Positions 1 to 64,000 of a stretch of 64,000 nt of DNA are shown here, one piece after another; within the stretch, counting starts at the first letter, position 1, and each line of letters begins with the position of its first letter. Under the pieces are notes generated by a model. That model was not told where the DNA came from and made no database searches. It was given only the letters and a program-made list of their open reading frames with translations. Both the position numbers and the translations under genes were made by a program. The stretch is from assembly GCF_004519335.1 (NCBI RefSeq), contig NZ_SOZD01000002.1, positions 186,001 through 250,000 of the forward strand. Direction: 5' to 3'. This DNA comes from Jiella endophytica (GTDB lineage: Bacteria > Pseudomonadota > Alphaproteobacteria > Rhizobiales > Rhizobiaceae).

Positions 1-2
1 CC

Positions 3-335
3 GCTATTCCCGATGGAAAGGTTCGCATTTCCGTCATCTCGGTTCTCGAGCTGGAACTCGGCATCCTCTCCCTCGCGCGCAAGGATGCGAGACAGGCACA
101 AATCCTCCGCGAGTGGTTTGACGCGAAACGGGCTTCCCTGTCTGAAGCGCAAGTCCTGCCCATCGACGAGCCTGTTGCTTTGGCTAGCGCCGCCTTGCAC
201 GTTCCCGATCGCCGTGACCGACACGACGCCCTCATCGCGGCGACCGCGCTCGCCCACGGCCTGACGCTGGTGACACGCAACGTCAAAGATTTCAGAACGA
301 TCGACGGCCTTCGCCTGCTCGATCCCTGGGCCTGA
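3..335 (+). CDS. PIN-domain VapC/FitB-like toxin, 3' part
   Basis: The frame is open from the left edge and ends with TGA, leaving about 110 residues of a type II toxin ribonuclease of the PIN family. It keeps the second acidic region (ISVLELELGIL) and the C-terminal block DALIAATALAHGLTLVTRN followed by DF, which is typical of FitB/VapC proteins. The N-terminal strand with the first catalytic aspartate lies outside the window. Such toxins cleave tRNA or other RNA and are paired with a DNA-binding antitoxin, expected just upstream and therefore not visible. Family assignment is confident; RNA target and activity are not known. Confidence 0.8.
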   Translation, partial: AIPDGKVRISVISVLELELGILSLARKDARQAQILREWFDAKRASLSEAQVLPIDEPVALASAALHVPDRRDRHDALIAATALAHGLTLVTRNVKDFRTIDGLRLLDPWA

Positions 336-351
336 CGCGCGCCCGCCGGTG

Positions 352-840
352 TCAGCGCCGGTGCAGCCGCTCGTGCAGCGCCCGGATCTCGTCAGTGAAC
401 TCGTCGAACGGCCCGACAATCTCGACTTGCGGCAGCATCTCGCGAAGGGTCACCGGCTTGTAGGGCAGCGGCGCCGCGCCGAAGTCCGCGAGCCAGCCGA
501 CCAGCTGCGGCGTCGAGGTGGCGTAGACCGCCCGGCCGACGCCGCACCACCCTTGCGCCACTGCGCACATCGGGCAGTGCTCGCCGGAGGTGTAGATCGT
601 CGCTTCCGACCGTTGCTCCTTCGAGAGATTGAGCGCCGCCCAGCGCGCCAGGGCGAATTCCGGATGCGCCGTCGGATCGCCGGAGCCTGTCCGGTTGTGG
701 TCCTCCTTCAAGACTGTGCCGTCACCGGAAACGAGCACCGAGCCGAACGGCCGGTTGCCGGTGTCGACAGCCTCACAGGCAAGCTCGACACAGCGGCGAA
801 GATGGCGGCGGTCGATCTCGGCATTGAAATGAAGGCACAT
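352..840 (-). CDS. Nucleoside deaminase (cytidine deaminase-like fold)
   Basis: A 162-residue zinc-dependent deaminase of the CMP/dCMP-deaminase superfamily, the group that includes guanine deaminase and tRNA adenosine deaminase. Zinc ligands appear as H59-P60-E61 (HPE in place of the usual HAE) and C89-P-M-C92 within EHCPMCAVA. The start chosen is the ATG at 840, which fits the normal N-terminus; an upstream extension in the same frame would overlap the preceding gene. It lies 62 bp downstream of, and in the same direction as, the radical SAM gene, so the two may be co-transcribed. The substrate cannot be read from sequence; a free purine or pyrimidine base is the most likely. Confidence 0.85.
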   Translation of the reverse strand: MCLHFNAEIDRRHLRRCVELACEAVDTGNRPFGSVLVSGDGTVLKEDHNRTGSGDPTAHPEFALARWAALNLSKEQRSEATIYTSGEHCPMCAVAQGWCGVGRAVYATSTPQLVGWLADFGAAPLPYKPVTLREMLPQVEIVGPFDEFTDEIRALHERLHRR

Positions 841-902
841 GCGGCTTCCTGACGCTCCTAATTCCCGCGAACAGATAGCACGGTGCATCGGCGCACAGGT
901 GC

Positions 903-2150
903 TTAAAACAGTTCCAATTGTCCCCCTGCCCGCTTCGCCTTCGGAACGAAGCTGTCCCGCAAGCCCTCCCGATCGGTCAGCCCGCCCGGCGACCAGTCGA
1001 CCGCCATGATGAACGGCCGCACCTTGTCGATCGACTGGCAAAGCCTTGCGATGTCGTCGAGCCGAAGCGTGCGGTGGCGCCGCGTCGAAAGGATGCGCTT
1101 CACCGCCCTAGTGCCGAGGCCCGGCACGCGCAGCAGCATCTCGCGATCCGCCCGGTTGACGTCGATCGGAAAGTGCTCGCGGTTCTTCAGCGCCCAGGCA
1201 AGCTTCGGGTCGATGGCGAGGTCGAGCATGCCGCCCTCCCCGCCGGCAACGATCTCCGCCCGCTGGAAGCCGTAAAAGCGCATCAGCCAGTCGGCCTGGT
1301 AGAGCCGGTGCTCGCGCATCAAGGGCGGCTTGGCGAGCGGCAGCCGGCTCGAGGAATCCGGGATCGGCGAGAAGGCCGAATAATAGACCCGGCTCAGCCG
1401 GTAATTGCCATAGAGGTTTTCCGAGCGGCCGAGCACGTCATCGTCGTTGGAGGCGTCCGCGCCGACGATCATCTGCGTCGACTGCCCACCGGCGGAAAAG
1501 CGCTTCGGCTTGGCCCGGTCGCGCTTTTCGCTCTTATGCTCCTCGATCTTCGCCCTGAGATGCCCCATCGAACGACGGATGTCGCGGGCGTCCTTTTCCG
1601 GCGCCAGCGCCGAGAGCGTCACGTCCGTCGGCATCTCGATATTGACCGACAGTCGGTCGGCGAAGAGGCCGGCCTCCTCGAGCAGCGCGGGCGAGGCATC
1701 GGGGATCGTCTTCAGGTGGATATAGCCGGAAAAATTCTCCTCCAGCCGCAGCTTTCGCGCGATCCGCACCATCTCCTCCATGGTGTAGTCGGAGTTCCGG
1801 ATGATCCCCGAGGAGAGAAACAGCCCTTCGATATAGTTGCGGCGATAAAAGTTCATGGTCAGAGCCACGACCTCGTCGACCGAGAACCGCGCCCGCTCGA
1901 CATTCGAGGACGAGCGGTTGATGCAATAGACGCAGTCATAGATGCAGAAATTGGTCAGCAGGATCTTAAGAAGGGATATGCAGCGGCCGTCCGGCGCATA
2001 GGCATGGCAGATGCCGGAGCCTTCCGTCGAGCCGATCCCCTTCGACTTCGACGAGTCGCGCCCGGCTGCCCCGCTGGAAGCGCAGGAGGCATCGTATTTC
2101 GCGGCGTCGGAGAGGATTGCGAGTTTTCGGCGAAGGTCGAGTGCGGGCAT
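903..2150 (-). CDS. Putative DNA modification/repair radical SAM protein
   Basis: A 415-residue radical S-adenosylmethionine protein of the TIGR03916 type. The 4Fe-4S motif is C69-x3-C73-x2-C76 (CIYDCVYC). Further cysteines stand in the conserved GICHAYAPDGRC stretch (C48, C57). After the radical SAM barrel comes a helix-hairpin-helix segment near residues 335-360 (LLRVPGLGTRAVKRIL), suggesting DNA binding. The family is annotated as a putative DNA repair or modification enzyme and is usually found beside a uracil-DNA-glycosylase-like partner; here the next gene in the same direction is a nucleoside deaminase. The chemical reaction of the family is not established to my knowledge. The ATG at 2150 is well placed for the family N-terminus (MPALDLRRKLAILSDAAKYD). 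Confidence 0.88.
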   Translation of the reverse strand: MPALDLRRKLAILSDAAKYDASCASSGAAGRDSSKSKGIGSTEGSGICHAYAPDGRCISLLKILLTNFCIYDCVYCINRSSSNVERARFSVDEVVALTMNFYRRNYIEGLFLSSGIIRNSDYTMEEMVRIARKLRLEENFSGYIHLKTIPDASPALLEEAGLFADRLSVNIEMPTDVTLSALAPEKDARDIRRSMGHLRAKIEEHKSEKRDRAKPKRFSAGGQSTQMIVGADASNDDDVLGRSENLYGNYRLSRVYYSAFSPIPDSSSRLPLAKPPLMREHRLYQADWLMRFYGFQRAEIVAGGEGGMLDLAIDPKLAWALKNREHFPIDVNRADREMLLRVPGLGTRAVKRILSTRRHRTLRLDDIARLCQSIDKVRPFIMAVDWSPGGLTDREGLRDSFVPKAKRAGGQLELF

Positions 2151-2427
2151 GGGCGTCTCTTATCGTTCCCGAAATGTTCTGACCAGAGAGAAAGGGCTTA
2201 GCCAGCACCAGCATATTGTCGCAGCGGCGCCACGATGCCCAACCGAGCCGCATGCGGCGCGGCAGCCGTCCAGAATCAAGCACTTGTTCGTGATCATCAG
2301 ATCGTCTGGAGAGTGAACGATTGCGGCTTCCGCTGCGTTGTCCAGTCAAAGGGATCAATGCGCAGAGGGGTCATCCTCCGTCGCGCCCGTGAACCTTGCG
2401 GCATCCCTTATCGATTGGAGACAAGTG

Positions 2428-2853
2428 ATGAAAACGATCATTTCCACCATACTGGCCGCAGCCATGACGCTGGGAACTCTCGGAACGGGCACGATGAGCG
2501 CCAGCGCCGAGCAGATCGGCGGACACCAATGGTACCGCCACGGCGGACACCACAACGGGCACCACGGCAAACGCCATTATCGCGGCGGAAACTGGGACAA
2601 CCATCGCTACTATCGTGGCGGCCACCGCTATTATCGCCACTATGACGACAACGGCGCGGCAATCGGCGCCGGCATTGCCGGGCTTGCCATCGGGGCGATC
2701 GTCGGCGGTGCGCTCGCCGATCACGGCCATGTCCGCAGGGCGTATCCGGCCGGTGGCCACGTCGCCCGATGCGACGCGCATTACCGCTCCTATGACGTTC
2801 GGACCGACACGTTCATGGGCTATGATGGCCGCCGCCACCGCTGCAGGCTGTGA
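2428..2853 (+). CDS. BA14K family protein (first copy)
   Basis: A 141-residue exported protein. Residues 1-31 look like a Sec signal peptide (MKTIISTILAAAMTLGTLG, cleavage after ASA). A His/Gly/Tyr-rich linker follows, then a glycine-zipper hydrophobic stretch (NGAAIGAGIAGLAIGAIVGG), and the C-terminal BA14K motif (CDAHYRSYD...GYDGRRHRC) with two cysteines that could form a disulfide. BA14K proteins were first noted as an immunoreactive Brucella antigen with lectin-like properties and are common in rhizobia; their cellular role is unclear. The start is set by GGAG eight bases before ATG 2428. A second copy lies 332 bp downstream. Confidence 0.85.
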   Translation: MKTIISTILAAAMTLGTLGTGTMSASAEQIGGHQWYRHGGHHNGHHGKRHYRGGNWDNHRYYRGGHRYYRHYDDNGAAIGAGIAGLAIGAIVGGALADHGHVRRAYPAGGHVARCDAHYRSYDVRTDTFMGYDGRRHRCRL

Positions 2854-3185
2854 CCCGGAGAAACCGACGTGACAACATCGAGATGCCCGGGAGCGGTTCG
2901 CTTCCGGGCATTTTTGTGTCCCGATGGCCTCACACCACATGGACCAGCAAGTAGGGGGGTCCGTGTCAGCGTGGTCGCCTGATGGCTGGGTGCAACCGTC
3001 TGAGATACAAGCGGAATTCGAGACACCCCGCGGCAACCCGATCGCCGTGACAAACGTTGACACCGGGCCAAGAAATTGCCCGAAACACGGCTTCCTATGG
3101 CGAAGGGACAGATGGGCTCCGTCGACAGCGTCCTGATGCTTGAAGGCAGGACGGCCCGACGCCCCGCAGCGATCGGAATAAGACG
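2854..3185. other. Intergenic region between the two BA14K genes
   Basis: This 332-bp stretch holds the terminator at 2883-2915 and then about 270 bp of leader for the second BA14K gene. A TTGACA at about 3057-3062 is the only good minus-35-like hexamer; no convincing minus-10 stands 16-18 bp after it. No coding potential seen. Confidence 0.5.
2883..2915 (+). terminator. Rho-independent terminator after first BA14K gene
   Basis: The inverted repeat ATGCCCGG / CCGGGCAT encloses an AGCG-GTT-CGCT inner stem and is followed by TTTTTGTG. It starts 29 bp after the BA14K stop codon, so the two BA14K genes are probably separate transcription units. Confidence 0.8.
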
Positions 3186-3629
3186 ATGAACAGATTGACT
3201 TCCGCAGCCCTCGCGGCGCTGATCGCGGCCGGCACCATCGGCGCCGCGACGGCCAGCGCCAGCGCGGATCCATGGCGTCACGGCGGCTGGCACCACGGCG
3301 GCGGCTACTATCACGACTACTATCGCGGTGGCTGGCACCATCACGACAACGGCGCGGCCATCGCCGCCGGCATCGGCGGCCTCGCGCTCGGCGCGATCGT
3401 CGGCAGCGCGATCGCCTCACCAGGCTATTACGACGAGCCGCCGGTCTATTACGAGCGTCCGGTGCCGGTCGAGCGGGTCTATCCTGCCCGCCGCTACTAT
3501 CGTGTCGCGCCGCGCACGGTCTATTACGGCGATCACGCCACCGTCTGCGCCGAGCACTATCGTTCTTACGACCCGCGGTCGGACACGTTTCTCGGCTATG
3601 ACGGCTACCGTCACCGCTGCAATCTCTGA
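3186..3629 (+). CDS. BA14K family protein (second copy)
   Basis: A 147-residue paralogue of the preceding protein with the same architecture: signal peptide (residues 1-27, ending ASASA), His/Tyr/Gly-rich linker (GGWHHGGGYYHDYYRGGWHHH), glycine-zipper segment (NGAAIAAGIGGLALGAIVG), an added Tyr/Pro-rich spacer (YYDEPPVYYERPVPVERVYP), and the BA14K terminus CAEHYRSYDPRSDTFLGYDG with paired cysteines. The His-rich linker could bind divalent metal, but that is inference. It has its own terminator downstream. Confidence 0.85.
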   Translation: MNRLTSAALAALIAAGTIGAATASASADPWRHGGWHHGGGYYHDYYRGGWHHHDNGAAIAAGIGGLALGAIVGSAIASPGYYDEPPVYYERPVPVERVYPARRYYRVAPRTVYYGDHATVCAEHYRSYDPRSDTFLGYDGYRHRCNL

Positions 3630-3670
3630 GCCGACGCCTGCCTGAGGCAGTCCGGGAGACCACGCATGGA

Positions 3671-3700
3671 AAAGGCCGGCGGAGCGATCCGCCGGCCTTT
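3671..3700. terminator. Bidirectional terminator between BA14K and coxM-like gene
   Basis: A perfect 13-bp stem AAAGGCCGGCGGA / TCCGCCGGCCTTT with a 4-base loop. Flanking A and T runs on either side let it act on both strands, fitting its place between two convergent genes. Confidence 0.8.
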
Positions 3701-3740
3701 CGCTTGGCCGAAATACCCGCCGTCTGCGCCGGCGTTTCGA

Positions 3741-4547
3741 TCAGTGGCTCAGCGCCTTCTTCACCGCACGCTTGGTGACGACCTTCACGAGGTTGGCGCG
3801 ATAAGCCGAGGAGCCGTGGATGTCGCCCATCATGTCGGCCTCCGACACGGTCAGTCCGTCCACCGCCTCGGGCGCGAAGTCCGACGACAGCGCCTGTTCG
3901 CCGTCGCTCCAGCGGAAGGCGCCGGACGAGCCGGCGCCGGTGACACCGACCTTGACGCCATCAGCCCGCCTGGCGACGAAGACACCGCACATGGCGTAGC
4001 GCGAGGCGGGGTTGCGGAACTTCTCGTAGGCGCACTGATCCGGCGCCTCGAAGGAGACCGCGGTGACGATCTCGCCCTCTTCCAGCGCCGTCTCGAACAG
4101 GCCGAGAAAGAAATCGTCGGCTGCGATCTCCCGCTTGTTGGTGTGGATCGTCCCGCCGAGGGCCAGAAGCGCCGCGGGATAATCCGCCGCCGGATCGAAA
4201 TTGGCGACCGAGCCACCAACCGTGCCCATGTGACGGACCGCCGGATCGCCGATCAGCCCGGCGAGGCTCGCAAAGCCCGGGCAGACGGATTTGATCTCGT
4301 CGCTCATCGCGACCTCGGCATGGGTGACGCCGCCGCCGATCCGGATCGACCGGCCATTGACGGTGATGCCTTTCAGTTCGCCCACATGGCGAAGGTCGAT
4401 CAGCGCCTCCGGCGCCGCGAGACGCTGCTTCATCGTCGGGATCAGCGTCATGCCGCCCGAGAGATATTTGGCCTCGTCGCCCTTCTCGGTGGCGAGATTG
4501 GCGGCCTCTTCCAGCGAAGTCGGCCGGTGGTAACTGGTTTCGTACAT
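3741..4547 (-). CDS. coxM: Molybdenum hydroxylase FAD subunit (CoxM-like)
   Basis: A 268-residue FAD-binding medium subunit of the xanthine dehydrogenase/aerobic CO dehydrogenase family, passing electrons from the iron-sulfur subunit to an acceptor in the cytoplasm. The FAD loops are visible as YLSGGMTLIPTMKQRL (near residue 31) and HMGTVGGSVANFDPAADYP (near residue 110). Start ATG 4547 has GAGAGG just upstream. It is the last gene of an S-L-M operon; 137 bp separate it from the large-subunit gene, and this gap carries two hairpins. The symbol follows the operon type; the physiological substrate is not shown. Confidence 0.88.
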   Translation of the reverse strand: MYETSYHRPTSLEEAANLATEKGDEAKYLSGGMTLIPTMKQRLAAPEALIDLRHVGELKGITVNGRSIRIGGGVTHAEVAMSDEIKSVCPGFASLAGLIGDPAVRHMGTVGGSVANFDPAADYPAALLALGGTIHTNKREIAADDFFLGLFETALEEGEIVTAVSFEAPDQCAYEKFRNPASRYAMCGVFVARRADGVKVGVTGAGSSGAFRWSDGEQALSSDFAPEAVDGLTVSEADMMGDIHGSSAYRANLVKVVTKRAVKKALSH

Positions 4548-4575
4548 CGTCTTGCCTCTCTTCAAGGGCTCGCCG

Positions 4576-4594
4576 GGCTGGCGCATCGCCAGCC
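4576..4594 (-). other. Intercistronic hairpin between coxL and coxM
   Basis: GGCTGGCG-CAT-CGCCAGCC forms an 8-bp stem with a 3-base loop. A second stem (CGGCGTC / GACGCCG around CAAAA) lies at about 4645-4663. Both sit in the 137-bp gap of an otherwise compact operon and could stabilise or attenuate the distal message. Function inferred only from position. Confidence 0.45.
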
Positions 4595-4684
4595 GCGCGG
4601 CTCACCGCGTCCGTACCGTTATGCCGGCGAGGCCGGCGAACCGGCGGCGTCCAAAAGACGCCGGCCGGCCTCAGGATCGACCGC

Positions 4685-7030
4685 CTACGCGACGGCGTTG
4701 AGCGCCTTCCAGACCTTTTCCGGCGTCGCCGGCATGGTCAGGTCGTTGTTGCCGATCGCGTCGGTGATGGCGTTGATCACCGCCGGCGGCGAACCGATGG
4801 CGCCGGCCTCGCCGCAGCCCTTCATGCCGAGCGGATTGCCCGGGCAGAGGGTCTCGTTGGTCGACACCTTGAAGTTCGGCAGGTCCCAGGCCCGCGGCAT
4901 GGCGTAGTCCATGTAGGAGGCGGTGAGGAGCTGGCCGGCATCGTCGTAATGGGTGCCTTCGAGCAGCGCCTGGCCGATGCCCTGCGCAAGGCCGCCATGC
5001 ACCTGGCCCTCGACGATCATCGGATTAATCACCCGGCCGAAATCGTCGGCCGCGACGAACTGGATGATCTCGGTCGTCCCGGTCTCGGGGTCCACCTCCA
5101 CCTCGCAGATGTAGCAGCCGGCCGGGAAGGTGAAGTTGGTCGGGTCGTAGAACGCCCCCTCCTTCAGCCCCGGCTCCATGCCGTCCGGCAGGTTGTGGGC
5201 GGTATAGGCGCCGAGGCAGACCTCGTGCCAGCCGAGCTTCTTGTCGGTGCCGGCGACCTTCACCTCGCCATTCTCGATGACGATGTCGCCCTCGTCGGCC
5301 TCGAGCACATGGGCGGCGATCTTCTTCGCCTTGGCCTCGACCTTGTCGAGCGCCTTGACGATCGCCGACATGCCGACCGCGCCGGAGCGCGAGCCGTAGG
5401 TGCCCATACCGAACTGCACCTTGTCGGTATCGCCATGGACGATCTGGACATTGTCGACCGGCAGGCCGAAACGCTCGGCGACGAGCTGGGCGAAGGTCGT
5501 TTCGTGGCCCTGCCCATGGCTGTGCGAACCGGTGAGAATCTCGATCGTGCCGACCGGATTGACCCGCACTTCGGCCGATTCCCACAGGCCGACGCCGGCG
5601 CCGAGGGAGCCGACCGCCTTCGAAGGGGCGATGCCGCAGGCCTCGATGTAGCAGCTCATGCCGAGACCGCGCAGCTTGCCGCGGGATTTCGCCTCCTCGC
5701 GCCGCGCCTCGAAACCGGCGACGTCGGCAGCTTCCATGCCGGCGTTCAGCGTCGCGTCGAAGTCGCCGGCGTCATAGGCCATGATCACCGGCGTCTGATG
5801 CGGGAAGGAGCGGATGAAGTTCTTGCGGCGGAATTCGGCCGGCGAAATGCCGAGCTCGCGCGCCGCCGTCTCCATCGTCCGCTCGACCACATAGGTCGCT
5901 TCCGGCCGGCCTGCGCCGCGATAGGCGTCCACCGGGACGGTGTTGGTGTAGACCGTCTTGACGTTGGCATGAATCGCCGGGATGTCGTACTGGCCCGACA
6001 GAAGCGTCGCATAGAGATAGGTCGGCACCGAAGACGAGAACAGCGACATGTAGGCGCCGAGATTGGCGATCGTCCCGACCCTGAGGCCCAAGATCTTGTT
6101 GTCGGCGTCGAGGGCGAGTTCGACGTCCGTCTCGTGATCGCGGCCATGGGCGTCGGTCAGGAACGCCTCGGAACGGTCCGACGTCCACTTCACCGGGACG
6201 CCGGTGCGCTTGGAGGCCCAAAGGCAGACGATCTCTTCGGGATAGATGTAGATCTTCGAGCCGAAGCCGCCGCCGACATCCGGCGCGATCACCCTCAGCT
6301 TGTGCTCCGGCGCGACGTTGTAGAAGGCGCTCATCACCAGCCGCGCGACATGCGGGTTCTGCGAGGTCGTCCAGCAGGTGTAGTGGTCCTCCGCCGGATC
6401 GTAGTGGCCGAGCGCGGCGCGCGGCTCCATCGGGTTCGGCACGAGGCGGTTGTTGTGAATGTGGATCTTGGTGACGTGGGCGGCCTTCGAGAAGGCCGCG
6501 TCGGTCGCCGCCTTGTCGCCGAGTTCCCAGTCGAAGATCAGGTTGCCCGGCGCTTCGGGATGAAGCTGCGGCGCGCCCTCCTTCAGGGCGTCGACCGCGG
6601 TGGTGACCACCGGCAGTTCCTCATAGTCGACCATCACCGCCTCGGCGGCGTCACGCGCCTGCAGCTGGGTTTCGGCAACGACGATCGCCACGGCCTGGCC
6701 AACATGGCGGACGGTGCCGACGGCGAGCGCCGGCCAGGCGCCCATCTTCATCGGCGTGCCGTCCTTGGAGGAGACCGCCCAGCCGCAGATCAGATTGCCG
6801 ATGCCGTCGCCCTGCAGCTGCTGCCCGTTGAGGATACCGATCACCCCGGGCATGCCCTCGGCGCTGCTCGTGTCGATACCGGTGATCTTGGCATGCGCGT
6901 GCGGCGAACGCACGAAGGCGGCGTATTTCATGCCCGGCACGCTCATGTCGTCGACATAGCGGCCGCGTCCGGTGATGAAGCGGCGATCCTCCTTGCGCAG
7001 GACCTTCGCACCGATACCTTCAACGCCCAT
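4685..7030 (-). CDS. coxL: Molybdopterin-binding large subunit, form II CoxL-like
   Basis: A 781-residue catalytic subunit of the xanthine dehydrogenase/CO dehydrogenase family that binds the molybdenum cytosine dinucleotide cofactor. The cofactor loop GGGFGSK is at 253-259 and a C-terminal GCGEAGAIGSPPAV block carries the conserved glutamate. The active-site signature is AYRGAGR (369-375), the form II version, rather than AYXCSFR which marks true CO dehydrogenase (form I). Gene order S-L-M also matches form II; form I clusters are M-S-L. CO oxidation should therefore not be assumed; an aldehyde, purine or other N-heterocycle is possible. Start ATG 7030 has GGGAGG seven bases upstream; the longer open frame is not needed. 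Confidence 0.9.
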   Translation of the reverse strand: MGVEGIGAKVLRKEDRRFITGRGRYVDDMSVPGMKYAAFVRSPHAHAKITGIDTSSAEGMPGVIGILNGQQLQGDGIGNLICGWAVSSKDGTPMKMGAWPALAVGTVRHVGQAVAIVVAETQLQARDAAEAVMVDYEELPVVTTAVDALKEGAPQLHPEAPGNLIFDWELGDKAATDAAFSKAAHVTKIHIHNNRLVPNPMEPRAALGHYDPAEDHYTCWTTSQNPHVARLVMSAFYNVAPEHKLRVIAPDVGGGFGSKIYIYPEEIVCLWASKRTGVPVKWTSDRSEAFLTDAHGRDHETDVELALDADNKILGLRVGTIANLGAYMSLFSSSVPTYLYATLLSGQYDIPAIHANVKTVYTNTVPVDAYRGAGRPEATYVVERTMETAARELGISPAEFRRKNFIRSFPHQTPVIMAYDAGDFDATLNAGMEAADVAGFEARREEAKSRGKLRGLGMSCYIEACGIAPSKAVGSLGAGVGLWESAEVRVNPVGTIEILTGSHSHGQGHETTFAQLVAERFGLPVDNVQIVHGDTDKVQFGMGTYGSRSGAVGMSAIVKALDKVEAKAKKIAAHVLEADEGDIVIENGEVKVAGTDKKLGWHEVCLGAYTAHNLPDGMEPGLKEGAFYDPTNFTFPAGCYICEVEVDPETGTTEIIQFVAADDFGRVINPMIVEGQVHGGLAQGIGQALLEGTHYDDAGQLLTASYMDYAMPRAWDLPNFKVSTNETLCPGNPLGMKGCGEAGAIGSPPAVINAITDAIGNNDLTMPATPEKVWKALNAVA

Positions 7031-7151
7031 TCTCAAACCTCCCTGAAAACCCGGCCGCATCTCCCATGCGCCAGGGCGCAATCCGGCCGTTTCGAAATCT
7101 CTGCGACGGACCAGGCGCCGCCGCGGTCTCACCACGGCGGCGGCGGCCGCG

Positions 7152-7640
<489 letters not shown>

Positions 7641-7713
7641 TCACTCCTCCCAAACTCGCCGGCCGTCCGGCCGGTCCTCGTCGTTGCCGTCGACACCCTT
7701 TCCGATGGCCTGG

Positions 7714-7727
7714 GGTTCGATCGAACC
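7714..7727. promoter_or_regulatory. Perfect palindrome upstream of coxS, candidate operator
   Basis: GGTTCGATCGAACC is a perfect 14-bp palindrome centred about 80 bp before the coxS start codon. The next gene on the other side is the antitoxin, read away from it, so the coxSLM promoter is the likely target. No regulator gene is adjacent. Candidate only. Confidence 0.4.
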
Positions 7728-7843
7728 TTCAGGCCGGGCGGGGTCGCTCCGGCGGGAGATTGCCCCTTTGCGGTCGAGGCTTCAAGCGCTTTTCAGAATT
7801 GTTCCATTTGCCACGGCACCGGCGAGCGGTCGCGACATTGCAA

Positions 7844-8164
7844 TCAACTCGGGTCGTCGGAGGCAGGTGAAGCCAATGCATCGCGAACGGCATCGGGATT
7901 CTTCTCGATGACCCGCAGAAGAGCGACTGTCGCCTTGTCGGGACGCCGGCGCCCCTGTTCGTAAGCTTCCATCGTCCGCGCAGGGATTGCAAAGTCGCGC
8001 TCGAAAGCACGGGTGCTGGAGGCGAGCCCAGAGCGAATCCGGCGAATGCGCTCCGGCGTCAACACTTCAGCCGGGACATCGTAGCTTTCTGCCTTCTGCT
8101 CGGAACGAAGGTCGGCCGCAAGCTCTTCGAACGCCTCGATCAGATCGTTGCCTACCCGGCTCAT
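7844..8164 (-). CDS. Type II antitoxin, XRE/HigA-like
   Basis: A 106-residue DNA-binding antitoxin. The helix-turn-helix region lies in residues 35-92 ([37 protein letters not shown]), resembling NadS/HigA proteins. It would neutralise the RelE-like product of the gene just upstream and repress their shared promoter. Its ATG overlaps the toxin stop codon by four bases (ATGA), showing translational coupling. The toxin-first order is that of higBA-type modules. Confidence 0.85.
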
Positions 8165-8496
8165 GACTCACTCTTCTTCAAATTCTCGATCGCGGCGAGT
8201 ACGGCCTTGCGCTGCTTCGGCGAAAGATCGTCCGCTTCGTTCTTCGGATAGGCAGTCATCATGTAAATCGCTGATCTCACGGCGACGAAATATATGACGC
8301 GACCGCCACCAGACTTCCCTCGCCCTGGCAAAGCGAACCGGGCCTTTCTCACGCCGCGCAAGCCTTTCATGACCGGGTGCGCTTCCGGTGCCGCGGCCAG
8401 GTCCAGTTCGATCGCGCGCATGGCAGCGTCGTCCAGCCCCATCCGAGCCATTGCACGCAGATACGGCTTGAGGCGGACGACTCTCATATTCAGCAC
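8161..8496 (-). CDS. Type II toxin, RelE/HigB-like
   Basis: A toxin of about 110 residues of the RelE/HigB superfamily, expected to cleave mRNA on the ribosome. Recognisable features are the central basic strand block GLRGVRKARFALPGRGKSGG, then RVIYFVAVRSAIYMMTAYPK, and the lysine-rich C-terminus typical of NadT/HigB-2 members (SPKQRKAVLAAI). Start is either GTG 8496 or ATG 8487, nine bases apart; neither has a good ribosome site and both lie within a few bases of the operator repeats, so a very short or leaderless mRNA is possible. Confidence 0.82.
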   Translation of the reverse strand: MLNMRVVRLKPYLRAMARMGLDDAAMRAIELDLAAAPEAHPVMKGLRGVRKARFALPGRGKSGGGRVIYFVAVRSAIYMMTAYPKNEADDLSPKQRKAVLAAIENLKKSES

Positions 8497-8498
8497 AT

Positions 8499-8529
8499 TA
8501 CGTCAATGGCGTAATACGTCAATTGCGTA
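8499..8529 (-). promoter_or_regulatory. TA operator: two 15-bp repeats over promoter
   Basis: Two direct copies, TACGTCAATGGCGTA (8499-8513) and TACGTCAATTGCGTA (8515-8529), differ at one base and are offset by 16 bp. Each is itself near-palindromic. Read on the minus strand they contain TTGACG, which can serve as the minus-35 box with TAATGT 16 bases on. The layout suits autorepression by antitoxin dimers bound side by side. Confidence 0.65.
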
Positions 8530-8880
8530 TCGGGGCGATTTCATGGGAGCGCAATCTTGCCCTCCGCGGCTCTTTGCTTGTTGCCTCCGCGCAAGCGTCA
8601 AACAATTTAACCCTGGGCGACACCGCCTGCGACAGTAAGTCTCACTGCGCATCTCCGGCTGTTGTCGCTTCGGCACAGCTTGCGCTCAATCGACGTTTAT
8701 CGCCCGGGCTGCGGCTGTTTGCCCGTCAGACGTAGTTGTTATTTCACGATTTCCCGTCATGCTTACGGGCACCTGAAGGGGGGAGGGAAACTTTTCCGAA
8801 GGGGCCGCAAGGCTCCGCCGCGCCATGACGGCCGGCACCCTGACCCTCCGCATGATCGCTGGCTCAGGGGATGTAAGCGT
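8530..8880. other. Intergenic region between TA module and tamA
   Basis: A 351-bp spacer separating the divergent TA and tamAB units. It has two AT-richer patches (around 8598-8610 and 8732-8765) that may hold the tamAB promoter, but no hexamer pair is convincing. A continuous frame into tamA exists from 8662, but its arginine-rich content and the lack of a signal peptide at its beginning argue that it is not translated. Confidence 0.4.
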
Positions 8881-10830
8881 TTGATCGCAAATGACCGCCT
8901 GCTCGCAATCTGCCTGTCGATTGCCCTGGCGATTTCTCTGGCCTCGCCCGTAGGCGCCTTCGAGATCTTCGGCATGAAGTTCTTCGAGAGCGCCGATTCC
9001 GAGGTCGAGGTCATCGATCCCCTGAACTACGCCGTGACGCTGCAGGTCGAGCCCGCCCCCGACGACGAGGACGGCGCGCTGGAAGAGACGCTGAACGACG
9101 CCTCCGGCCTTGTCAGCGACGAGGAAAAGCCGGTCTCCGGCTCGCTCGGGCTGATCTCCAAGGCCAAGACCGACCGCAAGCGCCTGGTCGCTGCGCTGTT
9201 CGAACAGGCCCGCTATGACGGTCTCGTCGACATCTTCATCGAAGGCCGCGACATCACGACACTGCCGCCGGACGCCAGCTTCTCGGCGCGGCCGGTGCCG
9301 GTGACGATCAAGGTACGGCCGGGATCGAAATACCGCCTCGGCCGGATCGCGGTGTCGACCGGCGGCATCCCGGTCGATCCCGCCGAATACGGCCTCGAAC
9401 AGGGCGGCGACGCCGGCTCGGCCAAGGTCCTCGAAGCCGAGGGCAAGATGTTCAACAAGCTGCGCGAGGACGGCCGGCCCTTCGTCGCCGTCACCCACCG
9501 CGACATCGTCGCCGATGCGGCCGACGACAGACTGGACTACGAGGCCAGCCTCGACCCCGGCCCGCGCGTTCCTTTCGGCGACGTCTGGATCGACGGGGCC
9601 GAGGACGTCGACCCCGGCTTCATCGCCTATATGACGGGCATCAAGGCCGGCGAGGTGTTTTCGCCGAAGGAACTTGCCGAGGCCCGCGCCCGGCTGAACA
9701 AGCTCGGCGTCTTCTCCTCCGTCACCGTCAAGGAAGGCAAGGCGCAGGATCTGGACGGCACGCTTCCCGTGCAGGTCGAGGTCGGCGAGCGCAAGTTCGG
9801 CTACTATGGCGTCGGCGCGACCTATTCGAACACCGAGGGTGCCGGCGCCAACGGCTATGTCGGCTACCGCAACCTGTTCGGTAGGGCCGAGTCGCTCCGC
9901 TTCGACGCCTCGGTCTCGCGCATCGGCGCCACCGCCGTTTCCGGCGAGGCGCGCGAGACAAGCGGCATCGATTATTCGAGCTCGCTGGTGTTCAAGAAGC
10001 CCGGCGTGCTCGGCCCGGACTCGGTCTATATCGGCTCGCTGGAGATCAAGCGCGAACAGCCCCTCGCCTATGACCGCACCAGCTACGCCGCGACCAGCGG
10101 CGTCGAATACGACATCGACGAGCAGCAGAAGCTCAACGTCACGCTGCGGGCGGAATATGAGGAGATCACCGACTTTCTCGGCGATCGTGACTATTTCATC
10201 ACCTCGGTGCCGATCACCTATACCTATGACGGGCGCGACAACGAGCTGAACCCCACCGACGGCTTCTATTTCCAGGCGCTGGCCGAGCCCTCCTACGGCT
10301 TCAACACCTCCACCGCCTTCCTGAAGACCCGGCTCGACGGAAGGGCCTATCTCTCGCTGCTCGAAAGCGACCGGCTGATCTTTGCAAGCCGCCTCGGCTA
10401 CGGCACGATCTTCGGCGCCGACCTCCTCGACATCCCCAACGACCGCCGTTTCTACGCCGGTGGCGGCGGCTCGGTCCGCGGCTACGAGTTCCAGTCGATC
10501 GGCCCGTATTTCCCAGGCTCGGTGCCGCCGGGTTCCGGCTTCAATTCCGACTTCGTCGACACCCCGACCGGCGGCCTGTCGCTGTTCGACGGCTCGGTCG
10601 AGGCCCGTATCGGCATCACCGAGAACATCCAGATCGTGCCCTTCCTCGATTTCGGCACGGTGTCCGACGAGCTCGTGCCGGACTTTTCGACCTTCAAGCT
10701 CGGCGCCGGCGTCGGCGCCCGCTATCTTACCAGCTTCGGCCCGATCCGCGTCGACGTCGGCATCCCCCTCGATCCGGGACCGCGGGACGCGAGCTACCAG
10801 ATCTATGCCGGTATCGGACAGGCCTTCTGA
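8881..10830 (+). CDS. tamA: Translocation and assembly module outer-membrane protein TamA
   Basis: About 649 residues of an Omp85-family outer-membrane protein: signal peptide (NDRLLAICLSIALAISLASP then VGA), POTRA region to roughly residue 330 (PVTIKVRPGSKYRLGRIAVS; RVPFGDVWIDGAEDVDPGFI), then the 16-strand barrel ending in IYAGIGQAF with terminal Phe. The barrel shows the Omp85 motif GGGGSVRGYEFQSIGP. TamA works with TamB in envelope protein or lipid transport. The start is uncertain: TTG 8881 is preceded by AGGGG ten bases upstream and places the signal peptide correctly; there is no in-frame ATG between it and 8662. The stop overlaps the tamB start by one base. Confidence 0.9.
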   Translation: MIANDRLLAICLSIALAISLASPVGAFEIFGMKFFESADSEVEVIDPLNYAVTLQVEPAPDDEDGALEETLNDASGLVSDEEKPVSGSLGLISKAKTDRKRLVAALFEQARYDGLVDIFIEGRDITTLPPDASFSARPVPVTIKVRPGSKYRLGRIAVSTGGIPVDPAEYGLEQGGDAGSAKVLEAEGKMFNKLREDGRPFVAVTHRDIVADAADDRLDYEASLDPGPRVPFGDVWIDGAEDVDPGFIAYMTGIKAGEVFSPKELAEARARLNKLGVFSSVTVKEGKAQDLDGTLPVQVEVGERKFGYYGVGATYSNTEGAGANGYVGYRNLFGRAESLRFDASVSRIGATAVSGEARETSGIDYSSSLVFKKPGVLGPDSVYIGSLEIKREQPLAYDRTSYAATSGVEYDIDEQQKLNVTLRAEYEEITDFLGDRDYFITSVPITYTYDGRDNELNPTDGFYFQALAEPSYGFNTSTAFLKTRLDGRAYLSLLESDRLIFASRLGYGTIFGADLLDIPNDRRFYAGGGGSVRGYEFQSIGPYFPGSVPPGSGFNSDFVDTPTGGLSLFDGSVEARIGITENIQIVPFLDFGTVSDELVPDFSTFKLGAGVGARYLTSFGPIRVDVGIPLDPGPRDASYQIYAGIGQAF

Positions 10831-13800
10831 TGATCAATGAACGCCTCGCCGCCCTCGCCCTGACGCTCTTCCTCGCGATGGCCGCGCTGCTGCCGGCCGG
10901 CCGCCCGGCTGATGCGCAAGAGTTCATCGCCAGCCAGATCGAGAACCTCATCTCCACCGACACGATGAAGGTGAAGATCGACGGGCTCTCCGGTGCTCTC
11001 ACCGGGGCGCTGAGGATCGAGAAGGTGACGGTCTCCGATCCGCAGGGCGTGTTCCTGACGGCGAGCGACCTCGCCATGGACTGGTCGCCGCTGTCGCTGA
11101 TGCGCTCGAACGTTTCGATCGACAAGCTGACTGCCGGACAGATCGTGCTCGAACGCCTGCCGACCGGCCAGCCGGCGAGCGAGGACGACGGCAGCGGCGG
11201 CGGCTTCTCGCTGCCGTCGATCACCGCCGACATCCGCGACATCACTCTCAACGAGTTCATCATCGGCGAGGCGATCGCCGGCACCCGGGCGCGGCTGAAG
11301 GCCAATGCCAGCCTCAACCTCAAGGACGACCCGAAGCAGCTCAGCGCCAAGGCTACCGTCGAACGGCTCGACAAGCCGGGCCGGATCGCCTTCGACGTCG
11401 ACTTCGCACCCGACGACAACAAGCTCGTGGTCAATATCGACGCCGGCGAGCCCCAGGGCGGCCTGGTCGCGACGCTGCTTGGCATTCCCGGCGCTCCGCC
11501 GGTCGAGCTGACGGTGAACGGCTCCGGCCCGCTCTCCGGCTTCATGGCCAATGGCGGGCTGACGGTCGACGGCGAGCAGGCGATGACGCTGACCGCCCGC
11601 GTCGACCGCCAGGAGGCGGCCTATCGCGCGGCGCTGTCGGTCAATGTCGCCGCCGAGCGTTTCGTGCCCGAGGCCTATCAGCGCTATGTCGCAGGCGGCG
11701 CCAATCTCGACGCGGCGGTGGAGATTCGCGACGACGGCACCTACCGGATCGACCAGTGGACGCTGTCCTCACAGGCGATCCAGCTTTCGGCGTCAGGCGC
11801 CGTCGATCCCTCAGGCTCCGGCAACGACATCGCAGTCCAGCTCACCGCCCCCGGCGGCGGGCCGATCGCCCTGTCGCTCGGCACGCCCGAGACGCCGATC
11901 GACATCTCGCTCGCCAGCCTCGACGCGGCGCTGAAGGGGGCGCTTTCGAGCGCCGATCTCAGCCTGAAGGCCAGCCTGCCCCAGCTCGTCTATGGCGACT
12001 ATGCCGCCGACAATCTCGGCGCCGAGATCACCAGCCAGGCTTTTGACGTGACCGGCCTCACCGGGCCGTTCCAGCTTTCGGCAAGCGTCGCCTCGGCCAA
12101 GGCGCCGGAGGGGGTGCAGCAGCGCTTCCTCGACGGTCCGATCAAGCTCGACGGCCAGGGCGCCCTCGACCAGAACGGCATCCGGCTCGATCCGGCGACG
12201 CTGAAGACCGACGTCGCAGACCTGAAAGTCACCGGCGCGGCGGCGCTGACCTTCTCGACCTTCGACCTGACGCTCGATTCGAACTTCCAGACCGTCGCGC
12301 TCTCCGCCGGCCTCGCGCCGCTGGCCGGCGAGAACCTTGCGGTTTCCGGCAAGTTCGCCCGGCAGGCAGACGGTTCGCTGTCGGCGAGCGACCTCAAGGT
12401 CACCGGCGACAACCTCTCGATCAGCGGCTCGGCCGGACTGAACGGCGAAACGGTGTCGGCCGACATTTCCGGCCGCCTCGCCAATGCAGGTGCGGTCAGC
12501 CAGTCCTTTTCCGGCGCCGCAAGCTTCCAGCTGACCGCCAGCGGGCCCACCGAGAAGCCCGACGTCAACCTCACCGTCGACGGCAATGGCCTGTCGATCA
12601 ACGGCCGCGAACTTGCCAATCTCACCGTCAGGGCGACCGGCACGCTCGACCCCGCCTCGCCGCGTGCAAGCGTCGACATTTCCGGCGTCATCGACGGCCA
12701 GCCGCTGGAGGGCAAGGCCCAGCTGACGACGGAAGCGAGCGGCGAGCGAAAGCTCTCCGGCCTCGTGATCCGCCAGGGTCCAAACCGCATCACCGGCGAC
12801 CTCGTCCTCAACGAGAACTTCCTCCCGATCGGCACCCTCGACGTCAAGCTCGACGATCTCGCCGCCCTTGCCACCCTCGGCGGCGTCACGGCGAGCGGCG
12901 ACGTGGCCGGAACGATCGGCTTCGACGTCCAGCCGGACGGAACGCCCGTCGCCAAGCCGGACCTTGCCGGCGACAGCATCACGGTCTCCGGCAACACGCT
13001 TGCCGGCGCCAGGATCGACGTTGCGCTCTACGACTATCTCGGCATCCCGCAGCCCGAAGGCAGCGTCACCGCGCTGTCGATCGGCGCCGCCGGCCTCGAC
13101 GTCGAGAACCTTTCCGTCGATCTCGCCCGGGCAGGCCAGGGCACCGACACGCCGAGCACGACGGTCGACGCCTCGGCGCGGGCCAACGGCGTTCCGATCG
13201 CGCTGTCCGGCGACGCCAGCTTCAAGCCGAACGAAACGCTGATCGCCTTGAAGACGCTGACTGCCGAGATCCCGGATGCCGCCGTCGCTCTGCAGGACGA
13301 GGCGCGGGTGCGGATCGCCGACGGCACCACCTCCTTGTCCGACCTCGTCCTGACCGTCGGTGACGGCCGGCTCACGGCCTCGGGCAGCGCCGGGCAGACG
13401 CTCGACCTTTCGGCGAGCCTCGAGAACGTCCCGGCCGCGGTCGCCAACCCCTTCCTGCCGGACCTCGCCCTCGCCGGTACGCTCGATGGCACCGCGAATG
13501 TCACCGGCAACGCCGACGACCCTGCCGCCCGCTTCGACATGCGGCTGGCGCAGATCGTCGCCAGCCGCACCGGCAGCAAGGCGACGCCGCCGGTCGACGG
13601 CACCTTGTCCGGCAGCTATGGCGGCGGCACGCTGCAGCTTCAGACCGCGCGGCTCGACCTCGGCGACGGCTCGCTGACCGCGACCGGCTCGGTCGGCGAC
13701 ACGATTAACCTCGATGTCGACCTCGCCGATGCGCCTGTGGCGATCGCCAATGCCTTCGTCGACGGGCTCGACGCCTCGGGTACCCTGTCGGGCAATGCAG

Positions 13801-16800
13801 AGGTCTCCGGCACGACCAGCGCGCCGGCGGCGAAATTTACCCTGACCGGCCGCGAAATCACCGCGAAGGCCATTGCCGATGCCGGCATCGGCAAGCTGTC
13901 GCTCGACGCCTCGGGATCTTACCGGGACAACGTCCTCACCCTGGCAAATGCGGTCGTCGAGGTGGGCCCGGCGTCCCTGACGGCATCGGGCACGATCGGC
14001 GACCGGCTCGACGTTCAGGCGCGGGCCGAAAACCTGCCCGTCGGCCTCGTCAACGGCTTCGTCCCCAACCTTTCAGCCAAGGGCATCGTCTCCGGCACGG
14101 CGAGCGCCACCGGCACGATCGAAAACCCCGATGCGACCTTCGACATCCAGGGCAGCGGGATCACCACCGACGAGATCGCCCGGTCCGGCATCAAGCCGCT
14201 CGACCTGCGCCTTGCCGGCAGCTACGCCGACGGCACTGCGGACATTCAGACCGGCGTCGTCAATGTCGGCGACGGCTCGCTGAACGTCACCGGCCGGGTC
14301 GGCGACAATCTCGACGTCACCGCCAAGGTCAACAAGCTGCCGGTCGGGCTCGCCAACGGCTTCGTCGAGGGCCTCGGCGCCAGCGGCACGATCTCCGGCA
14401 CCGCGAAGGCCAGCGGAACGCTGCAGGAGCCGGTCGCAAGCTTCGACCTCAGCGGCACCGAGATCACCACCGGACAGATCGCCAGGGGTGGCGTTCCGCC
14501 TTTGGTGGTCGATGCGGCCGGCAACTACCGGAACGGCACGCTCAGCCTCGATACCGCCAGGCTCGACGTCGGCGACGGATCGCTCAGGGCCTCAGGGACG
14601 GTCGGCGAAGAGCTGAACCTCGACCTCGCCCTCGACACCCTCCCCGTCGGCCTTGCCAACGGTTTCGTCGACGGGCTCAACGCCAGCGGCACGATCTCCG
14701 GCACCGGCAGGGCGACGGGCTCGCTCTCCGACCCGAACGCCACCTTCCAGCTGTCCGGCAGCGGCATCACGACGGAGCAGATCGCCAAGTCCGGCGTCGC
14801 CCCCCTCAGCCTCGATGCGGCAGGCTCCTATGCCAAGGGCACCGCGACGATCGAAAAGGCAAACGTCACCGTCGGTGACGGTTCGCTGCGGGCGGCGGGG
14901 ACCGTCGGCCAGGAACTGAACCTCGATCTCTCTCTGGACGCCCTGCCCGTCGGCCTCGCCAACGGCTTCGTCGAGGGTCTCGGGGCCAGGGGCACGATTT
15001 CCGGGACCGGCAAGGCGACCGGTTCGCTCGCCGATCCGAACGCCACCTTCCAGCTGTCCGGCAGCGGCATCACGACGGAGCAGATCGCCAAGTCCGGCGT
15101 CGCGCCCCTCAGCCTCGACGCGGCTGGCTCCTACGCCAACGGCGCCGCAACGATCGAAAAGGCCGACGTCACCGTCGGCGACGGCCGTCTGTCGGCCGAA
15201 GGCACCGTCGGCGAGGCGCTCGACCTGAAGGTTACCGCCAGCGAGATTCCGGCAGGCCTTGCCAACGGCTTCGTCGCAGGGCTCGGCGCCCGCGGCACGC
15301 TGTCCGGCAATGCGACGGCCACCGGTTCGCTCTCCGACCCGCAGGCGGAGTTCACCCTCACGGGCAGCGGCATCACCACGGAAGACATCGCCCGCTCGGG
15401 CACCGCGCCGCTCACCCTCGACGTTGCCGGCAGCTATCGGAACGGCACACTCGATCTCGCCAATGCCGAAGTCGCCGTCGGCAATGGCGGGCTGACGGCA
15501 CGGGGAACCGTCGGGCAGCAGCTCGACATCGACGTCGCCATCGATCGCCTGCCCGTCGGCATCGCCAACGGTTTCGTCAAGGGGCTCGGGGCAGAGGGGA
15601 CGATCTCCGGCACGGCCAGGGCGGAAGGTTCGCTCTCCAGTCCGAATGCCAGCTTCGACCTCAAGGCCGCCGGCGTCTCCGTCGCCCAGAGCCGGGCGGC
15701 CGGCGCGCCGGCGCTCAGCGCCGACCTTGCCGGCAAGTATCAGGGCGGCAATCTCGCCCTCGACCAGGCGCTCGTCAGGGTCGGCGGCGGCACCATCCGC
15801 GTCACCGGCGGGGCCAGCCAGACGAACCTGAACCTCACCGCCGAGATCCGCGGACTGCCGGCCTCGATCGCCAGCGCCGCCGCCGCTGGCCTTGCGCCGC
15901 AGGGCACGATCAACGGCACCGTCAAGGCGACCGGCGCACCGACCAACCCTCGGGTCGACTACGACATCACCGCCTCGGGCGTCTCCATCCAGCAGACGCG
16001 CGGCGCAGGCGTCGGCGCGCTGCAGGTGACAACCAACGGCCAGTATGCCGGGAACCGCGTCACGACCGACACGCGGCTTTCGGGCAGCGGCATCGCCCTC
16101 ACCGTCAACGGCTCCGTCGGCCTTGCCGGAACGCCGACACTCGACCTGTCGGCCAACGGCACCGCGCCGCTGTCGCTCGCCAACGCCATTCTCGCCGAGG
16201 GCGGCAGATCGGTGCAGGGCACGGCCCGGCTCGACGCTCGCGTCACCGGCCCAGCCACCCAGCCGAACGTCAACGGCACCATCAGCGTCGCCGGCGCGCG
16301 GCTCGTCGACAGCGGCTTCAACATCGCCCTCAACGACATCAACACGACGATCACGCTCAACGGCACCAGCGCCACGATCCAGAGCTTTTCGGGCCAGATC
16401 TCCTCCGGCGGCAGCGTCAGCATCGCCGGCACCGTCGGCCTGACCGGCCAGTTCCCGGCAGACCTGACGATCCGCGCCGACCGCGCCCGCTACAATGACG
16501 GCGAACTGATCGCCGCGCGCCTCTCGGCCGACCTGACCCTCACCGGCCCGCTGGTCGCGACGCCGACGCTTGCGGGCAGGATCGATGCGGAGGAAATCGA
16601 CGTCATCGTGCCGGACAATCTGCCGAGCTCGCTCGCCCGGATCGACGTCACCCACCGCAATGCCAGCCGGGCGGTCATCGAGCAGCAGCGCGAACTCTTC
16701 CCCAAGACTGCCGGCGGAACCAGCGGCGGCGGCATCAATCTCGACATCACCTTCAACGCGCCGAACCGCGTCTTCGTGCGCGGCCGCGGCCTCGACCTCG

Positions 16801-17417
16801 AGCTCGGCGGTTCGCTGCAGATCACCGGCCCTGCTTCCAATCTCGGCATCGTCGGCGGCTTCGACCTGCAGCGCGGCCGCTTCCAGATCCTCGCCAAGCA
16901 GCTGACCTTCCAGCGCGGCAGGCTGAGCTTTACCGGCGATTTGATCCCTACCCTCGATCTCGAGGCGACCTCGACCGTCGACGACGTCACGATCTATGTG
17001 ACGATCACCGGGCCGGCGAGCAATCCGTCGGTCAGCTTCTCCTCCAATCCGGCTCTGCCGCAGGACGAGGTGCTGGCACGGCTGATCTTCGGACAGGGCA
17101 CCTCGGACCTGTCGCCGCTGCAGATCGCCCAGCTCGCCGAAGCCGCCGCGACGCTCGCCGGCGTCGGCGGCTCCACCGGCCTTCTCGACAATCTGCGCTC
17201 GCAGCTCGGCGTCGACGATCTCAATGTCTCGACGACCTCGGATGGCCAGACCGCCGTCGGCGTCGGCAAATATCTCAACGACAACACCTATCTCGGCGTC
17301 GATTCCACCGGCCGGGTGTCGCTCGATCTGAAGCTCGGCGGCGGCCTGAAGGCGCGCGGCGCCGTCACCTCTTCCGGCGGCGGCGAGGTCGGCGTGTTCT
17401 ACGAGGGCGAGTTCTGA
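10830..17417 (+). CDS. tamB: TamB-type bridge protein with expanded 101-residue repeats
   Basis: A 2195-residue inner-membrane-anchored periplasmic protein of the TamB/AsmA-like family, now viewed as a bridge for phospholipid transfer between membranes and partner of TamA. Residues 1-30 are a hydrophobic anchor or signal. The C-terminal DUF490/TamB domain spans roughly residues 1760-2195 (VGGFDLQRGRFQILAKQLTF; ARLIFGQGTSDLSPLQIAQL; ending FYEGEF). Residues 843-1751 are nine consecutive 101-residue units with no length variation, each containing a VGDG-L-ASGTVG start, a LPVGLANGFV middle and an SGTISG/PNATF region. The protein is much longer than the roughly 1200-1500 residues I expect for the family. 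ATG 10830 overlaps the tamA stop, indicating translational coupling. Confidence 0.93.
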   Translation: MINERLAALALTLFLAMAALLPAGRPADAQEFIASQIENLISTDTMKVKIDGLSGALTGALRIEKVTVSDPQGVFLTASDLAMDWSPLSLMRSNVSIDKLTAGQIVLERLPTGQPASEDDGSGGGFSLPSITADIRDITLNEFIIGEAIAGTRARLKANASLNLKDDPKQLSAKATVERLDKPGRIAFDVDFAPDDNKLVVNIDAGEPQGGLVATLLGIPGAPPVELTVNGSGPLSGFMANGGLTVDGEQAMTLTARVDRQEAAYRAALSVNVAAERFVPEAYQRYVAGGANLDAAVEIRDDGTYRIDQWTLSSQAIQLSASGAVDPSGSGNDIAVQLTAPGGGPIALSLGTPETPIDISLASLDAALKGALSSADLSLKASLPQLVYGDYAADNLGAEITSQAFDVTGLTGPFQLSASVASAKAPEGVQQRFLDGPIKLDGQGALDQNGIRLDPATLKTDVADLKVTGAAALTFSTFDLTLDSNFQTVALSAGLAPLAGENLAVSGKFARQADGSLSASDLKVTGDNLSISGSAGLNGETVSADISGRLANAGAVSQSFSGAASFQLTASGPTEKPDVNLTVDGNGLSINGRELANLTVRATGTLDPASPRASVDISGVIDGQPLEGKAQLTTEASGERKLSGLVIRQGPNRITGDLVLNENFLPIGTLDVKLDDLAALATLGGVTASGDVAGTIGFDVQPDGTPVAKPDLAGDSITVSGNTLAGARIDVALYDYLGIPQPEGSVTALSIGAAGLDVENLSVDLARAGQGTDTPSTTVDASARANGVPIALSGDASFKPNETLIALKTLTAEIPDAAVALQDEARVRIADGTTSLSDLVLTVGDGRLTASGSAGQTLDLSASLENVPAAVANPFLPDLALAGTLDGTANVTGNADDPAARFDMRLAQIVASRTGSKATPPVDGTLSGSYGGGTLQLQTARLDLGDGSLTATGSVGDTINLDVDLADAPVAIANAFVDGLDASGTLSGNAEVSGTTSAPAAKFTLTGREITAKAIADAGIGKLSLDASGSYRDNVLTLANAVVEVGPASLTASGTIGDRLDVQARAENLPVGLVNGFVPNLSAKGIVSGTASATGTIENPDATFDIQGSGITTDEIARSGIKPLDLRLAGSYADGTADIQTGVVNVGDGSLNVTGRVGDNLDVTAKVNKLPVGLANGFVEGLGASGTISGTAKASGTLQEPVASFDLSGTEITTGQIARGGVPPLVVDAAGNYRNGTLSLDTARLDVGDGSLRASGTVGEELNLDLALDTLPVGLANGFVDGLNASGTISGTGRATGSLSDPNATFQLSGSGITTEQIAKSGVAPLSLDAAGSYAKGTATIEKANVTVGDGSLRAAGTVGQELNLDLSLDALPVGLANGFVEGLGARGTISGTGKATGSLADPNATFQLSGSGITTEQIAKSGVAPLSLDAAGSYANGAATIEKADVTVGDGRLSAEGTVGEALDLKVTASEIPAGLANGFVAGLGARGTLSGNATATGSLSDPQAEFTLTGSGITTEDIARSGTAPLTLDVAGSYRNGTLDLANAEVAVGNGGLTARGTVGQQLDIDVAIDRLPVGIANGFVKGLGAEGTISGTARAEGSLSSPNASFDLKAAGVSVAQSRAAGAPALSADLAGKYQGGNLALDQALVRVGGGTIRVTGGASQTNLNLTAEIRGLPASIASAAAAGLAPQGTINGTVKATGAPTNPRVDYDITASGVSIQQTRGAGVGALQVTTNGQYAGNRVTTDTRLSGSGIALTVNGSVGLAGTPTLDLSANGTAPLSLANAILAEGGRSVQGTARLDARVTGPATQPNVNGTISVAGARLVDSGFNIALNDINTTITLNGTSATIQSFSGQISSGGSVSIAGTVGLTGQFPADLTIRADRARYNDGELIAARLSADLTLTGPLVATPTLAGRIDAEEIDVIVPDNLPSSLARIDVTHRNASRAVIEQQRELFPKTAGGTSGGGINLDITFNAPNRVFVRGRGLDLELGGSLQITGPASNLGIVGGFDLQRGRFQILAKQLTFQRGRLSFTGDLIPTLDLEATSTVDDVTIYVTITGPASNPSVSFSSNPALPQDEVLARLIFGQGTSDLSPLQIAQLAEAAATLAGVGGSTGLLDNLRSQLGVDDLNVSTTSDGQTAVGVGKYLNDNTYLGVDSTGRVSLDLKLGGGLKARGAVTSSGGGEVGVFYEGEF
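13356..16082 (+). repeat. Nine tandem 303-bp coding repeats in tamB
   Basis: Units begin at 13356, 13659, 13962, 14267-2 (14265), 14568, 14871, 15174, 15477 and 15780, an exact 303-bp period. All keep frame and encode 101 residues. Units 5 and 6 are the most alike: 68 consecutive bases (14733-14800 and 15036-15103) are identical. Outer units are more diverged, as expected if the array grew from the middle. Confidence 0.9.
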
Positions 17418-17430
17418 GGCGGGCGCTACA

Positions 17431-17475
17431 GCATCGGCCCGAAAATCGGAGTCGATTTTCTCAAAAGCGCGATGC
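17431..17475. repeat. Rhizobiales-type palindromic intergenic repeat
   Basis: Outer arms GCATCG and CGATGC (17431-17436, 17470-17475) enclose the inverted repeat GAAAATCG / CGATTTTC (17441-17448, 17453-17460). The sequence resembles a short palindromic element found in many copies between genes of rhizobia. It lies between the convergent genes tamB and the carboxypeptidase and could also act as a terminator. I saw no second copy in this window. Confidence 0.6.
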
Positions 17476-17642
17476 GGTGATTCGATAAGTTTGAGCGCCC
17501 TTCGTGCGTCCATTCGCTTCTGCGCGATGCCCTCCGCGCACTGATCGAAAGGGAGAGCGCCCAGCAGCTCTCCGAGCGCCGCGGCAACGAAGCTGACCTC
17601 GAGCCGGCGCCGGTGCGGCGCTGACCGGGCAGCGCAGCCGCC

Positions 17643-18515
17643 TCACATGTACTTGTCGATCAGCGCGGTGACCTCGGCGTTGCGGGCAGCGCCGGTCTGG
17701 CCGCCCATCACGACGACGATCAGACGGCGGCCGCCGCGCTCGACGGTCGCGACGAGATGGAAGCCGGAATCGCGAATATAGCCGGTCTTCAGCCCGTCGA
17801 CGCCGGCGACCTTGCCGAGCAGCTTGTTGGTCGCGTGATAGGTGCGGCCCTTGAAGGTGAACTGGGTGACGCGGAACATCGGCATGTAGCGCTGGTTGCG
17901 CGCGATCAGCGCCCTTGCCAGGGTCGCCATGTCGCGGGCCGTCGAGATCTGCCGCGGATCCGGCAGGCCGGAGGCGTTGACGAAGCGGGTGTTGCGCATG
18001 CCGAGCTGGCGGGCCTTGGCGGTCATCGCCGCCGCAAAGGCCTCCTGGGTGCCGCCGAGATTCTCGGCGATCACAACGGCGACGTCGTTGGCCGACTTGG
18101 TCGCCACGGCCTGCGCCGCATCGCGCACGGTGATCGTCTCGCCGGGCGTAAAGCCGAGCTTGGCCGGCGGCTCGGCCGCCGCCTCGGCGCTGACGGTGAG
18201 CGGCGTGTCGAGGGAGATCTCGCCGGAATCGACCGCCTCGAACAGCAGATAGAGCGTCATCATCTTCGACAGCGAAGCCGGATAGCGCAGCGCGTCGGCA
18301 TTCTCCGCCTCGAGGATGCGGCCGCTCTGATAGTCCATCACGAGGACCGAATGGCCGCGGATCTCGGCCGAACTCGTCGGGCTCAGCGTCCCGACCCCAA
18401 GCCCCGCCGGCGAAAGCTCCGCCGTCTGGCAGCCGGCGAGCGACAGAGCGAGCACCGCCAGAGCGAGGAGGCGGAGCGGCCGGACGGAACGAAGTGCCTG
18501 TGGCCAAGGTCGCAT
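17643..18515 (-). CDS. D-alanyl-D-alanine carboxypeptidase-like lipoprotein
   Basis: A 290-residue peptidoglycan-acting serine enzyme of the S11 peptidase (DacA-like) family. Active-site motifs are S81-L-S-K84, S141-A-N143 and K243-T-G245. It removes or binds the terminal D-Ala of pentapeptide stems in the periplasm. The N-terminus carries a lipobox (LAGC, Cys29), so it is probably membrane-anchored by lipid rather than by the C-terminal amphipathic helix of PBP5, whose C-terminal beta domain is absent here. Start ATG 18515 gives a normal signal sequence; the longer in-frame extension runs over another gene and is rejected. Confidence 0.9.
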   Translation of the reverse strand: MRPWPQALRSVRPLRLLALAVLALSLAGCQTAELSPAGLGVGTLSPTSSAEIRGHSVLVMDYQSGRILEAENADALRYPASLSKMMTLYLLFEAVDSGEISLDTPLTVSAEAAAEPPAKLGFTPGETITVRDAAQAVATKSANDVAVVIAENLGGTQEAFAAAMTAKARQLGMRNTRFVNASGLPDPRQISTARDMATLARALIARNQRYMPMFRVTQFTFKGRTYHATNKLLGKVAGVDGLKTGYIRDSGFHLVATVERGGRRLIVVVMGGQTGAARNAEVTALIDKYM

Positions 18516-18797
18516 GGGACGGTTCCGGAAGGTTGCGCTCAACGAGCTATGCGCAACCGGCCGGAATCCTGTCAAACCCTTGCAACAGCGTCGAAAGACT
18601 TCGCGCTTCGCCTGTGCCGGCGATGCCACATCGCGGCCGCCTTCGCGGCACGAGACGGGCCGCGGCTGGACGCGCCGCCCTCCGGATGACATCAGGGCGT
18701 CACCCTGCCGGGGGCATCTTCCGGCGAAGGACTGCGCCGGCCTCGGCCGGCATGAACGATCCGCCCTCGACGGGCGGCGCATCGGGAGACGACGGGC

Positions 18798-19469
18798 ATG
18801 CGCGCGGCGATCTACTTCACTCCGCCGGCCGGTTCGGCGCTGGCCAAGACCGCCGCCACCTGGCTCGGACGCAATCCCTTCGACGGCGAGCCGACCCGCA
18901 AGCCGGACAAGACCCGCGATCCCCTCGTCGCCTCCCCGGCCCGCTACGGCTTCCACGCCACCATCGTCGCGCCGTTCCGGCTGATCGAACCGTCGCATCT
19001 GGAAGCGATCGACGAACGCCTCGCCGAATTCTGTGCCGCCCAGACGCCCTTCGAGATCACCATGTCGGTGCCACGGAAGCTCGGCGAGTTCTTCGCCCTC
19101 GTCCCGGCCGAGCCCTCCGTGCCACTGCGGACCCTCGAGGACGCCGCCGTCCGCGCCTTTGCGCCGTTCCGGCCGAAGCCGACCGAAGACGAGATCGCCC
19201 GCCGCCGGCCCGAGCGGCTCAGCGAACGTCAGCGCGCCTATCTGCAGGAATGGGGCTATCCGTACGTCTTCGAGGAATTCCGCTTCCACATGACGCTCTC
19301 GGGCGCCTTGTCGAAGTCCGAGGCGAAGGCGCTTCTGCCTGACCTGCAGGAGACCTTCGCGCCCTTCGACGGAGAAAGGCTGGCGATCGACCAGCTGGCG
19401 ATCTTCCTCGAGGCGGAGCCGGGTGCCGCCTTCAAGGTCCACTCCGTCCACCGCTTCGAAGCGGCCTGA
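18798..19469 (+). CDS. DUF1045 family 2H phosphoesterase-like protein
   Basis: A 223-residue protein of the DUF1045 family (TIGR03223), whose members often lie in phosphonate-use clusters. It has the two HxT motifs of the 2H phosphoesterase superfamily: H53-A-T55 (GFHATIVAPF) and H164-M-T166 (FRFHMTLSGA). They suggest action on a cyclic phosphodiester or ribosyl phosphate. No phn genes are nearby, so its role here is open. It is transcribed away from the carboxypeptidase gene and converges on the LTXXQ gene. Confidence 0.85.
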   Translation: MRAAIYFTPPAGSALAKTAATWLGRNPFDGEPTRKPDKTRDPLVASPARYGFHATIVAPFRLIEPSHLEAIDERLAEFCAAQTPFEITMSVPRKLGEFFALVPAEPSVPLRTLEDAAVRAFAPFRPKPTEDEIARRRPERLSERQRAYLQEWGYPYVFEEFRFHMTLSGALSKSEAKALLPDLQETFAPFDGERLAIDQLAIFLEAEPGAAFKVHSVHRFEAA

Positions 19470-19492
19470 CGCAACCCCTGCCGCAAGACGAA

Positions 19493-19520
19493 AGCGGGAC
19501 GGCGTCGCCGCCGTCCCGCT
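19493..19520. terminator. Bidirectional terminator between DUF1045 and LTXXQ genes
   Basis: A perfect 12-bp GC-rich stem AGCGGGACGGCG / CGCCGTCCCGCT with loop TCGC, preceded by GAAA on the plus strand. No long T-run follows, so efficiency is uncertain. Confidence 0.65.
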
Positions 19521-19570
19521 CCGTCGTCGCGCCGGGTCGTCACCGTTTCAGGTCACGGCCCGTCCGCCCC

Positions 19571-20536
19571 TCAGCCCTGCTGAGGCGCTTCGTCCTGCCC
19601 GTCGTCAGGGCCCTCGTCCGGTGCCATGTCTGCCGGGCCGCCGTTCGAGGGGCCGCCCATGTCGTCCTGCGGCGGCATCGGGCCGCGCGGGCCGCCATGA
19701 CGCTCGCCGAAGCGGGGGCCGTGTCCCGGACCGGGACCCATGTGATGGCGCGGGCCGCGATCGCCACGGCGCATGTCCTGCATCATCGAACGCACGAGGC
19801 CGCGGGCCGTCTTGACCTGGTCCGGCGTCAGCGTCGTCTCGAGATCGGCGAGCGCCGACTTCAGCGTCTTTGCCTTCTCGCCGGCATCGATGGCACGGTC
19901 GGCGAAGCGGTCGAGCATCCTGAAGGCGAAGAGACCCTTCTGGTCTGCCGCATCCGGCCGGCCGGCCTGATCCGTCGCCTCGGGGGCGTTGTCGTCGCCC
20001 GGCTGCGGGGCTGCCGCATCCGGTCCGCCGGGGCGGGCGGGACCCATGCCGTGGGGCCGCATGCCGTGCGGGCCCATGGGCGGCTGCATCGACTCGGCAA
20101 AATCGATCAGCGCGGCGGTGAACTTGCGCCAGGTCGCCATCTGGTCGGGCTGGATGCCGATGCCCGTCTCGATCGCGGCCAGCGCGCCGGCGAGCCTTGC
20201 CGGCGACATCATCATGCCGTGGCGCGGTCCGTGACGGCCGCCGCCGTGGTGGCCCGGTCCGCGATGATCGCGGCCCTTGCGCCAGCCGTCGCCCTCGGGA
20301 CCGCCGCGGTCGAACCGGTCGGCAAGCCGCATCGGGCCCTTCTGCATCGGGCCCTTCTGGTCATCGCCCTGTCGGATCTGTTGGGTCTGCTGGGAACCGG
20401 CCTGGGGCATCGTCTGCGCAAACGCGCTGGTGCCGACGAGGGCCGCCGCGAGGATCGCGCCGGTGGTCATGCCCGCACGGCGGCCGAAGCGGCCGGCCTT
20501 GGCGGCGGGGGTCTTCATGTCTCGAACTGGTCTCAT
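19571..20536 (-). CDS. Spy/CpxP-like LTXXQ motif periplasmic protein
   Basis: A 321-residue exported protein. Signal peptide residues 1-40 (GRRAGMTTGAILAAALVGTS then AFA). A Gly/His/Met/Pro-rich region follows (GPMQKGPM, GPGHHGGGRHGPRHGMMM), then two helical LTXXQ-type segments (GIQPDQMATWRKFTAALIDF and TTLTPDQVKTARGLVRSMMQ), then a second Gly/Pro/His tail. Relatives in the CpxP/Spy group are periplasmic chaperones or metal-sensing accessory proteins controlled by two-component systems. It is divergent from a two-component operon 234 bp away, which suggests it is both target and modulator. ATG 20536 has GAGGAG eight bases upstream. The His/Met-rich parts could bind Cu, Ni or Zn; that is inference. 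Confidence 0.82.
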   Translation of the reverse strand: MRPVRDMKTPAAKAGRFGRRAGMTTGAILAAALVGTSAFAQTMPQAGSQQTQQIRQGDDQKGPMQKGPMRLADRFDRGGPEGDGWRKGRDHRGPGHHGGGRHGPRHGMMMSPARLAGALAAIETGIGIQPDQMATWRKFTAALIDFAESMQPPMGPHGMRPHGMGPARPGGPDAAAPQPGDDNAPEATDQAGRPDAADQKGLFAFRMLDRFADRAIDAGEKAKTLKSALADLETTLTPDQVKTARGLVRSMMQDMRRGDRGPRHHMGPGPGHGPRFGERHGGPRGPMPPQDDMGGPSNGGPADMAPDEGPDDGQDEAPQQG

Positions 20537-20632
20537 CACTGATCTCCTCTGATTCGAGTGATGGTGAAGAGATAGGTGGGGCATGTTGCGAGGGTGCGGC
20601 GGAAAGTTGCCGATTGTCGCCAAGATCACCCC

Positions 20633-20749
20633 GTTTTGTTACGGCATGTATCCGCCGGCGGCGAGGCAATATCGGGTTACAAAACTCGCCTCGCGCCCGG
20701 GCGCGCAAGGGCGCAGAGACTTACAACTCTTGCTCATTCGAACGAATGA
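20633..20749. promoter_or_regulatory. Candidate response-regulator sites between LTXXQ gene and kinase operon
   Basis: The shared promoter region contains GTTTTGTTAC (20633-20642) and its near inverse GTTACAAAAC (20676-20685), then a related CTTACAACTC near 20720, and a hyphenated palindrome TCATTCG-AA-CGAATGA (20734-20749) only 21 bp before the regulator start. Such repeats are the kind bound by OmpR-type regulators. No binding has been shown. Confidence 0.4.
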
Positions 20750-20770
20750 TCGACATGGGGACGATCGCAG

Positions 20771-21502
20771 ATGACCCAGGCCAACATTCTCGTCGTGGAT
20801 GACGATCCGGAGATCTGCCGGCTGCTCGCCAAATATCTCGAGGGTCAGGGCTTCCGCTGCCAGCTCGCCGCCAACCGCCGCCAGTGCAAGCAGCGGCTGG
20901 AGGATTTTCGCGTCGATCTCGTGGTCCTCGACGTCATGCTGCCGGACGGTTCCGGCCTCGACATCTGCCGGGAGATCAAGGACGAGCGGCCCGAGCTCGC
21001 GGTGATCCTCCTGACCGCGCTGAAGGAAGACGTCGACCGGATCATCGGCCTCGAACTCGGCGCCGACGACTATCTCGGCAAGCCCTTCAATCCGCGCGAA
21101 CTCGCCGCGCGGATCCGTGCGGTCCTGCGCCGGGCCGGCGCCACGGCTCCGAAGGAGGTCACCTCGGCGCCGGGCTATCGCTTCGAGGGCTTCGTCGCCA
21201 GCCCCGAACGGCGCAGCGTCACCGGGCCGGACGGCGAGGACGTCTCGCTCACCGGCGCCGAATTCGATCTCCTGATGATCTTCCTCGACCGGCCGGGCCG
21301 GGTCCTCTCGCGCGACATCCTGATGGACCTTCTGCACGGCCGCTCCGCCGATCCCTTCGACCGATCGATCGACGTGACGATGAGCCGGCTCAGGCGCAAG
21401 CTCAACGACAACGGCGTCTTCCGCCTGTTCAAGACGGTTCGCAACGGCGGCTACCAGTTCACCGCCCGCGTCGAACGCGAGGAGGCGGAGGCCAAACCGT
21501 GA
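20771..21502 (+). CDS. OmpR/PhoB-family response regulator
   Basis: A 243-residue regulator. Receiver domain residues 5-120 with acidic pocket D10-D12, phosphoacceptor D54 (VVLDVMLPDGSG) and the conserved lysine in DDYLGKPFNP. Winged-helix DNA-binding domain residues 145-238 (LTGAEFDLLMIFLDRPGRVL; MSRLRRKLNDNGVFRLFKTV; RNGGYQF). It is co-transcribed with the histidine kinase, whose GTG start overlaps this gene's stop (GTGA). Likely target is the divergent LTXXQ gene and possibly its own operon. Confidence 0.93.
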   Translation: MTQANILVVDDDPEICRLLAKYLEGQGFRCQLAANRRQCKQRLEDFRVDLVVLDVMLPDGSGLDICREIKDERPELAVILLTALKEDVDRIIGLELGADDYLGKPFNPRELAARIRAVLRRAGATAPKEVTSAPGYRFEGFVASPERRSVTGPDGEDVSLTGAEFDLLMIFLDRPGRVLSRDILMDLLHGRSADPFDRSIDVTMSRLRRKLNDNGVFRLFKTVRNGGYQFTARVEREEAEAKP

Positions 21503-22752
21503 AATCGCTCAGGGTTCGCCTGGCGCTGCTGCTCGTCGGCTCGGTCCTCGGCGTCGTCGCGCTGGCGGCGGCCGTCTCGCTAGTGATGCTCGACCGGCCC
21601 GACCGGGACAGTTTCCGCACGAGCTTTGCCGAGGAGGTGCGGATCATCTCGGCGGTGCTGCGGGAAGATCCCTCGGCCGCCGACCGGCTCGGCATCACCG
21701 TCGGCAAGCGGCCGGTGCGCGAGCCGGACGTCTTCGTCCACGACAGCCGCGGCATTAAGGAAAACCTCGCCGCGCGCGGCATCCCGACCGAAGTGCGGAT
21801 CGTCGGCGATCCGGCCTCGCGCACCCGCCAGATCGCCTTCGAGGTCTCGCCCGGCCGCTGGGCCTACCTGCCCTATCCGGGCTTTCCGCCGCGCAATCTT
21901 CTCGGCTTCATCACCTATCTCGCAGTGCTGGCGGTCGGCGTTTCGGCGGTGTCGATCTTCGCCGCAACCAAGATGACCCGGCCGCTGGTGATCCTCGACG
22001 AGGCGGTGTCGAATGTCGGGGTCGACGGCCTGCCGGCCCATGTTCCCGAAGACGGCCCGGCGGAGGTGCGCGCCACCGCCTCGGCGCTCAACCGGCTGAC
22101 CTCCCGGGTGCGCACCGCGGTCGAGAGCCGCATGCGCCTCGTCGCCGCCGCCGGCCACGACCTCAGGACGCCGATGACCCGCATGCGGCTTCGCGCCGAG
22201 TTCCTGCCCGACGACGAGCGGGAGACCTGGCTGAAGGATCTGGAAGAGCTCGACCGTATCGCCGACAGCGCCATCCGCTTGGTGCGCGAGGAGGTCGAGC
22301 CGCAATCGGCCGAACCCGTCGCGCTTTCCGGGCTGCTCCACGAGATCGTCACCGAGCTTTCCGAGATCGGCCGCACCATCGCGCCGTTGCCGCCGGACAC
22401 GCCGGCGCTGACGGTCACCGCCCGGCCGCTCGCTCTCAAGCGGGCGCTGCGCAACCTGATCGACAATGCCGCGGTCCATGGCGGCGGCGCCCGCGTGGCG
22501 CTCGGCCGATCAGGCCATGCTGCCGAGATCCGCATCGAGGACGATGGCCCGGGCATTCCGGCGGAGATGCTGGAACGCGCCTTCGAGCCGTTCTTCCGGG
22601 TCGATCCCGGCCGCCGCAAGCTGAAGCCCGGCGCCGGTCTCGGCATGGCGATCGCCAAGGAGATCGTCGACCAATCCGGCGGCACGATCGCCATCGCCAA
22701 CCGCCCTGGCGGCGGCCTCGAACAGGTGATCACCCTGCCGCTGGCAGCCTGA
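21499..22752 (+). CDS. HAMP-domain sensor histidine kinase (EnvZ-like)
   Basis: A 417-residue inner-membrane kinase. Transmembrane segments at about 8-30 and 134-157 flank a small periplasmic sensor of about 100 residues; HAMP follows (residues 158-210). The phosphorylated histidine is H220 in AAAGHDLRTPMTRMRLRAE. ATPase boxes are N (LRNLIDNAAVHG), G1 (DDGPGIP), F (FEPFFRVD) and G2 (GAGLGMAIAKEI). GTG 21499 overlaps the regulator stop by four bases. The envelope-stress-like neighbour and small sensor suggest sensing of periplasmic conditions; the signal is unknown. Confidence 0.92.
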   Translation: MKSLRVRLALLLVGSVLGVVALAAAVSLVMLDRPDRDSFRTSFAEEVRIISAVLREDPSAADRLGITVGKRPVREPDVFVHDSRGIKENLAARGIPTEVRIVGDPASRTRQIAFEVSPGRWAYLPYPGFPPRNLLGFITYLAVLAVGVSAVSIFAATKMTRPLVILDEAVSNVGVDGLPAHVPEDGPAEVRATASALNRLTSRVRTAVESRMRLVAAAGHDLRTPMTRMRLRAEFLPDDERETWLKDLEELDRIADSAIRLVREEVEPQSAEPVALSGLLHEIVTELSEIGRTIAPLPPDTPALTVTARPLALKRALRNLIDNAAVHGGGARVALGRSGHAAEIRIEDDGPGIPAEMLERAFEPFFRVDPGRRKLKPGAGLGMAIAKEIVDQSGGTIAIANRPGGGLEQVITLPLAA

Positions 22753-22833
22753 CCGGCACGGATCGGGGCCTCCCCTAACACCCTCATCACCTGAACGGTT
22801 CGATCCGCCTGTCTCATGAGGTGTGGCCGGCAA

Positions 22834-23607
22834 TCAGCCCTTTCCCGCTTCCTGGCGATAGCGCTCTTCGAGCGAGGCATCCGGCGGCGGCGGGGTGAGG
22901 TCGGCGCCCTCCGACAGCCTGTCGGCGATATGGTTCAACGCGCTGATCCTGGCGAATTTCTTCTGGTTCGAAGGCACGACGTGCCAGGGCGCCTCGGCGG
23001 TGTCGGTACGGGCCAGCATGTCGTCTACCGCGGTGACGTAGTCGTCCCACTTCTCGCGGTTGCGAAAATCCTCATAGGTCAGCTTCCAGCGCTTCAGCGG
23101 GTTGGACAGCCGCTTTTCGAAACGCTTCAGCTGCTCTTCCGGATCGATATAGAGGAACACCTTGACGACCTTCGTCCCCGCGTCGGTCAGCATGGCCTCG
23201 AAGGCATTGATCTCGCCATAGGCGCGGCGCCAGGCCTTTTCCTCGGTGAATTCCTCCACCCGCTCGACCAGGACGCGGCCGTACCAGGAGCGATCGAAGA
23301 CGGCGATCTCGGTGGCGCTCGGCAGCCGTTCGAAGAACCGCGCGAGATAATGCCGGGTCTTGTCCGCCTCCGTCGGCGCGCCGATCGGCCAGACCTTCAG
23401 CCCGCGCGGATCGATCACCGACGACATGCGGCGGATCGTGCCGCCCTTGCCCGCCGCGTCCCAGCCCTCGAAAACGACGACCGCCTTGCGGCGATGGAAG
23501 AGATAGGCCTGATGGATCGCCAGGAACCGGGTGGTCAGTTCCGCGATCGCCGCCTCGTAGTCGTCGTCGTCGATGCGCGCGTTCATGTCGAGCTGTGCGA
23601 GCTTCAC
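22834..23607 (-). CDS. ppk2: Polyphosphate kinase 2 family protein
   Basis: A 257-residue class I PPK2 enzyme, transferring phosphate between polyphosphate and nucleoside diphosphates. Walker A-like loop GWDAAGKGG at 48-56, the DRSWYGR motif at 115-121, and the lid region with KKFARISALNHIADRLSEG. The start GTG 23607 has TTGGAGAA five to eight bases upstream; ATG 23586 is a less likely alternative. A single-gene unit convergent with the kinase operon. Confidence 0.92.
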   Translation of the reverse strand: MKLAQLDMNARIDDDDYEAAIAELTTRFLAIHQAYLFHRRKAVVVFEGWDAAGKGGTIRRMSSVIDPRGLKVWPIGAPTEADKTRHYLARFFERLPSATEIAVFDRSWYGRVLVERVEEFTEEKAWRRAYGEINAFEAMLTDAGTKVVKVFLYIDPEEQLKRFEKRLSNPLKRWKLTYEDFRNREKWDDYVTAVDDMLARTDTAEAPWHVVPSNQKKFARISALNHIADRLSEGADLTPPPPDASLEERYRQEAGKG

Positions 23608-23785
23608 CGGCTTTCTCCAATGCTTGCCTCTGTGCGGCCGGCGGCCTCTCACAGGGCCGTCACCGCTGCGTTCACCGCGTCGCCGAGCATATGCTCTTGG
23701 CGCGGCGCACCGCCACATGCGATGCAAAGGCCGAAGCAATGCCTGCCCTCGAATCGCCGCTCCGGCACGAAAGCCTGCCCGTTTG

Positions 23786-24946
23786 ATGCACGCCACCACC
23801 AGGCTTCTCCTTGGAGGAAGCCTCACCCTTGCGATCGTCATGGGGATCGGCCGGTTTCTCTACACGCCGCTCCTGCCCCTGATGCAGCGCCAATACGGTT
23901 TCGGGCCGGACGTCGCCGGGCTGATCGCCAGCGCCAATTTTGCCGGCTACTTCGCCGGCTCGATGCTCGCGGCGCTGTTTGCGCGTGGCGTCGCGCGGCG
24001 GATCGCCTTTCAGGGCGGCCTCGTTGCCAGCGTCGCGACCACGATCGCCATGGGGCTCACCGGCGATCTCGCCGTCTGGCTGGTGCTGCGGACGATCTCC
24101 GGCGCCGCCAGCGCCTTCGCGATGATCCTCGCGGCAGGCATCGTTGCCGAACAGCTGGCGAAGGTCGGCGAGGAAAGCCGGCTCGCCTGGGTGTTCGGCG
24201 GCGTCGGAGCGGGCATCGCGGCATCGGGCCTCGTCGTCCATCTCCTCGTCGGATCGATGCAATCCTCGACGCTCTGGGTGCTGGTCGGCGTCATCGCCGC
24301 AGGACTGATGCCGATCGCCCTCTTTTTCGTGCGCGAGCGCGACCTGCCGGTGTCGCGCCGGCCGGCCGATCCCCGCCGCAGGGTGCCGCGGCCGCTGCCC
24401 TTCTGGCCGCTGCTCGTCGGCTATACGCTGCAGGGGCTCGGCTATTCGGTCTTCGCCACCTTCATCGTCGCGCTGATCAAGTCCCGCCCGGGGATCGAGG
24501 CGCTTGGCGACTGGGTGTGGATCGTCGTCGGCCTCGCCGTGCTGCCGAGCTGTCTCTTCTGGTCGAGGATGGCCGAGCGGATCGGGTTTTCGAAGGCGCT
24601 CGTCGCCGCCTATGTGGCGCAGATCATCGGCGTCGCCCTGCCAGTTGTGACCAACGCGGCCGCCGCGGCACTGATCGGCGCGGTGCTGTTCGGCGGCACC
24701 TTCATCGCGATCACCCTCCTGACCATGCCGCTCGGCCGCCAGGGCCTTGGCGGTCGAGGCTTCGCGGTCCTGACGGCAGGCTTCGGGCTCGGCCAGATGG
24801 TCGGTCCCTATGTCGCCGGCATGCTCGTCGGCGGCGAGGTGGACTATACGCTGCCGCTGGCGGCCTCCGCCGGCGTATTGGCCCTCGGTCTTCTCGCCCT
24901 CCTCGTGGCGATCCGCGGCCGTGAGGAGCCGGCTAGCCCGGCCTGA
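23786..24946 (+). CDS. YbfB/YjiJ family MFS transporter
   Basis: A 386-residue inner-membrane protein with 12 predicted helices, of the major facilitator group annotated YbfB/YjiJ. The first helix includes the group-typical segment LTLAIVMGIGRFLYTPLLPL followed by MQRQYGFGPDVAGLIASANF. A cytoplasmic loop rich in Arg (near residue 195) divides the two halves. Substrate unknown; neighbours give no clue. ATG 23786 puts the first helix right at the N-terminus; the in-frame region upstream lies over the PPK2 promoter. Confidence 0.87.
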   Translation: MHATTRLLLGGSLTLAIVMGIGRFLYTPLLPLMQRQYGFGPDVAGLIASANFAGYFAGSMLAALFARGVARRIAFQGGLVASVATTIAMGLTGDLAVWLVLRTISGAASAFAMILAAGIVAEQLAKVGEESRLAWVFGGVGAGIAASGLVVHLLVGSMQSSTLWVLVGVIAAGLMPIALFFVRERDLPVSRRPADPRRRVPRPLPFWPLLVGYTLQGLGYSVFATFIVALIKSRPGIEALGDWVWIVVGLAVLPSCLFWSRMAERIGFSKALVAAYVAQIIGVALPVVTNAAAAALIGAVLFGGTFIAITLLTMPLGRQGLGGRGFAVLTAGFGLGQMVGPYVAGMLVGGEVDYTLPLAASAGVLALGLLALLVAIRGREEPASPA

Positions 24947-24993
24947 GGCCCGCCGATGGCCCCTGGGCAACGCTGACGTTCAAGCGGCTCGCG

Positions 24994-26430
24994 TCAGGAC
25001 GGATGCGCCTCGACGAAGGCTTCCGCTGCAGAGCCGTCTGCCTCGTTGTCGGCATTTTCGAGCCGGTCGAGGAAGCTGTCGCACCAATGGGCGGCGGTCC
25101 CGTGGAACACCGCCTCGCGCATCTGCTCCCAGCGCCGCTTTCGCTCTTCCAGCGGCATGGTCAGCGCCCGCTGGAGGGCCCGCGCGACGTCGTCCGTCGA
25201 ATAGGGATTGACCACCAGCGCCTCGGTCAGTTCCGACCGCGCGCCGGCAAAGCGCGACAGGATGAGAACGCCCGGATCGTCGGGGTCCTGCGCGGCGACA
25301 TATTCCTTGGCGACGAGGTTCATGCCGTCGCGCAGCGGCGTCACCAGGCAGACCCGCGCCGCCCGGTAGATGCCGGCGAGCGCCCGACGGGTGAAACCGC
25401 GGGTCATGATCTGCAGCGGCGTCCATTCGAGCGTCGCGAAGCGGCCGTTGATATGGCCGGCGAGTTCCTCGAGCTCGCGCCGAAGCTCGACATAGGCGTC
25501 GAGCTCGGAGCGCGACAGCGGCGCCACCTGCAGGAACTGCACGTTGCCGCGATTCTCCGGATATTCCTCGAGCAGCCGTTCGAAGCCGCGGAAGCGCTCG
25601 ACCAGACCCTTCGAATAGTCCATCCGGTCGACGCCGATGATCTGCAGCCGGTCGCCGACCATGCCGCGCACCATTTCCTCGTGCTCGCCGGCCTCGGGCG
25701 AGACGGCGAAGCGGGCATAACCCGGCGCGTCGATGCCGATCGGGAATGTGTCGGCGACGACGACGCGGTCGCCGACCCTGATGCGATGGCCTGGCAGCTT
25801 CTCGCCGCCGAGCTCGCGGACGCAGAAATTGGCGAAGTTGCGCCGGTCGGTGTCCGTCTGGAAGCCGATGACGTCATAGGCGAGCATCGCCCGGACGATG
25901 TCGTGGCTCGCCGGCAGCGCGGTGAAGATCTCCGGCGGGCAGAAGGGAATGTGCAGGAAGAAGCCGATCTTGCCCCTGAAGCCGCATTGGCGCAGCTCCG
26001 AGCCCATGTAGAAGAAATGGTAATCGTGGATCCAGACGAGGTCGTCGTCCTCGAGCATCTGCGACAGGCGGGCGGCGAAGCGCTGGTTGACCGACCGATA
26101 GATGCGGTCCGACTGCCGGTCGAACTCGGCAAGGTCAAGGCGATAGTGAAGGAGCGGCCAGAGCGAGCGGTTGGCATAGCCGTAGTAGAAGCCGGAAAGC
26201 TCCTCCTCGCTCATGTCGATGGTGGTCAGCGCGACATCGCCCTCGATCTCGGTGGCGGCCTCGCTGAACGTGCCCTTCGACGAGGTGTTGCCGCTCCAGC
26301 CGAACCACAGTCCGCCGCGCCGTTTCAGCGCGTCCGACAGGCCGACGGCGAGACCGCCCGCCTTGCCCTCGTCGTTCAGCGGCCCGACGCGGTTCGAAAC
26401 TGCGACCAGCCGGCGATGCCCCTCAGCCAT
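24994..26430 (-). CDS. otsA: Trehalose-6-phosphate synthase
   Basis: A 478-residue GT20 glycosyltransferase making trehalose 6-phosphate from UDP-glucose and glucose 6-phosphate. Visible family blocks are [11 protein letters not shown] near residue 25, [17 protein letters not shown] near 135 and the C-terminal nucleotide-sugar site [14 protein letters not shown] near 365. It follows otsB in the same direction, 52 bp away, forming an otsBA operon for the osmo- and desiccation protectant trehalose. ATG 26430 has GGAAGGGAGA upstream. Convergent with the MFS gene, 47 bp apart. Confidence 0.95.
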
Positions 26431-26482
26431 GGTCTCCCTTCCTTCACATGGTGCCGGCCGGGCGCACCCGGCGGGTCGTTGA

Positions 26483-27211
26483 TCAAATCCCGCAGACATC
26501 CAGCCAATGGTGGACATCCGCGACATCCGCGAGACGGTATTCTGCGACGCTCTCCTTCGAACCGACCTTGATCGCCACACCGCCCTGTTCGCTGACCGTC
26601 TTCAGCGCGAACTCGTCGGTGGTGTCGTCGCCGAGATAGACCGGGACCCGGCCCTCGAAGGGCGGCGCGGACAGGAAGTCGGCGAGCGCCCTGCCCTTGT
26701 CCATGCCGGCCGGATGAACCTCGACGATACTGTCGCCGTCCATCACCACGAGGTCGTCGCGCCCTTCGACGGCATGCCGCATTGCGCTCTTTGCGGCCGC
26801 CGCGAGATCCGGCGCGGTGCGATAGTGCAGCACCAGGGCGGTGCCCTTGTCCTCGAGCCGCAGCCGCTGATTGGCCTCGAGCGTCGGCGCGAGAGCGTCG
26901 CGAACCGGATCGAGCGCTTCCGGCTGCAGCAGGAATTCGGTCTCGCCATCCGGCCGGCGCCGCCGCTCCAGCCCGTGGACGCCGGCGGCGGCAAAGGCCA
27001 GCGGCGCGAGGAACCGGTCGAGATCGGCAATCCTGCGGCCGCTGACGATGGCGAGCGCACCGGACAGCCTTTCGCTCATCTCCTGCAGGCGTGCGACCCT
27101 GCCGGCAGCGAGCGCGACGTCGTCCGGATCGTCGACGAGATCGACGAGCGTGCCGTCGAAATCGAGGAAAAGCGCGTGGGTCCTCGGGTCGATGGCAGGA
27201 GGTCGTTTCAT
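26483..27211 (-). CDS. otsB: Trehalose-6-phosphate phosphatase
   Basis: A 242-residue HAD-superfamily phosphatase. Motif I D17-F-D-G-T-L22 carries the nucleophile; IVSGRR gives motif II; the motif IV region is VYLGDDTTDEFAL. It dephosphorylates trehalose 6-phosphate to trehalose. First gene of otsBA. The start is ATG 27211; a TTG at 27256 would add 15 residues. Neither has a strong ribosome site. A 12-bp hairpin lies about 100 bp upstream. Confidence 0.93.
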   Translation of the reverse strand: MKRPPAIDPRTHALFLDFDGTLVDLVDDPDDVALAAGRVARLQEMSERLSGALAIVSGRRIADLDRFLAPLAFAAAGVHGLERRRRPDGETEFLLQPEALDPVRDALAPTLEANQRLRLEDKGTALVLHYRTAPDLAAAAKSAMRHAVEGRDDLVVMDGDSIVEVHPAGMDKGRALADFLSAPPFEGRVPVYLGDDTTDEFALKTVSEQGGVAIKVGSKESVAEYRLADVADVHHWLDVCGI

Positions 27212-27642
27212 CGCTTCACGGGGTTCGCTTCGTCTGTCGCCGAGTGGTGTTTCCAAGCGACGCAGATAGTGCGGTGAAACGAAACTTGTATCGAAAAAGC
27301 GTGAGCGGCCGCCGGGCGACGGGCCGTTTTGACCCGTCGCCCGGAAGGCTGGAGGAGGGGCAATCGCCCTGATCGCATGGGTTTGGCCGGATCAGGAACG
27401 AGGCGCCGTGATGCTGTGAGGACCGCTGCCGCGGATCCGATGAACCGGCTACGACCGGCGGAGCGCGACCGCGCCAGCCGCCATGATCGACGGCTCCAAG
27501 GGCGAAGCGCGGCTGCCGCAAACGATGTCTGGAAAATGGCCGGCGATCTGCAGCGGCCAGGCCAGCCGCCCGAGATGGGCTCTGCGGCCTTCAGCCCGAC
27601 CGCCGCGGCATGGAGCCTGCGGCGTGCCGGCGGCCGGTCCGG
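27212..27642. other. Intergenic region upstream of otsB with a strong hairpin
   Basis: A 431-bp region between otsB and the DUF1344 gene, both read leftward. At 27312-27344 there is a perfect 12-bp inverted repeat CCGGGCGACGGG / CCCGTCGCCCGG with a nine-base loop CCGTTTTGA. It may be the 3' terminator of DUF1344-side transcription or part of the otsB leader. No GGAAC-type general-stress promoter was found before otsB. No coding potential seen. Confidence 0.45.
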
Positions 27643-27891
27643 TCAGATCGCTTTCAACTGCGGCCGCTCGTCGTCGGAATCATAGATCACCACGACCATC
27701 ATTCCCTGGACGACGGCGTCGTAATCGAAGTCCGGCGGCAGATGATAGATCTGCCCATCGCTCAGCCTCAGCTCCGCGCGCTCCTGGTCGATCGATTCGA
27801 TCACGCCGTCGGTCTCCTCCGCCACCGCGGGGATCGACATTGCGACCGTCAGAAAGGAGCTCGCGAACAGCGCCAGAATGCGTCTCGTCAT
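27643..27891 (-). CDS. DUF1344 domain-containing small exported protein
   Basis: An 82-residue protein: signal peptide residues 1-24 ([20 protein letters not shown]), then the DUF1344 core ([20 protein letters not shown] ... [20 protein letters not shown]), a small beta domain. The family is common in rhizobia and of unknown function. ATG 27891 is fixed by GAGGAGG four bases upstream. Confidence 0.85.
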
Positions 27892-28269
27892 GACATCCTC
27901 CTCACCTCGACTAGGCGGCCCGCGGACGACCGGACGGGCTCCGCCATCCGGGAAATTCGCCGCGGGGCCGCAATCCGCGTCGACAGGGTCGGAAGGTCGC
28001 CCGCGATTGTGTCCAAAGTCGTACCGCGACATAGCGAATTGTATCGAACTGTTTTCATCATGGTAAGCGACATCTTAAGGCTTGCGGCGCGTCGAGCCCC
28101 GGCTGGTCGCCCCAAGCTGCACATCGGGCCGGCGCCTGGATGTGACGAAGATCACCATGACGGTTGCGCAGGATGCCGGGATGGTCGCAGCCAATGCCGG
28201 TTTGCGTCGGCCCGACATTTGCGCGTAGAGAAGCCTTCGCATCATCATTCCGTCACGACACGACCGCCC
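27892..28269. other. Divergent promoter region of DUF1344 and aroC
   Basis: A 378-bp spacer between two divergent genes. The plus strand has an AT-richer patch (about 28030-28075, TAGCGAATTGTATCGAACTG and onwards) that may hold the aroC promoter. No strong inverted repeat or small gene was recognised. Confidence 0.35.
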
Positions 28270-29370
28270 ATGTCCCACAACACGTTCGGCCATCTCTTCC
28301 GCGTCACCACCTGGGGCGAGAGCCACGGGACGGCGATCGGCTGCGTGATCGACGGCACGCCGCCGAACATCCGCTTCAGCCTCGCCGAGATCCAGGCCGA
28401 GCTCGACCGCCGGCGGCCCGGCCAGTCGCGCTACACGACGCAGCGCCAGGAGCTTGACCAGGTGCGGGTCCTGTCCGGCGTCATGCCGGGCGAGGCCGAG
28501 GGCGACTATGTCTCGACCGGGACGCCGATCGCGCTTCAGATCGAAAACACCGACCAGCGCTCCAAGGACTATTCCGACATTGCGCGGCGCTACCGGCCGG
28601 GCCACGCCGACGTCACCTATGACGTCAAATACGGCATCCGGGACTATCGCGGCGGTGGCCGCTCCTCGGCCCGCGAGACGGCGATGCGCGTCGCTGCCGG
28701 AGCGATCGCCGGAAACATCGTCCCCGGGCTCAAGGTGCGCGGTGCGCTGGTGGCGATCGGCGACTGCTGGATCGACCGCTCGCGCTGGGACTGGGACGAG
28801 GTCTCGAACAACCCGTTCTTCTGCCCCGACGCCGAGACGGCCAAAAGATGGGCCGAGCTTCTCGATGGCGTCCGCAAGCGCGGCTCGTCGATCGGCGCGG
28901 TGGTGGAGATCGTCGCCGATGGCGTTCCCGCCGGCCTCGGCGCACCGATCTACGGCAAGCTCGACGCCGACATTGCGAGCGGCCTGATGTCGATCAATGC
29001 GGTGAAGGGCGTCGAGATCGGCGAGGGCTTTGCCGCGGCCGCGCTCTCCGGCGAGGAGAATGCCGACGAGATGCGCCCCGGTCCGGACGGCAGACCGGCC
29101 TATCTCTCCAACCATGCCGGCGGCATTCTCGGCGGCATCTCGACCGGCCAGCCGATCGTCGCGCGATTCGCCGTGAAGCCGACCTCGTCGATCCTGACGC
29201 CGCGCCAGTCGGTCGACGCCGACGGCAACGCCGTCGACGTCATGACCAAGGGCCGGCACGACCCCTGCGTCGGTATCCGGGCGGTTCCGGTCGGCGAAGC
29301 GATGGTCGCCTGCGCCATCGCAGACCATTATCTGCGAGATCGCGGGCAGACCGGAGCCGTCCGTGTCTGA
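28270..29370 (+). CDS. aroC: Chorismate synthase
   Basis: A 366-residue enzyme converting 5-enolpyruvylshikimate 3-phosphate to chorismate with reduced FMN, the last shared step to aromatic amino acids and folate. Family signatures: N-terminal [35 protein letters not shown] with [17 protein letters not shown], and the C-terminal [19 protein letters not shown]. Full normal length. ATG 28270 matches the conserved [10 protein letters not shown] start. Confidence 0.97.
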
Positions 29371-29478
29371 CCGCCGGCCATTCGCACCGATCACAAGCTG
29401 CCGAACGGTCCCCCGCGCAGTCTGCGCAAGACATCCCGGCGCGATTGAACTCGCCGTAGCCAACGCTAGCTCGTTCCG

Positions 29479-30405
29479 ATGAACACCCGGCTTTACTATC
29501 ACGACGTCTTTACCGAGCATCTGACCGGTCCGGGCCATCCCGAACGGCCGGATCGGATGAAGGCCGTCGCCGCGGCCCTGGAGGCTGAAACCTTCCAGCT
29601 GCTCGAACGCGTCGATGCGCCCGAAGGCTCGCTGGAATCGGTCTATCGCTGCCATCCGGAAGAGTTCGTGCGCAAGGTCGCATTGACCATTCCTGAGGAA
29701 GGCCTGACCCGGATCGACGCCGACACCATCGTCAGCCCCAAGAGCTTCACCGCGGCGATCCATGCGCTCGGTGCGGCGACCGCAGCCGTCGACGCGGTGG
29801 TTTCCGGCGAAGCGCGCAACGTCTTCGTCGCCTCGCGACCGCCGGGCCATCACGCCGAGGCGGTGACCGCGATGGGCTTCTGCCTGTTCAACAATGCCGC
29901 GATCGCCGCCCGCCACGCCCAGGCGGTGCACGGCCTCGAACGGGTGGCGATCGTCGACTGGGACGTCCATCACGGCAACGGCACCCAGGACATCTTCTGG
30001 TCCGACCCGACCGTGCTCTACGCATCCACCCACCAGATGCCGCTCTATCCGGGCACCGGGGCCAAGAGCGAGACCGGCGCCGGCAACATCGTCAATGCGC
30101 CTCTTTCGGCGGGTGATGGCGGCGAGAGGTTCCGCGCCGCGATGCTCGAGCGGATCCTGCCGGAGCTTGAAGCCTTCGCCCCCGACCTCGTGATCATTTC
30201 CGCCGGATTCGACGCCCATCATCGCGACCCGCTGGCGAGCCTCGAACTCACCGAGGGCGATTTCGACTGGGCGACCGGCCATCTCCTCGATGTCGCGGAT
30301 CGCCATTCCGGCGGTCGGCTGGTCAGCCTCCTCGAAGGCGGCTACGACCTCCAGGGGCTCGCGCTTTCCACCGCGGTCCACGTCAAGCGGCTGATGACCG
30401 GCTGA
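29479..30405 (+). CDS. Histone deacetylase family protein
   Basis: A 308-residue zinc-dependent amidohydrolase of the arginase/deacetylase superfamily (acetoin utilisation/HDAC-like). Active-site segments: RPPGHHAEA (tandem His), VDWDVHHGNGTQDIF (zinc Asp and His) and the glycine-rich LLEGGYDL. Bacterial members probably deacetylate acetylpolyamines or proteins. It precedes xseB and dxs on the same strand, an arrangement I recall as conserved in rhizobia. Confidence 0.93.
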   Translation: MNTRLYYHDVFTEHLTGPGHPERPDRMKAVAAALEAETFQLLERVDAPEGSLESVYRCHPEEFVRKVALTIPEEGLTRIDADTIVSPKSFTAAIHALGAATAAVDAVVSGEARNVFVASRPPGHHAEAVTAMGFCLFNNAAIAARHAQAVHGLERVAIVDWDVHHGNGTQDIFWSDPTVLYASTHQMPLYPGTGAKSETGAGNIVNAPLSAGDGGERFRAAMLERILPELEAFAPDLVIISAGFDAHHRDPLASLELTEGDFDWATGHLLDVADRHSGGRLVSLLEGGYDLQGLALSTAVHVKRLMTG

Positions 30406-30462
30406 CCCCGCCTCGGCAGCCGCCGGACACCTTCAATCAGACGATCGACGAAAGGCCCCACC

Positions 30463-30735
30463 ATGGCCGAGACCGGTGAGACGACCCTTCCCGCCGACGA
30501 TTCAGACATCAAGCGCATGAGCTTCGAGGATGCGATCGCCGCGCTCGAGCGGATCGTCTCCGACCTTGAGCGCGGCGACGTGCCGCTGGACAGGTCGATC
30601 CGCATCTACGAGCGCGGCGAGAAGCTGAAGAACCATTGCGAGCGGCTGCTCTCCGCGGCGGAGGACAAGGTCGAGAAGATCAAGCTGGGTCGCTCCGGCA
30701 AGCCCACCGGCACTGAGCCGCTTGATCCGGGCTGA
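30463..30735 (+). CDS. xseB: Exodeoxyribonuclease VII small subunit
   Basis: A 90-residue small subunit of ExoVII, a single-strand-specific exonuclease. Helical core [20 protein letters not shown] and [20 protein letters not shown] are diagnostic. The large subunit xseA is not in the window, as usual. It lies 57 bp after the deacetylase gene and before dxs. Confidence 0.95.
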
Positions 30736-31083
30736 GGCAGCGGCTGACATTTCTTCGAAGTGCCGCGGCAGCGCCCCGACGGCGCCGATTTCGGCGAGGC
30801 GTATGATTTTTCAGGCAGATGGATCGGCGGACTTGCAGTGCCGCGCTTGAACGGCGCACTCTGTGAACGATTTATAGCCATGCCGCCGGGTCGGGTTTCG
30901 CCCCGATGGCGGGCCGGGCCAGCGAAAGCGATTTCCGGCAAGCGCGCCCCGCCATCCTGGATGAGCGTTGCGCGATCTTGAATGAGTTGGAGCATGCCGT
31001 CGGCCGGACGGCGCTCCGGCGGCGGGCAGGCGGGGTATCTGACCCGCGTCCCGGCTGCGTCAGTGTCGTCGAAAGGTTTTGTG
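30736..31083. other. Intergenic region between xseB and dxs
   Basis: A 348-bp gap, large for this otherwise collinear set, suggesting dxs has its own promoter. A candidate is TTGAAC (30847-30852) with TTTATA (30871-30876), 18-bp spacing. No small ORF with coding character was found. Confidence 0.4.
30847..30876 (+). promoter_or_regulatory. Candidate sigma-70 promoter for dxs
   Basis: TTGAAC and TTTATA are separated by 18 bp, about 205 bp before the dxs start. It is the best hexamer pair in the gap but has not been tested. Confidence 0.35.
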
Positions 31084-33000
31084 GTGGCAGAAACATCGAA
31101 TACGCCGCTCCTCGATCAGATCCGCTTTCCGGAGGATCTGCGCGACCTCGACGAATCCAAGCTGCCGCAACTCGCCGACGAACTGCGCGCCGATCTCATC
31201 GACCAGATATCCCGGACGGGCGGCCATCTGGGCGCCGGCCTCGGCGTCGTCGAGCTGACCGTGGCGCTCCATTACGTCTTCGACACGCCCCGGGATCGAC
31301 TGATCTGGGACGTCAGCCACCAGGCCTATCCCCACAAGATCCTCACCGGCCGTCGCGAACGGATGAAGACGATCCGCCAGGAGGGCGGGCTGTCGGGCTT
31401 TGCCAAGCGCGCCGAGAGCGAATACGACCCGTTCGGCGCCGGCCATTCCTCCACGTCGATCTCGGCTGGCCTCGGCATGGCCGTCGCCCGGGATCTCTCG
31501 AAGGGCAGCAACAACGTCGTCGCGGTCATCGGCGACGGCGCGATGAGCGCCGGCATGGCCTATGAGGCGATGAACAATGCCGGCGCGCTGGACGCCCGGC
31601 TGATCGTCATTCTCAACGACAACGACATGTCGATCGCCCCGCCGACCGGGGCGATGAGCGCCTATCTCGCCCGGCTCGTTTCCGGCAAGACCTACCGGAC
31701 CCTGCGCGACCACGCCAAGAGCTTTACCCGGCTGCTGCCGGATTTCATGCGCGAGGGCGCCCGCCGCACCGAAGAATATACCCGCGGCTTCTTCACCGGC
31801 GGCACGCTGTTTGAGGAACTCGGCTTCTATTATGTCGGCCCGATCGACGGCCACGACCTGTCGCATCTCCTGCCGATCCTGAAGAATGTCCGCGATGCCG
31901 GGACCGGGCCCATCCTAGTCCATGTCGTCACCCGCAAGGGCAAGGGCTACGGCCCGGCGGAGAGCTCGACCGACAAGTATCACGGCGTCTCAAAATTCGA
32001 CGTCATCACCGGCGCCCAGTCGAAATCCAAGGCGAATTCGCCGAGCTATACCGGCGTCTTCGCCGAGGCCCTGATCCGCGAGGCCGAGGAGGACGACAGG
32101 ATCGTCGCGGTGAATGCCGCGATGCCCGCCGGCACCGGCCTCGACAAGTTCGGCGCCCGCTTCCCCGACCGCACCTTCGACGTCGGCATCGCCGAGCAGC
32201 ACGCCGTCACCTTCTGCGCCGGCCTCGCCTCGGAGGGCTACCGTCCGTTTGCGGCGATCTACTCGACCTTCCTGCAGCGTGGCTACGATCAGGTCGTCCA
32301 CGACGTTGCCATCCAGCATCTGCCGGTGCGCTTTGCCATCGACCGTGCCGGCTTCGTCGGCGCCGACGGGCCGACCCATGCCGGTTCCTTCGACATCGGC
32401 TTCATGGCTGCCCTGCCCGGCATGGTGGTGATGGCCGCGAGCGACGAGGCCGAGCTGAAGCACATGGTGCGCACGGCTGCCGCCTATGACGATGGGCCGA
32501 TCGCCTTCCGCTATCCGCGCGGCAACGGCGTCGGCATCGAGATGCCGGAGCGCGGCGAGATCCTCGAGATCGGCCGCGGCCGCATCGTCAAGGAAGGCAG
32601 CAAGGTGGCGATCCTGTCGCTCGGCACGCGCCTCGCCGACGCGATGGCGGCCGCCCGCGAGCTCGACGGTTTCGGCCTGTCGACGACGGTCGCCGATGCC
32701 CGCTTCGCCAAGCCTCTCGACACGGCGCTGATCGCCCGGCTCGCCCGCGAGCACGAGGTGCTGGTGACCGTCGAGGAGGGCGCCGTCGGCGGCTTCGGCT
32801 CGCAGGTCATGCAGTATCTCGCCATGTCCGGGCTGCTCGACGGCGGGCTGAAGGTCCGGCCGATGGCGATGCCCGACCGCTTCGTCAATCACGCCGCGCC
32901 GGAAATGATGATCCGTGAGGCGGGGCTCGACACGAAGGCGATCGTCGACACGGTGTTCCGCGCCCTCGGCGAAGAGGCCAAGCGCCAGTTGCAGGCCTGA
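31084..33000 (+). CDS. dxs: 1-deoxy-D-xylulose-5-phosphate synthase
   Basis: A 638-residue thiamine-diphosphate enzyme condensing pyruvate and glyceraldehyde 3-phosphate, first step of the MEP isoprenoid pathway. Features: [16 protein letters not shown], the TPP site [32 protein letters not shown], and the transketolase central segment [18 protein letters not shown]. Two adjacent GTG codons at 31081 and 31084 compete; the second stands seven bases after GAAAGG and is preferred. The conserved core ([14 protein letters not shown]) begins soon after. Confidence 0.95.
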
Positions 33001-33073
33001 GCGAGACCGCCAGGATTTCGCGCTCCGTAGCGAGGCGCTCGCCACCCGCCCTCGACCGGCGAGAGGCTCGACC

Positions 33074-33943
33074 TCAGCCGGCGATCAGCCGGTTTCGTCC
33101 GGCGGCCTTTGCCCTGTAGAGGTTGCCGTCGGCCCGCAGGAACATGTCGTGGAATCCCGCATCGTCGGGATGCAGCGTCGCGACGCCGAGGCTGAGGGAA
33201 ACGGGTTCAACGCCGAGGAGCAGTTTGGCGCTCTGGCGCACGGCCTCGCGGATCCGCTGGCCGGCCTCCGCCGCCGTCGCCTTGTCGGCGCCCTCCATCA
33301 GCACGCAGAACTCGTCGCCGCCGAGCCGCACCCCGTAATCCGACGAACGGATTCCCCCCCGGATCGCGTCGGCGACGAGGATCAGCACCTTGTCGCCGGT
33401 GGTATGACCGTGGCGGTCGTTGAGCTGCTTGAACCGATCGACGTCGATGACGAGCAGCGACAGGAGCGTTCTGCCGGCCCGCGCCTTTTCGATCGTCGCC
33501 TCGCCCTCCTCGGAGAGCCAGCGGCGGTTGAACAGGCCGGTCAACGGGTCGGTGGAAGACAGACCCTCCAGCGTCGCGATACGCCCGTCGAGAGCAAGAA
33601 TCGTCGCCTGGACGCGCGTCATCAGCCGCCCGGCAAGGTCCAGGTAGCGGGTCGGAAGCTCGGGCAGCTGGCGGCTCTCAGAATAGGCTTCGAGCGCCAG
33701 TGTCGCGCTCCTGACAGGGGCGAGGATCGCAAAAATCCCGATGCAGGTGAGGCTCGTCCCGACGACGGTCGCGAGAACAAGGACTGCGACATATCCAAGG
33801 TCGGCAAACAGACGCCCCTCGCCCGCCACGACGAGAACGAACGAAATCAGGGGAATATGCACGCCGACAAAGCAGATCGTAAATATTCGTCCGACATATG
33901 ATCCTGGAAATTTCAACCTGTACATGATGTCGTAGAATTTCAT
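33074..33943 (-). CDS. Membrane GGDEF diguanylate cyclase, intact I-site
   Basis: A 289-residue protein with two transmembrane helices (about 20-41 and 48-75), a linker helix, and a GGDEF domain (residues 130-285). The catalytic motif is GGDEF 208-212, with metal site VIDVDRFKQLND. The inhibitory site RSSD is present at 199-202, exactly five residues before GGDEF, so feedback control by c-di-GMP is expected. It is a close paralogue, of the same length, of the protein at 34695-35564. Confidence 0.93.
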   Translation of the reverse strand: MKFYDIMYRLKFPGSYVGRIFTICFVGVHIPLISFVLVVAGEGRLFADLGYVAVLVLATVVGTSLTCIGIFAILAPVRSATLALEAYSESRQLPELPTRYLDLAGRLMTRVQATILALDGRIATLEGLSSTDPLTGLFNRRWLSEEGEATIEKARAGRTLLSLLVIDVDRFKQLNDRHGHTTGDKVLILVADAIRGGIRSSDYGVRLGGDEFCVLMEGADKATAAEAGQRIREAVRQSAKLLLGVEPVSLSLGVATLHPDDAGFHDMFLRADGNLYRAKAAGRNRLIAG

Positions 33944-34128
33944 TCAACACCCGTTAGACGATCGGTCGATTCGATCATCGCCAACAATTGGGTATTTGCA
34001 TGTATGGCACCACCGACCGCCGCGATGGTGGTTAACACCGAGTGAATGGCGGACGGCAAAATCGCCTGAAATGCGATCCTTCCAGCGGCCTGCGGGAGGA
34101 TGGCCGCGACCCTTCAAGCGGGCAAATC

Positions 34129-34578
34129 TTACGCGTCGCGGCGTCTGTCGGCGACCTCGCCGGAGGGGACGACGCGATGGGCCCGCCAGTTACCGCCGGG
34201 AACCACCGGATCGCCCGGGGACAGTCGCGAGACATAGACCCAGGCGGTCAGGCCGGCCGGCTCGACGAGCTCGACCCGGCGCCGGACATACATCGAGCCG
34301 TCCTCGTTCCTTGGGTCGTAATTTTCCCAGGCGTCGAACACCGCGAAGGCCTCGGGCCGGAGCACCTCGTGCAGCTCGGCGGCGACGAGTTTTCCGTCGG
34401 TAGCCTCACCGCCCCGACCTTCGGCCGCGGGGAAATAGCCTGGATAGGCGCCGTGATCGCGCAGGACGCCCGCCAGCCGGCAGGCGCCGACCCGCCGGAC
34501 GAGGCCTTGCGTCGAGGGCGTGTCGGGATCTCCCGCATCGTCCATCAGCGTCCCGTAGAAGGCGAAATAGTCTGTCAT
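34129..34578 (-). CDS. Gamma-glutamylcyclotransferase family protein
   Basis: A 149-residue AIG2/GGCT-fold protein. The substrate loop YGTL is at 8-11 and the likely catalytic acid is in DAWENYDP near residue 87. Family members release 5-oxoproline from gamma-glutamyl compounds, though many bacterial ones have unknown substrates. It sits between two paralogous GGDEF genes on the same strand, with gaps of 185 and 116 bp. Confidence 0.85.
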   Translation of the reverse strand: MTDYFAFYGTLMDDAGDPDTPSTQGLVRRVGACRLAGVLRDHGAYPGYFPAAEGRGGEATDGKLVAAELHEVLRPEAFAVFDAWENYDPRNEDGSMYVRRRVELVEPAGLTAWVYVSRLSPGDPVVPGGNWRAHRVVPSGEVADRRRDA

Positions 34579-34694
34579 CGTCGTTATCTAAAATCCGCCC
34601 GCTGACTGTCTGTATGAAAGGGACGACGCGCATCCGCGCAGTCTTGACTGCAGGGGCCGGGAAGGGCCGCATCTCGCGTCGATGGCGGGCCCGA

Positions 34695-35564
34695 TCATCC
34701 GATCGAGAGCCGGTTGCGGCCGGTGCGCTTGGCATGGAGAAGCTGCTCGTCGGCACGGCGCCTGAGATCATGGAGGGTCTGGTCGCTCGCCCTCAGCGTC
34801 GCGACGCCGATGCTCAGGGTGACCTTCTCGACGCGCAGGAAATCCTCGACGCCGAGTTCCGTCGCAAGGCGGATGCGCTTGGCGACCGCCTCGGCGCCCT
34901 CGCGATCGCAGTCCGAAAGAAGGACGCAGAATTCGTCGCCGCCCTGCCTGACCCCCTGACCGCCGTCGCGGGTGCTTTCCCGGATGGCGTCGGCAACGAG
35001 GATCAGCACCTGATCGCCGAGGGCGTGACCGTGGTTGTCGTTGAACGACTTGAAGCGGTCGACATCGATGACCAGCATCGAGAAGGCCCTGCCCTGACGC
35101 CTGGCGATGGCGACGGTGCGCTCGCCGACATCGTCGATCCAGCGGCGATTGTAGAGGCCTGTGAGCGGGTCGGTGACGGACAGGCTCTCGAGTGTGTCGA
35201 TGGTGCGGTCGAGCTGCATCAGCGTCGACTGGACGCTCTTCATCAGCTGGCCGGCAGCGTCCTCGTAGACGGTCGGCAGGTCCGGCGGCACCCGATCGCG
35301 CGTATAGGAATCGAGAGCCTTGCGGGCCTTCAGAATCGGCATCAGCATTCCGGCTAGGCCGAGCAGCGTCCCCGCCGTGCCGATCAGCGTTGCAACCAGA
35401 ACGACGAGGACGATGCCCCAGTCATTGCCGAGGTGGCCGCTCCAGATCAGCCAGCCGACCAGCGCGATCAGCGGAACATGGGTTCCGACGAAGCAGATCG
35501 CCATGGTCTTGCCGACATAGGAGCGCGGCCAGCCAACCCGTTGCATGAACGCGTAGAATCGCAT
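34695..35564 (-). CDS. Membrane GGDEF diguanylate cyclase, degenerate I-site
   Basis: A 289-residue paralogue of the GGDEF protein at 33074-33943, alignable without gaps. Two membrane helices (about 20-42 and 49-76), linker, and GGDEF domain with the motif at 208-212 and VIDVDRFKSFND. The inhibitory site position reads RDGG (199-202) instead of RxxD, so product inhibition may be lost. Start ATG 35564 (MRFYAFM) corresponds to the MKFYDIM start of the twin; an in-frame ATG at 35600 would add 12 residues. Neither twin has a strong ribosome site. Confidence 0.92.
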   Translation of the reverse strand: MRFYAFMQRVGWPRSYVGKTMAICFVGTHVPLIALVGWLIWSGHLGNDWGIVLVVLVATLIGTAGTLLGLAGMLMPILKARKALDSYTRDRVPPDLPTVYEDAAGQLMKSVQSTLMQLDRTIDTLESLSVTDPLTGLYNRRWIDDVGERTVAIARRQGRAFSMLVIDVDRFKSFNDNHGHALGDQVLILVADAIRESTRDGGQGVRQGGDEFCVLLSDCDREGAEAVAKRIRLATELGVEDFLRVEKVTLSIGVATLRASDQTLHDLRRRADEQLLHAKRTGRNRLSIG

Positions 35565-35728
35565 CGACCACTCGTTTCGTGAAGCGCTCGATGACTCCAT
35601 CGCCGGGGCTTTTCCTCGCGTTGCTCGTTCGTGCGTGTGATCGCTACCGGCCGATGATAGTAACGCTCCGTTCGATTCCAAGTGGTTGAGGTTTCGCCGC
35701 GGCGTCTGACGCAGCAGTTGAAACCGTC

Positions 35729-36130
35729 TCACTCCGGCTCGAAGTCCAGCGCCACGCCATTGATGCAGTAGCGAAGGCCCGTCGGCGGCGGGCCGTCGGG
35801 GAAGACATGGCCAAGATGGCTGCCGCACTGGCTGCAATGCACTTCTGTCCGCACCATGCCGTGGCTACGATCGACGGTTTCCTCGATGGCGCCCTCGACC
35901 GGCGTGTCGAAGCTCGGCCAGCCGGTGCCGCTTTCGAACTTGCGCGTTGCGACGAACAGCCGCTGTCCGCAGCCGACGCAGGAAAAGGTCCCGGCGCGCT
36001 TTTCGTTCAGGAGGGCGCAGCTGCCCGGGCGCTCGGTGCCGTGGCCGCGCATGACGGCATACTGCTCCGGCGTCAGCATCTCGCGCCATTCGGCCTCGCT
36101 GCGGGTCACCGGGAAAATCCTCTGATCCAT
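35729..36130 (-). CDS. msrB: Peptide-methionine (R)-S-oxide reductase
   Basis: A 133-residue MsrB that repairs methionine-R-sulfoxide. Structural zinc cysteines C51/C54 (CVGC) and C99/C102 (CSQC); catalytic C122 in RYCIN; C38 ([11 protein letters not shown]) is placed to act as resolving cysteine. No export signal, so cytoplasmic. ATG 36130 has GAGGACGAG upstream; a longer open frame is not supported by the family N-terminus. Confidence 0.95.
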
Positions 36131-36507
36131 GATCTCGTCCTCATTCAATGGGCCGAACGGTCGATACGCGGCGAGCGGCAAAGCGCCATTCGCCTCGCCC
36201 TTCCCTCGCCAGTCGTGCCCGTAACGTCCCTTATATGGTGCCAAGAGAGGCAGAAAACACCGCTTTGTCAGTCTGTGCCGGCTTCGAGGCGGCCGCCGCA
36301 GGGGAGCGGCAGGTCGTCGCAGCCGGGTCGGGAACGCTCCCGCAAACCCCACGGAAAAAACTGCCGAAATTTCCTTTTCTCGATGGGGGGCACAGGCCAC
36401 CCAGTGGAGCGACTGCACCTCGCCACTTCGTCATCCCCTCATATATCCTTCAAACCATGAGAGAATCGTGAAGTCGTTGCATCAGCATCGAAGTCTGCAA
36501 TGACGCG
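36131..36507. other. Divergent region between msrB and hybrid kinase gene
   Basis: A 377-bp promoter region for two divergent genes. The minus strand has a possible minus-10 TATAAG near 36230 before msrB; the plus strand has an AT-rich patch (CTCATATATCCTTCAAACC at about 36438) before the kinase gene. No strong palindrome or small gene seen. Confidence 0.35.
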
Positions 36508-38448
36508 ATGACACGCTGTCTGACCATGGGGGCAACATTCAAGATGGCCGTTCCAAGCGAGGCGAAACTGCAGGGTCGCGCGTTTCGTCGTCGTCTGAAA
36601 GCAATTGACAGGGCTAAAGCGGGAGGCGGCACGACGACCATCGCTGGATGCTCTCTCGTCGCATGGTTTGCCATTCTTCTGACCGCTCAGGGCGCCCATG
36701 CGGAGGAAGGTCTCGCGGACGCCGCCGCCGCGGTCGCGGCGTCGGAGGTGGAGGTCGGCGTTCCCGTCGTGGCGATGGTCGTCTTCGGCATGGCCCTGCT
36801 GCTGCTGTGTGCGGCACTCGGGGCAAAGCTCGCCGGCTCGCGGCTGAAGGCTGCCAGAATGATCCGCGACGACGCCGTCGAGGCCGGCAAGACGCGCTTT
36901 CAGACCCTCTACCGACGCACGCCGGTGCCGATGCATGCCCTCAACGAGCATGGCGCCATCGAGTTTGTCAGCGACGCCTGGCTGGAGGTGTTGAACTATG
37001 AGCGCGACAACGTCATCGGCCGGCCGCTGACCGACTTCATGACCAGCGCGTCGGCCCGCCAGCGGATCGAGGTGGACTGGCCTGCCCTCCTCGACAATCG
37101 TGATCTCACCAATGTCGAATACCAGTTCGTCACCGGCGACGGGCGCCAGCTCCACTGCCTGCTCTCGGCCCATATCGAGAGGGATGCCGCGGGTCAGTTC
37201 GTCCAGGCGCTGTGCGGCCTGATCGACATCACCGCCCGCAGGAAGGCCGAGGAACAGCTGCGCCAGTCGCAGAAGATGGAGGCGATCGGCCACCTGACCG
37301 GCGGCATCGCCCACGATTTCAACAATCTCCTGGCGGCGACGCTCTCCAATCTCGCGATGCTGGAAAAGCAGCTGCCGGCGGACCCCAAGATGCAGCGCTT
37401 CCTTTCCACCGCGATGCTCGCCGCCGAGCGCGGCGCCGCTCTGACCCAGAGGATGCTGGCCTTTTCCCGCCGGCAGGACCTCAGGCCCGGCAGCCTCGAC
37501 CTTCACGAGCTGATCGTCGGCATGACGGAGCTGATGCAGCGCTCGATCGGGCCGATGGTGCGGATCGAGACCGACTTTCCCGACGATCTGCCGCCGGTCT
37601 TCGCCGATGCCAACCAGCTCGAACTCGCGATCCTCAATCTCGTCGTGAATGCCCGCGATGCGATGGCCGACGGCGGCTGTATCCGCATCTCGGCCTCGGC
37701 CCTCGAAATGCGAAACGACCCAGATCTCGAGCCCGGCGGCTATGTGCGCATCGCCGTCGCCGACGAGGGCCGGGGGATGGATGCCGAGACGCTGGCGAAG
37801 GCGACGGAGCCGTTCTTCACCACCAAGGGCGTCGGCGAGGGCACCGGTCTCGGCCTTTCCATGGTGCAGGGGCTCGTCGCGCAGTCGGGTGGCAGGCTCT
37901 GCCTGGTCAGTGACGTCGGCAAGGGAACCACCGCGAAGATCTATCTGCCCGCTGGCGCTGCCGGCTTCGCGGCCAGGGAGCCTCTACAGATGTCGAGCGA
38001 GGTGCCTCTCGACCGCGACGTCACGCTGGCAGCAACTTCGGCTCCGGCCCGGCCGCTGCGGGTGCTCGCCGTCGACGACGACCCGCTCGTCCTGATGGGC
38101 ACGGTGGCGATGGTCGAAGACCTCGGCTACGAGGTCCTCGAAGCAACCACCGGCCAGGAGGCTCTTGAAACGCTGAAGGTCGAGGAAGTCGACCTGATCG
38201 TCACCGACCACGCGATGCCGAGCATGACCGGGATCCAGCTCATCAACGAAATCCGCGAGACCCGGCCAGAGCTGCCGGTGATCCTCGCCAGCGGCTATGT
38301 CAGCCTGCTGGAGGAGACCGATCACGGCCTGCCGCGCCTGGCAAAGCCGTTCAGCCAGCAGGCGCTCGCCGCTATGATCGACGAACTCGTCGCAAAGCGC
38401 GGCGAGACCGGGCGCGCGATGGAGCCTGCACCGCCGACGCTCATGTGA
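36508..38448 (+). CDS. PAS-domain hybrid histidine kinase with C-terminal receiver
   Basis: A 646-residue membrane sensor. Two hydrophobic segments (about 47-66 and 83-107), a PAS domain (about 128-250, FQTLYRRTPVPMHALNEHG ... GLIDITARRKAEEQLRQSQK), a HisKA domain of the IAHDFNN class with His near 268, an HATPase domain (NLVVNARDAMADGG, GRGMDAETLAKATEPFFTTK, GTGLGLSMVQG), and a receiver domain with the Asp in VDLIVTDHAMPSMTG. The layout is like that of CckA-type hybrids, but the second PAS is missing, so equivalence is not claimed. No cognate phosphotransfer protein is nearby. ATG 36544 is an alternative start 12 codons later. Confidence 0.9.
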   Translation: MTRCLTMGATFKMAVPSEAKLQGRAFRRRLKAIDRAKAGGGTTTIAGCSLVAWFAILLTAQGAHAEEGLADAAAAVAASEVEVGVPVVAMVVFGMALLLLCAALGAKLAGSRLKAARMIRDDAVEAGKTRFQTLYRRTPVPMHALNEHGAIEFVSDAWLEVLNYERDNVIGRPLTDFMTSASARQRIEVDWPALLDNRDLTNVEYQFVTGDGRQLHCLLSAHIERDAAGQFVQALCGLIDITARRKAEEQLRQSQKMEAIGHLTGGIAHDFNNLLAATLSNLAMLEKQLPADPKMQRFLSTAMLAAERGAALTQRMLAFSRRQDLRPGSLDLHELIVGMTELMQRSIGPMVRIETDFPDDLPPVFADANQLELAILNLVVNARDAMADGGCIRISASALEMRNDPDLEPGGYVRIAVADEGRGMDAETLAKATEPFFTTKGVGEGTGLGLSMVQGLVAQSGGRLCLVSDVGKGTTAKIYLPAGAAGFAAREPLQMSSEVPLDRDVTLAATSAPARPLRVLAVDDDPLVLMGTVAMVEDLGYEVLEATTGQEALETLKVEEVDLIVTDHAMPSMTGIQLINEIRETRPELPVILASGYVSLLEETDHGLPRLAKPFSQQALAAMIDELVAKRGETGRAMEPAPPTLM

Positions 38449-38810
38449 CCGCCTTCTCCGGCGCGCCGGCGGTCGGGCGATGCCCCGCCGTCTTGCGCAA
38501 CTGCCGGATACCGCGCCGGGAAGCGGATTTTCGCCGCCTGTCCCTTTCGCAGGTCCCGGTCGCGGTCTATATCAGCGAAAGGCGGGCTGCGCGGTGCGAC
38601 AGGGGTAACATTTCCTCGGGGCCTTAGTCATTCCCAAGGGAGCTGTCCCTGCCTCGGCCCGTGGGCTGGGGCATACGGCGCCCACCTACGTTGTAGGTTC
38701 CCGGGTTCGACTTCTCCATCGGCCGGGTGGCTCGCCAGCTTTCCGAATTCAGGATGCCTATTAAGGTCCGCCCTCGCCGCGACCGAAGCGCCGCGCTACA
38801 CTCGGCGACC
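38449..38810. other. Intergenic region carrying the 6S RNA
   Basis: A 362-bp gap; the 3' two-thirds is the 6S RNA. A minus-10-like TCTATATC lies near 38567-38574, about 40 bp before the conserved RNA core, and could be its promoter. Confidence 0.5.
38611..38768 (+). ncRNA. ssrS: 6S RNA (alphaproteobacterial type)
   Basis: The sequence contains the hallmarks of alphaproteobacterial 6S RNA: a 5' TTTCCTCGGGGCCTTAGTCA start, CAAGGGAGCTGTCCCTGCCTC, the CCCACCTACGTTGTAGGTTC hairpin (ACCTAC / GTAGGT), then CCGGGTTCGACTTCTCCATC and GGCCGGGTGG. 6S RNA mimics an open promoter and holds the housekeeping RNA polymerase in stationary phase. Its place just before a 5-formyltetrahydrofolate cyclo-ligase gene repeats the ssrS-ygfA linkage known in many proteobacteria. 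Ends are approximate. Confidence 0.85.
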
Positions 38811-39383
38811 ATGACCAACGATCTTGCCGAACGCAAAGCCGCTATCCGCCGCGAAGCCCTCGCCCGTCGTGACGCGATGGACGAGGCCGAGCGGATCGAC
38901 GCCTCGCTGACCGTCGGCGACCGCGTCGCCGATCACGTCACTGCGGCGCCTGCCGTCGTTTCGGGCTTCCTGCCGATCCGCTCGGAGATCGACATCCGCC
39001 CCTTGATGATGCGCTTTGCCGACCGCCGCGCCCGGCTCTGCGTGCCGGCGATCGTCTCCGGCGAGCTGCAGTTTCGCGAGCTCCTTCGCGGTGCGCCGCT
39101 GGAGCCGCAGGGCTTCGGCACCTATGCCCCCGGGCCAGACGCCGCGGTCCTCGATCCCGAACTGATGCTGGTGCCGCTTGCGGCCTTCGACCGGCGCGGC
39201 GGGCGCATCGGCTACGGTCGCGGCTACTACGACCGGGCGATCGCCCGGCTCCGCGGCAAGGGGCTTTCGCCGATGCTGATCGGCGTCGCCTTCGCCTGCC
39301 AGGAAGCCGACTCCGTGCCGATGGACGATCACGACGTTCCGCTGCCGCTGATTGTCACGGAGGCCGGGATGATCCAGCCCTGA
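38811..39383 (+). CDS. ygfA: 5-formyltetrahydrofolate cyclo-ligase
   Basis: A 190-residue enzyme turning 5-formyl-THF into 5,10-methenyl-THF using ATP. Signatures: RREALARRDAMDEAERIDAS at the start, LPIRSEIDIRPLM, and the C-terminal RRGGRIGYGRGYYDRAIARL. ATG 38811 follows the 6S RNA directly; co-transcription with it is likely. Folate C1 flow links it loosely to the sarcosine oxidase cluster at the other end of the window. Confidence 0.95.
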   Translation: MTNDLAERKAAIRREALARRDAMDEAERIDASLTVGDRVADHVTAAPAVVSGFLPIRSEIDIRPLMMRFADRRARLCVPAIVSGELQFRELLRGAPLEPQGFGTYAPGPDAAVLDPELMLVPLAAFDRRGGRIGYGRGYYDRAIARLRGKGLSPMLIGVAFACQEADSVPMDDHDVPLPLIVTEAGMIQP

Positions 39384-39426
39384 TCGTCCCTTCCAGTCTG
39401 CCGCGAAGAGCCCGGTCGACCGTCGC

Positions 39427-39957
39427 CTATTCGTGGGCGCCGAGGATCAGCGCCCAGTATGGTTCGCCATTCGGCCCGGCTGCGGCGGCAAAGCCGATCT
39501 CGCGAACGCGCGGGTTGAGAAGGTTTTTGCGGTGGCCGGAGGAATTCTTCCAGCCGTCCATGACTGCCGGAACCGAGCGGTAGTTCCAGCCGATGTTCTC
39601 CGCCGCCGCATAGACGTCGTAGCCATAGGCGCGCACCCTGTCCGGCAGCGTGCCGTCGACGCTGTGGGAAAGATCGCCGCGCGCCGCCATCGCCCGTGCC
39701 TGACGCTCCGCCACCTGGTCGAGAACGGCGTTGAAGCGCAGCGTCGGCAGACCGTTCTGGGCGCGGAACGCGTTGATCGAGGAGAGCGCCAGCTGACGGT
39801 CGACGGGAAGGTCCCGTGTCGCGCCGACATTCACCGAGCCGAGCCCACCGGCACAGCCCGCAAGCGCCAGGGAGACCGCCAGCGCCAGCATCGCGCCGGA
39901 CATACGCCGCAGCTTGCCGGAGCGGCCGATCACCGCGCTTTTTCGCTCGTCCCACAT
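39427..39957 (-). CDS. CAP/SCP-domain lipoprotein
   Basis: A 176-residue secreted protein of the cysteine-rich secretory/PR-1 (CAP) superfamily. A lipobox LALAGC ends a hydrophobic segment (about residues 20-35), preceded by a basic region. CAP-domain landmarks: SINAFRAQNGLPTLRFN, RGDLSHS (His), AENIGWNY (Glu), and GWKNSSGHRKNLLNPRVREI. The bacterial function is unknown; roles in envelope or lipid binding have been proposed. ATG 39957 or the internal Met at MSGAML may be the start. Confidence 0.87.
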   Translation of the reverse strand: MWDERKSAVIGRSGKLRRMSGAMLALAVSLALAGCAGGLGSVNVGATRDLPVDRQLALSSINAFRAQNGLPTLRFNAVLDQVAERQARAMAARGDLSHSVDGTLPDRVRAYGYDVYAAAENIGWNYRSVPAVMDGWKNSSGHRKNLLNPRVREIGFAAAAGPNGEPYWALILGAHE

Positions 39958-40052
39958 TTCGCCCCGCTCCCCCTTGCCGCCCCCGCCTTTCGTGACGGGC
40001 CGGCCGACCTAGCTTTCGCAGTCACGCGATGATTCCAGAGGAAGGATTTTTG

Positions 40053-40694
40053 ATGATCGACCTTTACACTTGGCAAACGCCGAATGGGGAAAAGCCGGTC
40101 GTGATGCTGGAAGAGTGCGGTCTCGACTATCGGCTTCAGATGATCGACCTCTCATCCGGCGAACAGAAGACCCCGGAATTCCTGGCGATCAATCCGAACG
40201 GCAAGATCCCGGCGCTGGTCGAGACGATCGGCGGTGTGCCGCACGCCGTGTTCGAATCCGGCGCGATTCTCGTCTATCTCGCCGAGAAGACCGGCAAGTT
40301 CCTGCCGGCATCCGGCCCGGCGCGCTACGACACTCTGTCCTGGACCTTCTTCCAGGTGGGCGGGATCGGCCCGATGCTCGGCCAGTGGCATCACTTCGAC
40401 GCTGCGGCGCCGGAGAAGATCCCCTATGCCATCGAGCGCTACCGGAAGGAATCGTTGCGGCTTCTCGGCGTCCTCGACGACCGGCTGAAGGGGCGCGATT
40501 TCCTCGCCGGCGACTATTCCATCGCCGACATCATCCATTTCGGCTGGGTGCGCGCCGGCCTCTCCGGCCTGAAGAACGACAGCGCGGCAGAGCTTACGTC
40601 GCTTGCCGCCTGGGTCGAGCGGGTGGGGTCGCGCCCCGCCGCCAAACGCGCTATCGAGAAGCTCGACCAAGCCAAGCGTGCCAAGACGGGCTGA
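40053..40694 (+). CDS. Glutathione S-transferase (YghU/YfcG-like)
   Basis: A 213-residue GST-fold protein. The N-terminal thioredoxin domain contains YTWQTPNGEKPVVMLEECGL, the TPNG type seen in Nu-class enzymes with disulfide-bond reductase activity, then NPNGKIPALV and ESGAILVYLAEK. The helical C-terminal domain ends with LAGDYSIADIIHFGWV. ATG 40053 has GAGGAAGG eight bases upstream. Its TGA overlaps the next gene's ATG by one base. Confidence 0.92.
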   Translation: MIDLYTWQTPNGEKPVVMLEECGLDYRLQMIDLSSGEQKTPEFLAINPNGKIPALVETIGGVPHAVFESGAILVYLAEKTGKFLPASGPARYDTLSWTFFQVGGIGPMLGQWHHFDAAAPEKIPYAIERYRKESLRLLGVLDDRLKGRDFLAGDYSIADIIHFGWVRAGLSGLKNDSAAELTSLAAWVERVGSRPAAKRAIEKLDQAKRAKTG

Positions 40695-41515
40695 TGCGTT
40701 TTCTCTTCCTCGGTGACATGGTCGGCCGCTCCGGCCGAAATGCGGTGTTTTCCGCCCTCCCCGGCCTCGTTGCCGACTACCGCCTCGACTTCGTCGTGGT
40801 GAACGGAGAAAACTCCGCGGGCGGCTTCGGCATCACCGAGGACATTTTTCGGGAAACGCTTAGCTCGGGCGCCGATGTGGTGACCACCGGCAACCACGTG
40901 TGGGACCAGCGCGAGGCGCTGGAATTCTCGACCCGGCAGGAGCGCTTCCTGCGGCCGCTGAACTATCCGAAGGGGGCCCCCGGCAACGGCAGCGGCCTGT
41001 TCGAGGCGAAGAACGGCGCCCGGGTTCTGGTCGCCAACATCATGGGCCGGGTGTTCATGTCGCCGGATCTCGACGACCCCTTCGCCTGCGCCGACAATCT
41101 CGTCTCCGCCTGCCCGCTCGGCGAGCAGGCGGATGCCATCATCCTCGACTTCCACGCCGAGGCGACCAGCGAGAAGCAGTCGATGGGGCATTTCCTCGAC
41201 GGCCGAGCCAGCGTCGTCGTCGGCACCCATACCCATGTCCCGACCGCCGACGACCAGATCCTCGTCGGTGGCACGGCCTATCAGTCCGACGCCGGCATGT
41301 GCGGCGACTACGACTCCTCCCTCGGCATGGAGAAGGAGGAGCCGCTGAACCGCTTCGTCACTAAGGTGCCGCGCGGCCGCTTCGAGGCAGCCCAGGGACC
41401 GGCAACCATTGCCGGGCTCGCCGTCGAGATCTCCGACCGCACCGGACTTGCCGAAAAGGTCTCGGCGGTGCGCATCGGCGCGAGGCTGAAGGAGCAGCGA
41501 CCGGATTTCTGGTGA
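40694..41515 (+). CDS. YmdB/TIGR00282 family metallophosphoesterase
   Basis: A 273-residue dimetal phosphoesterase. Metal ligands appear in FLGDMVGRSGR, VVNGENSAGG, TTGNHVWDQ, DFHAEATSEK and GTHTHVPTADDQ. Bacillus YmdB is a cAMP/2',3'-cNMP phosphodiesterase affecting biofilm decisions; the alphaproteobacterial substrate is unknown. It is translationally coupled to the GST gene. In many alphaproteobacteria it follows the 5-FCL gene; here the CAP and GST genes lie between. Confidence 0.93.
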   Translation: MRFLFLGDMVGRSGRNAVFSALPGLVADYRLDFVVVNGENSAGGFGITEDIFRETLSSGADVVTTGNHVWDQREALEFSTRQERFLRPLNYPKGAPGNGSGLFEAKNGARVLVANIMGRVFMSPDLDDPFACADNLVSACPLGEQADAIILDFHAEATSEKQSMGHFLDGRASVVVGTHTHVPTADDQILVGGTAYQSDAGMCGDYDSSLGMEKEEPLNRFVTKVPRGRFEAAQGPATIAGLAVEISDRTGLAEKVSAVRIGARLKEQRPDFW

Positions 41516-41566
41516 GGCGGCTCTTTCATTTCGTTCCGCGCCGACACATCTGATGGCGGCCCGTTC

Positions 41567-41604
41567 CGCCTGACGACGGGCATCCGAGACGTTTCCGTCA
41601 GGCG
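41567..41604 (+). other. Hairpin between YmdB-like gene and terC
   Basis: CGCCTGACG and CGTCAGGCG form a 9-bp stem around a 20-base loop, 52 bp after the YmdB-like stop. It may be a terminator without a T-run or a leader structure of terC. Confidence 0.4.
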
Positions 41605-41678
41605 CATGATCCCTTCAAGGCCGCAGCCTTTCGGGATCGTGCCGACGCATTCGACCACCTCGCGCCCGTGGAGCCCCG

Positions 41679-42506
41679 ATGGCCGACATGTTCGCCTTCC
41701 TCGCCGATCCTTCCGCCTATGTGGCGCTGATCACCCTCGTGGTGATGGAGATCGTCCTCGGCATCGACAATCTCGTCTTCATCTCGATCCTGTCGAACAA
41801 GCTGCCCGAGAACCGCCGGGCGACGGCGCGGCGGATCGGCATCGGCCTCGCTCTGATCCTGAGGCTCGGCCTGCTCTCCACCGTCGCCTTCATCGTCCAG
41901 CTGACCGAGCCGCTGTTCGAGTTCTTCGGCCACGGCTATTCCTGGCGGGATCTCATCCTGATCGCCGGCGGCCTGTTCCTGGTCTGGAAGGCGACCAAGG
42001 AGATCCACCACTCGGTCGATCCGGAAGACCATAAGGATTCTATCGTCTCCAAGGCGGCGACGGTGACCATGGGGGCAGTGATCGTCCAGATCCTCATTCT
42101 CGACCTGGTCTTCTCGATCGACTCGATCATCACCGCCGTCGGCATGACCAACGAGGTCGGCATCATGGTGATCGCCGTCGTCGTCGCGGTGGTGCTGATG
42201 CTGGTCGCCTCCGGTCCGTTGTCGCGCTTCATCGAGGCCAACCCGACCATCGTCATGCTGGCGCTCGGCTTCCTGTTGATGATCGGCATGACGCTGATCG
42301 CCGACGGCCTCGGCTTCCACGTGCCGAAAGGCTACATCTACGCCGCCATGGCCTTCTCGGCCCTGGTCGAGGGGCTCAACATCCTCGCCAAGCGCAAGCG
42401 ACGGCTGGATCGCGAGCGCGCCGCAGCGGCGAAGGCGGGAACGGCTCCCGGTGAACCGGTGAAGGTGCCCGCGCAGGTGCATGGCAGCCCGCCGACGGTC
42501 ACCTGA
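41679..42506 (+). CDS. TerC family integral membrane protein
   Basis: A 275-residue inner-membrane protein with seven predicted helices. The two acidic motifs of the family are clear: [12 protein letters not shown] in helix 1 and [14 protein letters not shown] in helix 4. TerC relatives include manganese exporters that metallate exoenzymes, and tellurite-resistance proteins. The C-terminal tail is hydrophilic and basic. No known Mn riboswitch (yybP-ykoY) was recognised upstream. Confidence 0.93.
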
Positions 42507-42522
42507 GGTCGCCCGGCCCCTT

Positions 42523-42551
42523 CTTCCGGCATTTGCCGCAAATGCCGGAAG
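42523..42551 (+). terminator. Terminator-like perfect inverted repeat after terC
   Basis: CTTCCGGCATTTG / CAAATGCCGGAAG, a perfect 13-bp stem with a CCG loop, begins 16 bp after the terC stop. A poly-T tract is missing, but position and strength suit termination. Confidence 0.65.
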
Positions 42552-42664
42552 GGATCGTTGGGGAGAATTCACCAGAGGATGCCGCTCGCCACATGAGCAG
42601 GTTGCACTCGGATTGATATGGTGTCCTTATCTCGTGCGAAAAAAACGCACGGTGGAGGTGCCCT

Positions 42665-43381
42665 ATGTTGACCCGGCGGATGATCTGCGGCTGTCTCGCC
42701 GCTGCCCCTCTCGCAACGCTCGCGCGGCCGTCGATCGCAGCGGTGGACGACGCCTGCACCGTCTTCACGCCCGAACGCCAGAAGGCGCTTTCGCCCGCCG
42801 ATGCCCTGGCGCTCCTCAAGGCCGGCAACGAGCGCTTCGTCTCCGGCAAGACGACCCAGTGCGATCTTCTCGCTCAGAGCAAGGCGGCAGCCGGCGGCCA
42901 GGCGCCATTCGCGGCGATCCTCGGCTGCATCGATTCGCGCGTGCCGCCCGAACTCGTCTTCGACCAGAAGATCGGCGACATCTTCGACGCCCGCGTCGCC
43001 GGCAATTTCGTCGACACCAACATCCTCGGCAGCCTCGAATATTCGACCAGGGTCGCGGGCGCGAAACTCATCTGCGTGCTGGGTCACGCGGACTGCGGGG
43101 CGGTCAAGGGGGCCATCGACGGTGTCGAACTCGGCAACATCACAGCGCTGCTCGCGAACATTCGCCCGGCCGTCGTGGCTGCCGCCGCGGGTGGGTCGGT
43201 CAAGAGCTCGAAGGATCGCGACTTCGTCCAGAAGGTCACCGAGACCAACGTGACGCTCGCCACCCGCGCGCTTGTCGACAGGAGTTCGACGATCAAGGCG
43301 ATGGTCGAAGCGAAGGAGGTTCTGATCGTCGGCGCCGTGCACGAGATGGCGTCCGGCCGCGTCCGCTTCCTCGACAGCTAG
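42665..43381 (+). CDS. Exported beta-class carbonic anhydrase
   Basis: A 238-residue beta-carbonic anhydrase. Zinc ligands C88, H141 and C144, with the catalytic dyad D90-R92 (GCIDSR; GHADCGAV). The first 25 residues (MLTRRMICGCLAAAPLATLA then RPSIA) form an export signal with a twin-arginine start, so CO2 hydration probably happens in the periplasm. A Cys pair at 8 and 10 inside the signal could instead allow lipidation. Strong ribosome site GGAGG before ATG 42665. Confidence 0.9.
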   Translation: MLTRRMICGCLAAAPLATLARPSIAAVDDACTVFTPERQKALSPADALALLKAGNERFVSGKTTQCDLLAQSKAAAGGQAPFAAILGCIDSRVPPELVFDQKIGDIFDARVAGNFVDTNILGSLEYSTRVAGAKLICVLGHADCGAVKGAIDGVELGNITALLANIRPAVVAAAAGGSVKSSKDRDFVQKVTETNVTLATRALVDRSSTIKAMVEAKEVLIVGAVHEMASGRVRFLDS

Positions 43382-43414
43382 CGCGACGGCGTCGGGATCT
43401 CGCCTGCCGCCCTC

Positions 43415-44251
43415 TCATACGCCCGGCAGGACGATCACCGTCGGCCGGTCCGGCAACGTCGTCACCGACACAGTGAAGCTGTCCTCGCTGCGCCATTCGA
43501 CGGCGAAATCCGGAACCTTGGCGAGAAAGCGGTCGATCGGTCCGCGAAAGCGGTGCATGGGCAGGATGATCCGCGACTGCAACCGCTCAGCGATCTCGCC
43601 CATGCCTTCCTGGCTCATCGTCATGCCGCCGTCGACCGGCACCATGAGAATGTCCAGCCGGCCGATCTCGGCATAGTCCTCGTCGGTCAGCCGGTGATGC
43701 AGATGGCCGAGATGGCCGATGCACAAGCCCGCCACTTCGAAGATGAAGATCGAATTGCCGTCAGGCTCCAGCGCCCCGCCCCAGGAGCGGATGTCGGTGG
43801 TGACATTGCGGACATACATGTCGCCGAGGCTGAGCGCGTGGCGGGCCGGGCCGTCGCCGTCGGGGTTCCAGCCTCTGAGGACATGGGCGATCGCCGGGTC
43901 CGGATAGGGCGTGTTGTGGGAGGAATGCGCCTTGTTCATCGTCACGATGTCCGGCAGCACCGGCCCGGCATAGCCGGAAAAGTCGGTGGCGGCGCGGATC
44001 CCTGCCGGGCTTTCGATCAGGAAGGTGGCGTGGGTCACATAAGTGATCCTGACGTCGCGGTCGGCTGTCCGGCCCTGGAAGAGACCGCGGTCGTTCGGCG
44101 AGGCCTGGGCATAGGTGACCTCCGGCACGAGACTGGCGATCGCCCGGCACTGGCTCGGCCGCTCCCCCGGCCCGGCGCTCTGGGCGATGGCCAGTTGACC
44201 GGAGGCAAGCAGCAGCAGGAGGGCAAGCAGCCCCGCGAGACGATGGCGCAA
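43415..44251 (-). CDS. Exported MBL-fold hydrolase-like protein
   Basis: A 278-residue protein with signal peptide (residues 1-23, LLALLLLLASGQLAIAQ). The fold is of the metallo-beta-lactamase superfamily (ITYVTHATFLIESPAGIRAA; FEVAGLCIGHLGHLHHRLTD; LDILMVPVDGGMTM; ILPMHRFRGPIDRFL). The usual HxHxDH is replaced by an AHSSHN-type sequence, so one metal site may be altered. Start TTG 44251 is chosen because AGGAGGTG lies six bases upstream and no ATG is near. Substrate unknown. Confidence 0.8.
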   Translation of the reverse strand: MRHRLAGLLALLLLLASGQLAIAQSAGPGERPSQCRAIASLVPEVTYAQASPNDRGLFQGRTADRDVRITYVTHATFLIESPAGIRAATDFSGYAGPVLPDIVTMNKAHSSHNTPYPDPAIAHVLRGWNPDGDGPARHALSLGDMYVRNVTTDIRSWGGALEPDGNSIFIFEVAGLCIGHLGHLHHRLTDEDYAEIGRLDILMVPVDGGMTMSQEGMGEIAERLQSRIILPMHRFRGPIDRFLAKVPDFAVEWRSEDSFTVSVTTLPDRPTVIVLPGV

Positions 44252-44310
44252 GATGGCACCTCCTCTGCCTCAAGATCCTCGAGCGGCTAGTGACCAGCCG
44301 ACTGGCCCGG

Positions 44311-44358
44311 CCACGGCCCCTTCCAGCCACGGCCCCTTCCAGCCACGGCCCCTACCAG
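44311..44358. repeat. Three tandem 16-bp repeats
   Basis: Three adjoining copies of CCACGGCCCCTTCCAG, the third with one substitution (CTACCAG end), lie in the 225-bp gap between the MBL-fold gene start and the TPR gene end. The unit is not a multiple of three and no gene covers it. Confidence 0.9.
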
Positions 44359-44476
44359 CCGCTGCCAGAGCTGAGGCTAACCGCAACCGTGCCGTCGCCA
44401 AATCAACAAGCCGTCATCCTCCCTTGCTCCGGTCCATCGACGCGCCGGCCGCTCGCGGCAGCTCGATCGAGGATTC

Positions 44477-45094
44477 TCAAAGGTCGATGCCAGGCCTTGG
44501 CGCGTCCCGCTTCGGGTCCTCTGCAATGAGACCGCGTTCCTTCAGGAAGGGGTTGATGGCCACCGCCTCGCGCAGCTGCTTCTGGGCGAGGCGGTGACGG
44601 CCCTGGCGCATGAGGATCAGGGCGCGGCCTGCCATCGCCGCGAAATGTCGCGGCTCAAGGGCGATCGCCCGGTCGACGTCTTCCAGCGCGGCGTCGTAGT
44701 CGTCCTGCAGAAACAGAACGAAGCCGCGCTGGTTGTAGACCTCGGCATAGGCCGGCGCACCGGCCGCCGCCTCGTCGAGAAGCGCCTTCGCCCCGGCAAA
44801 GTCGTAGACGCGGCGCTTTTCCATGGCTCTTCTGACGAGATCTTCCGTCCGGCGGTCCGGCGCATGCATCCACAAACGCCAGATCCTGTCCTCGATCACC
44901 CTCGCACTCGCCTCGTCAGGCGCGGCCTTCAGCGCATCGAACAGCGGATCGAGGCCCCGCATCGCCGGGCCGGCCTCACCATCCCCTGCACTCGCAGCGA
45001 AGGCCTTCGCCGGAATCCATGCGACCGGGAGGGCGGCCGCGAAGAGCATGGCAGCGGCAAGAAGCCGGAATGCACGCATCCTTGCGAAGATCAT
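44477..45094 (-). CDS. Exported tetratricopeptide-repeat protein
   Basis: A 205-residue protein with a signal peptide (about residues 1-33, ending AKAFA). From about residue 95 to 185 there are TPR-like helices (YDFAGAKALLDEAAAGAPAY, AEVYNQRGFVLFLQDDYDAA, LEDVDRAIALEPRHFAAMAG, RALILMRQGRHRLAQKQLRE). TPRs mediate protein contacts. It is divergent from the BLUF gene with 135 bp between. Role unknown. Confidence 0.85.
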   Translation of the reverse strand: MIFARMRAFRLLAAAMLFAAALPVAWIPAKAFAASAGDGEAGPAMRGLDPLFDALKAAPDEASARVIEDRIWRLWMHAPDRRTEDLVRRAMEKRRVYDFAGAKALLDEAAAGAPAYAEVYNQRGFVLFLQDDYDAALEDVDRAIALEPRHFAAMAGRALILMRQGRHRLAQKQLREAVAINPFLKERGLIAEDPKRDAPRPGIDL

Positions 45095-45229
45095 TGCAAC
45101 GCCTCCCCGCTTGCGCCGTTTGGGTCACCGAGTGGGAGCAGTTGGCGCCCCGGACGCAAAGTCATATTGTCGTTACAGGCCGGGCTGACGATCGCACCCG
45201 ACGTCTTGCGGCCAATCAGGAGTGCGGCC

Positions 45230-45637
45230 ATGACGATCTACCGCCTCGCCTTTGTCTCCCGCCCGGCGCCCGGCATCACCGCCGCCGAGATCTCGGCCAT
45301 CGGCGAGAGCTCGGCGCGGCACAATCTGGAACTCGGCGTCACCGGCATGCTGATCCACGAGTTCAACCGCTTCATCGCGCTGCTGGAAGGCCCGCTCGCG
45401 GGAATCGAGCAGCTGATGGTCGCGATCATCGCCGACGGCCGCCATTCCGGCATCCGCATCTTCCTGCAGCAGAGCGCCGAGGCACGCAGCCTGTCCCGCT
45501 GGATCATGTGGTCGGATTTCGACCGCATGACGATGAGCGCCGGCGAGCTCGAAGTGCGTGAGGAGATCGTCAGGGCAGCACTCGCCAGCCTCGCGGAAAT
45601 CGACGCCGAACGGCATGACGGCGCGGCGGCCTCCTGA
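45230..45637 (+). CDS. BLUF-domain protein lacking photoactive Tyr and Gln
   Basis: A 135-residue single-domain BLUF protein (residues 1-95) with a helical C-terminal cap. BLUF domains sense blue light through FAD, using a Tyr, an Asn and a Gln. By direct alignment with cyanobacterial Slr1694/PixD, whose key residues are Y8, N32 and Q50, this protein has the same spacing but F8 (YRLAFVS), N32 (RHNLELGVTG) and A50 (FIALLEG). Flavin-binding framework residues remain, but both photochemical partners are replaced. It may bind flavin without light response, or act as a redox or structural module. ATG 45230 has AGGAG eight bases upstream. No effector domain is attached. Confidence 0.85.
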   Translation: MTIYRLAFVSRPAPGITAAEISAIGESSARHNLELGVTGMLIHEFNRFIALLEGPLAGIEQLMVAIIADGRHSGIRIFLQQSAEARSLSRWIMWSDFDRMTMSAGELEVREEIVRAALASLAEIDAERHDGAAAS

Positions 45638-45671
45638 CCGCACGCGACGCCGTCAGCTTCGACAGATGCCT

Positions 45672-46730
45672 TCACGTCCGCTTGGAGCCGGCGGCGATCT
45701 CCCGAGACCGCACAATGCGGTAGATCTCGCCCGCTTCTTCGATGAGATCGCCATGGGCGGCGAGAGCCTCGTCGATCTCCTCCTGCGGCACGAGACTGTT
45801 GCGGTCCCTCGTGACGTTGTGCCGGGCGATCTCGTCCGGACCGATCCTCAGAAGCGCCCTGTTGCGGGCGAGAAAGCCGGGCATGCCGTCGACCGTCCCC
45901 GCCGCGACCCTGTCGAGGGCCGCGGCGAGACGCGAGGCCGGCGCCGGCCCGGAAATCCCTGCGACGAACCGGTTCTGCATGAACAGTGCGGACCGCCCGT
46001 AGGGCATCTCGATGAACTCTTTCAGCGTCTTTTCGCGCAAGAGGTTCATCCCGGGCGCCCGGCTCCGGGAGCCTACCCGGCGCGCGTGGCCCGCGGCCGA
46101 GGCCAGCCGGGAAAGCGGCTCGCGCAGCAGCGTCGCGAAATTCGCACCGGGCATCGCCTTCTTCGCGACATCGTAGGTGAAATGCCCGGCGACGAAATCG
46201 TAAGCCGGCAGATGCTCGGTGGCGGATTTCAGCTCGGCATGGGAGCCGAGCAGCAGCGAGCGATGGAAATGTCCCCGGGCAGCCTCGTAGATCGACGTGC
46301 CGGCGGTCTTCGGAATATGGATGAACACCGTGCGGCCGCCGGAGAAGCGCCCGGACGCGATGTCACCGAGATAGGTCTTCAGCGGCTGGAGGGCGCGCTG
46401 GTTTCCGAGCCAGGCCAGCGGCGACCTCAGCCCGCCAAGGCGGGGTGCCGGCTGCCACCGGTCGACGAGGAGAACGAAGACCGCGTTCTGGAAGACCGGC
46501 TCCCATTCGGCCAACTCCGTCAGGCGCGAAAGCGGAAATCCATGCATCATGCCCTTGTGCAGCAGCACAGCCTCGGCCGGTTCACCGTAGGGCACGCCGT
46601 GCCCGAGGGCGCGCCTCAGCTCTTGAGGCAGCGAGACGGACAGGCTACCGAACCGCTCGGTCAGTTCCTCCACCGCCTCGCGGGCCTCTTTCCACAGGGG
46701 ATCGAACGTCGGAGAAGGATCCTGCGTCAA
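45672..46730 (-). CDS. Sulfotransferase family 2-like protein
   Basis: A 352-residue PAPS-dependent sulfotransferase. The 5'-phosphosulfate loop is TVFIHIPKTAGTSIYEAA near residue 133, and the 3'-phosphate loop is LLREPLSRLAS near residue 201. About 130 residues precede the catalytic domain, longer than the minimal family. It probably sulfates a carbohydrate. It is divergent from a polysaccharide pyruvyl transferase gene, 134 bp apart, suggesting a pair that decorates a surface polysaccharide. Confidence 0.85.
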   Translation of the reverse strand: MTQDPSPTFDPLWKEAREAVEELTERFGSLSVSLPQELRRALGHGVPYGEPAEAVLLHKGMMHGFPLSRLTELAEWEPVFQNAVFVLLVDRWQPAPRLGGLRSPLAWLGNQRALQPLKTYLGDIASGRFSGGRTVFIHIPKTAGTSIYEAARGHFHRSLLLGSHAELKSATEHLPAYDFVAGHFTYDVAKKAMPGANFATLLREPLSRLASAAGHARRVGSRSRAPGMNLLREKTLKEFIEMPYGRSALFMQNRFVAGISGPAPASRLAAALDRVAAGTVDGMPGFLARNRALLRIGPDEIARHNVTRDRNSLVPQEEIDEALAAHGDLIEEAGEIYRIVRSREIAAGSKRT

Positions 46731-46864
46731 AGCCTGGTCATTTCATCGGTTGGTGAAGGCCCGTGGCCTGAGGTCGGGCGACGGCGCCGAACAGCCGCTG
46801 CCGGCTGGCCGGCAGCGGCTTGTGGCCCGGGGGTTCGGAGGCTCGTCGAGCAGTCATTGGGCAG

Positions 46865-47965
46865 ATGAACGACATAATCGGGAACGGAACAATCACCGGT
46901 TCGACTTCGACTGAGGCCGAAGCCTCGATCCGCGGACGGCGCCATCTGGCATCGTTTCGCGAGGGAATCGAGACCCTGCGGCGCAAATTCGTGCGGCGTG
47001 AGCTCAATCTCACCTGGGCGAGTCTCGCCGAGGAACACCGCCATGTGAACTTCGGCGATGCGTTGAGCCCGATCATCGTCACCGCGATCTCGGGCAGGCG
47101 CATCCGCAAGATCCCGTTCGAAACGGCGGAACCGAGGCTTTCGGCGATCGGCACCATCGCCCAGAATTTTGCCGGCGGCACCGTGCAGCTGTGGGGATCC
47201 GGCATCGACCGCTACACGCCTGGTCGCAACGTCGATAAGGCCGGTTACCGGCTTCCGCCGGAGACGCGCTTCGAGATCGCCGCATGCCGGGGCCGGCACA
47301 CCCAAGAGCTCTTTCGCAGCCTCGGCGTCGCCGCGCCGGAGGTATTCGGCGATCCCGGCTGGTTCGTGCGGAAGATCTGGCCGGAACATGCGAGCCAGGA
47401 AAAGCTCTACGACATCGGCGTGGTGCCCCATCTCAGCGAGTGGAACGGCCGGCGCACCGACGCGCTGCTGAAGCCCGGACTGCGACGCTACGAGATCCCC
47501 GAAGACCTCGCCGGGCGGGTCACCATCGTCAATCCCATCGCCGAGCGGTCGTTCGACGGGGTCGGAGAGGTGATCCGCAAGATCGGCCAATGCCGGCGCG
47601 TGCTGTCGAGTTCGCTGCACGGGATCGTCGTCGCCGAGGCGCTGGGCGTTCCCGCCTTTCCCTTCGGCGTGACGCGCCAGCATGGGCCGCAGGAGGTCGA
47701 GGTCACGGCGTCGATCCTCGTCGATCACCGGATGATGGACCTCTATTCCATTCTCGACCGCAAGACCGTGCCGGCCTATTGCTGGCCGCGCCTGCGACCG
47801 CTCGATTGGCACGCCGTCCTCGAATGGGCCGAAAGGCAGCAGTCGGTCTACCATTTCGACGCACGGCCGCTCTTCGACGCGTTTCCCTTCCGAAAGGCCG
47901 TGGCCTACGAGGCCGAGCGCTGGCCGGTTCGGGACGATCTTCTCGTCGACGGCGACTTCCTCTGA
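46865..47965 (+). CDS. Polysaccharide pyruvyl transferase family protein
   Basis: A 366-residue member of the CsaB/ExoV-like family that adds ketal pyruvate to sugars. Landmarks: HVNFGDALSPIIVTAISG, VQLWGSGI, FGDPGWFV, and the C-terminal VLSSSLHGIVVAEALGVPAF. A GTG-initiated longer form from 46820 is possible; ATG 46865 is preferred. No other exopolysaccharide genes are near except the divergent sulfotransferase, so the acceptor is unknown. Confidence 0.88.
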   Translation: MNDIIGNGTITGSTSTEAEASIRGRRHLASFREGIETLRRKFVRRELNLTWASLAEEHRHVNFGDALSPIIVTAISGRRIRKIPFETAEPRLSAIGTIAQNFAGGTVQLWGSGIDRYTPGRNVDKAGYRLPPETRFEIAACRGRHTQELFRSLGVAAPEVFGDPGWFVRKIWPEHASQEKLYDIGVVPHLSEWNGRRTDALLKPGLRRYEIPEDLAGRVTIVNPIAERSFDGVGEVIRKIGQCRRVLSSSLHGIVVAEALGVPAFPFGVTRQHGPQEVEVTASILVDHRMMDLYSILDRKTVPAYCWPRLRPLDWHAVLEWAERQQSVYHFDARPLFDAFPFRKAVAYEAERWPVRDDLLVDGDFL

Positions 47966-48143
47966 ATGATGTCTGCGCCGCGCAGAGCGACGGCAGCTTG
48001 AGCGAGGACCGGCCGGCAATCGGCAGCGCCGGCATGATCTGCATCGACGCGATAGAACGCCCGGTGCGCCAAGGTTTGAACCGGTCCAGAGTTTCGGCAT
48101 GATCGCAACAGTCGCAATCCCAGCAGGCCTTGCGGCGAAATTA

Positions 48144-48158
48144 TGACTTTTATCATCA
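48144..48158 (+). promoter_or_regulatory. Candidate RirA (iron-rhodo) box upstream of siderophore receptor
   Basis: TGACTTTTATCATCA fits the TGA-N9-TCA core of the iron-rhodo box bound by RirA in rhizobia. It is 52 bp before the receptor start and overlaps the region where the minus-10 box would be, fitting repression when iron is plentiful. The core is short, so chance occurrence is possible. Confidence 0.5.
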
Positions 48159-48209
48159 GGTATCGCGATGTAGACGGCCGGCGTGTGTTCCGCGTTGCAG
48201 GTCCCCCTG

Positions 48210-50426
48210 ATGTCCCGCCCGATCTCTTCTCTGCCGATTTCCCGCTCTCTCTTCTCCCTCAACAGCCGCCTGGCGCTTACCGGGGCGTTCGTCCTCGCCG
48301 GCTGCCTCGGCCTGCTTTCGTCCAACGCCGCTTTCGCACAGACGGTCGTCAAGCTGGACGAAGTCGTCATCGGCAGCGAAACCGACGGTGACGCGACGCA
48401 CCAGCCCCGCGGCCTCGCCGACCCGGCGCCGGTCGACGGCTATGTCGCCAGCGAGGCGACGGCCGGCGCGAAGGTGGCAACGCCGATCAACGAGATCCCC
48501 CAGTCGGTCTCGGTGATCGGACGCAAGGAGCTCGACGACCGCGGCGTCCAGAAGGTCGACGAGGCGCTGCGCTATACCCCCGGCGTCTACTCGCAGCCCT
48601 TCGGCGCCGACTCGGACACCGACTGGGTCTATATCCGCGGTTTCGACGCGACCCAGGCCGGCATGTTCCTCGACGGCCTGCAGCTCTACCAGTACGCCTT
48701 TGCCGGGATCACGGTTGATCCGTTCCTGCTCGACCGGGTCGAGGTGCTGCGCGGCCCGGCCTCGGTGCTCTATGGCGGATCGAACGCCGGCGGCATCGTC
48801 AACCAGATCTCCAAGCGCGCCGACGGCGCCCATCACGGCTACGTCGAAGCCGGCGTCACGGACGATCCGAACGGCTATGTCGGCTTCGACATCGGCGACA
48901 GCTTCGGCGAGGCAAATCCCTGGAGCTACCGCATCGTCGGCCGCGTGAAGGGCGGCGACACTGAGACCGACTATGCCGACAACTTCCGCGGCGCGGTGGC
49001 GCCGAGCCTCCTCTACGAACCGGATGCCGACACGCGGCTCGAACTCTATGCGACCTACCAGTATGACGACCAGCGCCACATGGGCGGCTTCTGGCCCTAT
49101 GTCGGCACCGTGGAAGAAGCGTCTTACGGTTACATCCCGCGCGACCTCTTCTACAGCGAGCCCGATTCCGACTCGTTCCGTTCCAAGCAGGCGAGCGTCG
49201 GCTGGGATTTCCAGCAGGCCCTCGACGATCAGCTGACCTTCCGCTCCAACACCCGGCTGATCCACGTCGAGCGCAGCGAATACGGGCCCTATCCCTACGA
49301 CTTCGACACCACCGACGACACGCTCTACCGGCTGAACTTCGCCCACGACACCAAGGCGGATCTCTTCGAGAGCGACAACCAGCTGGTCTTCGAGGACCAG
49401 ATCGGCGCGGTGCACCACCAGTTGATCGCCGGCGTCGACTATAAATACTACCGGATCGACCAGTGGCAGGCGACCGGCCCGGCCGACGAGCTGGATCCCA
49501 TCGATCCGGTCTATGACGACAATCTCGGCGCGCTCTACGATCCCTATGTCGACGAGATCATCGACATGAACCAGCTCGGCTTCTACGCCCAGGAGCAGGC
49601 GAAGTTCGGCGACGGCTGGATCCTCACCCTGAACGGGCGCTACGACAATGTCTGGATCGACCGCGACGACCAGACTGCCGCCGACAACGACTATGACCGC
49701 GAGGACGGCGCCGCCAGCGGCCGGGCCGCCATCGCCTATGAATTCGCCAATGGGCTGACCTCCTATGTCAGCGTCTCGCGGTTCTTCCAGCCGCAGATCG
49801 GCACAGACACCGCCGGCGATCCTGTCGGCCCGCAGACCGGCGAGCAGTATGAGGCGGGCGTGAAATATTCGCCGACCTTCCTCGATGCGAGCTTCACCGC
49901 ATCGGTGTTCGACCTCACCCGCCGCAACACCCTGCAGAACCGCACGGTCAACGGCATGTACGTCACCGAGGCGCTCGGCGAGGTCCGCTCACGTGGTGTC
50001 GAGCTCGAGGCCAACGTCAATCTCGACGAGGCCTGGAACGTCACCGGCGCCTTCACCGCCTACGACCTCGAGATCACCGAGGACGCCGATACCAGCATCG
50101 TCGGCAAGCGCCCATGGCTGATCCCCGAGGTGCTCGCTTCGGCCTGGGTGAACTACACCGTGCCGAGCGGCGCATTGAAGGGCGTGACGGCCGGCGCCGG
50201 CATCCGCTATCAGGGCGACAGCTACGCCGACAACGAAAACACCCTGAAAGTGCCGGACGCGACGGTCTTCGATGCCAAGCTCGGCTACGAACAGGACGAC
50301 TGGGGCATTTCGCTCAACGTGAACAACGTCTTCGACAAGAAATACGTCGCCGGCTGCCAGAGCGCTTCGAGCTGCGGCTATGGCGAGGGGCGCACCGCAC
50401 TGCTGAAGACCCATTTCAGCTTCTGA
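48210..50426 (+). CDS. TonB-dependent siderophore receptor (FhuA-like)
   Basis: A 738-residue outer-membrane receptor. A long signal peptide (to about residue 48, LLSSNAAFAQ) is followed by the plug domain (PQSVSVIGRKELDDRGVQKV; RVEVLRGPASVLYGGSNAGG) and a 22-strand barrel ending LLKTHFSF with terminal Phe. It opens an operon with ATPase, binding protein and fused permease in the order A-C-D-B of E. coli fhu, so a hydroxamate siderophore such as ferrichrome is the likely ligand. GTG 48183 is an alternative start. The stop overlaps the next ATG by one base. Confidence 0.92.
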   Translation: MSRPISSLPISRSLFSLNSRLALTGAFVLAGCLGLLSSNAAFAQTVVKLDEVVIGSETDGDATHQPRGLADPAPVDGYVASEATAGAKVATPINEIPQSVSVIGRKELDDRGVQKVDEALRYTPGVYSQPFGADSDTDWVYIRGFDATQAGMFLDGLQLYQYAFAGITVDPFLLDRVEVLRGPASVLYGGSNAGGIVNQISKRADGAHHGYVEAGVTDDPNGYVGFDIGDSFGEANPWSYRIVGRVKGGDTETDYADNFRGAVAPSLLYEPDADTRLELYATYQYDDQRHMGGFWPYVGTVEEASYGYIPRDLFYSEPDSDSFRSKQASVGWDFQQALDDQLTFRSNTRLIHVERSEYGPYPYDFDTTDDTLYRLNFAHDTKADLFESDNQLVFEDQIGAVHHQLIAGVDYKYYRIDQWQATGPADELDPIDPVYDDNLGALYDPYVDEIIDMNQLGFYAQEQAKFGDGWILTLNGRYDNVWIDRDDQTAADNDYDREDGAASGRAAIAYEFANGLTSYVSVSRFFQPQIGTDTAGDPVGPQTGEQYEAGVKYSPTFLDASFTASVFDLTRRNTLQNRTVNGMYVTEALGEVRSRGVELEANVNLDEAWNVTGAFTAYDLEITEDADTSIVGKRPWLIPEVLASAWVNYTVPSGALKGVTAGAGIRYQGDSYADNENTLKVPDATVFDAKLGYEQDDWGISLNVNNVFDKKYVAGCQSASSCGYGEGRTALLKTHFSF

Positions 50427-51244
50427 TGACGCCGACAGAGACAGACGAGACTGCGGGCGGCGCCACCATGGCGCCGCTCTTTCGCTTGCAAGGGATCGGT
50501 TTCGCGGTCGGTGGACGCCCGATCCTGCAGGGGCTCGACCTGACGCTTGGCGTCGGCTGCGTCACCGGGCTGATCGGCCCGAACGGCTCCGGCAAGTCGA
50601 CCCTTGTCCGGCTGCTCGCCCGCCAGGCAGCGCCGCATCAGGGAGCGATCAGCTTTGGCGGCCGACCGATCGCCAGGTATGGCGACCGCGATTTTGCCAG
50701 GCGCCTCGCCTATCTGCCGCAGACGACGCCGGCGACCGACGGCATGACCGCCCGCGAGCTCGTCGCCCTCGGCCGCTACCCGCATCACGGCGCGCTCGGC
50801 CGGCTCGGCGACCGGGACGAGGCGGCGATCGCCGAGGCGATGGCCCGCACCGACACGATGACCTTCGCCGAAAGGTCGGTCGACGACCTGTCCGGCGGCG
50901 AGCGCCAGCGGGTCTGGCTCGCCATGATGATCGCGCAAGGGGCCGCCTGCCTCGTCCTCGACGAGCCGACCTCGGCCCTCGACGTCGCCCATCAGGCCGA
51001 GATGCTCGACCTGTTGCGCAGGCTTTGCGACGACCACGGCCATTCCGTCGTCGTCGTCCTTCACGACATCAACATGGCGGCGCGGATCTGCGACCGGCTG
51101 ATCGCCCTGAAAGGCGGGGCGATCGTCGCGGATGGCGCCCCAGAGGCGATCATGCGGCCCGACCGGCTCGAGGCGATCTATTCCGTGCGCATGGGTGTCT
51201 TCTCGCCGCCCGGCACCGCGACGCCGATCGGCTACATCGCGTGA
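50426..51244 (+). CDS. fhuC: Fe-siderophore ABC transporter ATPase (FhuC-like)
   Basis: A 272-residue cytoplasmic ATPase of the FecE/FhuC group. Walker A GPNGSGKST at 51-59, Q-loop YLPQTTPATDG, signature LSGGERQRVWLAM, Walker B LVLDEPTSALD, and H-loop VLHDINMAARI. Drives ferric-siderophore import through the fused permease two genes on. ATG 50426 overlaps the receptor stop; an internal ATG (residue 15) just before the conserved core is another possible start. Its stop overlaps the next start by four bases. Confidence 0.93.
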   Translation: MTPTETDETAGGATMAPLFRLQGIGFAVGGRPILQGLDLTLGVGCVTGLIGPNGSGKSTLVRLLARQAAPHQGAISFGGRPIARYGDRDFARRLAYLPQTTPATDGMTARELVALGRYPHHGALGRLGDRDEAAIAEAMARTDTMTFAERSVDDLSGGERQRVWLAMMIAQGAACLVLDEPTSALDVAHQAEMLDLLRRLCDDHGHSVVVVLHDINMAARICDRLIALKGGAIVADGAPEAIMRPDRLEAIYSVRMGVFSPPGTATPIGYIA

Positions 51245-52134
51245 CGGGCTTTCCCCTCTCCCGGCGCCGGTTGCTGCAGGCGCTCGCCGCCGCCTCGCTC
51301 GCTCCGGCCGCGGCGCGAGCCGCGGCAAAGCGCAGATTTGCCGTCGTCGACTGGGCGCTCCTTGAAACCGCCATCGCCCTCGGCCTCGTTCCGCTGGCAG
51401 CGCCGGAGTTGATCCTGTTCCGCCGTCTTGCCGTCGAGCCGGAAATTCCTGCCGGCGTCGCCGATCTCGGCCTGCGCGGAGCCCTGAGTTTCGAGAGGCT
51501 GGCGCTGCTCAGGCCTGATATTGTCTATGGTAGCAACTACAGCGCCTGGGCAGCGCCGCAGATCGAGCCGATCGCCCCGCTGAAGACATTCGAGCTTTTC
51601 GTTCCGGGCGAGCCGCCTCTTGAGAAGATCGAAGCAATGACGTTCGCCCTCGCCAGCGACTTCGACATCCCAGACAAGGGTAAGGCAGTCATCGACAGTG
51701 CGCGAGCGACCATCGCAGACCTTCGTCAGAGCCTTCGGACCGATGGAGGCCGCAAGGTCCTGCTCGTCGATGTCGGCGATGCCAACCACGTCCGCGTCTA
51801 TGGCGGCGACTCGCTATTCGGCGAGACGCTCGTGCGGCTCGGCCTGACCAATGCCTGGCAGGGTGGTACGCGCTACAGCGCCACGGCGCCGGTCGGCATG
51901 GAGACGCTCGCCGCCTATCCCGACGCCTTCCTCATCGTCGTCGACCCGGTGCCGCCAGCTGCTGCGGCCACGATCCGCACCGGCGCCCTGTGGCAGGCGC
52001 TGCCTTCGGTCGCCGCGGGGCGTTTTGCGGTGATCGAGCCCTGCGACGCCTTCGGCGCCCTGCCGGCGTCGCTGCGCCTCGCCCGCCTCGTCACGGCCGC
52101 CGTCACCCACCGCCCAGCCCCGCGACCGGCATGA
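51241..52134 (+). CDS. fhuD: Fe-siderophore substrate-binding protein (FhuD-like)
   Basis: A 297-residue periplasmic binding protein of the FhuD/BtuF type with two lobes joined by a long helix. A twin-arginine-like signal (SRRRLLQALAAASLAPAAARA) leads to the core (RFAVVDWALLETAIALGLVP; LRPDIVYGSNYSAW). Start GTG 51241 overlaps the ATPase stop (GTGA), and its own stop overlaps the permease ATG, so the operon is tightly coupled. Confidence 0.92.
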   Translation: MTGFPLSRRRLLQALAAASLAPAAARAAAKRRFAVVDWALLETAIALGLVPLAAPELILFRRLAVEPEIPAGVADLGLRGALSFERLALLRPDIVYGSNYSAWAAPQIEPIAPLKTFELFVPGEPPLEKIEAMTFALASDFDIPDKGKAVIDSARATIADLRQSLRTDGGRKVLLVDVGDANHVRVYGGDSLFGETLVRLGLTNAWQGGTRYSATAPVGMETLAAYPDAFLIVVDPVPPAAAATIRTGALWQALPSVAAGRFAVIEPCDAFGALPASLRLARLVTAAVTHRPAPRPA

Positions 52135-54098
52135 CGGCAGTTCGGAGCGATCAGACCCGGCGGCCGCACCGGGCGGCGATTGCCGGCTGGGTACTGCTCT
52201 TCGTCGCAGCGCTCGCCGTCTTCGGCCTTGCCGCCCGCGCCTCGACACAAGGTCTCGCGCCGGGATTTGCCGAAATCTTCCTGGCCTTCGGCCTGTTGCC
52301 GCGGGGCGTCTTCGCGCTTCTCGGCGGCGCCGCCCTCGGCCTTGCCGGCGCGCTGCTGCAGCGCTCCCTGCGCAATCCCGCCGCCGATCCCTCGACCCTC
52401 GGCGTCAGCGCCGGCGCGCAGCTCGCGCTTGGCGCCGCGACGCTGTTCGCGCCCGTTCTGGTCGCCGAAGCCGCGAGCCTCGTCGCCTTCGTCGGCGGGG
52501 CGGGCGCGCTGATTATCGTGCTCATCCTCGCCCGCGCCCGCGACTGGGACCCGGTGACGATGATCCTCTGCGGTCTCGTCGTCTCGCTGGTCTGCGGCGC
52601 GCTTTCGGCGACGCTGATCCTTGCCGGCGGCGACTACATGATGTCGCTCTATCTCTGGGGCGGCGGCGCGCTCGCCCAGAGTGGCTGGCGCAACGACCTC
52701 GCTCTCGCCGGTCTTGTCGCCTTTGCAGGTCTCGCCGCCTCACTCCTCCGCCGGCCGCTCGGCCTCATCGGCCTTTCCGACGAGACGGCGCGCGGCCTCG
52801 GCGTCTCGACCGCAACGATCCGGCTCGCTGCGGTGGTCCTCGCGACGGTGCTCGCCACCACCGTCACCGCCTTCGTCGGCATCATCGGCTTCGTCGGGCT
52901 GATGGCCGCCAATCTCGCAAGGCTCTCCGGCGCCCGCACCGCCGGCGCGCAGCTCGTCGCCGCCCCCCTTGTTGGCGCCGTATTGCTGTTTGCCACCGAA
53001 GCCGTCGTCCTGGCGCTGGAGGCAGGTTTCGGCACCAGCATCGCGACCGGCGCGGTGACGGCACTGGTCGGCGCGCCGCTGCTCCTCTGGCTGCTGCCGC
53101 GCCTGCCGAAACGGGCGGTCTCGCCGATGGCAGTGCATTTCCGGCGGCTGGCGCAGCCGCAGGCATTGCTGGCCGGCCTCGCCTCACTGACACTGCTCGC
53201 CAGCCTCGCCTCGCTGCTGCTGGCGCCTGACGGCATCGGGTTCCTGCCGGATCTGAGATCGATCGAGGCGGTGCTGCCGCTTCGCTGGCCGCGGCTTCTC
53301 GCCGGCGTCTCGGCCGGTGCGATGCTCGCCGTCGCAGGCGTCATCCTGCAGCGCTTCACCGCCAATCCGATCGCCAGCCCGGAGGTCCTCGGCATCAGCT
53401 CCGGCGCCGGCCTAGGCCTGGCGCTGCTGCTCGTCGCCGTTCCCTTTGCCGGCCTCGGCGCAATGCTTCTCGCCACCGCTCTCGGCGCGCTTCTGGCACT
53501 CGCCGCGATCCTCGTCTTCGCCAGGGCCGCCGGGCTCGGGCCGGAGCGCCTGCTGCTCGGTGGCATCGCCGTCGCATCGCTTGCCGGCGCCGGCGTCACG
53601 CTGGTGATGGCCCGCGGCGGGCCGGAAGCATCGAGGCTGCTCGACTGGATGAGCGGTTCGACGCTGCGCGTCACGCCGCAACTGGCGCTCGGCGAGGCCG
53701 CCGCTGCCATCCTGCTGGCGCCACTGGCGCTTCTTGCCCATCGCTGGCTGTCGGTTCTCTCGCTCGGCCAGGTCACCGCCCGCGGCCTCGGCCTCTCGTC
53801 GGCACGGGCCGGCACGTTGCTCGTCACCCTTGCGGCGGTGCTGACGGCGGCCGCGACGCTGGCAGTCGGGCCGCTCTCCTTCGTCGGCCTGATGGCGCCG
53901 CATCTCGCCTGCAGCATCGGCTTTGCCCGACCGCGCGAGCAGGTCGTCGGGGCAGCGCTCCTCGGGGCGCTGCTGATGGCACTGACCGACACGGCGGCGC
54001 GCAGCCTCGCCTTCCCCTACCAATTGCCGACCGGGCTTTTCGCTGCCCTCCTCGGCGGCCCCTATCTCGTCGCCATGGTCATCCGGAAACCGCGCTGA
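52131..54098 (+). CDS. fhuB: Fused Fe-siderophore ABC permease (FhuB-like)
   Basis: A 655-residue inner-membrane permease made of two BtuC-type halves joined in one chain, as in E. coli FhuB. Each half has the family segments: LLGGAALGLAGALLQRSLRN and FVGIIGFVGLMAANLAR in the first, AGAMLAVAGVILQRFTANPI and LSFVGLMAPHLACSIGF in the second. About 20 helices. The last 20 bases overlap the 3' end of the opposite-strand ABC exporter gene. Confidence 0.94.
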   Translation: MTAVRSDQTRRPHRAAIAGWVLLFVAALAVFGLAARASTQGLAPGFAEIFLAFGLLPRGVFALLGGAALGLAGALLQRSLRNPAADPSTLGVSAGAQLALGAATLFAPVLVAEAASLVAFVGGAGALIIVLILARARDWDPVTMILCGLVVSLVCGALSATLILAGGDYMMSLYLWGGGALAQSGWRNDLALAGLVAFAGLAASLLRRPLGLIGLSDETARGLGVSTATIRLAAVVLATVLATTVTAFVGIIGFVGLMAANLARLSGARTAGAQLVAAPLVGAVLLFATEAVVLALEAGFGTSIATGAVTALVGAPLLLWLLPRLPKRAVSPMAVHFRRLAQPQALLAGLASLTLLASLASLLLAPDGIGFLPDLRSIEAVLPLRWPRLLAGVSAGAMLAVAGVILQRFTANPIASPEVLGISSGAGLGLALLLVAVPFAGLGAMLLATALGALLALAAILVFARAAGLGPERLLLGGIAVASLAGAGVTLVMARGGPEASRLLDWMSGSTLRVTPQLALGEAAAAILLAPLALLAHRWLSVLSLGQVTARGLGLSSARAGTLLVTLAAVLTAAATLAVGPLSFVGLMAPHLACSIGFARPREQVVGAALLGALLMALTDTAARSLAFPYQLPTGLFAALLGGPYLVAMVIRKPR

Positions 54099-55857
54099 GG
54101 ATCGGCCGCGCGCTATTTGGCCCGCCCTCGCCGATTGGCCGCGACAGGTCCGACTGCGCGGCGACCAGCCGGGCATAGGCGCCGCCCTCGGCCATCAGCG
54201 CGACGTGGGAGCCGGTCTCGACGATCTCGCCGCCGGCGACGAAGCAGATCCTGTCGGCATGGCGGATGGTCGACAGGCGGTGGGCGATGACCAGCGTCGT
54301 GCGGCCCTTGGAAAGCTCGGCGAGCGAAGCCTGGATCGCCTGCTCGGTCTCGGTGTCGAGGGCCGAGGTCGCCTCGTCGAGAATGAGGATCGCCGGATCC
54401 TTCAGGAACATCCGGGCGATCGACAGCCGCTGCTTCTGGCCGCCGGAGAGCTTCACGCCGCGCTCGCCGACGATCGTGTCGAGGCCGTTCGGCAGCGCCG
54501 CGACGGTGGCTTCGAGGGAAGCCCGCCGCATCGCCGCGACGATCTCCTCGTCGCTGGCGTCGAGACGGCCATAGGCGATGTTCTCGCGCACCGTGCCGCC
54601 GAACAGGAAGACGTCTTGCTGGACCACGCCGACATGATTGCGCAGCGAGGCAAGCGTCATGTCGCGGATGTCGATGCCGTCGATGCGGATCGCTCCGCCG
54701 CTGACCTCGTAGAAGCGTGGCAGAAGCGCGCAGATCGTGGTCTTGCCGGCGCCGGAGGGGCCGACGAAGGCGATCGTCTCGCCGGGCTCGGCCCGGAAGC
54801 TGACATCCTTCAGCACCGCCCGGTCGCCGGAATAGCCGAAGCGGACGTGGTCGAACTCGACCGCGCCCTTTACGGTCTCGACTGCGACGGCGCCGGGGCG
54901 ATCCTCGATCTCCGGCTCGGTGTCGAGGAATTCGAGGTAGCGGCGGAAGCCGGCGATGCCCTTCGGATAGGTCTCGATCACCGCGGCGATCTTCTCCACC
55001 GGCCGGAAGAACACCCCGACGAGAAGCAGGAAGCCGACGAAGCCGCCATTCGAAAGGTCGCCGGAAATGACGAACCAGGTGCCGGCGACCATGACGATGA
55101 CCTGGGTCAGCCGCATCGAGAAATAGTTCAGCGACTGCGACCACGACATGATCTTGTAGGCATCGAGCTTGCGCCGCCGGTATTCGGCATTGTTGACCGA
55201 GAACAGCCGGCGCTCGTGATGCTCGTTGCCGAAGGCCTGGACCACCCGGATGCCGCCGACATTCTCCTCGATCCGGGCGTTGAAGTCGCCGATCGATGCA
55301 TAGATCGACCGCCAGGTAGCGGTCATGCGGGCGCCGTAGCGGCTGGTCAGCCAGGCGCCGATCGGCACGACGATGCCGGTGATGACGGCGAGTTCGACAT
55401 GCACGAACAGCATCAGCAAGAAGGCGCCGAAGAAGGTCATCACGGCGATGAAGAGGTCTTCCGGCCCGTGATGGGCGATCTCGCCGATCTCCTCCAGGTC
55501 CTTTGTGATGCGGCCGACCAGATGGCCGGTCTTGATGTTGTCGAAATAGCCGAAGGAGAGCTTCTGCAGGTGGTCGAAAGCCCTGCGCCGCATCTCCGTC
55601 TCGATGTTGATGCCGAGCATGTGGCCCCAATAGGTGACCACCGCCATCAGTCCGGTATTGACGAGGTAGATGAAGAGAAGCCCGGCGGTCGCCGCAACGA
55701 TCAGCGGCCAGTCGCCGCTCGGCAGCAGCGTGTCGATGAACACCTTGACCGCGATCGGAAAGCCGAGTTCCAAGAGCCCGGCCAGGACGGCGCAGCCGAA
55801 ATCGAGGACGAAAAGACCCTTATACGGCCGGTAATAGGCAAAGAAGCGCTTCAGCAT
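54079..55857 (-). CDS. ABC exporter, fused membrane and ATPase domains
   Basis: A 592-residue half-transporter expected to work as a homodimer. Six-helix domain residues 15-310, then ATPase domain: Walker A FVGPSGAGKTT, signature LSGGQKQRLSIARMF, Walker B AILILDEATSALD, H-loop IAHRLSTIRHAD. It resembles MsbA/multidrug-type exporters. It converges on fhuB with a 20-bp overlap of the coding ends, so any joint role with siderophore uptake is speculative. ATG 55857 begins right before MLKRFFAYYRPYKG, typical for the family; an in-frame upstream extension is not needed. Confidence 0.92.
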   Translation of the reverse strand: MLKRFFAYYRPYKGLFVLDFGCAVLAGLLELGFPIAVKVFIDTLLPSGDWPLIVAATAGLLFIYLVNTGLMAVVTYWGHMLGINIETEMRRRAFDHLQKLSFGYFDNIKTGHLVGRITKDLEEIGEIAHHGPEDLFIAVMTFFGAFLLMLFVHVELAVITGIVVPIGAWLTSRYGARMTATWRSIYASIGDFNARIEENVGGIRVVQAFGNEHHERRLFSVNNAEYRRRKLDAYKIMSWSQSLNYFSMRLTQVIVMVAGTWFVISGDLSNGGFVGFLLLVGVFFRPVEKIAAVIETYPKGIAGFRRYLEFLDTEPEIEDRPGAVAVETVKGAVEFDHVRFGYSGDRAVLKDVSFRAEPGETIAFVGPSGAGKTTICALLPRFYEVSGGAIRIDGIDIRDMTLASLRNHVGVVQQDVFLFGGTVRENIAYGRLDASDEEIVAAMRRASLEATVAALPNGLDTIVGERGVKLSGGQKQRLSIARMFLKDPAILILDEATSALDTETEQAIQASLAELSKGRTTLVIAHRLSTIRHADRICFVAGGEIVETGSHVALMAEGGAYARLVAAQSDLSRPIGEGGPNSARPILSAVSG

Positions 55858-56065
55858 GGCATTCCGATGGGAGGTCGGGCAGGCGGGAACGGCTGGCGAC
55901 GGCCCGCAGGAAGCCGTGGCGATAGCGGTTGGGATAGCCGACCCGCGCGGCAAAAGCGAGGTGCAGCCTTATCAACCGTCGTCATCCGGCGGCGGCGGTG
56001 GTAGTGCTCCGCTCAGGATCCGGGTGGCCGTGCTGCCGCCGCCCCTTCATGCCGGGATTTCGCCC

Positions 56066-57133
56066 ATGACCTCTCCAGTCGTCTTCGACGGCCACAACGA
56101 CACCCTCCTGCGCCTCCACATGGATGGTCGGGACACGGCGTTCGACGCCTTTCTCGCCGGCGCTGCCCCCGGCCATATCGACCTCGCCAAGGCCAAGGCC
56201 GGCAATCTTCGCGGCGGGCTTTTCGCGATGTTCCCGCCCTCGCCGCGCGGCGGGCTCGATTTCTCCCGCATGCCGGCGGGCGGCTACGAGATGCCGCTGC
56301 CGGCGCCGCTGGAAAGGACGGTCGCCGAGGCCGCGACGATCTCCATGACCTCGATCCTGTTCCGGCTGGAGCGCGCCTCCGAGGGACGGCTGCAGGTCTG
56401 CCGGTCGGTCGCCGACATCCGCTCGGCCATGAATGCCGGAGCGATGGCCGCGGTGATGCACATCGAGGGCGCCGAGGCCATCGACGCGGACCTGAAGATG
56501 CTCGACGTGCTGTTTGCCGCCGGGCTGCGCTCGATCGGCATGGTCTGGAGCCGCAACAACATCTTCGCCCATGGCGTGCCGATGCGCTTTCCCTCATCCC
56601 CCGACATCGGCGAAGGTCTGACCGAGGCCGGCGAGCGCCTGGTGGCGCGCTGCAACGAACTCGGCATCCTCCTCGACCTGTCGCATCTCAACGAAAAGGG
56701 CTTCTGGGACGTCGCCAGGCTCTCCGACGCGCCGCTCGTCGCCACCCATTCCAACGTCCATGCCATCTGCCCGGTCAGCCGCAACCTGACCGACAGACAG
56801 ATCGCCGCCATCGCCGAATCAAAGGGGCTCGTCGGGCTGAACTTCGCTACCGCCTTCCTGCGCGAGGACGGCGGCATGGATGCCGATACAGGGCTCGACG
56901 TGATGATCCGCCATCTCGACGGCCTCGTCGAACGGCTTGGCGAGGACGGCGTGGCGCTCGGCTCGGATTTCGACGGCGCGGTCATACCGGCGCCGATCGG
57001 CGATGCCAGCGGCCTGCCCAAGCTCTTTGAGGCGATGGAGCGCCACGGCTACGGCCAGGCGCTGATCGACAAGATCGCCCACGAGAACTGGCTGAACCTT
57101 CTCGAGAGGACGTGGAAGCTGTTGAAAGGCTAA
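56066..57133 (+). CDS. Membrane dipeptidase (renal dipeptidase family)
   Basis: A 355-residue M19 dimetal dipeptidase. Metal ligands are in VFDGHNDTLL (H-x-D), MHIEGAEAID (bridging Glu), LLDLSHLNEK and LVATHSNVHAI; the conserved ALGSDFDG near residue 305 binds substrate. No signal peptide, so likely cytoplasmic; members hydrolyse L-D or D-D dipeptides. It is divergent from the ABC exporter gene. ATG 56066 immediately precedes the conserved N-terminus. Confidence 0.94.
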   Translation: MTSPVVFDGHNDTLLRLHMDGRDTAFDAFLAGAAPGHIDLAKAKAGNLRGGLFAMFPPSPRGGLDFSRMPAGGYEMPLPAPLERTVAEAATISMTSILFRLERASEGRLQVCRSVADIRSAMNAGAMAAVMHIEGAEAIDADLKMLDVLFAAGLRSIGMVWSRNNIFAHGVPMRFPSSPDIGEGLTEAGERLVARCNELGILLDLSHLNEKGFWDVARLSDAPLVATHSNVHAICPVSRNLTDRQIAAIAESKGLVGLNFATAFLREDGGMDADTGLDVMIRHLDGLVERLGEDGVALGSDFDGAVIPAPIGDASGLPKLFEAMERHGYGQALIDKIAHENWLNLLERTWKLLKG

Positions 57134-57179
57134 GTGAGGGTCTATTTCAGCGGGCTCGCAACCGGTGGAGACCGGGTCC

Positions 57180-57207
57180 GCGGCGACGACCCGTAGATCG
57201 TCGCCGC
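57180..57207. terminator. Bidirectional terminator-like stem between dipeptidase and maeB
   Basis: A perfect 10-bp stem GCGGCGACGA / TCGTCGCCGC around an eight-base loop, in the 83-bp gap between two convergent genes. No T-run, so its strength is uncertain. Confidence 0.55.
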
Positions 57208-57216
57208 AAGGCATTC

Positions 57217-59496
57217 TTATCCGTAGCTCGACACCGCCGAGCCCGCCAGCGCGGCGGTGTTGAGCAATCCGCGCACGGTGACGCCGGGCGTCACGATATG
57301 CGCCCGGTTGCCCATGCCCATCAGGATCGGGCCGACCTCGAGACCACCGGCGACCGACTTCAGGATGTTGCGCACCGCGCCTGCCGCGTCGGAATTGGCA
57401 TAGACGAGGACGTTTGCATTGCCGGTCAGCCGGCCGCCCGGAAACAGCCGGTCGCGAAGCTCCGTGTCGAGGGCGGTATCGGTGGTCATCTCGCCTTCAT
57501 ATTCGAAGTCGAGATGCTTGGCCTCAAGGATCTTCATCGCCCCGCGCATCACCCGGCCGGACTCGTTGTCGAGATTGCCGAACTGCGAACTCGAGCAGAG
57601 CGCGACCCGAGGATTGACGCCGAAGCGGCGGACGTGCCGGGCCGCCGCGATCACCGCCTCGGCGATCTGCGTCGTGTCCGGCGTCATGTGGACATGGGTG
57701 TCGGCGATGAACAGCGGCCCCTTGTCGAGGACGATCAGCGACAGCGCGGCGATCGGATGGAGTTCCTCGGTCGAGAGGATCTGGCTGACATAGTTCAGAT
57801 GCCAGCGATACTGGCCGAAGGTGCCGCAGATCATGCTGTCGGCCTCGCCGCGATGGACCATCACGGCGGCGATCGCCGTCGTGTTGGTGCGCATCACCGC
57901 GCGGGAAAGATCCGGCGAGACGCCGCGTCGGCGCATCAGCTCGTAATAGGTGCTCCAGTAGTCGCGATAGCGCGGGTCATCCTCCGGATTGACGATCTCG
58001 AAGTCCTCGCCGGCCTTGATCTTCAAGCCCTCGCGTTCGAGCCGCGCCGAAACGACCTCCGGCCGGCCGATGAGGATCGGCCGGTCCTGGGTCTCCTCGA
58101 CCATCGCCTGGGCGGTTCTGAGCACCCGCTCGTCCTCGCCCTCGGCAAAGACGATGCTGCGGCGCGAGGCCCTGGCGGCGTCGAACACCCGCCGCATCAC
58201 TGAATAGGAGCGGTAGACCTGGCCGTTGAGCCTGGCCGTATAGGCATCGAGATCGATCGGCCGGGTCGCGACGCCGGATTCCATCGCCGCCTTGGCGACG
58301 GCATGGGCGATGGTCGGCAAGAGCCGCGGATCGAAGGGTTTCGGGATCAGATAGTCCGGCCCGAAGGTCAGCCGCTCGCCGCGATAGGCATGGCCGACCT
58401 CGGCCGAGGCGGTCTCGCGGGCAAGGCCGGCGATCGCCTCGACGCAGGCGAGCTTCATCTCCTCGTTGATCTCCGTCGCGCCGACATCGAGCGCTCCGCG
58501 GAAGATGAAGGGGAAGCAGAGGACGTTGTTGACCTGGTTCGGATAGTCGGACCGCCCGGTGGCGATCAGCGCGCCGGGCGAGGCTTCCCGCGCCTCTTCG
58601 GGCATGATCTCGGGCACCGGATTGGCAAGCGCGAAGATGATCGGATTGTCCGCCATGCGGGCGACCATCTCGCGGGTCAGCAGCCCCGGTCCGGAAACGC
58701 CGAGGAAGAGGTCGGCCCCCTCCATCGCGTCCATGGTGGTGCGCATCTCGGTGTCGCGGGCGAACGCCGCCTTCTCGGGCGAAAGGTCGTTGCGCCGCTG
58801 ATGCACCACGCCCTTGGAATCGAGCATAGTGATGTTTTCCTTCCGGGCGCCCATCGCCAGGAACATCTTCAGGCAGGCGATGCCCGCCGCGCCGGCGCCG
58901 AGGGCGACGATGCGGATATCCTCGATCTTCTTGCCGGCGACCTTCAGCGCGTTGACCGCGGCGGCCGAGGCGACGATCGCCGTCCCGTGCTGGTCGTCGT
59001 GGAACACCGGGATCTTCATCTTCTCGCGGCAGAGGCGCTCCACGAGAAAACAGTCCGGCGCCTTGATGTCCTCCAGATTAACCGCACCGAAGGTCGGCTC
59101 GAGCCGCGCGACGATCTCGGCGAGCTTCTCCGGATCGGTCTCGTTCACCTCGATGTCGAAGCAGTCGATGCCGGCGAACTTCTTGAACAGGACCGCCTTG
59201 CCCTCCATCACCGGCTTGGAGGCCTGGGCGCCGATATTGCCGAGGCCGAGCACCGCGGTGCCATTGGAGACGACGGCGACGAGATTGCCCTTGGCGGTGT
59301 AGCGCGCCGCATCGGCGGCGTTCTTCTCGATCTCCAGGCAGGCTTCGGCGACCCCCGGCGAATAGGCGTTGGAAAGGTCCCGCCCGGTGGTCATCGGTTT
59401 GGTGGCACGGATCTCCAGTTTTCCGGGCCGCGGAAACTCGTGATAGTCGAGCGCCTCCTGGCGTTTCGACAGGCGGTTCGCATCATCATTCGACAT
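57217..59496 (-). CDS. maeB: NADP-dependent malic enzyme with phosphotransacetylase-like domain
   Basis: A 759-residue multimodular malic enzyme, decarboxylating malate to pyruvate. Malic N-domain (residues 1-160, [15 protein letters not shown]), NAD(P)-binding domain (about 160-420, [37 protein letters not shown]), and C-terminal phosphotransacetylase-like domain (about 430-759) typical of rhizobial Dme/Tme, which is regulatory rather than catalytic. Whether NAD or NADP is used cannot be told here. Its start overlaps the end of the GAPDH gene by 11 bp, so the two are co-transcribed. Confidence 0.95.
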
Positions 59497-60511
59497 GGGT
59501 CGTTTCTCTTCCCTGTGTTCGCTGACCCATCATGCGTGCCATTTCCAGCATTCTGCATGAGAAGCCCCACTCGTTATCGTACCAACCGAACACCCTGAGA
59601 AGGCCGCCGGCAAGGGATGTTTCTGGACCGGCGACGACGATCGACTCCGGTCGCGCGCGAAGATCGGAGGAAACCAGCGGCTTTTCGGTCCAGCCGAAGA
59701 CTGGCGAGTTCCGCGCCTTTTCGCTGAGAAGGGCGTTCGCCTCCTCGACGCTCGCCGGCCGTTTTGTGGCGACCGTCAGGTCGATCGCCGAGACGCTGGC
59801 GGTCGGCACGCGGATCGCCCGTGCCTCGACGCGGCCTGCAAGCTCCGGCAGCACCTCGCCGATCAGCCGGCCGGCGCTCGTCGTCGTCGGCACCATGGAG
59901 AGCGCCGCGGCCCGGCTGCGCGCCGCGTCGCCGCGCGGCTTGTCGACGGTCGGCTGGCTGCCGGTATAGCAGTGGACGGTGGTCATCTGGCCGGAGACGA
60001 CGCCGAAGCCTTCGTGAAGCGCCTTGAGGAGCGGCGCCAGCGCATTCGTCGTGCAGGAGGCGTTGGAGACGATCCGCGCATTCCCGAGCCTTCCCTCGTT
60101 GGCGCCGATGACGACGGTGACGTCTGCGGCCTTCGACGGGCCTGAGACCAGCACCGCCCCTGCCCCGGCCGCCAGCCCGCGGCAGACGGTCCCGCGATCG
60201 TCGTTGTGGCCGGTGCATTCGAGGACGACGTCGATGCCGGAGAGATCGAGGGCGGAAATGTCGGGGACGGAATGGAAGGCGATCTCGCGACCGTCCAGGA
60301 CAAGCCGCTCCGGCCGGGTCTCGACCGTCCCCTGATACGGCCCGAACACCGAATCATATTCGAAGAGATAGGCGCAGGATTCCAGCGGCTCGATGTCGTT
60401 GATGAGGACGAGCCGCAGGTCGTCGTTGCCGGCCTTCGAGAGAATCCGGGTGATCGTCCGGCCGATCCGGCCGAAGCCGTTGAGCGCCAAAGTGATGGGT
60501 CGTGATGACAT
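59486..60511 (-). CDS. Type I glyceraldehyde-3-phosphate dehydrogenase-like protein
   Basis: A 341-residue GAPDH. NAD fold ALNGFGRIGRTITRIL with INDIEPLES; catalytic Cys in SNASCTTNALAPLLKAL; active-site His in TTVHCYTGSQPTVDK; and the C-terminal GWYDNEWGFSCRMLEMAR. Several normally conserved spots are altered (VHCYTGSQ for the usual VHSYTxDQ; SMVPTTTSAG for NIIPTSTGA), so it may be a secondary GAPDH, perhaps anabolic, or act on another aldehyde phosphate. It leads an operon with maeB (11-bp overlap), which suggests a gluconeogenic setting. ATG 60511. Confidence 0.9.
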   Translation of the reverse strand: MSSRPITLALNGFGRIGRTITRILSKAGNDDLRLVLINDIEPLESCAYLFEYDSVFGPYQGTVETRPERLVLDGREIAFHSVPDISALDLSGIDVVLECTGHNDDRGTVCRGLAAGAGAVLVSGPSKAADVTVVIGANEGRLGNARIVSNASCTTNALAPLLKALHEGFGVVSGQMTTVHCYTGSQPTVDKPRGDAARSRAAALSMVPTTTSAGRLIGEVLPELAGRVEARAIRVPTASVSAIDLTVATKRPASVEEANALLSEKARNSPVFGWTEKPLVSSDLRARPESIVVAGPETSLAGGLLRVFGWYDNEWGFSCRMLEMARMMGQRTQGRETTHVE

Positions 60512-60930
60512 GGTCTGGAATCGACGGGATGGGAGCCGGCGGTGATCCGCCTGCCATTTGCGAACCGGACTAGACCTTTTTCGCGCGGGTTGGAAAGCCG
60601 GGAAACGTCCCTGCGACACCTTTCGCGGAGGCTCTCGAAACCTGAAACGACGGTCGCCGCGTGTCGGCTTTCCCCGCGCCGAGGTCCAGCCGGTGGAAGC
60701 GCCCATGCGGTCATCGGGTGGGCGGCGGCGCCATGCTTTTGCCCCCGAGGCACCGCACCGCCGACACAAACCATTGTATGCAGTGGCTTTTTGCAGTGCG
60801 ATGCCGGATTTTGCGGCACGGCAAAAAAATCGTCATCGATGTCGCTTTTGAAATGTTCCACTTCGTTTTTGAGTTAGTCAGAAAACCGTCATTCTGCGCA
60901 TTCTCCGCCTCAGTTAGCGGGGTTCGAGAC
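60512..60930. other. Divergent region between GAPDH operon and soxBDA
   Basis: A 419-bp spacer. The right third (about 60775-60910) is clearly AT-richer than its surroundings and holds the likely soxB promoter, with TTGAGT near 60871 as a weak minus-35. A small inverted repeat TGCCG-GATTTTG-CGGCA lies near 60804. No gene recognised. Confidence 0.4.
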
Positions 60931-62184
60931 ATGCGCCGTTTTTCCCTCAAGGGCCTTCTTCAGGAAGCCGCATCCGGCCATCAAGGCTGGGAGCGACAGT
61001 GGCGCGCGCCCGAGCCGAAGAAGGAATATGACGTCGTCATCGTCGGCGGCGGCGGCCATGGCCTGGCGACGGCCTATTACCTCGCCTCGGTGCATGGCGT
61101 GACCAATGTGGCGGTTATCGAGAAGGGCTGGATCGGCGGCGGCAACACCGGCCGCAACACCACCATCGTCCGCTCCAACTATCTCTTCGACGAATCGGCT
61201 GGCCTCTACGAACATGCGATGAAGCTCTGGGAGGGCCTGTCCCAGGAGCTGAACTACAACGTCATGTTCTCCCAGCGCGGCGTGCTGATGCTCGCGCACA
61301 ACCATCACGACGTCATCTCCTTCAAGCGCCACGTCTACGCCAACCGGCTGAACGGCATCGACAACGAGTGGCTGTCGCCGGAAGAGTGCAAGGCCTTCTG
61401 TCCGCCGCTGACGATCTCGCCGGACATCCGCTACCCGGTCCTCGGAGGCGCGCTGCAGCGGCGCGGCGGCACGGCCCGCCACGACGCCGTTGCCTGGGGC
61501 TATGCCCGCGGCGCCGATGCGAGAGGCGTCGACATCATCCAGAACTGCGAGGTGCTCGGCCTGAAGCGCCATCCCGACGGCTCGGTCGCAGGGGTGGAGA
61601 CGACCAGGGGCACGATCGGGGCCAAGCGCGTCGGCGTCGTCGCGGCAGGACATACCGGCGTCGTCATGAGCCGCTTCGGCCTGAGGATGCCGGTGGAAAG
61701 CGTGCCGCTGCAGGCGCTGGTGTCGGAGCCGGTGAAGCCGGTGTTCCCCTGCGTCGTCATGTCGAATGCCGTGCACGCCTACATCTCCCAGTCCGACAAG
61801 GGCGAGCTGGTGATCGGCGCCGGCACCGACCAGTATGTCTCCTATTCGCAGCAGGGCGGCATCCAGATCATCAATCATACCCTCGACGCGATCTGCGAAC
61901 TGTTCCCGCAGTTCACCCGCATGCGGATGCTGCGCTCCTGGGGCGGCATCGTCGACGTGACGCCGGACCGCTCGCCAATCATCGGCAAGACGCCGATCGA
62001 GGGACTGTTCGTCAATTGCGGCTGGGGCACCGGCGGCTTCAAGGCGACCCCCGGCTCCGGCCACGTCTTCGCCCATACGCTGGCGACCGGCGAGCCGCAC
62101 AAGATCAACGCGCCCTTCAGCCTCGACCGGTTCCGCACCGGCCGGCTGATCGACGAGGCCGCCGCCGCGGCCGTGGCGCATTGA
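60931..62184 (+). CDS. soxB: Sarcosine oxidase beta subunit
   Basis: A 417-residue flavoprotein subunit of heterotetrameric sarcosine oxidase, which demethylates sarcosine to glycine and feeds formaldehyde to tetrahydrofolate. FAD-binding motif [19 protein letters not shown] near residue 36 and [21 protein letters not shown]-terminal [20 protein letters not shown] with [15 protein letters not shown] 60931 fits the conserved [13 protein letters not shown] start. First gene of soxBDA. Confidence 0.96.
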
Positions 62185-62214
62185 GGTATTGGCGTGATGA
62201 CTGCGCGCGTGGTT

Positions 62215-62378
62215 ACCCCCCTCTGCCCTGCCGGGCATCTCCCCCACAAGGGGGGAGATCGGATCTCGTTTGGGCGCACCGCCCATTCATTGAATGATGA
62301 CGCATCGACGCAGGCGCGGACCATCGCGATTATCGATCTCCCCCCTTGTGGGGGAGATGCCGGCAGGCAGAGGGGGGT
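62215..62378. repeat. 164-bp palindromic repeat element between soxB and soxD
   Basis: The left arm 62215-62261 and right arm 62334-62378 are near-perfect inverted copies (about 45 bp), separated by about 70 bp. Each arm holds a CCCCCTCTGCC segment and its own small hairpin ATCTCCCCCAC-AAGGGGGGAGAT. The sequence is of a type repeated between genes in many rhizobia. It lies inside the sox operon, so in mRNA it would fold into a long stem between the soxB and soxD cistrons. Confidence 0.9.
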
Positions 62379-62453
62379 GAGCCGAACCCGCCTTCGCCTG
62401 ATCGAATCTGCTCAACGCCATTCGAGCCCATTCCCCCTAGCGAGGGCATCGTC

Positions 62454-62750
62454 ATGCTGCTGATCGACTGTCCCTATTGCGGCAAGCGCCCCGAGGTGGA
62501 GTTCCACTGCGGCGGGGAGGCGCACATCGCCCGGCCCGAGAGCCCAATCGAGATGGCCGACGCCGACTGGGGCTCGTTCCTCTACTACCGCACCAATCCG
62601 AAAGGGCTCCACGCCGAGCGCTGGCTGCACGGCCATGGCTGCGGGCGCTGGTTCAACGCGCTGCGCGATACGGTGAGCGATGCCTTCGTCGCGACCTACG
62701 AGATGGGCAAGCCCCGTCCGGAGGTCTCTCCCGCAACCGCCAAAGCCTGA
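62454..62750 (+). CDS. soxD: Sarcosine oxidase delta subunit
   Basis: A 98-residue zinc-binding subunit. The N-terminal CPYCGKRPEVEFHCGG holds the Cys/His zinc ligands, followed by the family segment DWGSFLYYRTNPKGLHAERW and LHGHGCGRWFNALRDT. Required for assembly of the heterotetramer. ATG 62454 is the conserved start; 269 bp of repeat-bearing DNA separate it from soxB, while soxA follows 12 bp later. Confidence 0.95.
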   Translation: MLLIDCPYCGKRPEVEFHCGGEAHIARPESPIEMADADWGSFLYYRTNPKGLHAERWLHGHGCGRWFNALRDTVSDAFVATYEMGKPRPEVSPATAKA

Positions 62751-62762
62751 GGCGCGCCGATC

Positions 62763-64000
62763 ATGAGCCAGCCCTTTCGCCTCGCCTCTGGCGGCCGGAT
62801 CGACCGCACCCGCCCGCTCTCCGTCACCTTCAACGGCAAGCGGCTGGAAGGCTTTGCCGGCGACACGATCGCCTCGATGCTGATCGCCTCCGGCCAGCAT
62901 CTCGCCGGCCGCTCCTTCAAGTATCATCGCCCGCGGGGCATCCTGTCCCACGGTTCGGACGAGCCGAGCGCCCTCCTCTCGGTCGACTGGCGGGCCGATC
63001 GCGGACCGGGCCGCCGAGATCCGAACAACCGCGCCTCGGTGGTCGAGGCGCGCGACGGGCTGGTGGTCGACACCCAGAACCACTGGCCCTCGCTCGAGAC
63101 CGATATCGGCGCGGTCAATGACCTCCTGTCGCCAGTCTTCGTCGCCGGCTTCTACTACAAGACCTTCATGTGGCCCCGGAAGTTCTGGGACAAGGTCTAC
63201 GAGCCGGTGATCCGCAGGGCCGCCGGCCTCGGTGAGGCGCCGAAGGTGCCGGACGCCGACCGCTATTCCAACCGCCACGCCCATTGCGACGTGCTCGTCG
63301 TCGGCGCCGGCCCGGCCGGCCTTGCCGCGGCGCTCGCCGCTTCGGCCGATGGCACGCGGCGGGTGATCCTCGCCGACGAAGGCTGCGAGCCCGGAGGCGC
63401 TCTGCTGAACGACGTGACCTCGTCGGTCGGCGGCACGCCGGCGATGGAGTGGGTCGCGGAGAGCCTCGCCACCCTCGACGCCCGCGAAAACGTCGTCGTC
63501 CTGCCGCGCACCACGGTCTTCGGCTACTACAATCACAACCATGTCTGCATGGTGGAGCGGGTATCCGACCACATCGCCGACGCGCCGGAGGGCATGGCCC
63601 GCGAGCGGCTCTGGCAGGTGCGCGCCGGCGAGGTAGTGCTCGCCACAGGCAGCCACGAGCGGCCGCTCGTGTTCGAGAACAACGACCGGCCGGGCATCAT
63701 GCTGGCCGAGAGCGTCCGTTCCTTCGTCAATCGCTGGGCCGCGCTGCCCGGCAACGACCTCGTCGTCGCCACCTCCTCCGCCTCCGCCTATCGCACCGCC
63801 CTCGACGCCAAGGCGGCGGGCATGAAGGTGTCGATCGTCGACATCCGCCTTGAGACCGATTGCGGGCCGGAGTTCGCCGCCGCGCGCGAGGCCGGCATCG
63901 AGGTCCGCACCGGTCACACGGTGATCCGCGCCCTCGGCAAGAAGCGCGTTTCCGGCCTCGTCGTGGCGAAGATCGGCTCCGGCGGCGGCATCGGCGAGAA
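62763..64000 (+). CDS. soxA: Sarcosine oxidase alpha subunit, 5' part
   Basis: The first 412 residues of the roughly 1000-residue alpha subunit; the gene runs off the right edge. The N-terminal ubiquitin-like region (RPLSVTFNGKRLEGFAGDTI; GRSFKYHRPRGILSHGSDEP) is followed by an NAD-binding fold (CDVLVVGAGPAGLAAALAAS). The missing C-terminal part should contain the aminomethyltransferase-like tetrahydrofolate site. TGAGG 12 bases upstream serves as ribosome site. soxG and folate genes would be expected next. Confidence 0.95.
   Translation, partial: MSQPFRLASGGRIDRTRPLSVTFNGKRLEGFAGDTIASMLIASGQHLAGRSFKYHRPRGILSHGSDEPSALLSVDWRADRGPGRRDPNNRASVVEARDGLVVDTQNHWPSLETDIGAVNDLLSPVFVAGFYYKTFMWPRKFWDKVYEPVIRRAAGLGEAPKVPDADRYSNRHAHCDVLVVGAGPAGLAAALAASADGTRRVILADEGCEPGGALLNDVTSSVGGTPAMEWVAESLATLDARENVVVLPRTTVFGYYNHNHVCMVERVSDHIADAPEGMARERLWQVRAGEVVLATGSHERPLVFENNDRPGIMLAESVRSFVNRWAALPGNDLVVATSSASAYRTALDAKAAGMKVSIVDIRLETDCGPEFAAAREAGIEVRTGHTVIRALGKKRVSGLVVAKIGSGGGIGE

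Follow-up and report, generated by a model that had tools for sequence, protein, structure and literature searches.

The window analysed here, a stretch of 64,000 nucleotides from Jiella endophytica, carries at 45230-45637 on the plus strand a reading frame that translates into a complete protein of 135 residues, referred to below as P0001. The frame is open, with neither a stop nor a frameshift, its ATG is the start used by the orthologues, and an AGGAG found by inspection at 45218..45222 (+) is the likely ribosome-binding site. A Pfam profile search matched residues 4-93 to the BLUF family (PF04940) with 69.7 bits, the curated cut-off being 25 bits. In a phmmer comparison, residues 1-94 were paired with residues 1-94 of PixD/Slr1694 (3mzi; E 2.6e-8), so PixD numbering can be applied to P0001, for whose N-terminal 54 residues a preliminary description of the sequence had given an ungapped alignment to this protein. 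The predicted structure follows the strand and helix order of the BLUF alpha/beta fold (pLDDT 65.1, TM about 0.5), and the first 34 PDB matches to this model were all BLUF structures (E 6.3e-5 to 9.5e-4); a pLDDT of 65 means middling confidence, and the geometry of the pocket was left unread. Judged by homology, P0001 belongs to the BLUF domain family. PixD/Slr1694 and Tll0078, which were among the best fold matches, share with it a short single BLUF domain and a C-terminal helical tail, whereas they have Tyr8 and Gln50 in place of Phe and Ala and are only about 30% identical to it over the aligned core.

The flavin-pocket residues Asn32, Arg71, His72, Trp91 and Met93 are all present in the alignment. 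The conserved Tyr-Gln pair (Tyr8, Gln50) is missing, and Phe8 and Ala50 stand in its place. As the preliminary description had stated, both photocycle residues are replaced, with Asn32 kept, in a single-domain protein that is intact in other respects; the codons and the alignment bear this out. Considered as a BLUF photoreceptor, P0001 thus lacks, by its sequence, the very feature that makes the photocycle. Roles in the flavin pocket of BLUF domains have been described for Asn32, Trp91 and Met93 (PMC5899715).

On the minus strand upstream lie genes for a metallo-beta-lactamase-fold protein (43415..44251) and a TPR protein (44477..45094), both assigned by Pfam and both syntenic neighbours. On the other side, 45672..46730 (-) has no Pfam match; it is a neighbour in part of the genus, and we take it to be sulfotransferase-like from its HIPKTAGTS motif. 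A genus search found the BLUF gene in 10/10 Jiella genomes, and 8/11 named relatives (L049-L055, L057) retain the succession metallo-beta-lactamase-fold protein, TPR protein, BLUF; the TPR match is missing beside the BLUF gene in L058 and L059, and both neighbours are missing in L056. Such presence and gene order indicate one and the same gene at a conserved location, which is more than chance would give. No partner gene of P0001 was identified among the neighbouring genes inspected. Among relatives of P0001 sought in viral contigs, six stretches fitted a pattern and none was confirmed, and a plasmid search with P0001 gave one weak match. A further gene, presumably of GFA type from its GGCQCG motif, lies after the BLUF gene, on the other strand, in 9/11 named relatives (partly visible in L058); it spans about 6420-7350 of the stretches L049-L059, and the corresponding gap in the window is 45637-45672. 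It is missing after the BLUF gene in the window and in L053 and L055, and a search of the window's own genome returned distant copies only (5 matches, 28-35% identity). The idea that this neighbour was lost along with the photoswitch was rejected, since L053 and L055 are also without the gene and keep Tyr and Gln.

Scanning of named genome contigs yielded 11 named orthologues with 44-77% identity, namely those of J. mangrovi, J. pacifica, J. pelagia, J. avicenniae, J. sonneratiae, J. flava, Jiella sp. LLJ827, 'Aurantimonas' 22II-16-19i, a 'Fulvimarina' MAG, F. endophytica and F. pelagi. All 11 keep Tyr8 and Gln50; the J. mangrovi protein is 76% identical to P0001. For codon comparisons, 12 orthologues were used, nine from Jiella congeners and three (G027, G124, G022) from other genera. 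Codon 8 (45251..45253, +) is TTT for Phe in the window and TAT for Tyr in 12/12 orthologues; codon 50 (45377..45379, +) is GCG for Ala here and CAG for Gln in 12/12, a difference of two base changes. Conservation of F8/A50 in close homologues, which the preliminary description had proposed to look for, is therefore not found, and on the sequences at hand both replacements are private to one species, represented by one genome, among the genomes compared. The Jiella and Fulvimarina orthologues sit at the same locus in most cases and, having kept Tyr8/Gln50, would be expected to be ordinary photoreceptors, in contrast to P0001 with Phe8/Ala50.

A single genome of the species, with a completeness of 97.15 and a contamination of 3.27, leaves room for the thought that the replacements are sequencing or assembly errors. 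This would take base errors at three separate places, confined to the two codons of the photoswitch pair and leaving the frame intact, within a 1.07-Mb contig, and Phe8 BLUFs are also encoded on complete named Azospirillum replicons; an error is extremely improbable.

P0001 departs from the other 12 orthologues at 3 of the 34 columns that are invariant among them, through Y8F, A28S and Q50A. Codon 28 (45311..45313, +) is TCG for Ser, with Ala in 12/12 orthologues; PixD and AppA numbering differ by 13 (Tyr8/Gln50 = Tyr21/Gln63), so this is the position of AppA Ser41. Nearby, codon 31 (45320..45322, +) is CAC for His, with Arg in 11/12 orthologues and Asn in the remaining one. The number of private changes was rejected as a distinguishing mark: leave-one-out counts for the other orthologues range from 0 to 5 each, and within the genus alone P0001 has 5 and G157 has 9. 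In this alignment it is the place of the changes, rather than their number, that marks P0001 out. At sites conserved in at least 8 of 9 congeners, it departs at 6/33 in residues 1-57, 0/22 in residues 58-94 and 1/22 in residues 95-128, so that six of the seven departures lie in residues 1-57 and 1/44 sites is changed in 58-128. The part from Trp91 through the C-terminal helix (residues 91-128; 45500..45613, +), the presumed output half, is near the genus consensus. Read from the alignment, the input end is altered and the output end is kept.

To place these replacements within the family, BLUF domains were gathered from searches of the window's own genome, its family, genus, named contigs, class and phylum, and from fetched stretches. 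A first count covered 200 distinct matches (among them all the class-level matches listed, and 29 new loci plus 40 chosen stretches from the phylum matches listed) and is weighted towards high scorers and the family to which the window belongs. Tyr stands at position 8 in 191 of these matches and Phe in 3, while 6 have no residue there (Phe in 3/194). The three Phe8 proteins were P0001, a fusion of a receiver domain, so named by us from sequence features, to a BLUF domain in G208 (F8/E50), and a protein of G440 (F8/Q50, D32). The last of these (L200) combines Phe8, Asp32 and Val93 with a kept Gln50. The genus of G208 turned out to contain further Phe8 proteins, and close matches on complete replicons of Azospirillum oryzae and A. 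ramasamyi suggest that this genus is Azospirillum. In the final set, both positions were present in 245 of 253 distinct matches, with Y/Q in 228, F/Q in 7, F/E in 4, F/V in 3, F/T in 2 and F/A in 1; the Azospirillum proteins were fetched with a Phe8/Glu50 query, so 17/245 is no base rate. Among the eight matches dropped, L077 consists of two pieces of one interrupted gene with Tyr8 and Gln50, L106 and L109 keep Gln50 and leave position 8 uncovered, L201 has Tyr8 and Gln50 in a gene cut by a contig end, and L202-L204 are matches below the cut-off that look unrelated. L077, L106 and L109 (G239, G352, G237) are broken by TAA in the genome search and are possibly broken genes.

Gln50 is missing in 10/17 Phe8 BLUF domains vs 0/228 with Tyr8 (Fisher p = 1e-13, a value that ignores relatedness). 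On a tree built leaving out columns 8 and 50, parsimony placed four changes, losses of Tyr, at position 8 and five changes at position 50. The Phe8 proteins fall into four groups: the Jiella protein, the G440 protein, a pair of receiver-BLUF proteins (support 0.993) and an Azospirillum clade of 13 members (0.838). Phe8 lineages account for 4.7% of the tree length and contain 10/10 of the non-Gln proteins, with five parsimony changes, an argument that is fairer than the Fisher test but rough. That none of the 228 Tyr8 proteins has lost Gln50 suggests that this residue is held by its work with the tyrosine and not by the fold. The rest of the pocket is largely retained in the 17 Phe8 proteins, with Trp91 in 17/17 and Met93 and Asn32 in 16/17. 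In this sample, Tyr-less BLUFs are uncommon and recurrent, one lineage has maintained them across many species, and the pattern suggests that BLUF sensors devoid of the photoswitch arose several times in nature.

The survey also bears on whether P0001 might be a light sensor of another kind, with the switching role passed to Trp91 or to Ser28 and His31 together. A28S and R31H appeared alongside the loss of the Tyr-Gln pair, AppA Ser41 influences both the ground-state spectra and the activity in the dark, and small light responses persist in some variants that lack Tyr or Gln (both PMC4630285). Yet Ser28 is as common with Tyr8 (127/228) as with Phe8 (9/17), for which reason A28S was also rejected as a general companion of Tyr loss. 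Such a modified photocycle is very improbable.

The Azospirillum proteins show that such a state can be kept. The 13-member clade (L223, L229, L232, L238, L239, L242, L251-L255, L267, L269) has Phe8 throughout and, at position 50, any of Q, E, T and V. Its omega is 0.124 (13 sequences, 90 codons), and a model with omega=1 is worse by 217 log units, which points to purifying selection and indicates that Tyr-less BLUFs can be kept long. Named copies lie on complete replicons, on plasmids of A. oryzae (L270, F8/T50) and A. ramasamyi (L271, F8/Q50). In L214, L215 and L119 (Azospirillum G208 and G933), a receiver-like domain is fused to a Phe8/Glu50 BLUF, and the receiver-BLUF proteins of two Azospirillum species are 73% identical; by sequence comparison, this is a Tyr/Gln-less BLUF kept across speciation. 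A search of 82 genomes of its family gave 30 loci and 11 weak matches without loci; among the 30 loci, no Phe8 protein was found outside Azospirillum.

A PF04940 search of the J. endophytica genome returned three BLUF places, that of the window and two on contig C9, at G000:C9:4664-4951 (L001) and 9108-9371 (L002). Both of the latter have Tyr and Gln, so two further genes answer the question of the preliminary description about a second, canonical BLUF gene, and blue light may be sensed in this species by other receptors. L001 sits just after a gene that we take to be GGDEF-EAL-like from its motifs.

With two such receptors at hand, light input through P0001 may have become dispensable, and its altered pocket could be the mark of a recent loss of photoreception, in early decay or drift. 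The private nature of Y8F/Q50A, the Phe8 codon TTT, which is one step from TAT and is the rarer Phe codon (20/136 in ten neighbouring window genes), and the variation of position 50 (Q, E, T, V) after Tyr loss in Azospirillum are in keeping with this. However, P0001 has no stop, frameshift or excess of changes elsewhere, codon 50 needed two base changes, and the Azospirillum clade shows that proteins of this type can be kept. A codon model with the 10 genus sequences and G027 gave a branch omega of 0.113 for P0001 vs 0.103 elsewhere (lnL -2597.52 for two ratios, -2597.54 for one). Omega=1 on this branch was rejected at a cost of 8.4 log units (lnL -2605.95 vs -2597.52), and the branch value falls to 0.074 once codons 8, 28, 31 and 50 are excluded, so that it is low even without the pocket codons. 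Long-standing decay of the gene is thus disfavoured. The branch mixes the time before and after the replacements, so its average is compatible with a recent loss of the switch and would miss it; likewise, no stops, frameshifts or relaxed dN/dS mark P0001 as a pseudogene, signs that a very recent loss would escape. On balance, recent loss is quite unlikely. The preliminary description had named Tyr8/Gln50 in close relatives together with decay of this copy as speaking against its view; the former is found in 12/12 and the latter was not detected. That description is thus supported in part: its proposal of selection for a non-photic role gains no support from the branch dN/dS, which equals the background and cannot date the loss.

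The reading that we prefer, with a probability of about 0.45 for the whole of it, is that P0001, the Jiella orthologue of a PixD-like stand-alone BLUF photoreceptor, may be a light-uncoupled, constitutive flavoprotein regulator that is most likely lit-like. P0001 is real, orthologous and part of a repeated pattern, with replacements that are private among the genomes compared, no visible decay and other Tyr/Gln BLUFs in the same genome; its function we infer. The lineage of one species would have lost the photoswitch through Y8F and Q50A, accompanied by A28S; the signature of the family fold, the residues in contact with the flavin, Trp91/Met93 and the C-terminal output helix were apparently retained. 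P0001 would therefore still fold and bind flavin, could not run the Tyr-Gln hydrogen-bond switch, so that the photocycle would be lost, and would show a putative partner one fixed surface, most likely the lit-like one. Regulation would then be constitutive and uncoupled from light.

This reading is favoured by published mutants that are locked in lit-like states. PixD Y8F is locked in the light-signalling conformation (PMC5899715), and its crystal structure 3mzi bears the title 'pseudo-Signaling State'. According to work cited in PMC6695109, Slr1694 Q50A and AppA Q63E are fixed in pseudo-lit states; the AppA Q63E work also appears, by title, in the reference list of PMC4780082. The replacements of the laboratory proteins PixD Y8F (3mzi, 8i98), Slr1694 Q50A and AppA Q63E occur naturally here as F8 and A50, and the Azospirillum receiver-BLUF proteins, with F8 and E50, combine those of PixD Y8F and AppA Q63E. 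Unlike the laboratory mutants, the natural Phe8 proteins have evolved, can carry two replacements at once and have another backbone. No published protein with F8 and A50 together was found in the literature looked through. Against a lit-like state stands the BlsA Y7A/Q51A double mutant, which did not reproduce the lit-like phenotype of Q51A and in which light raised motility; moreover, BlsA Y7A, Q51A and the double mutant were insoluble in E. coli (PMC6695109). It is also reported that Gln removal prevents formation of the signalling state (PMC3915823), a statement that sits uneasily beside a locked lit state. According to the same paper, the photoswitch no longer works once Tyr or Gln is taken away (PMC3915823). 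The term light-blind used in the preliminary description is likely to be right but too strong: Tyr-less BLUF mutants can undergo photoreduction, and one of them goes on regulating its enzyme, with the sign reversed (PMC4682037).

Photoreduction leads to another explanation, that P0001 senses the redox state or the photoreduction of its flavin. In the absence of Tyr8, this flavin would stop its fast cycling and be reduced to the semiquinone or hydroquinone by a cellular reductant or by light, with Trp91 as the donor, and its redox state would set the output, as in Cys-less LOV-like proteins. Trp91 is kept in P0001 as in every Phe8 BLUF of the survey. OaPAC Y6F is photoinactive and yet is photoreduced to FADH-, its remaining donor being Trp90, and bPAC Y7F yields the neutral semiquinone (both PMC9486806), while Trp-driven radical chemistry has been described in Tyr-to-Phe mutants of AppA, OaPAC and PixD (PMC10799861). 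The bPAC Y7F semiquinone controls the cyclase with the opposite sign, and natural LOV-like proteins that have no adduct cysteine are responsive to reduction (PMC4682037). For Slr1694 Q50A, a short-lived neutral semiquinone is mentioned as unpublished data cited in PMC3915823. However, a role in proton transfer to the flavin has been proposed for the group that Q50A takes away (PMC3915823, PMC10799861), the sequence itself holds no pointer to redox sensing, and no obvious redox partner gene adjoins among the neighbours inspected. Cys-less LOV-like proteins (for example BAT-LOV) are like P0001 in having lost the photocycle residue and kept the rest of a flavin photoreceptor, but they differ in fold and chemistry, and the redox response is shown for the LOV-like proteins only (PMC4682037). 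Redox sensing by P0001 is unlikely.

The light-uncoupled reading of P0001 can be extended to the family. There is perhaps an even chance that Tyr-less BLUFs form a natural class of flavin regulators uncoupled from light that arises repeatedly, a counterpart of Cys-less LOV, a judgement that takes in three further propositions jointly: that the tyrosine is lost before the glutamine or at the same time, leaving position 50 free to vary (Q, E, T, V, A); that evolution reaches the lit-locked replacements of the laboratory, F8, A50 and E50; and that the Jiella protein is the case in which every sister species examined retains the ordinary photoreceptor. Among the open-access literature matches listed, covered by titles and the starts of abstracts, no report of natural Tyr-less BLUFs was found, other journals being outside this scope, and the Cys-less LOV protein is the closest published idea found (PMC4682037). 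A large BLUF survey used a pattern that starts at Tyr and ends at Gln (PMC4844311); since both residues are needed, it would pass over Tyr-less BLUFs. BLUF signalling is debated with regard to the nature of the signalling state and to whether radical intermediates alone can signal (PMC4630285). Natural Tyr-Gln-less BLUFs, one of them beside twelve Tyr/Gln orthologues, allow such questions to be tested in evolved rather than damaged backbones. They are also a warning to annotators: the A. oryzae and A. ramasamyi copies are annotated as 'BLUF domain-containing protein'.
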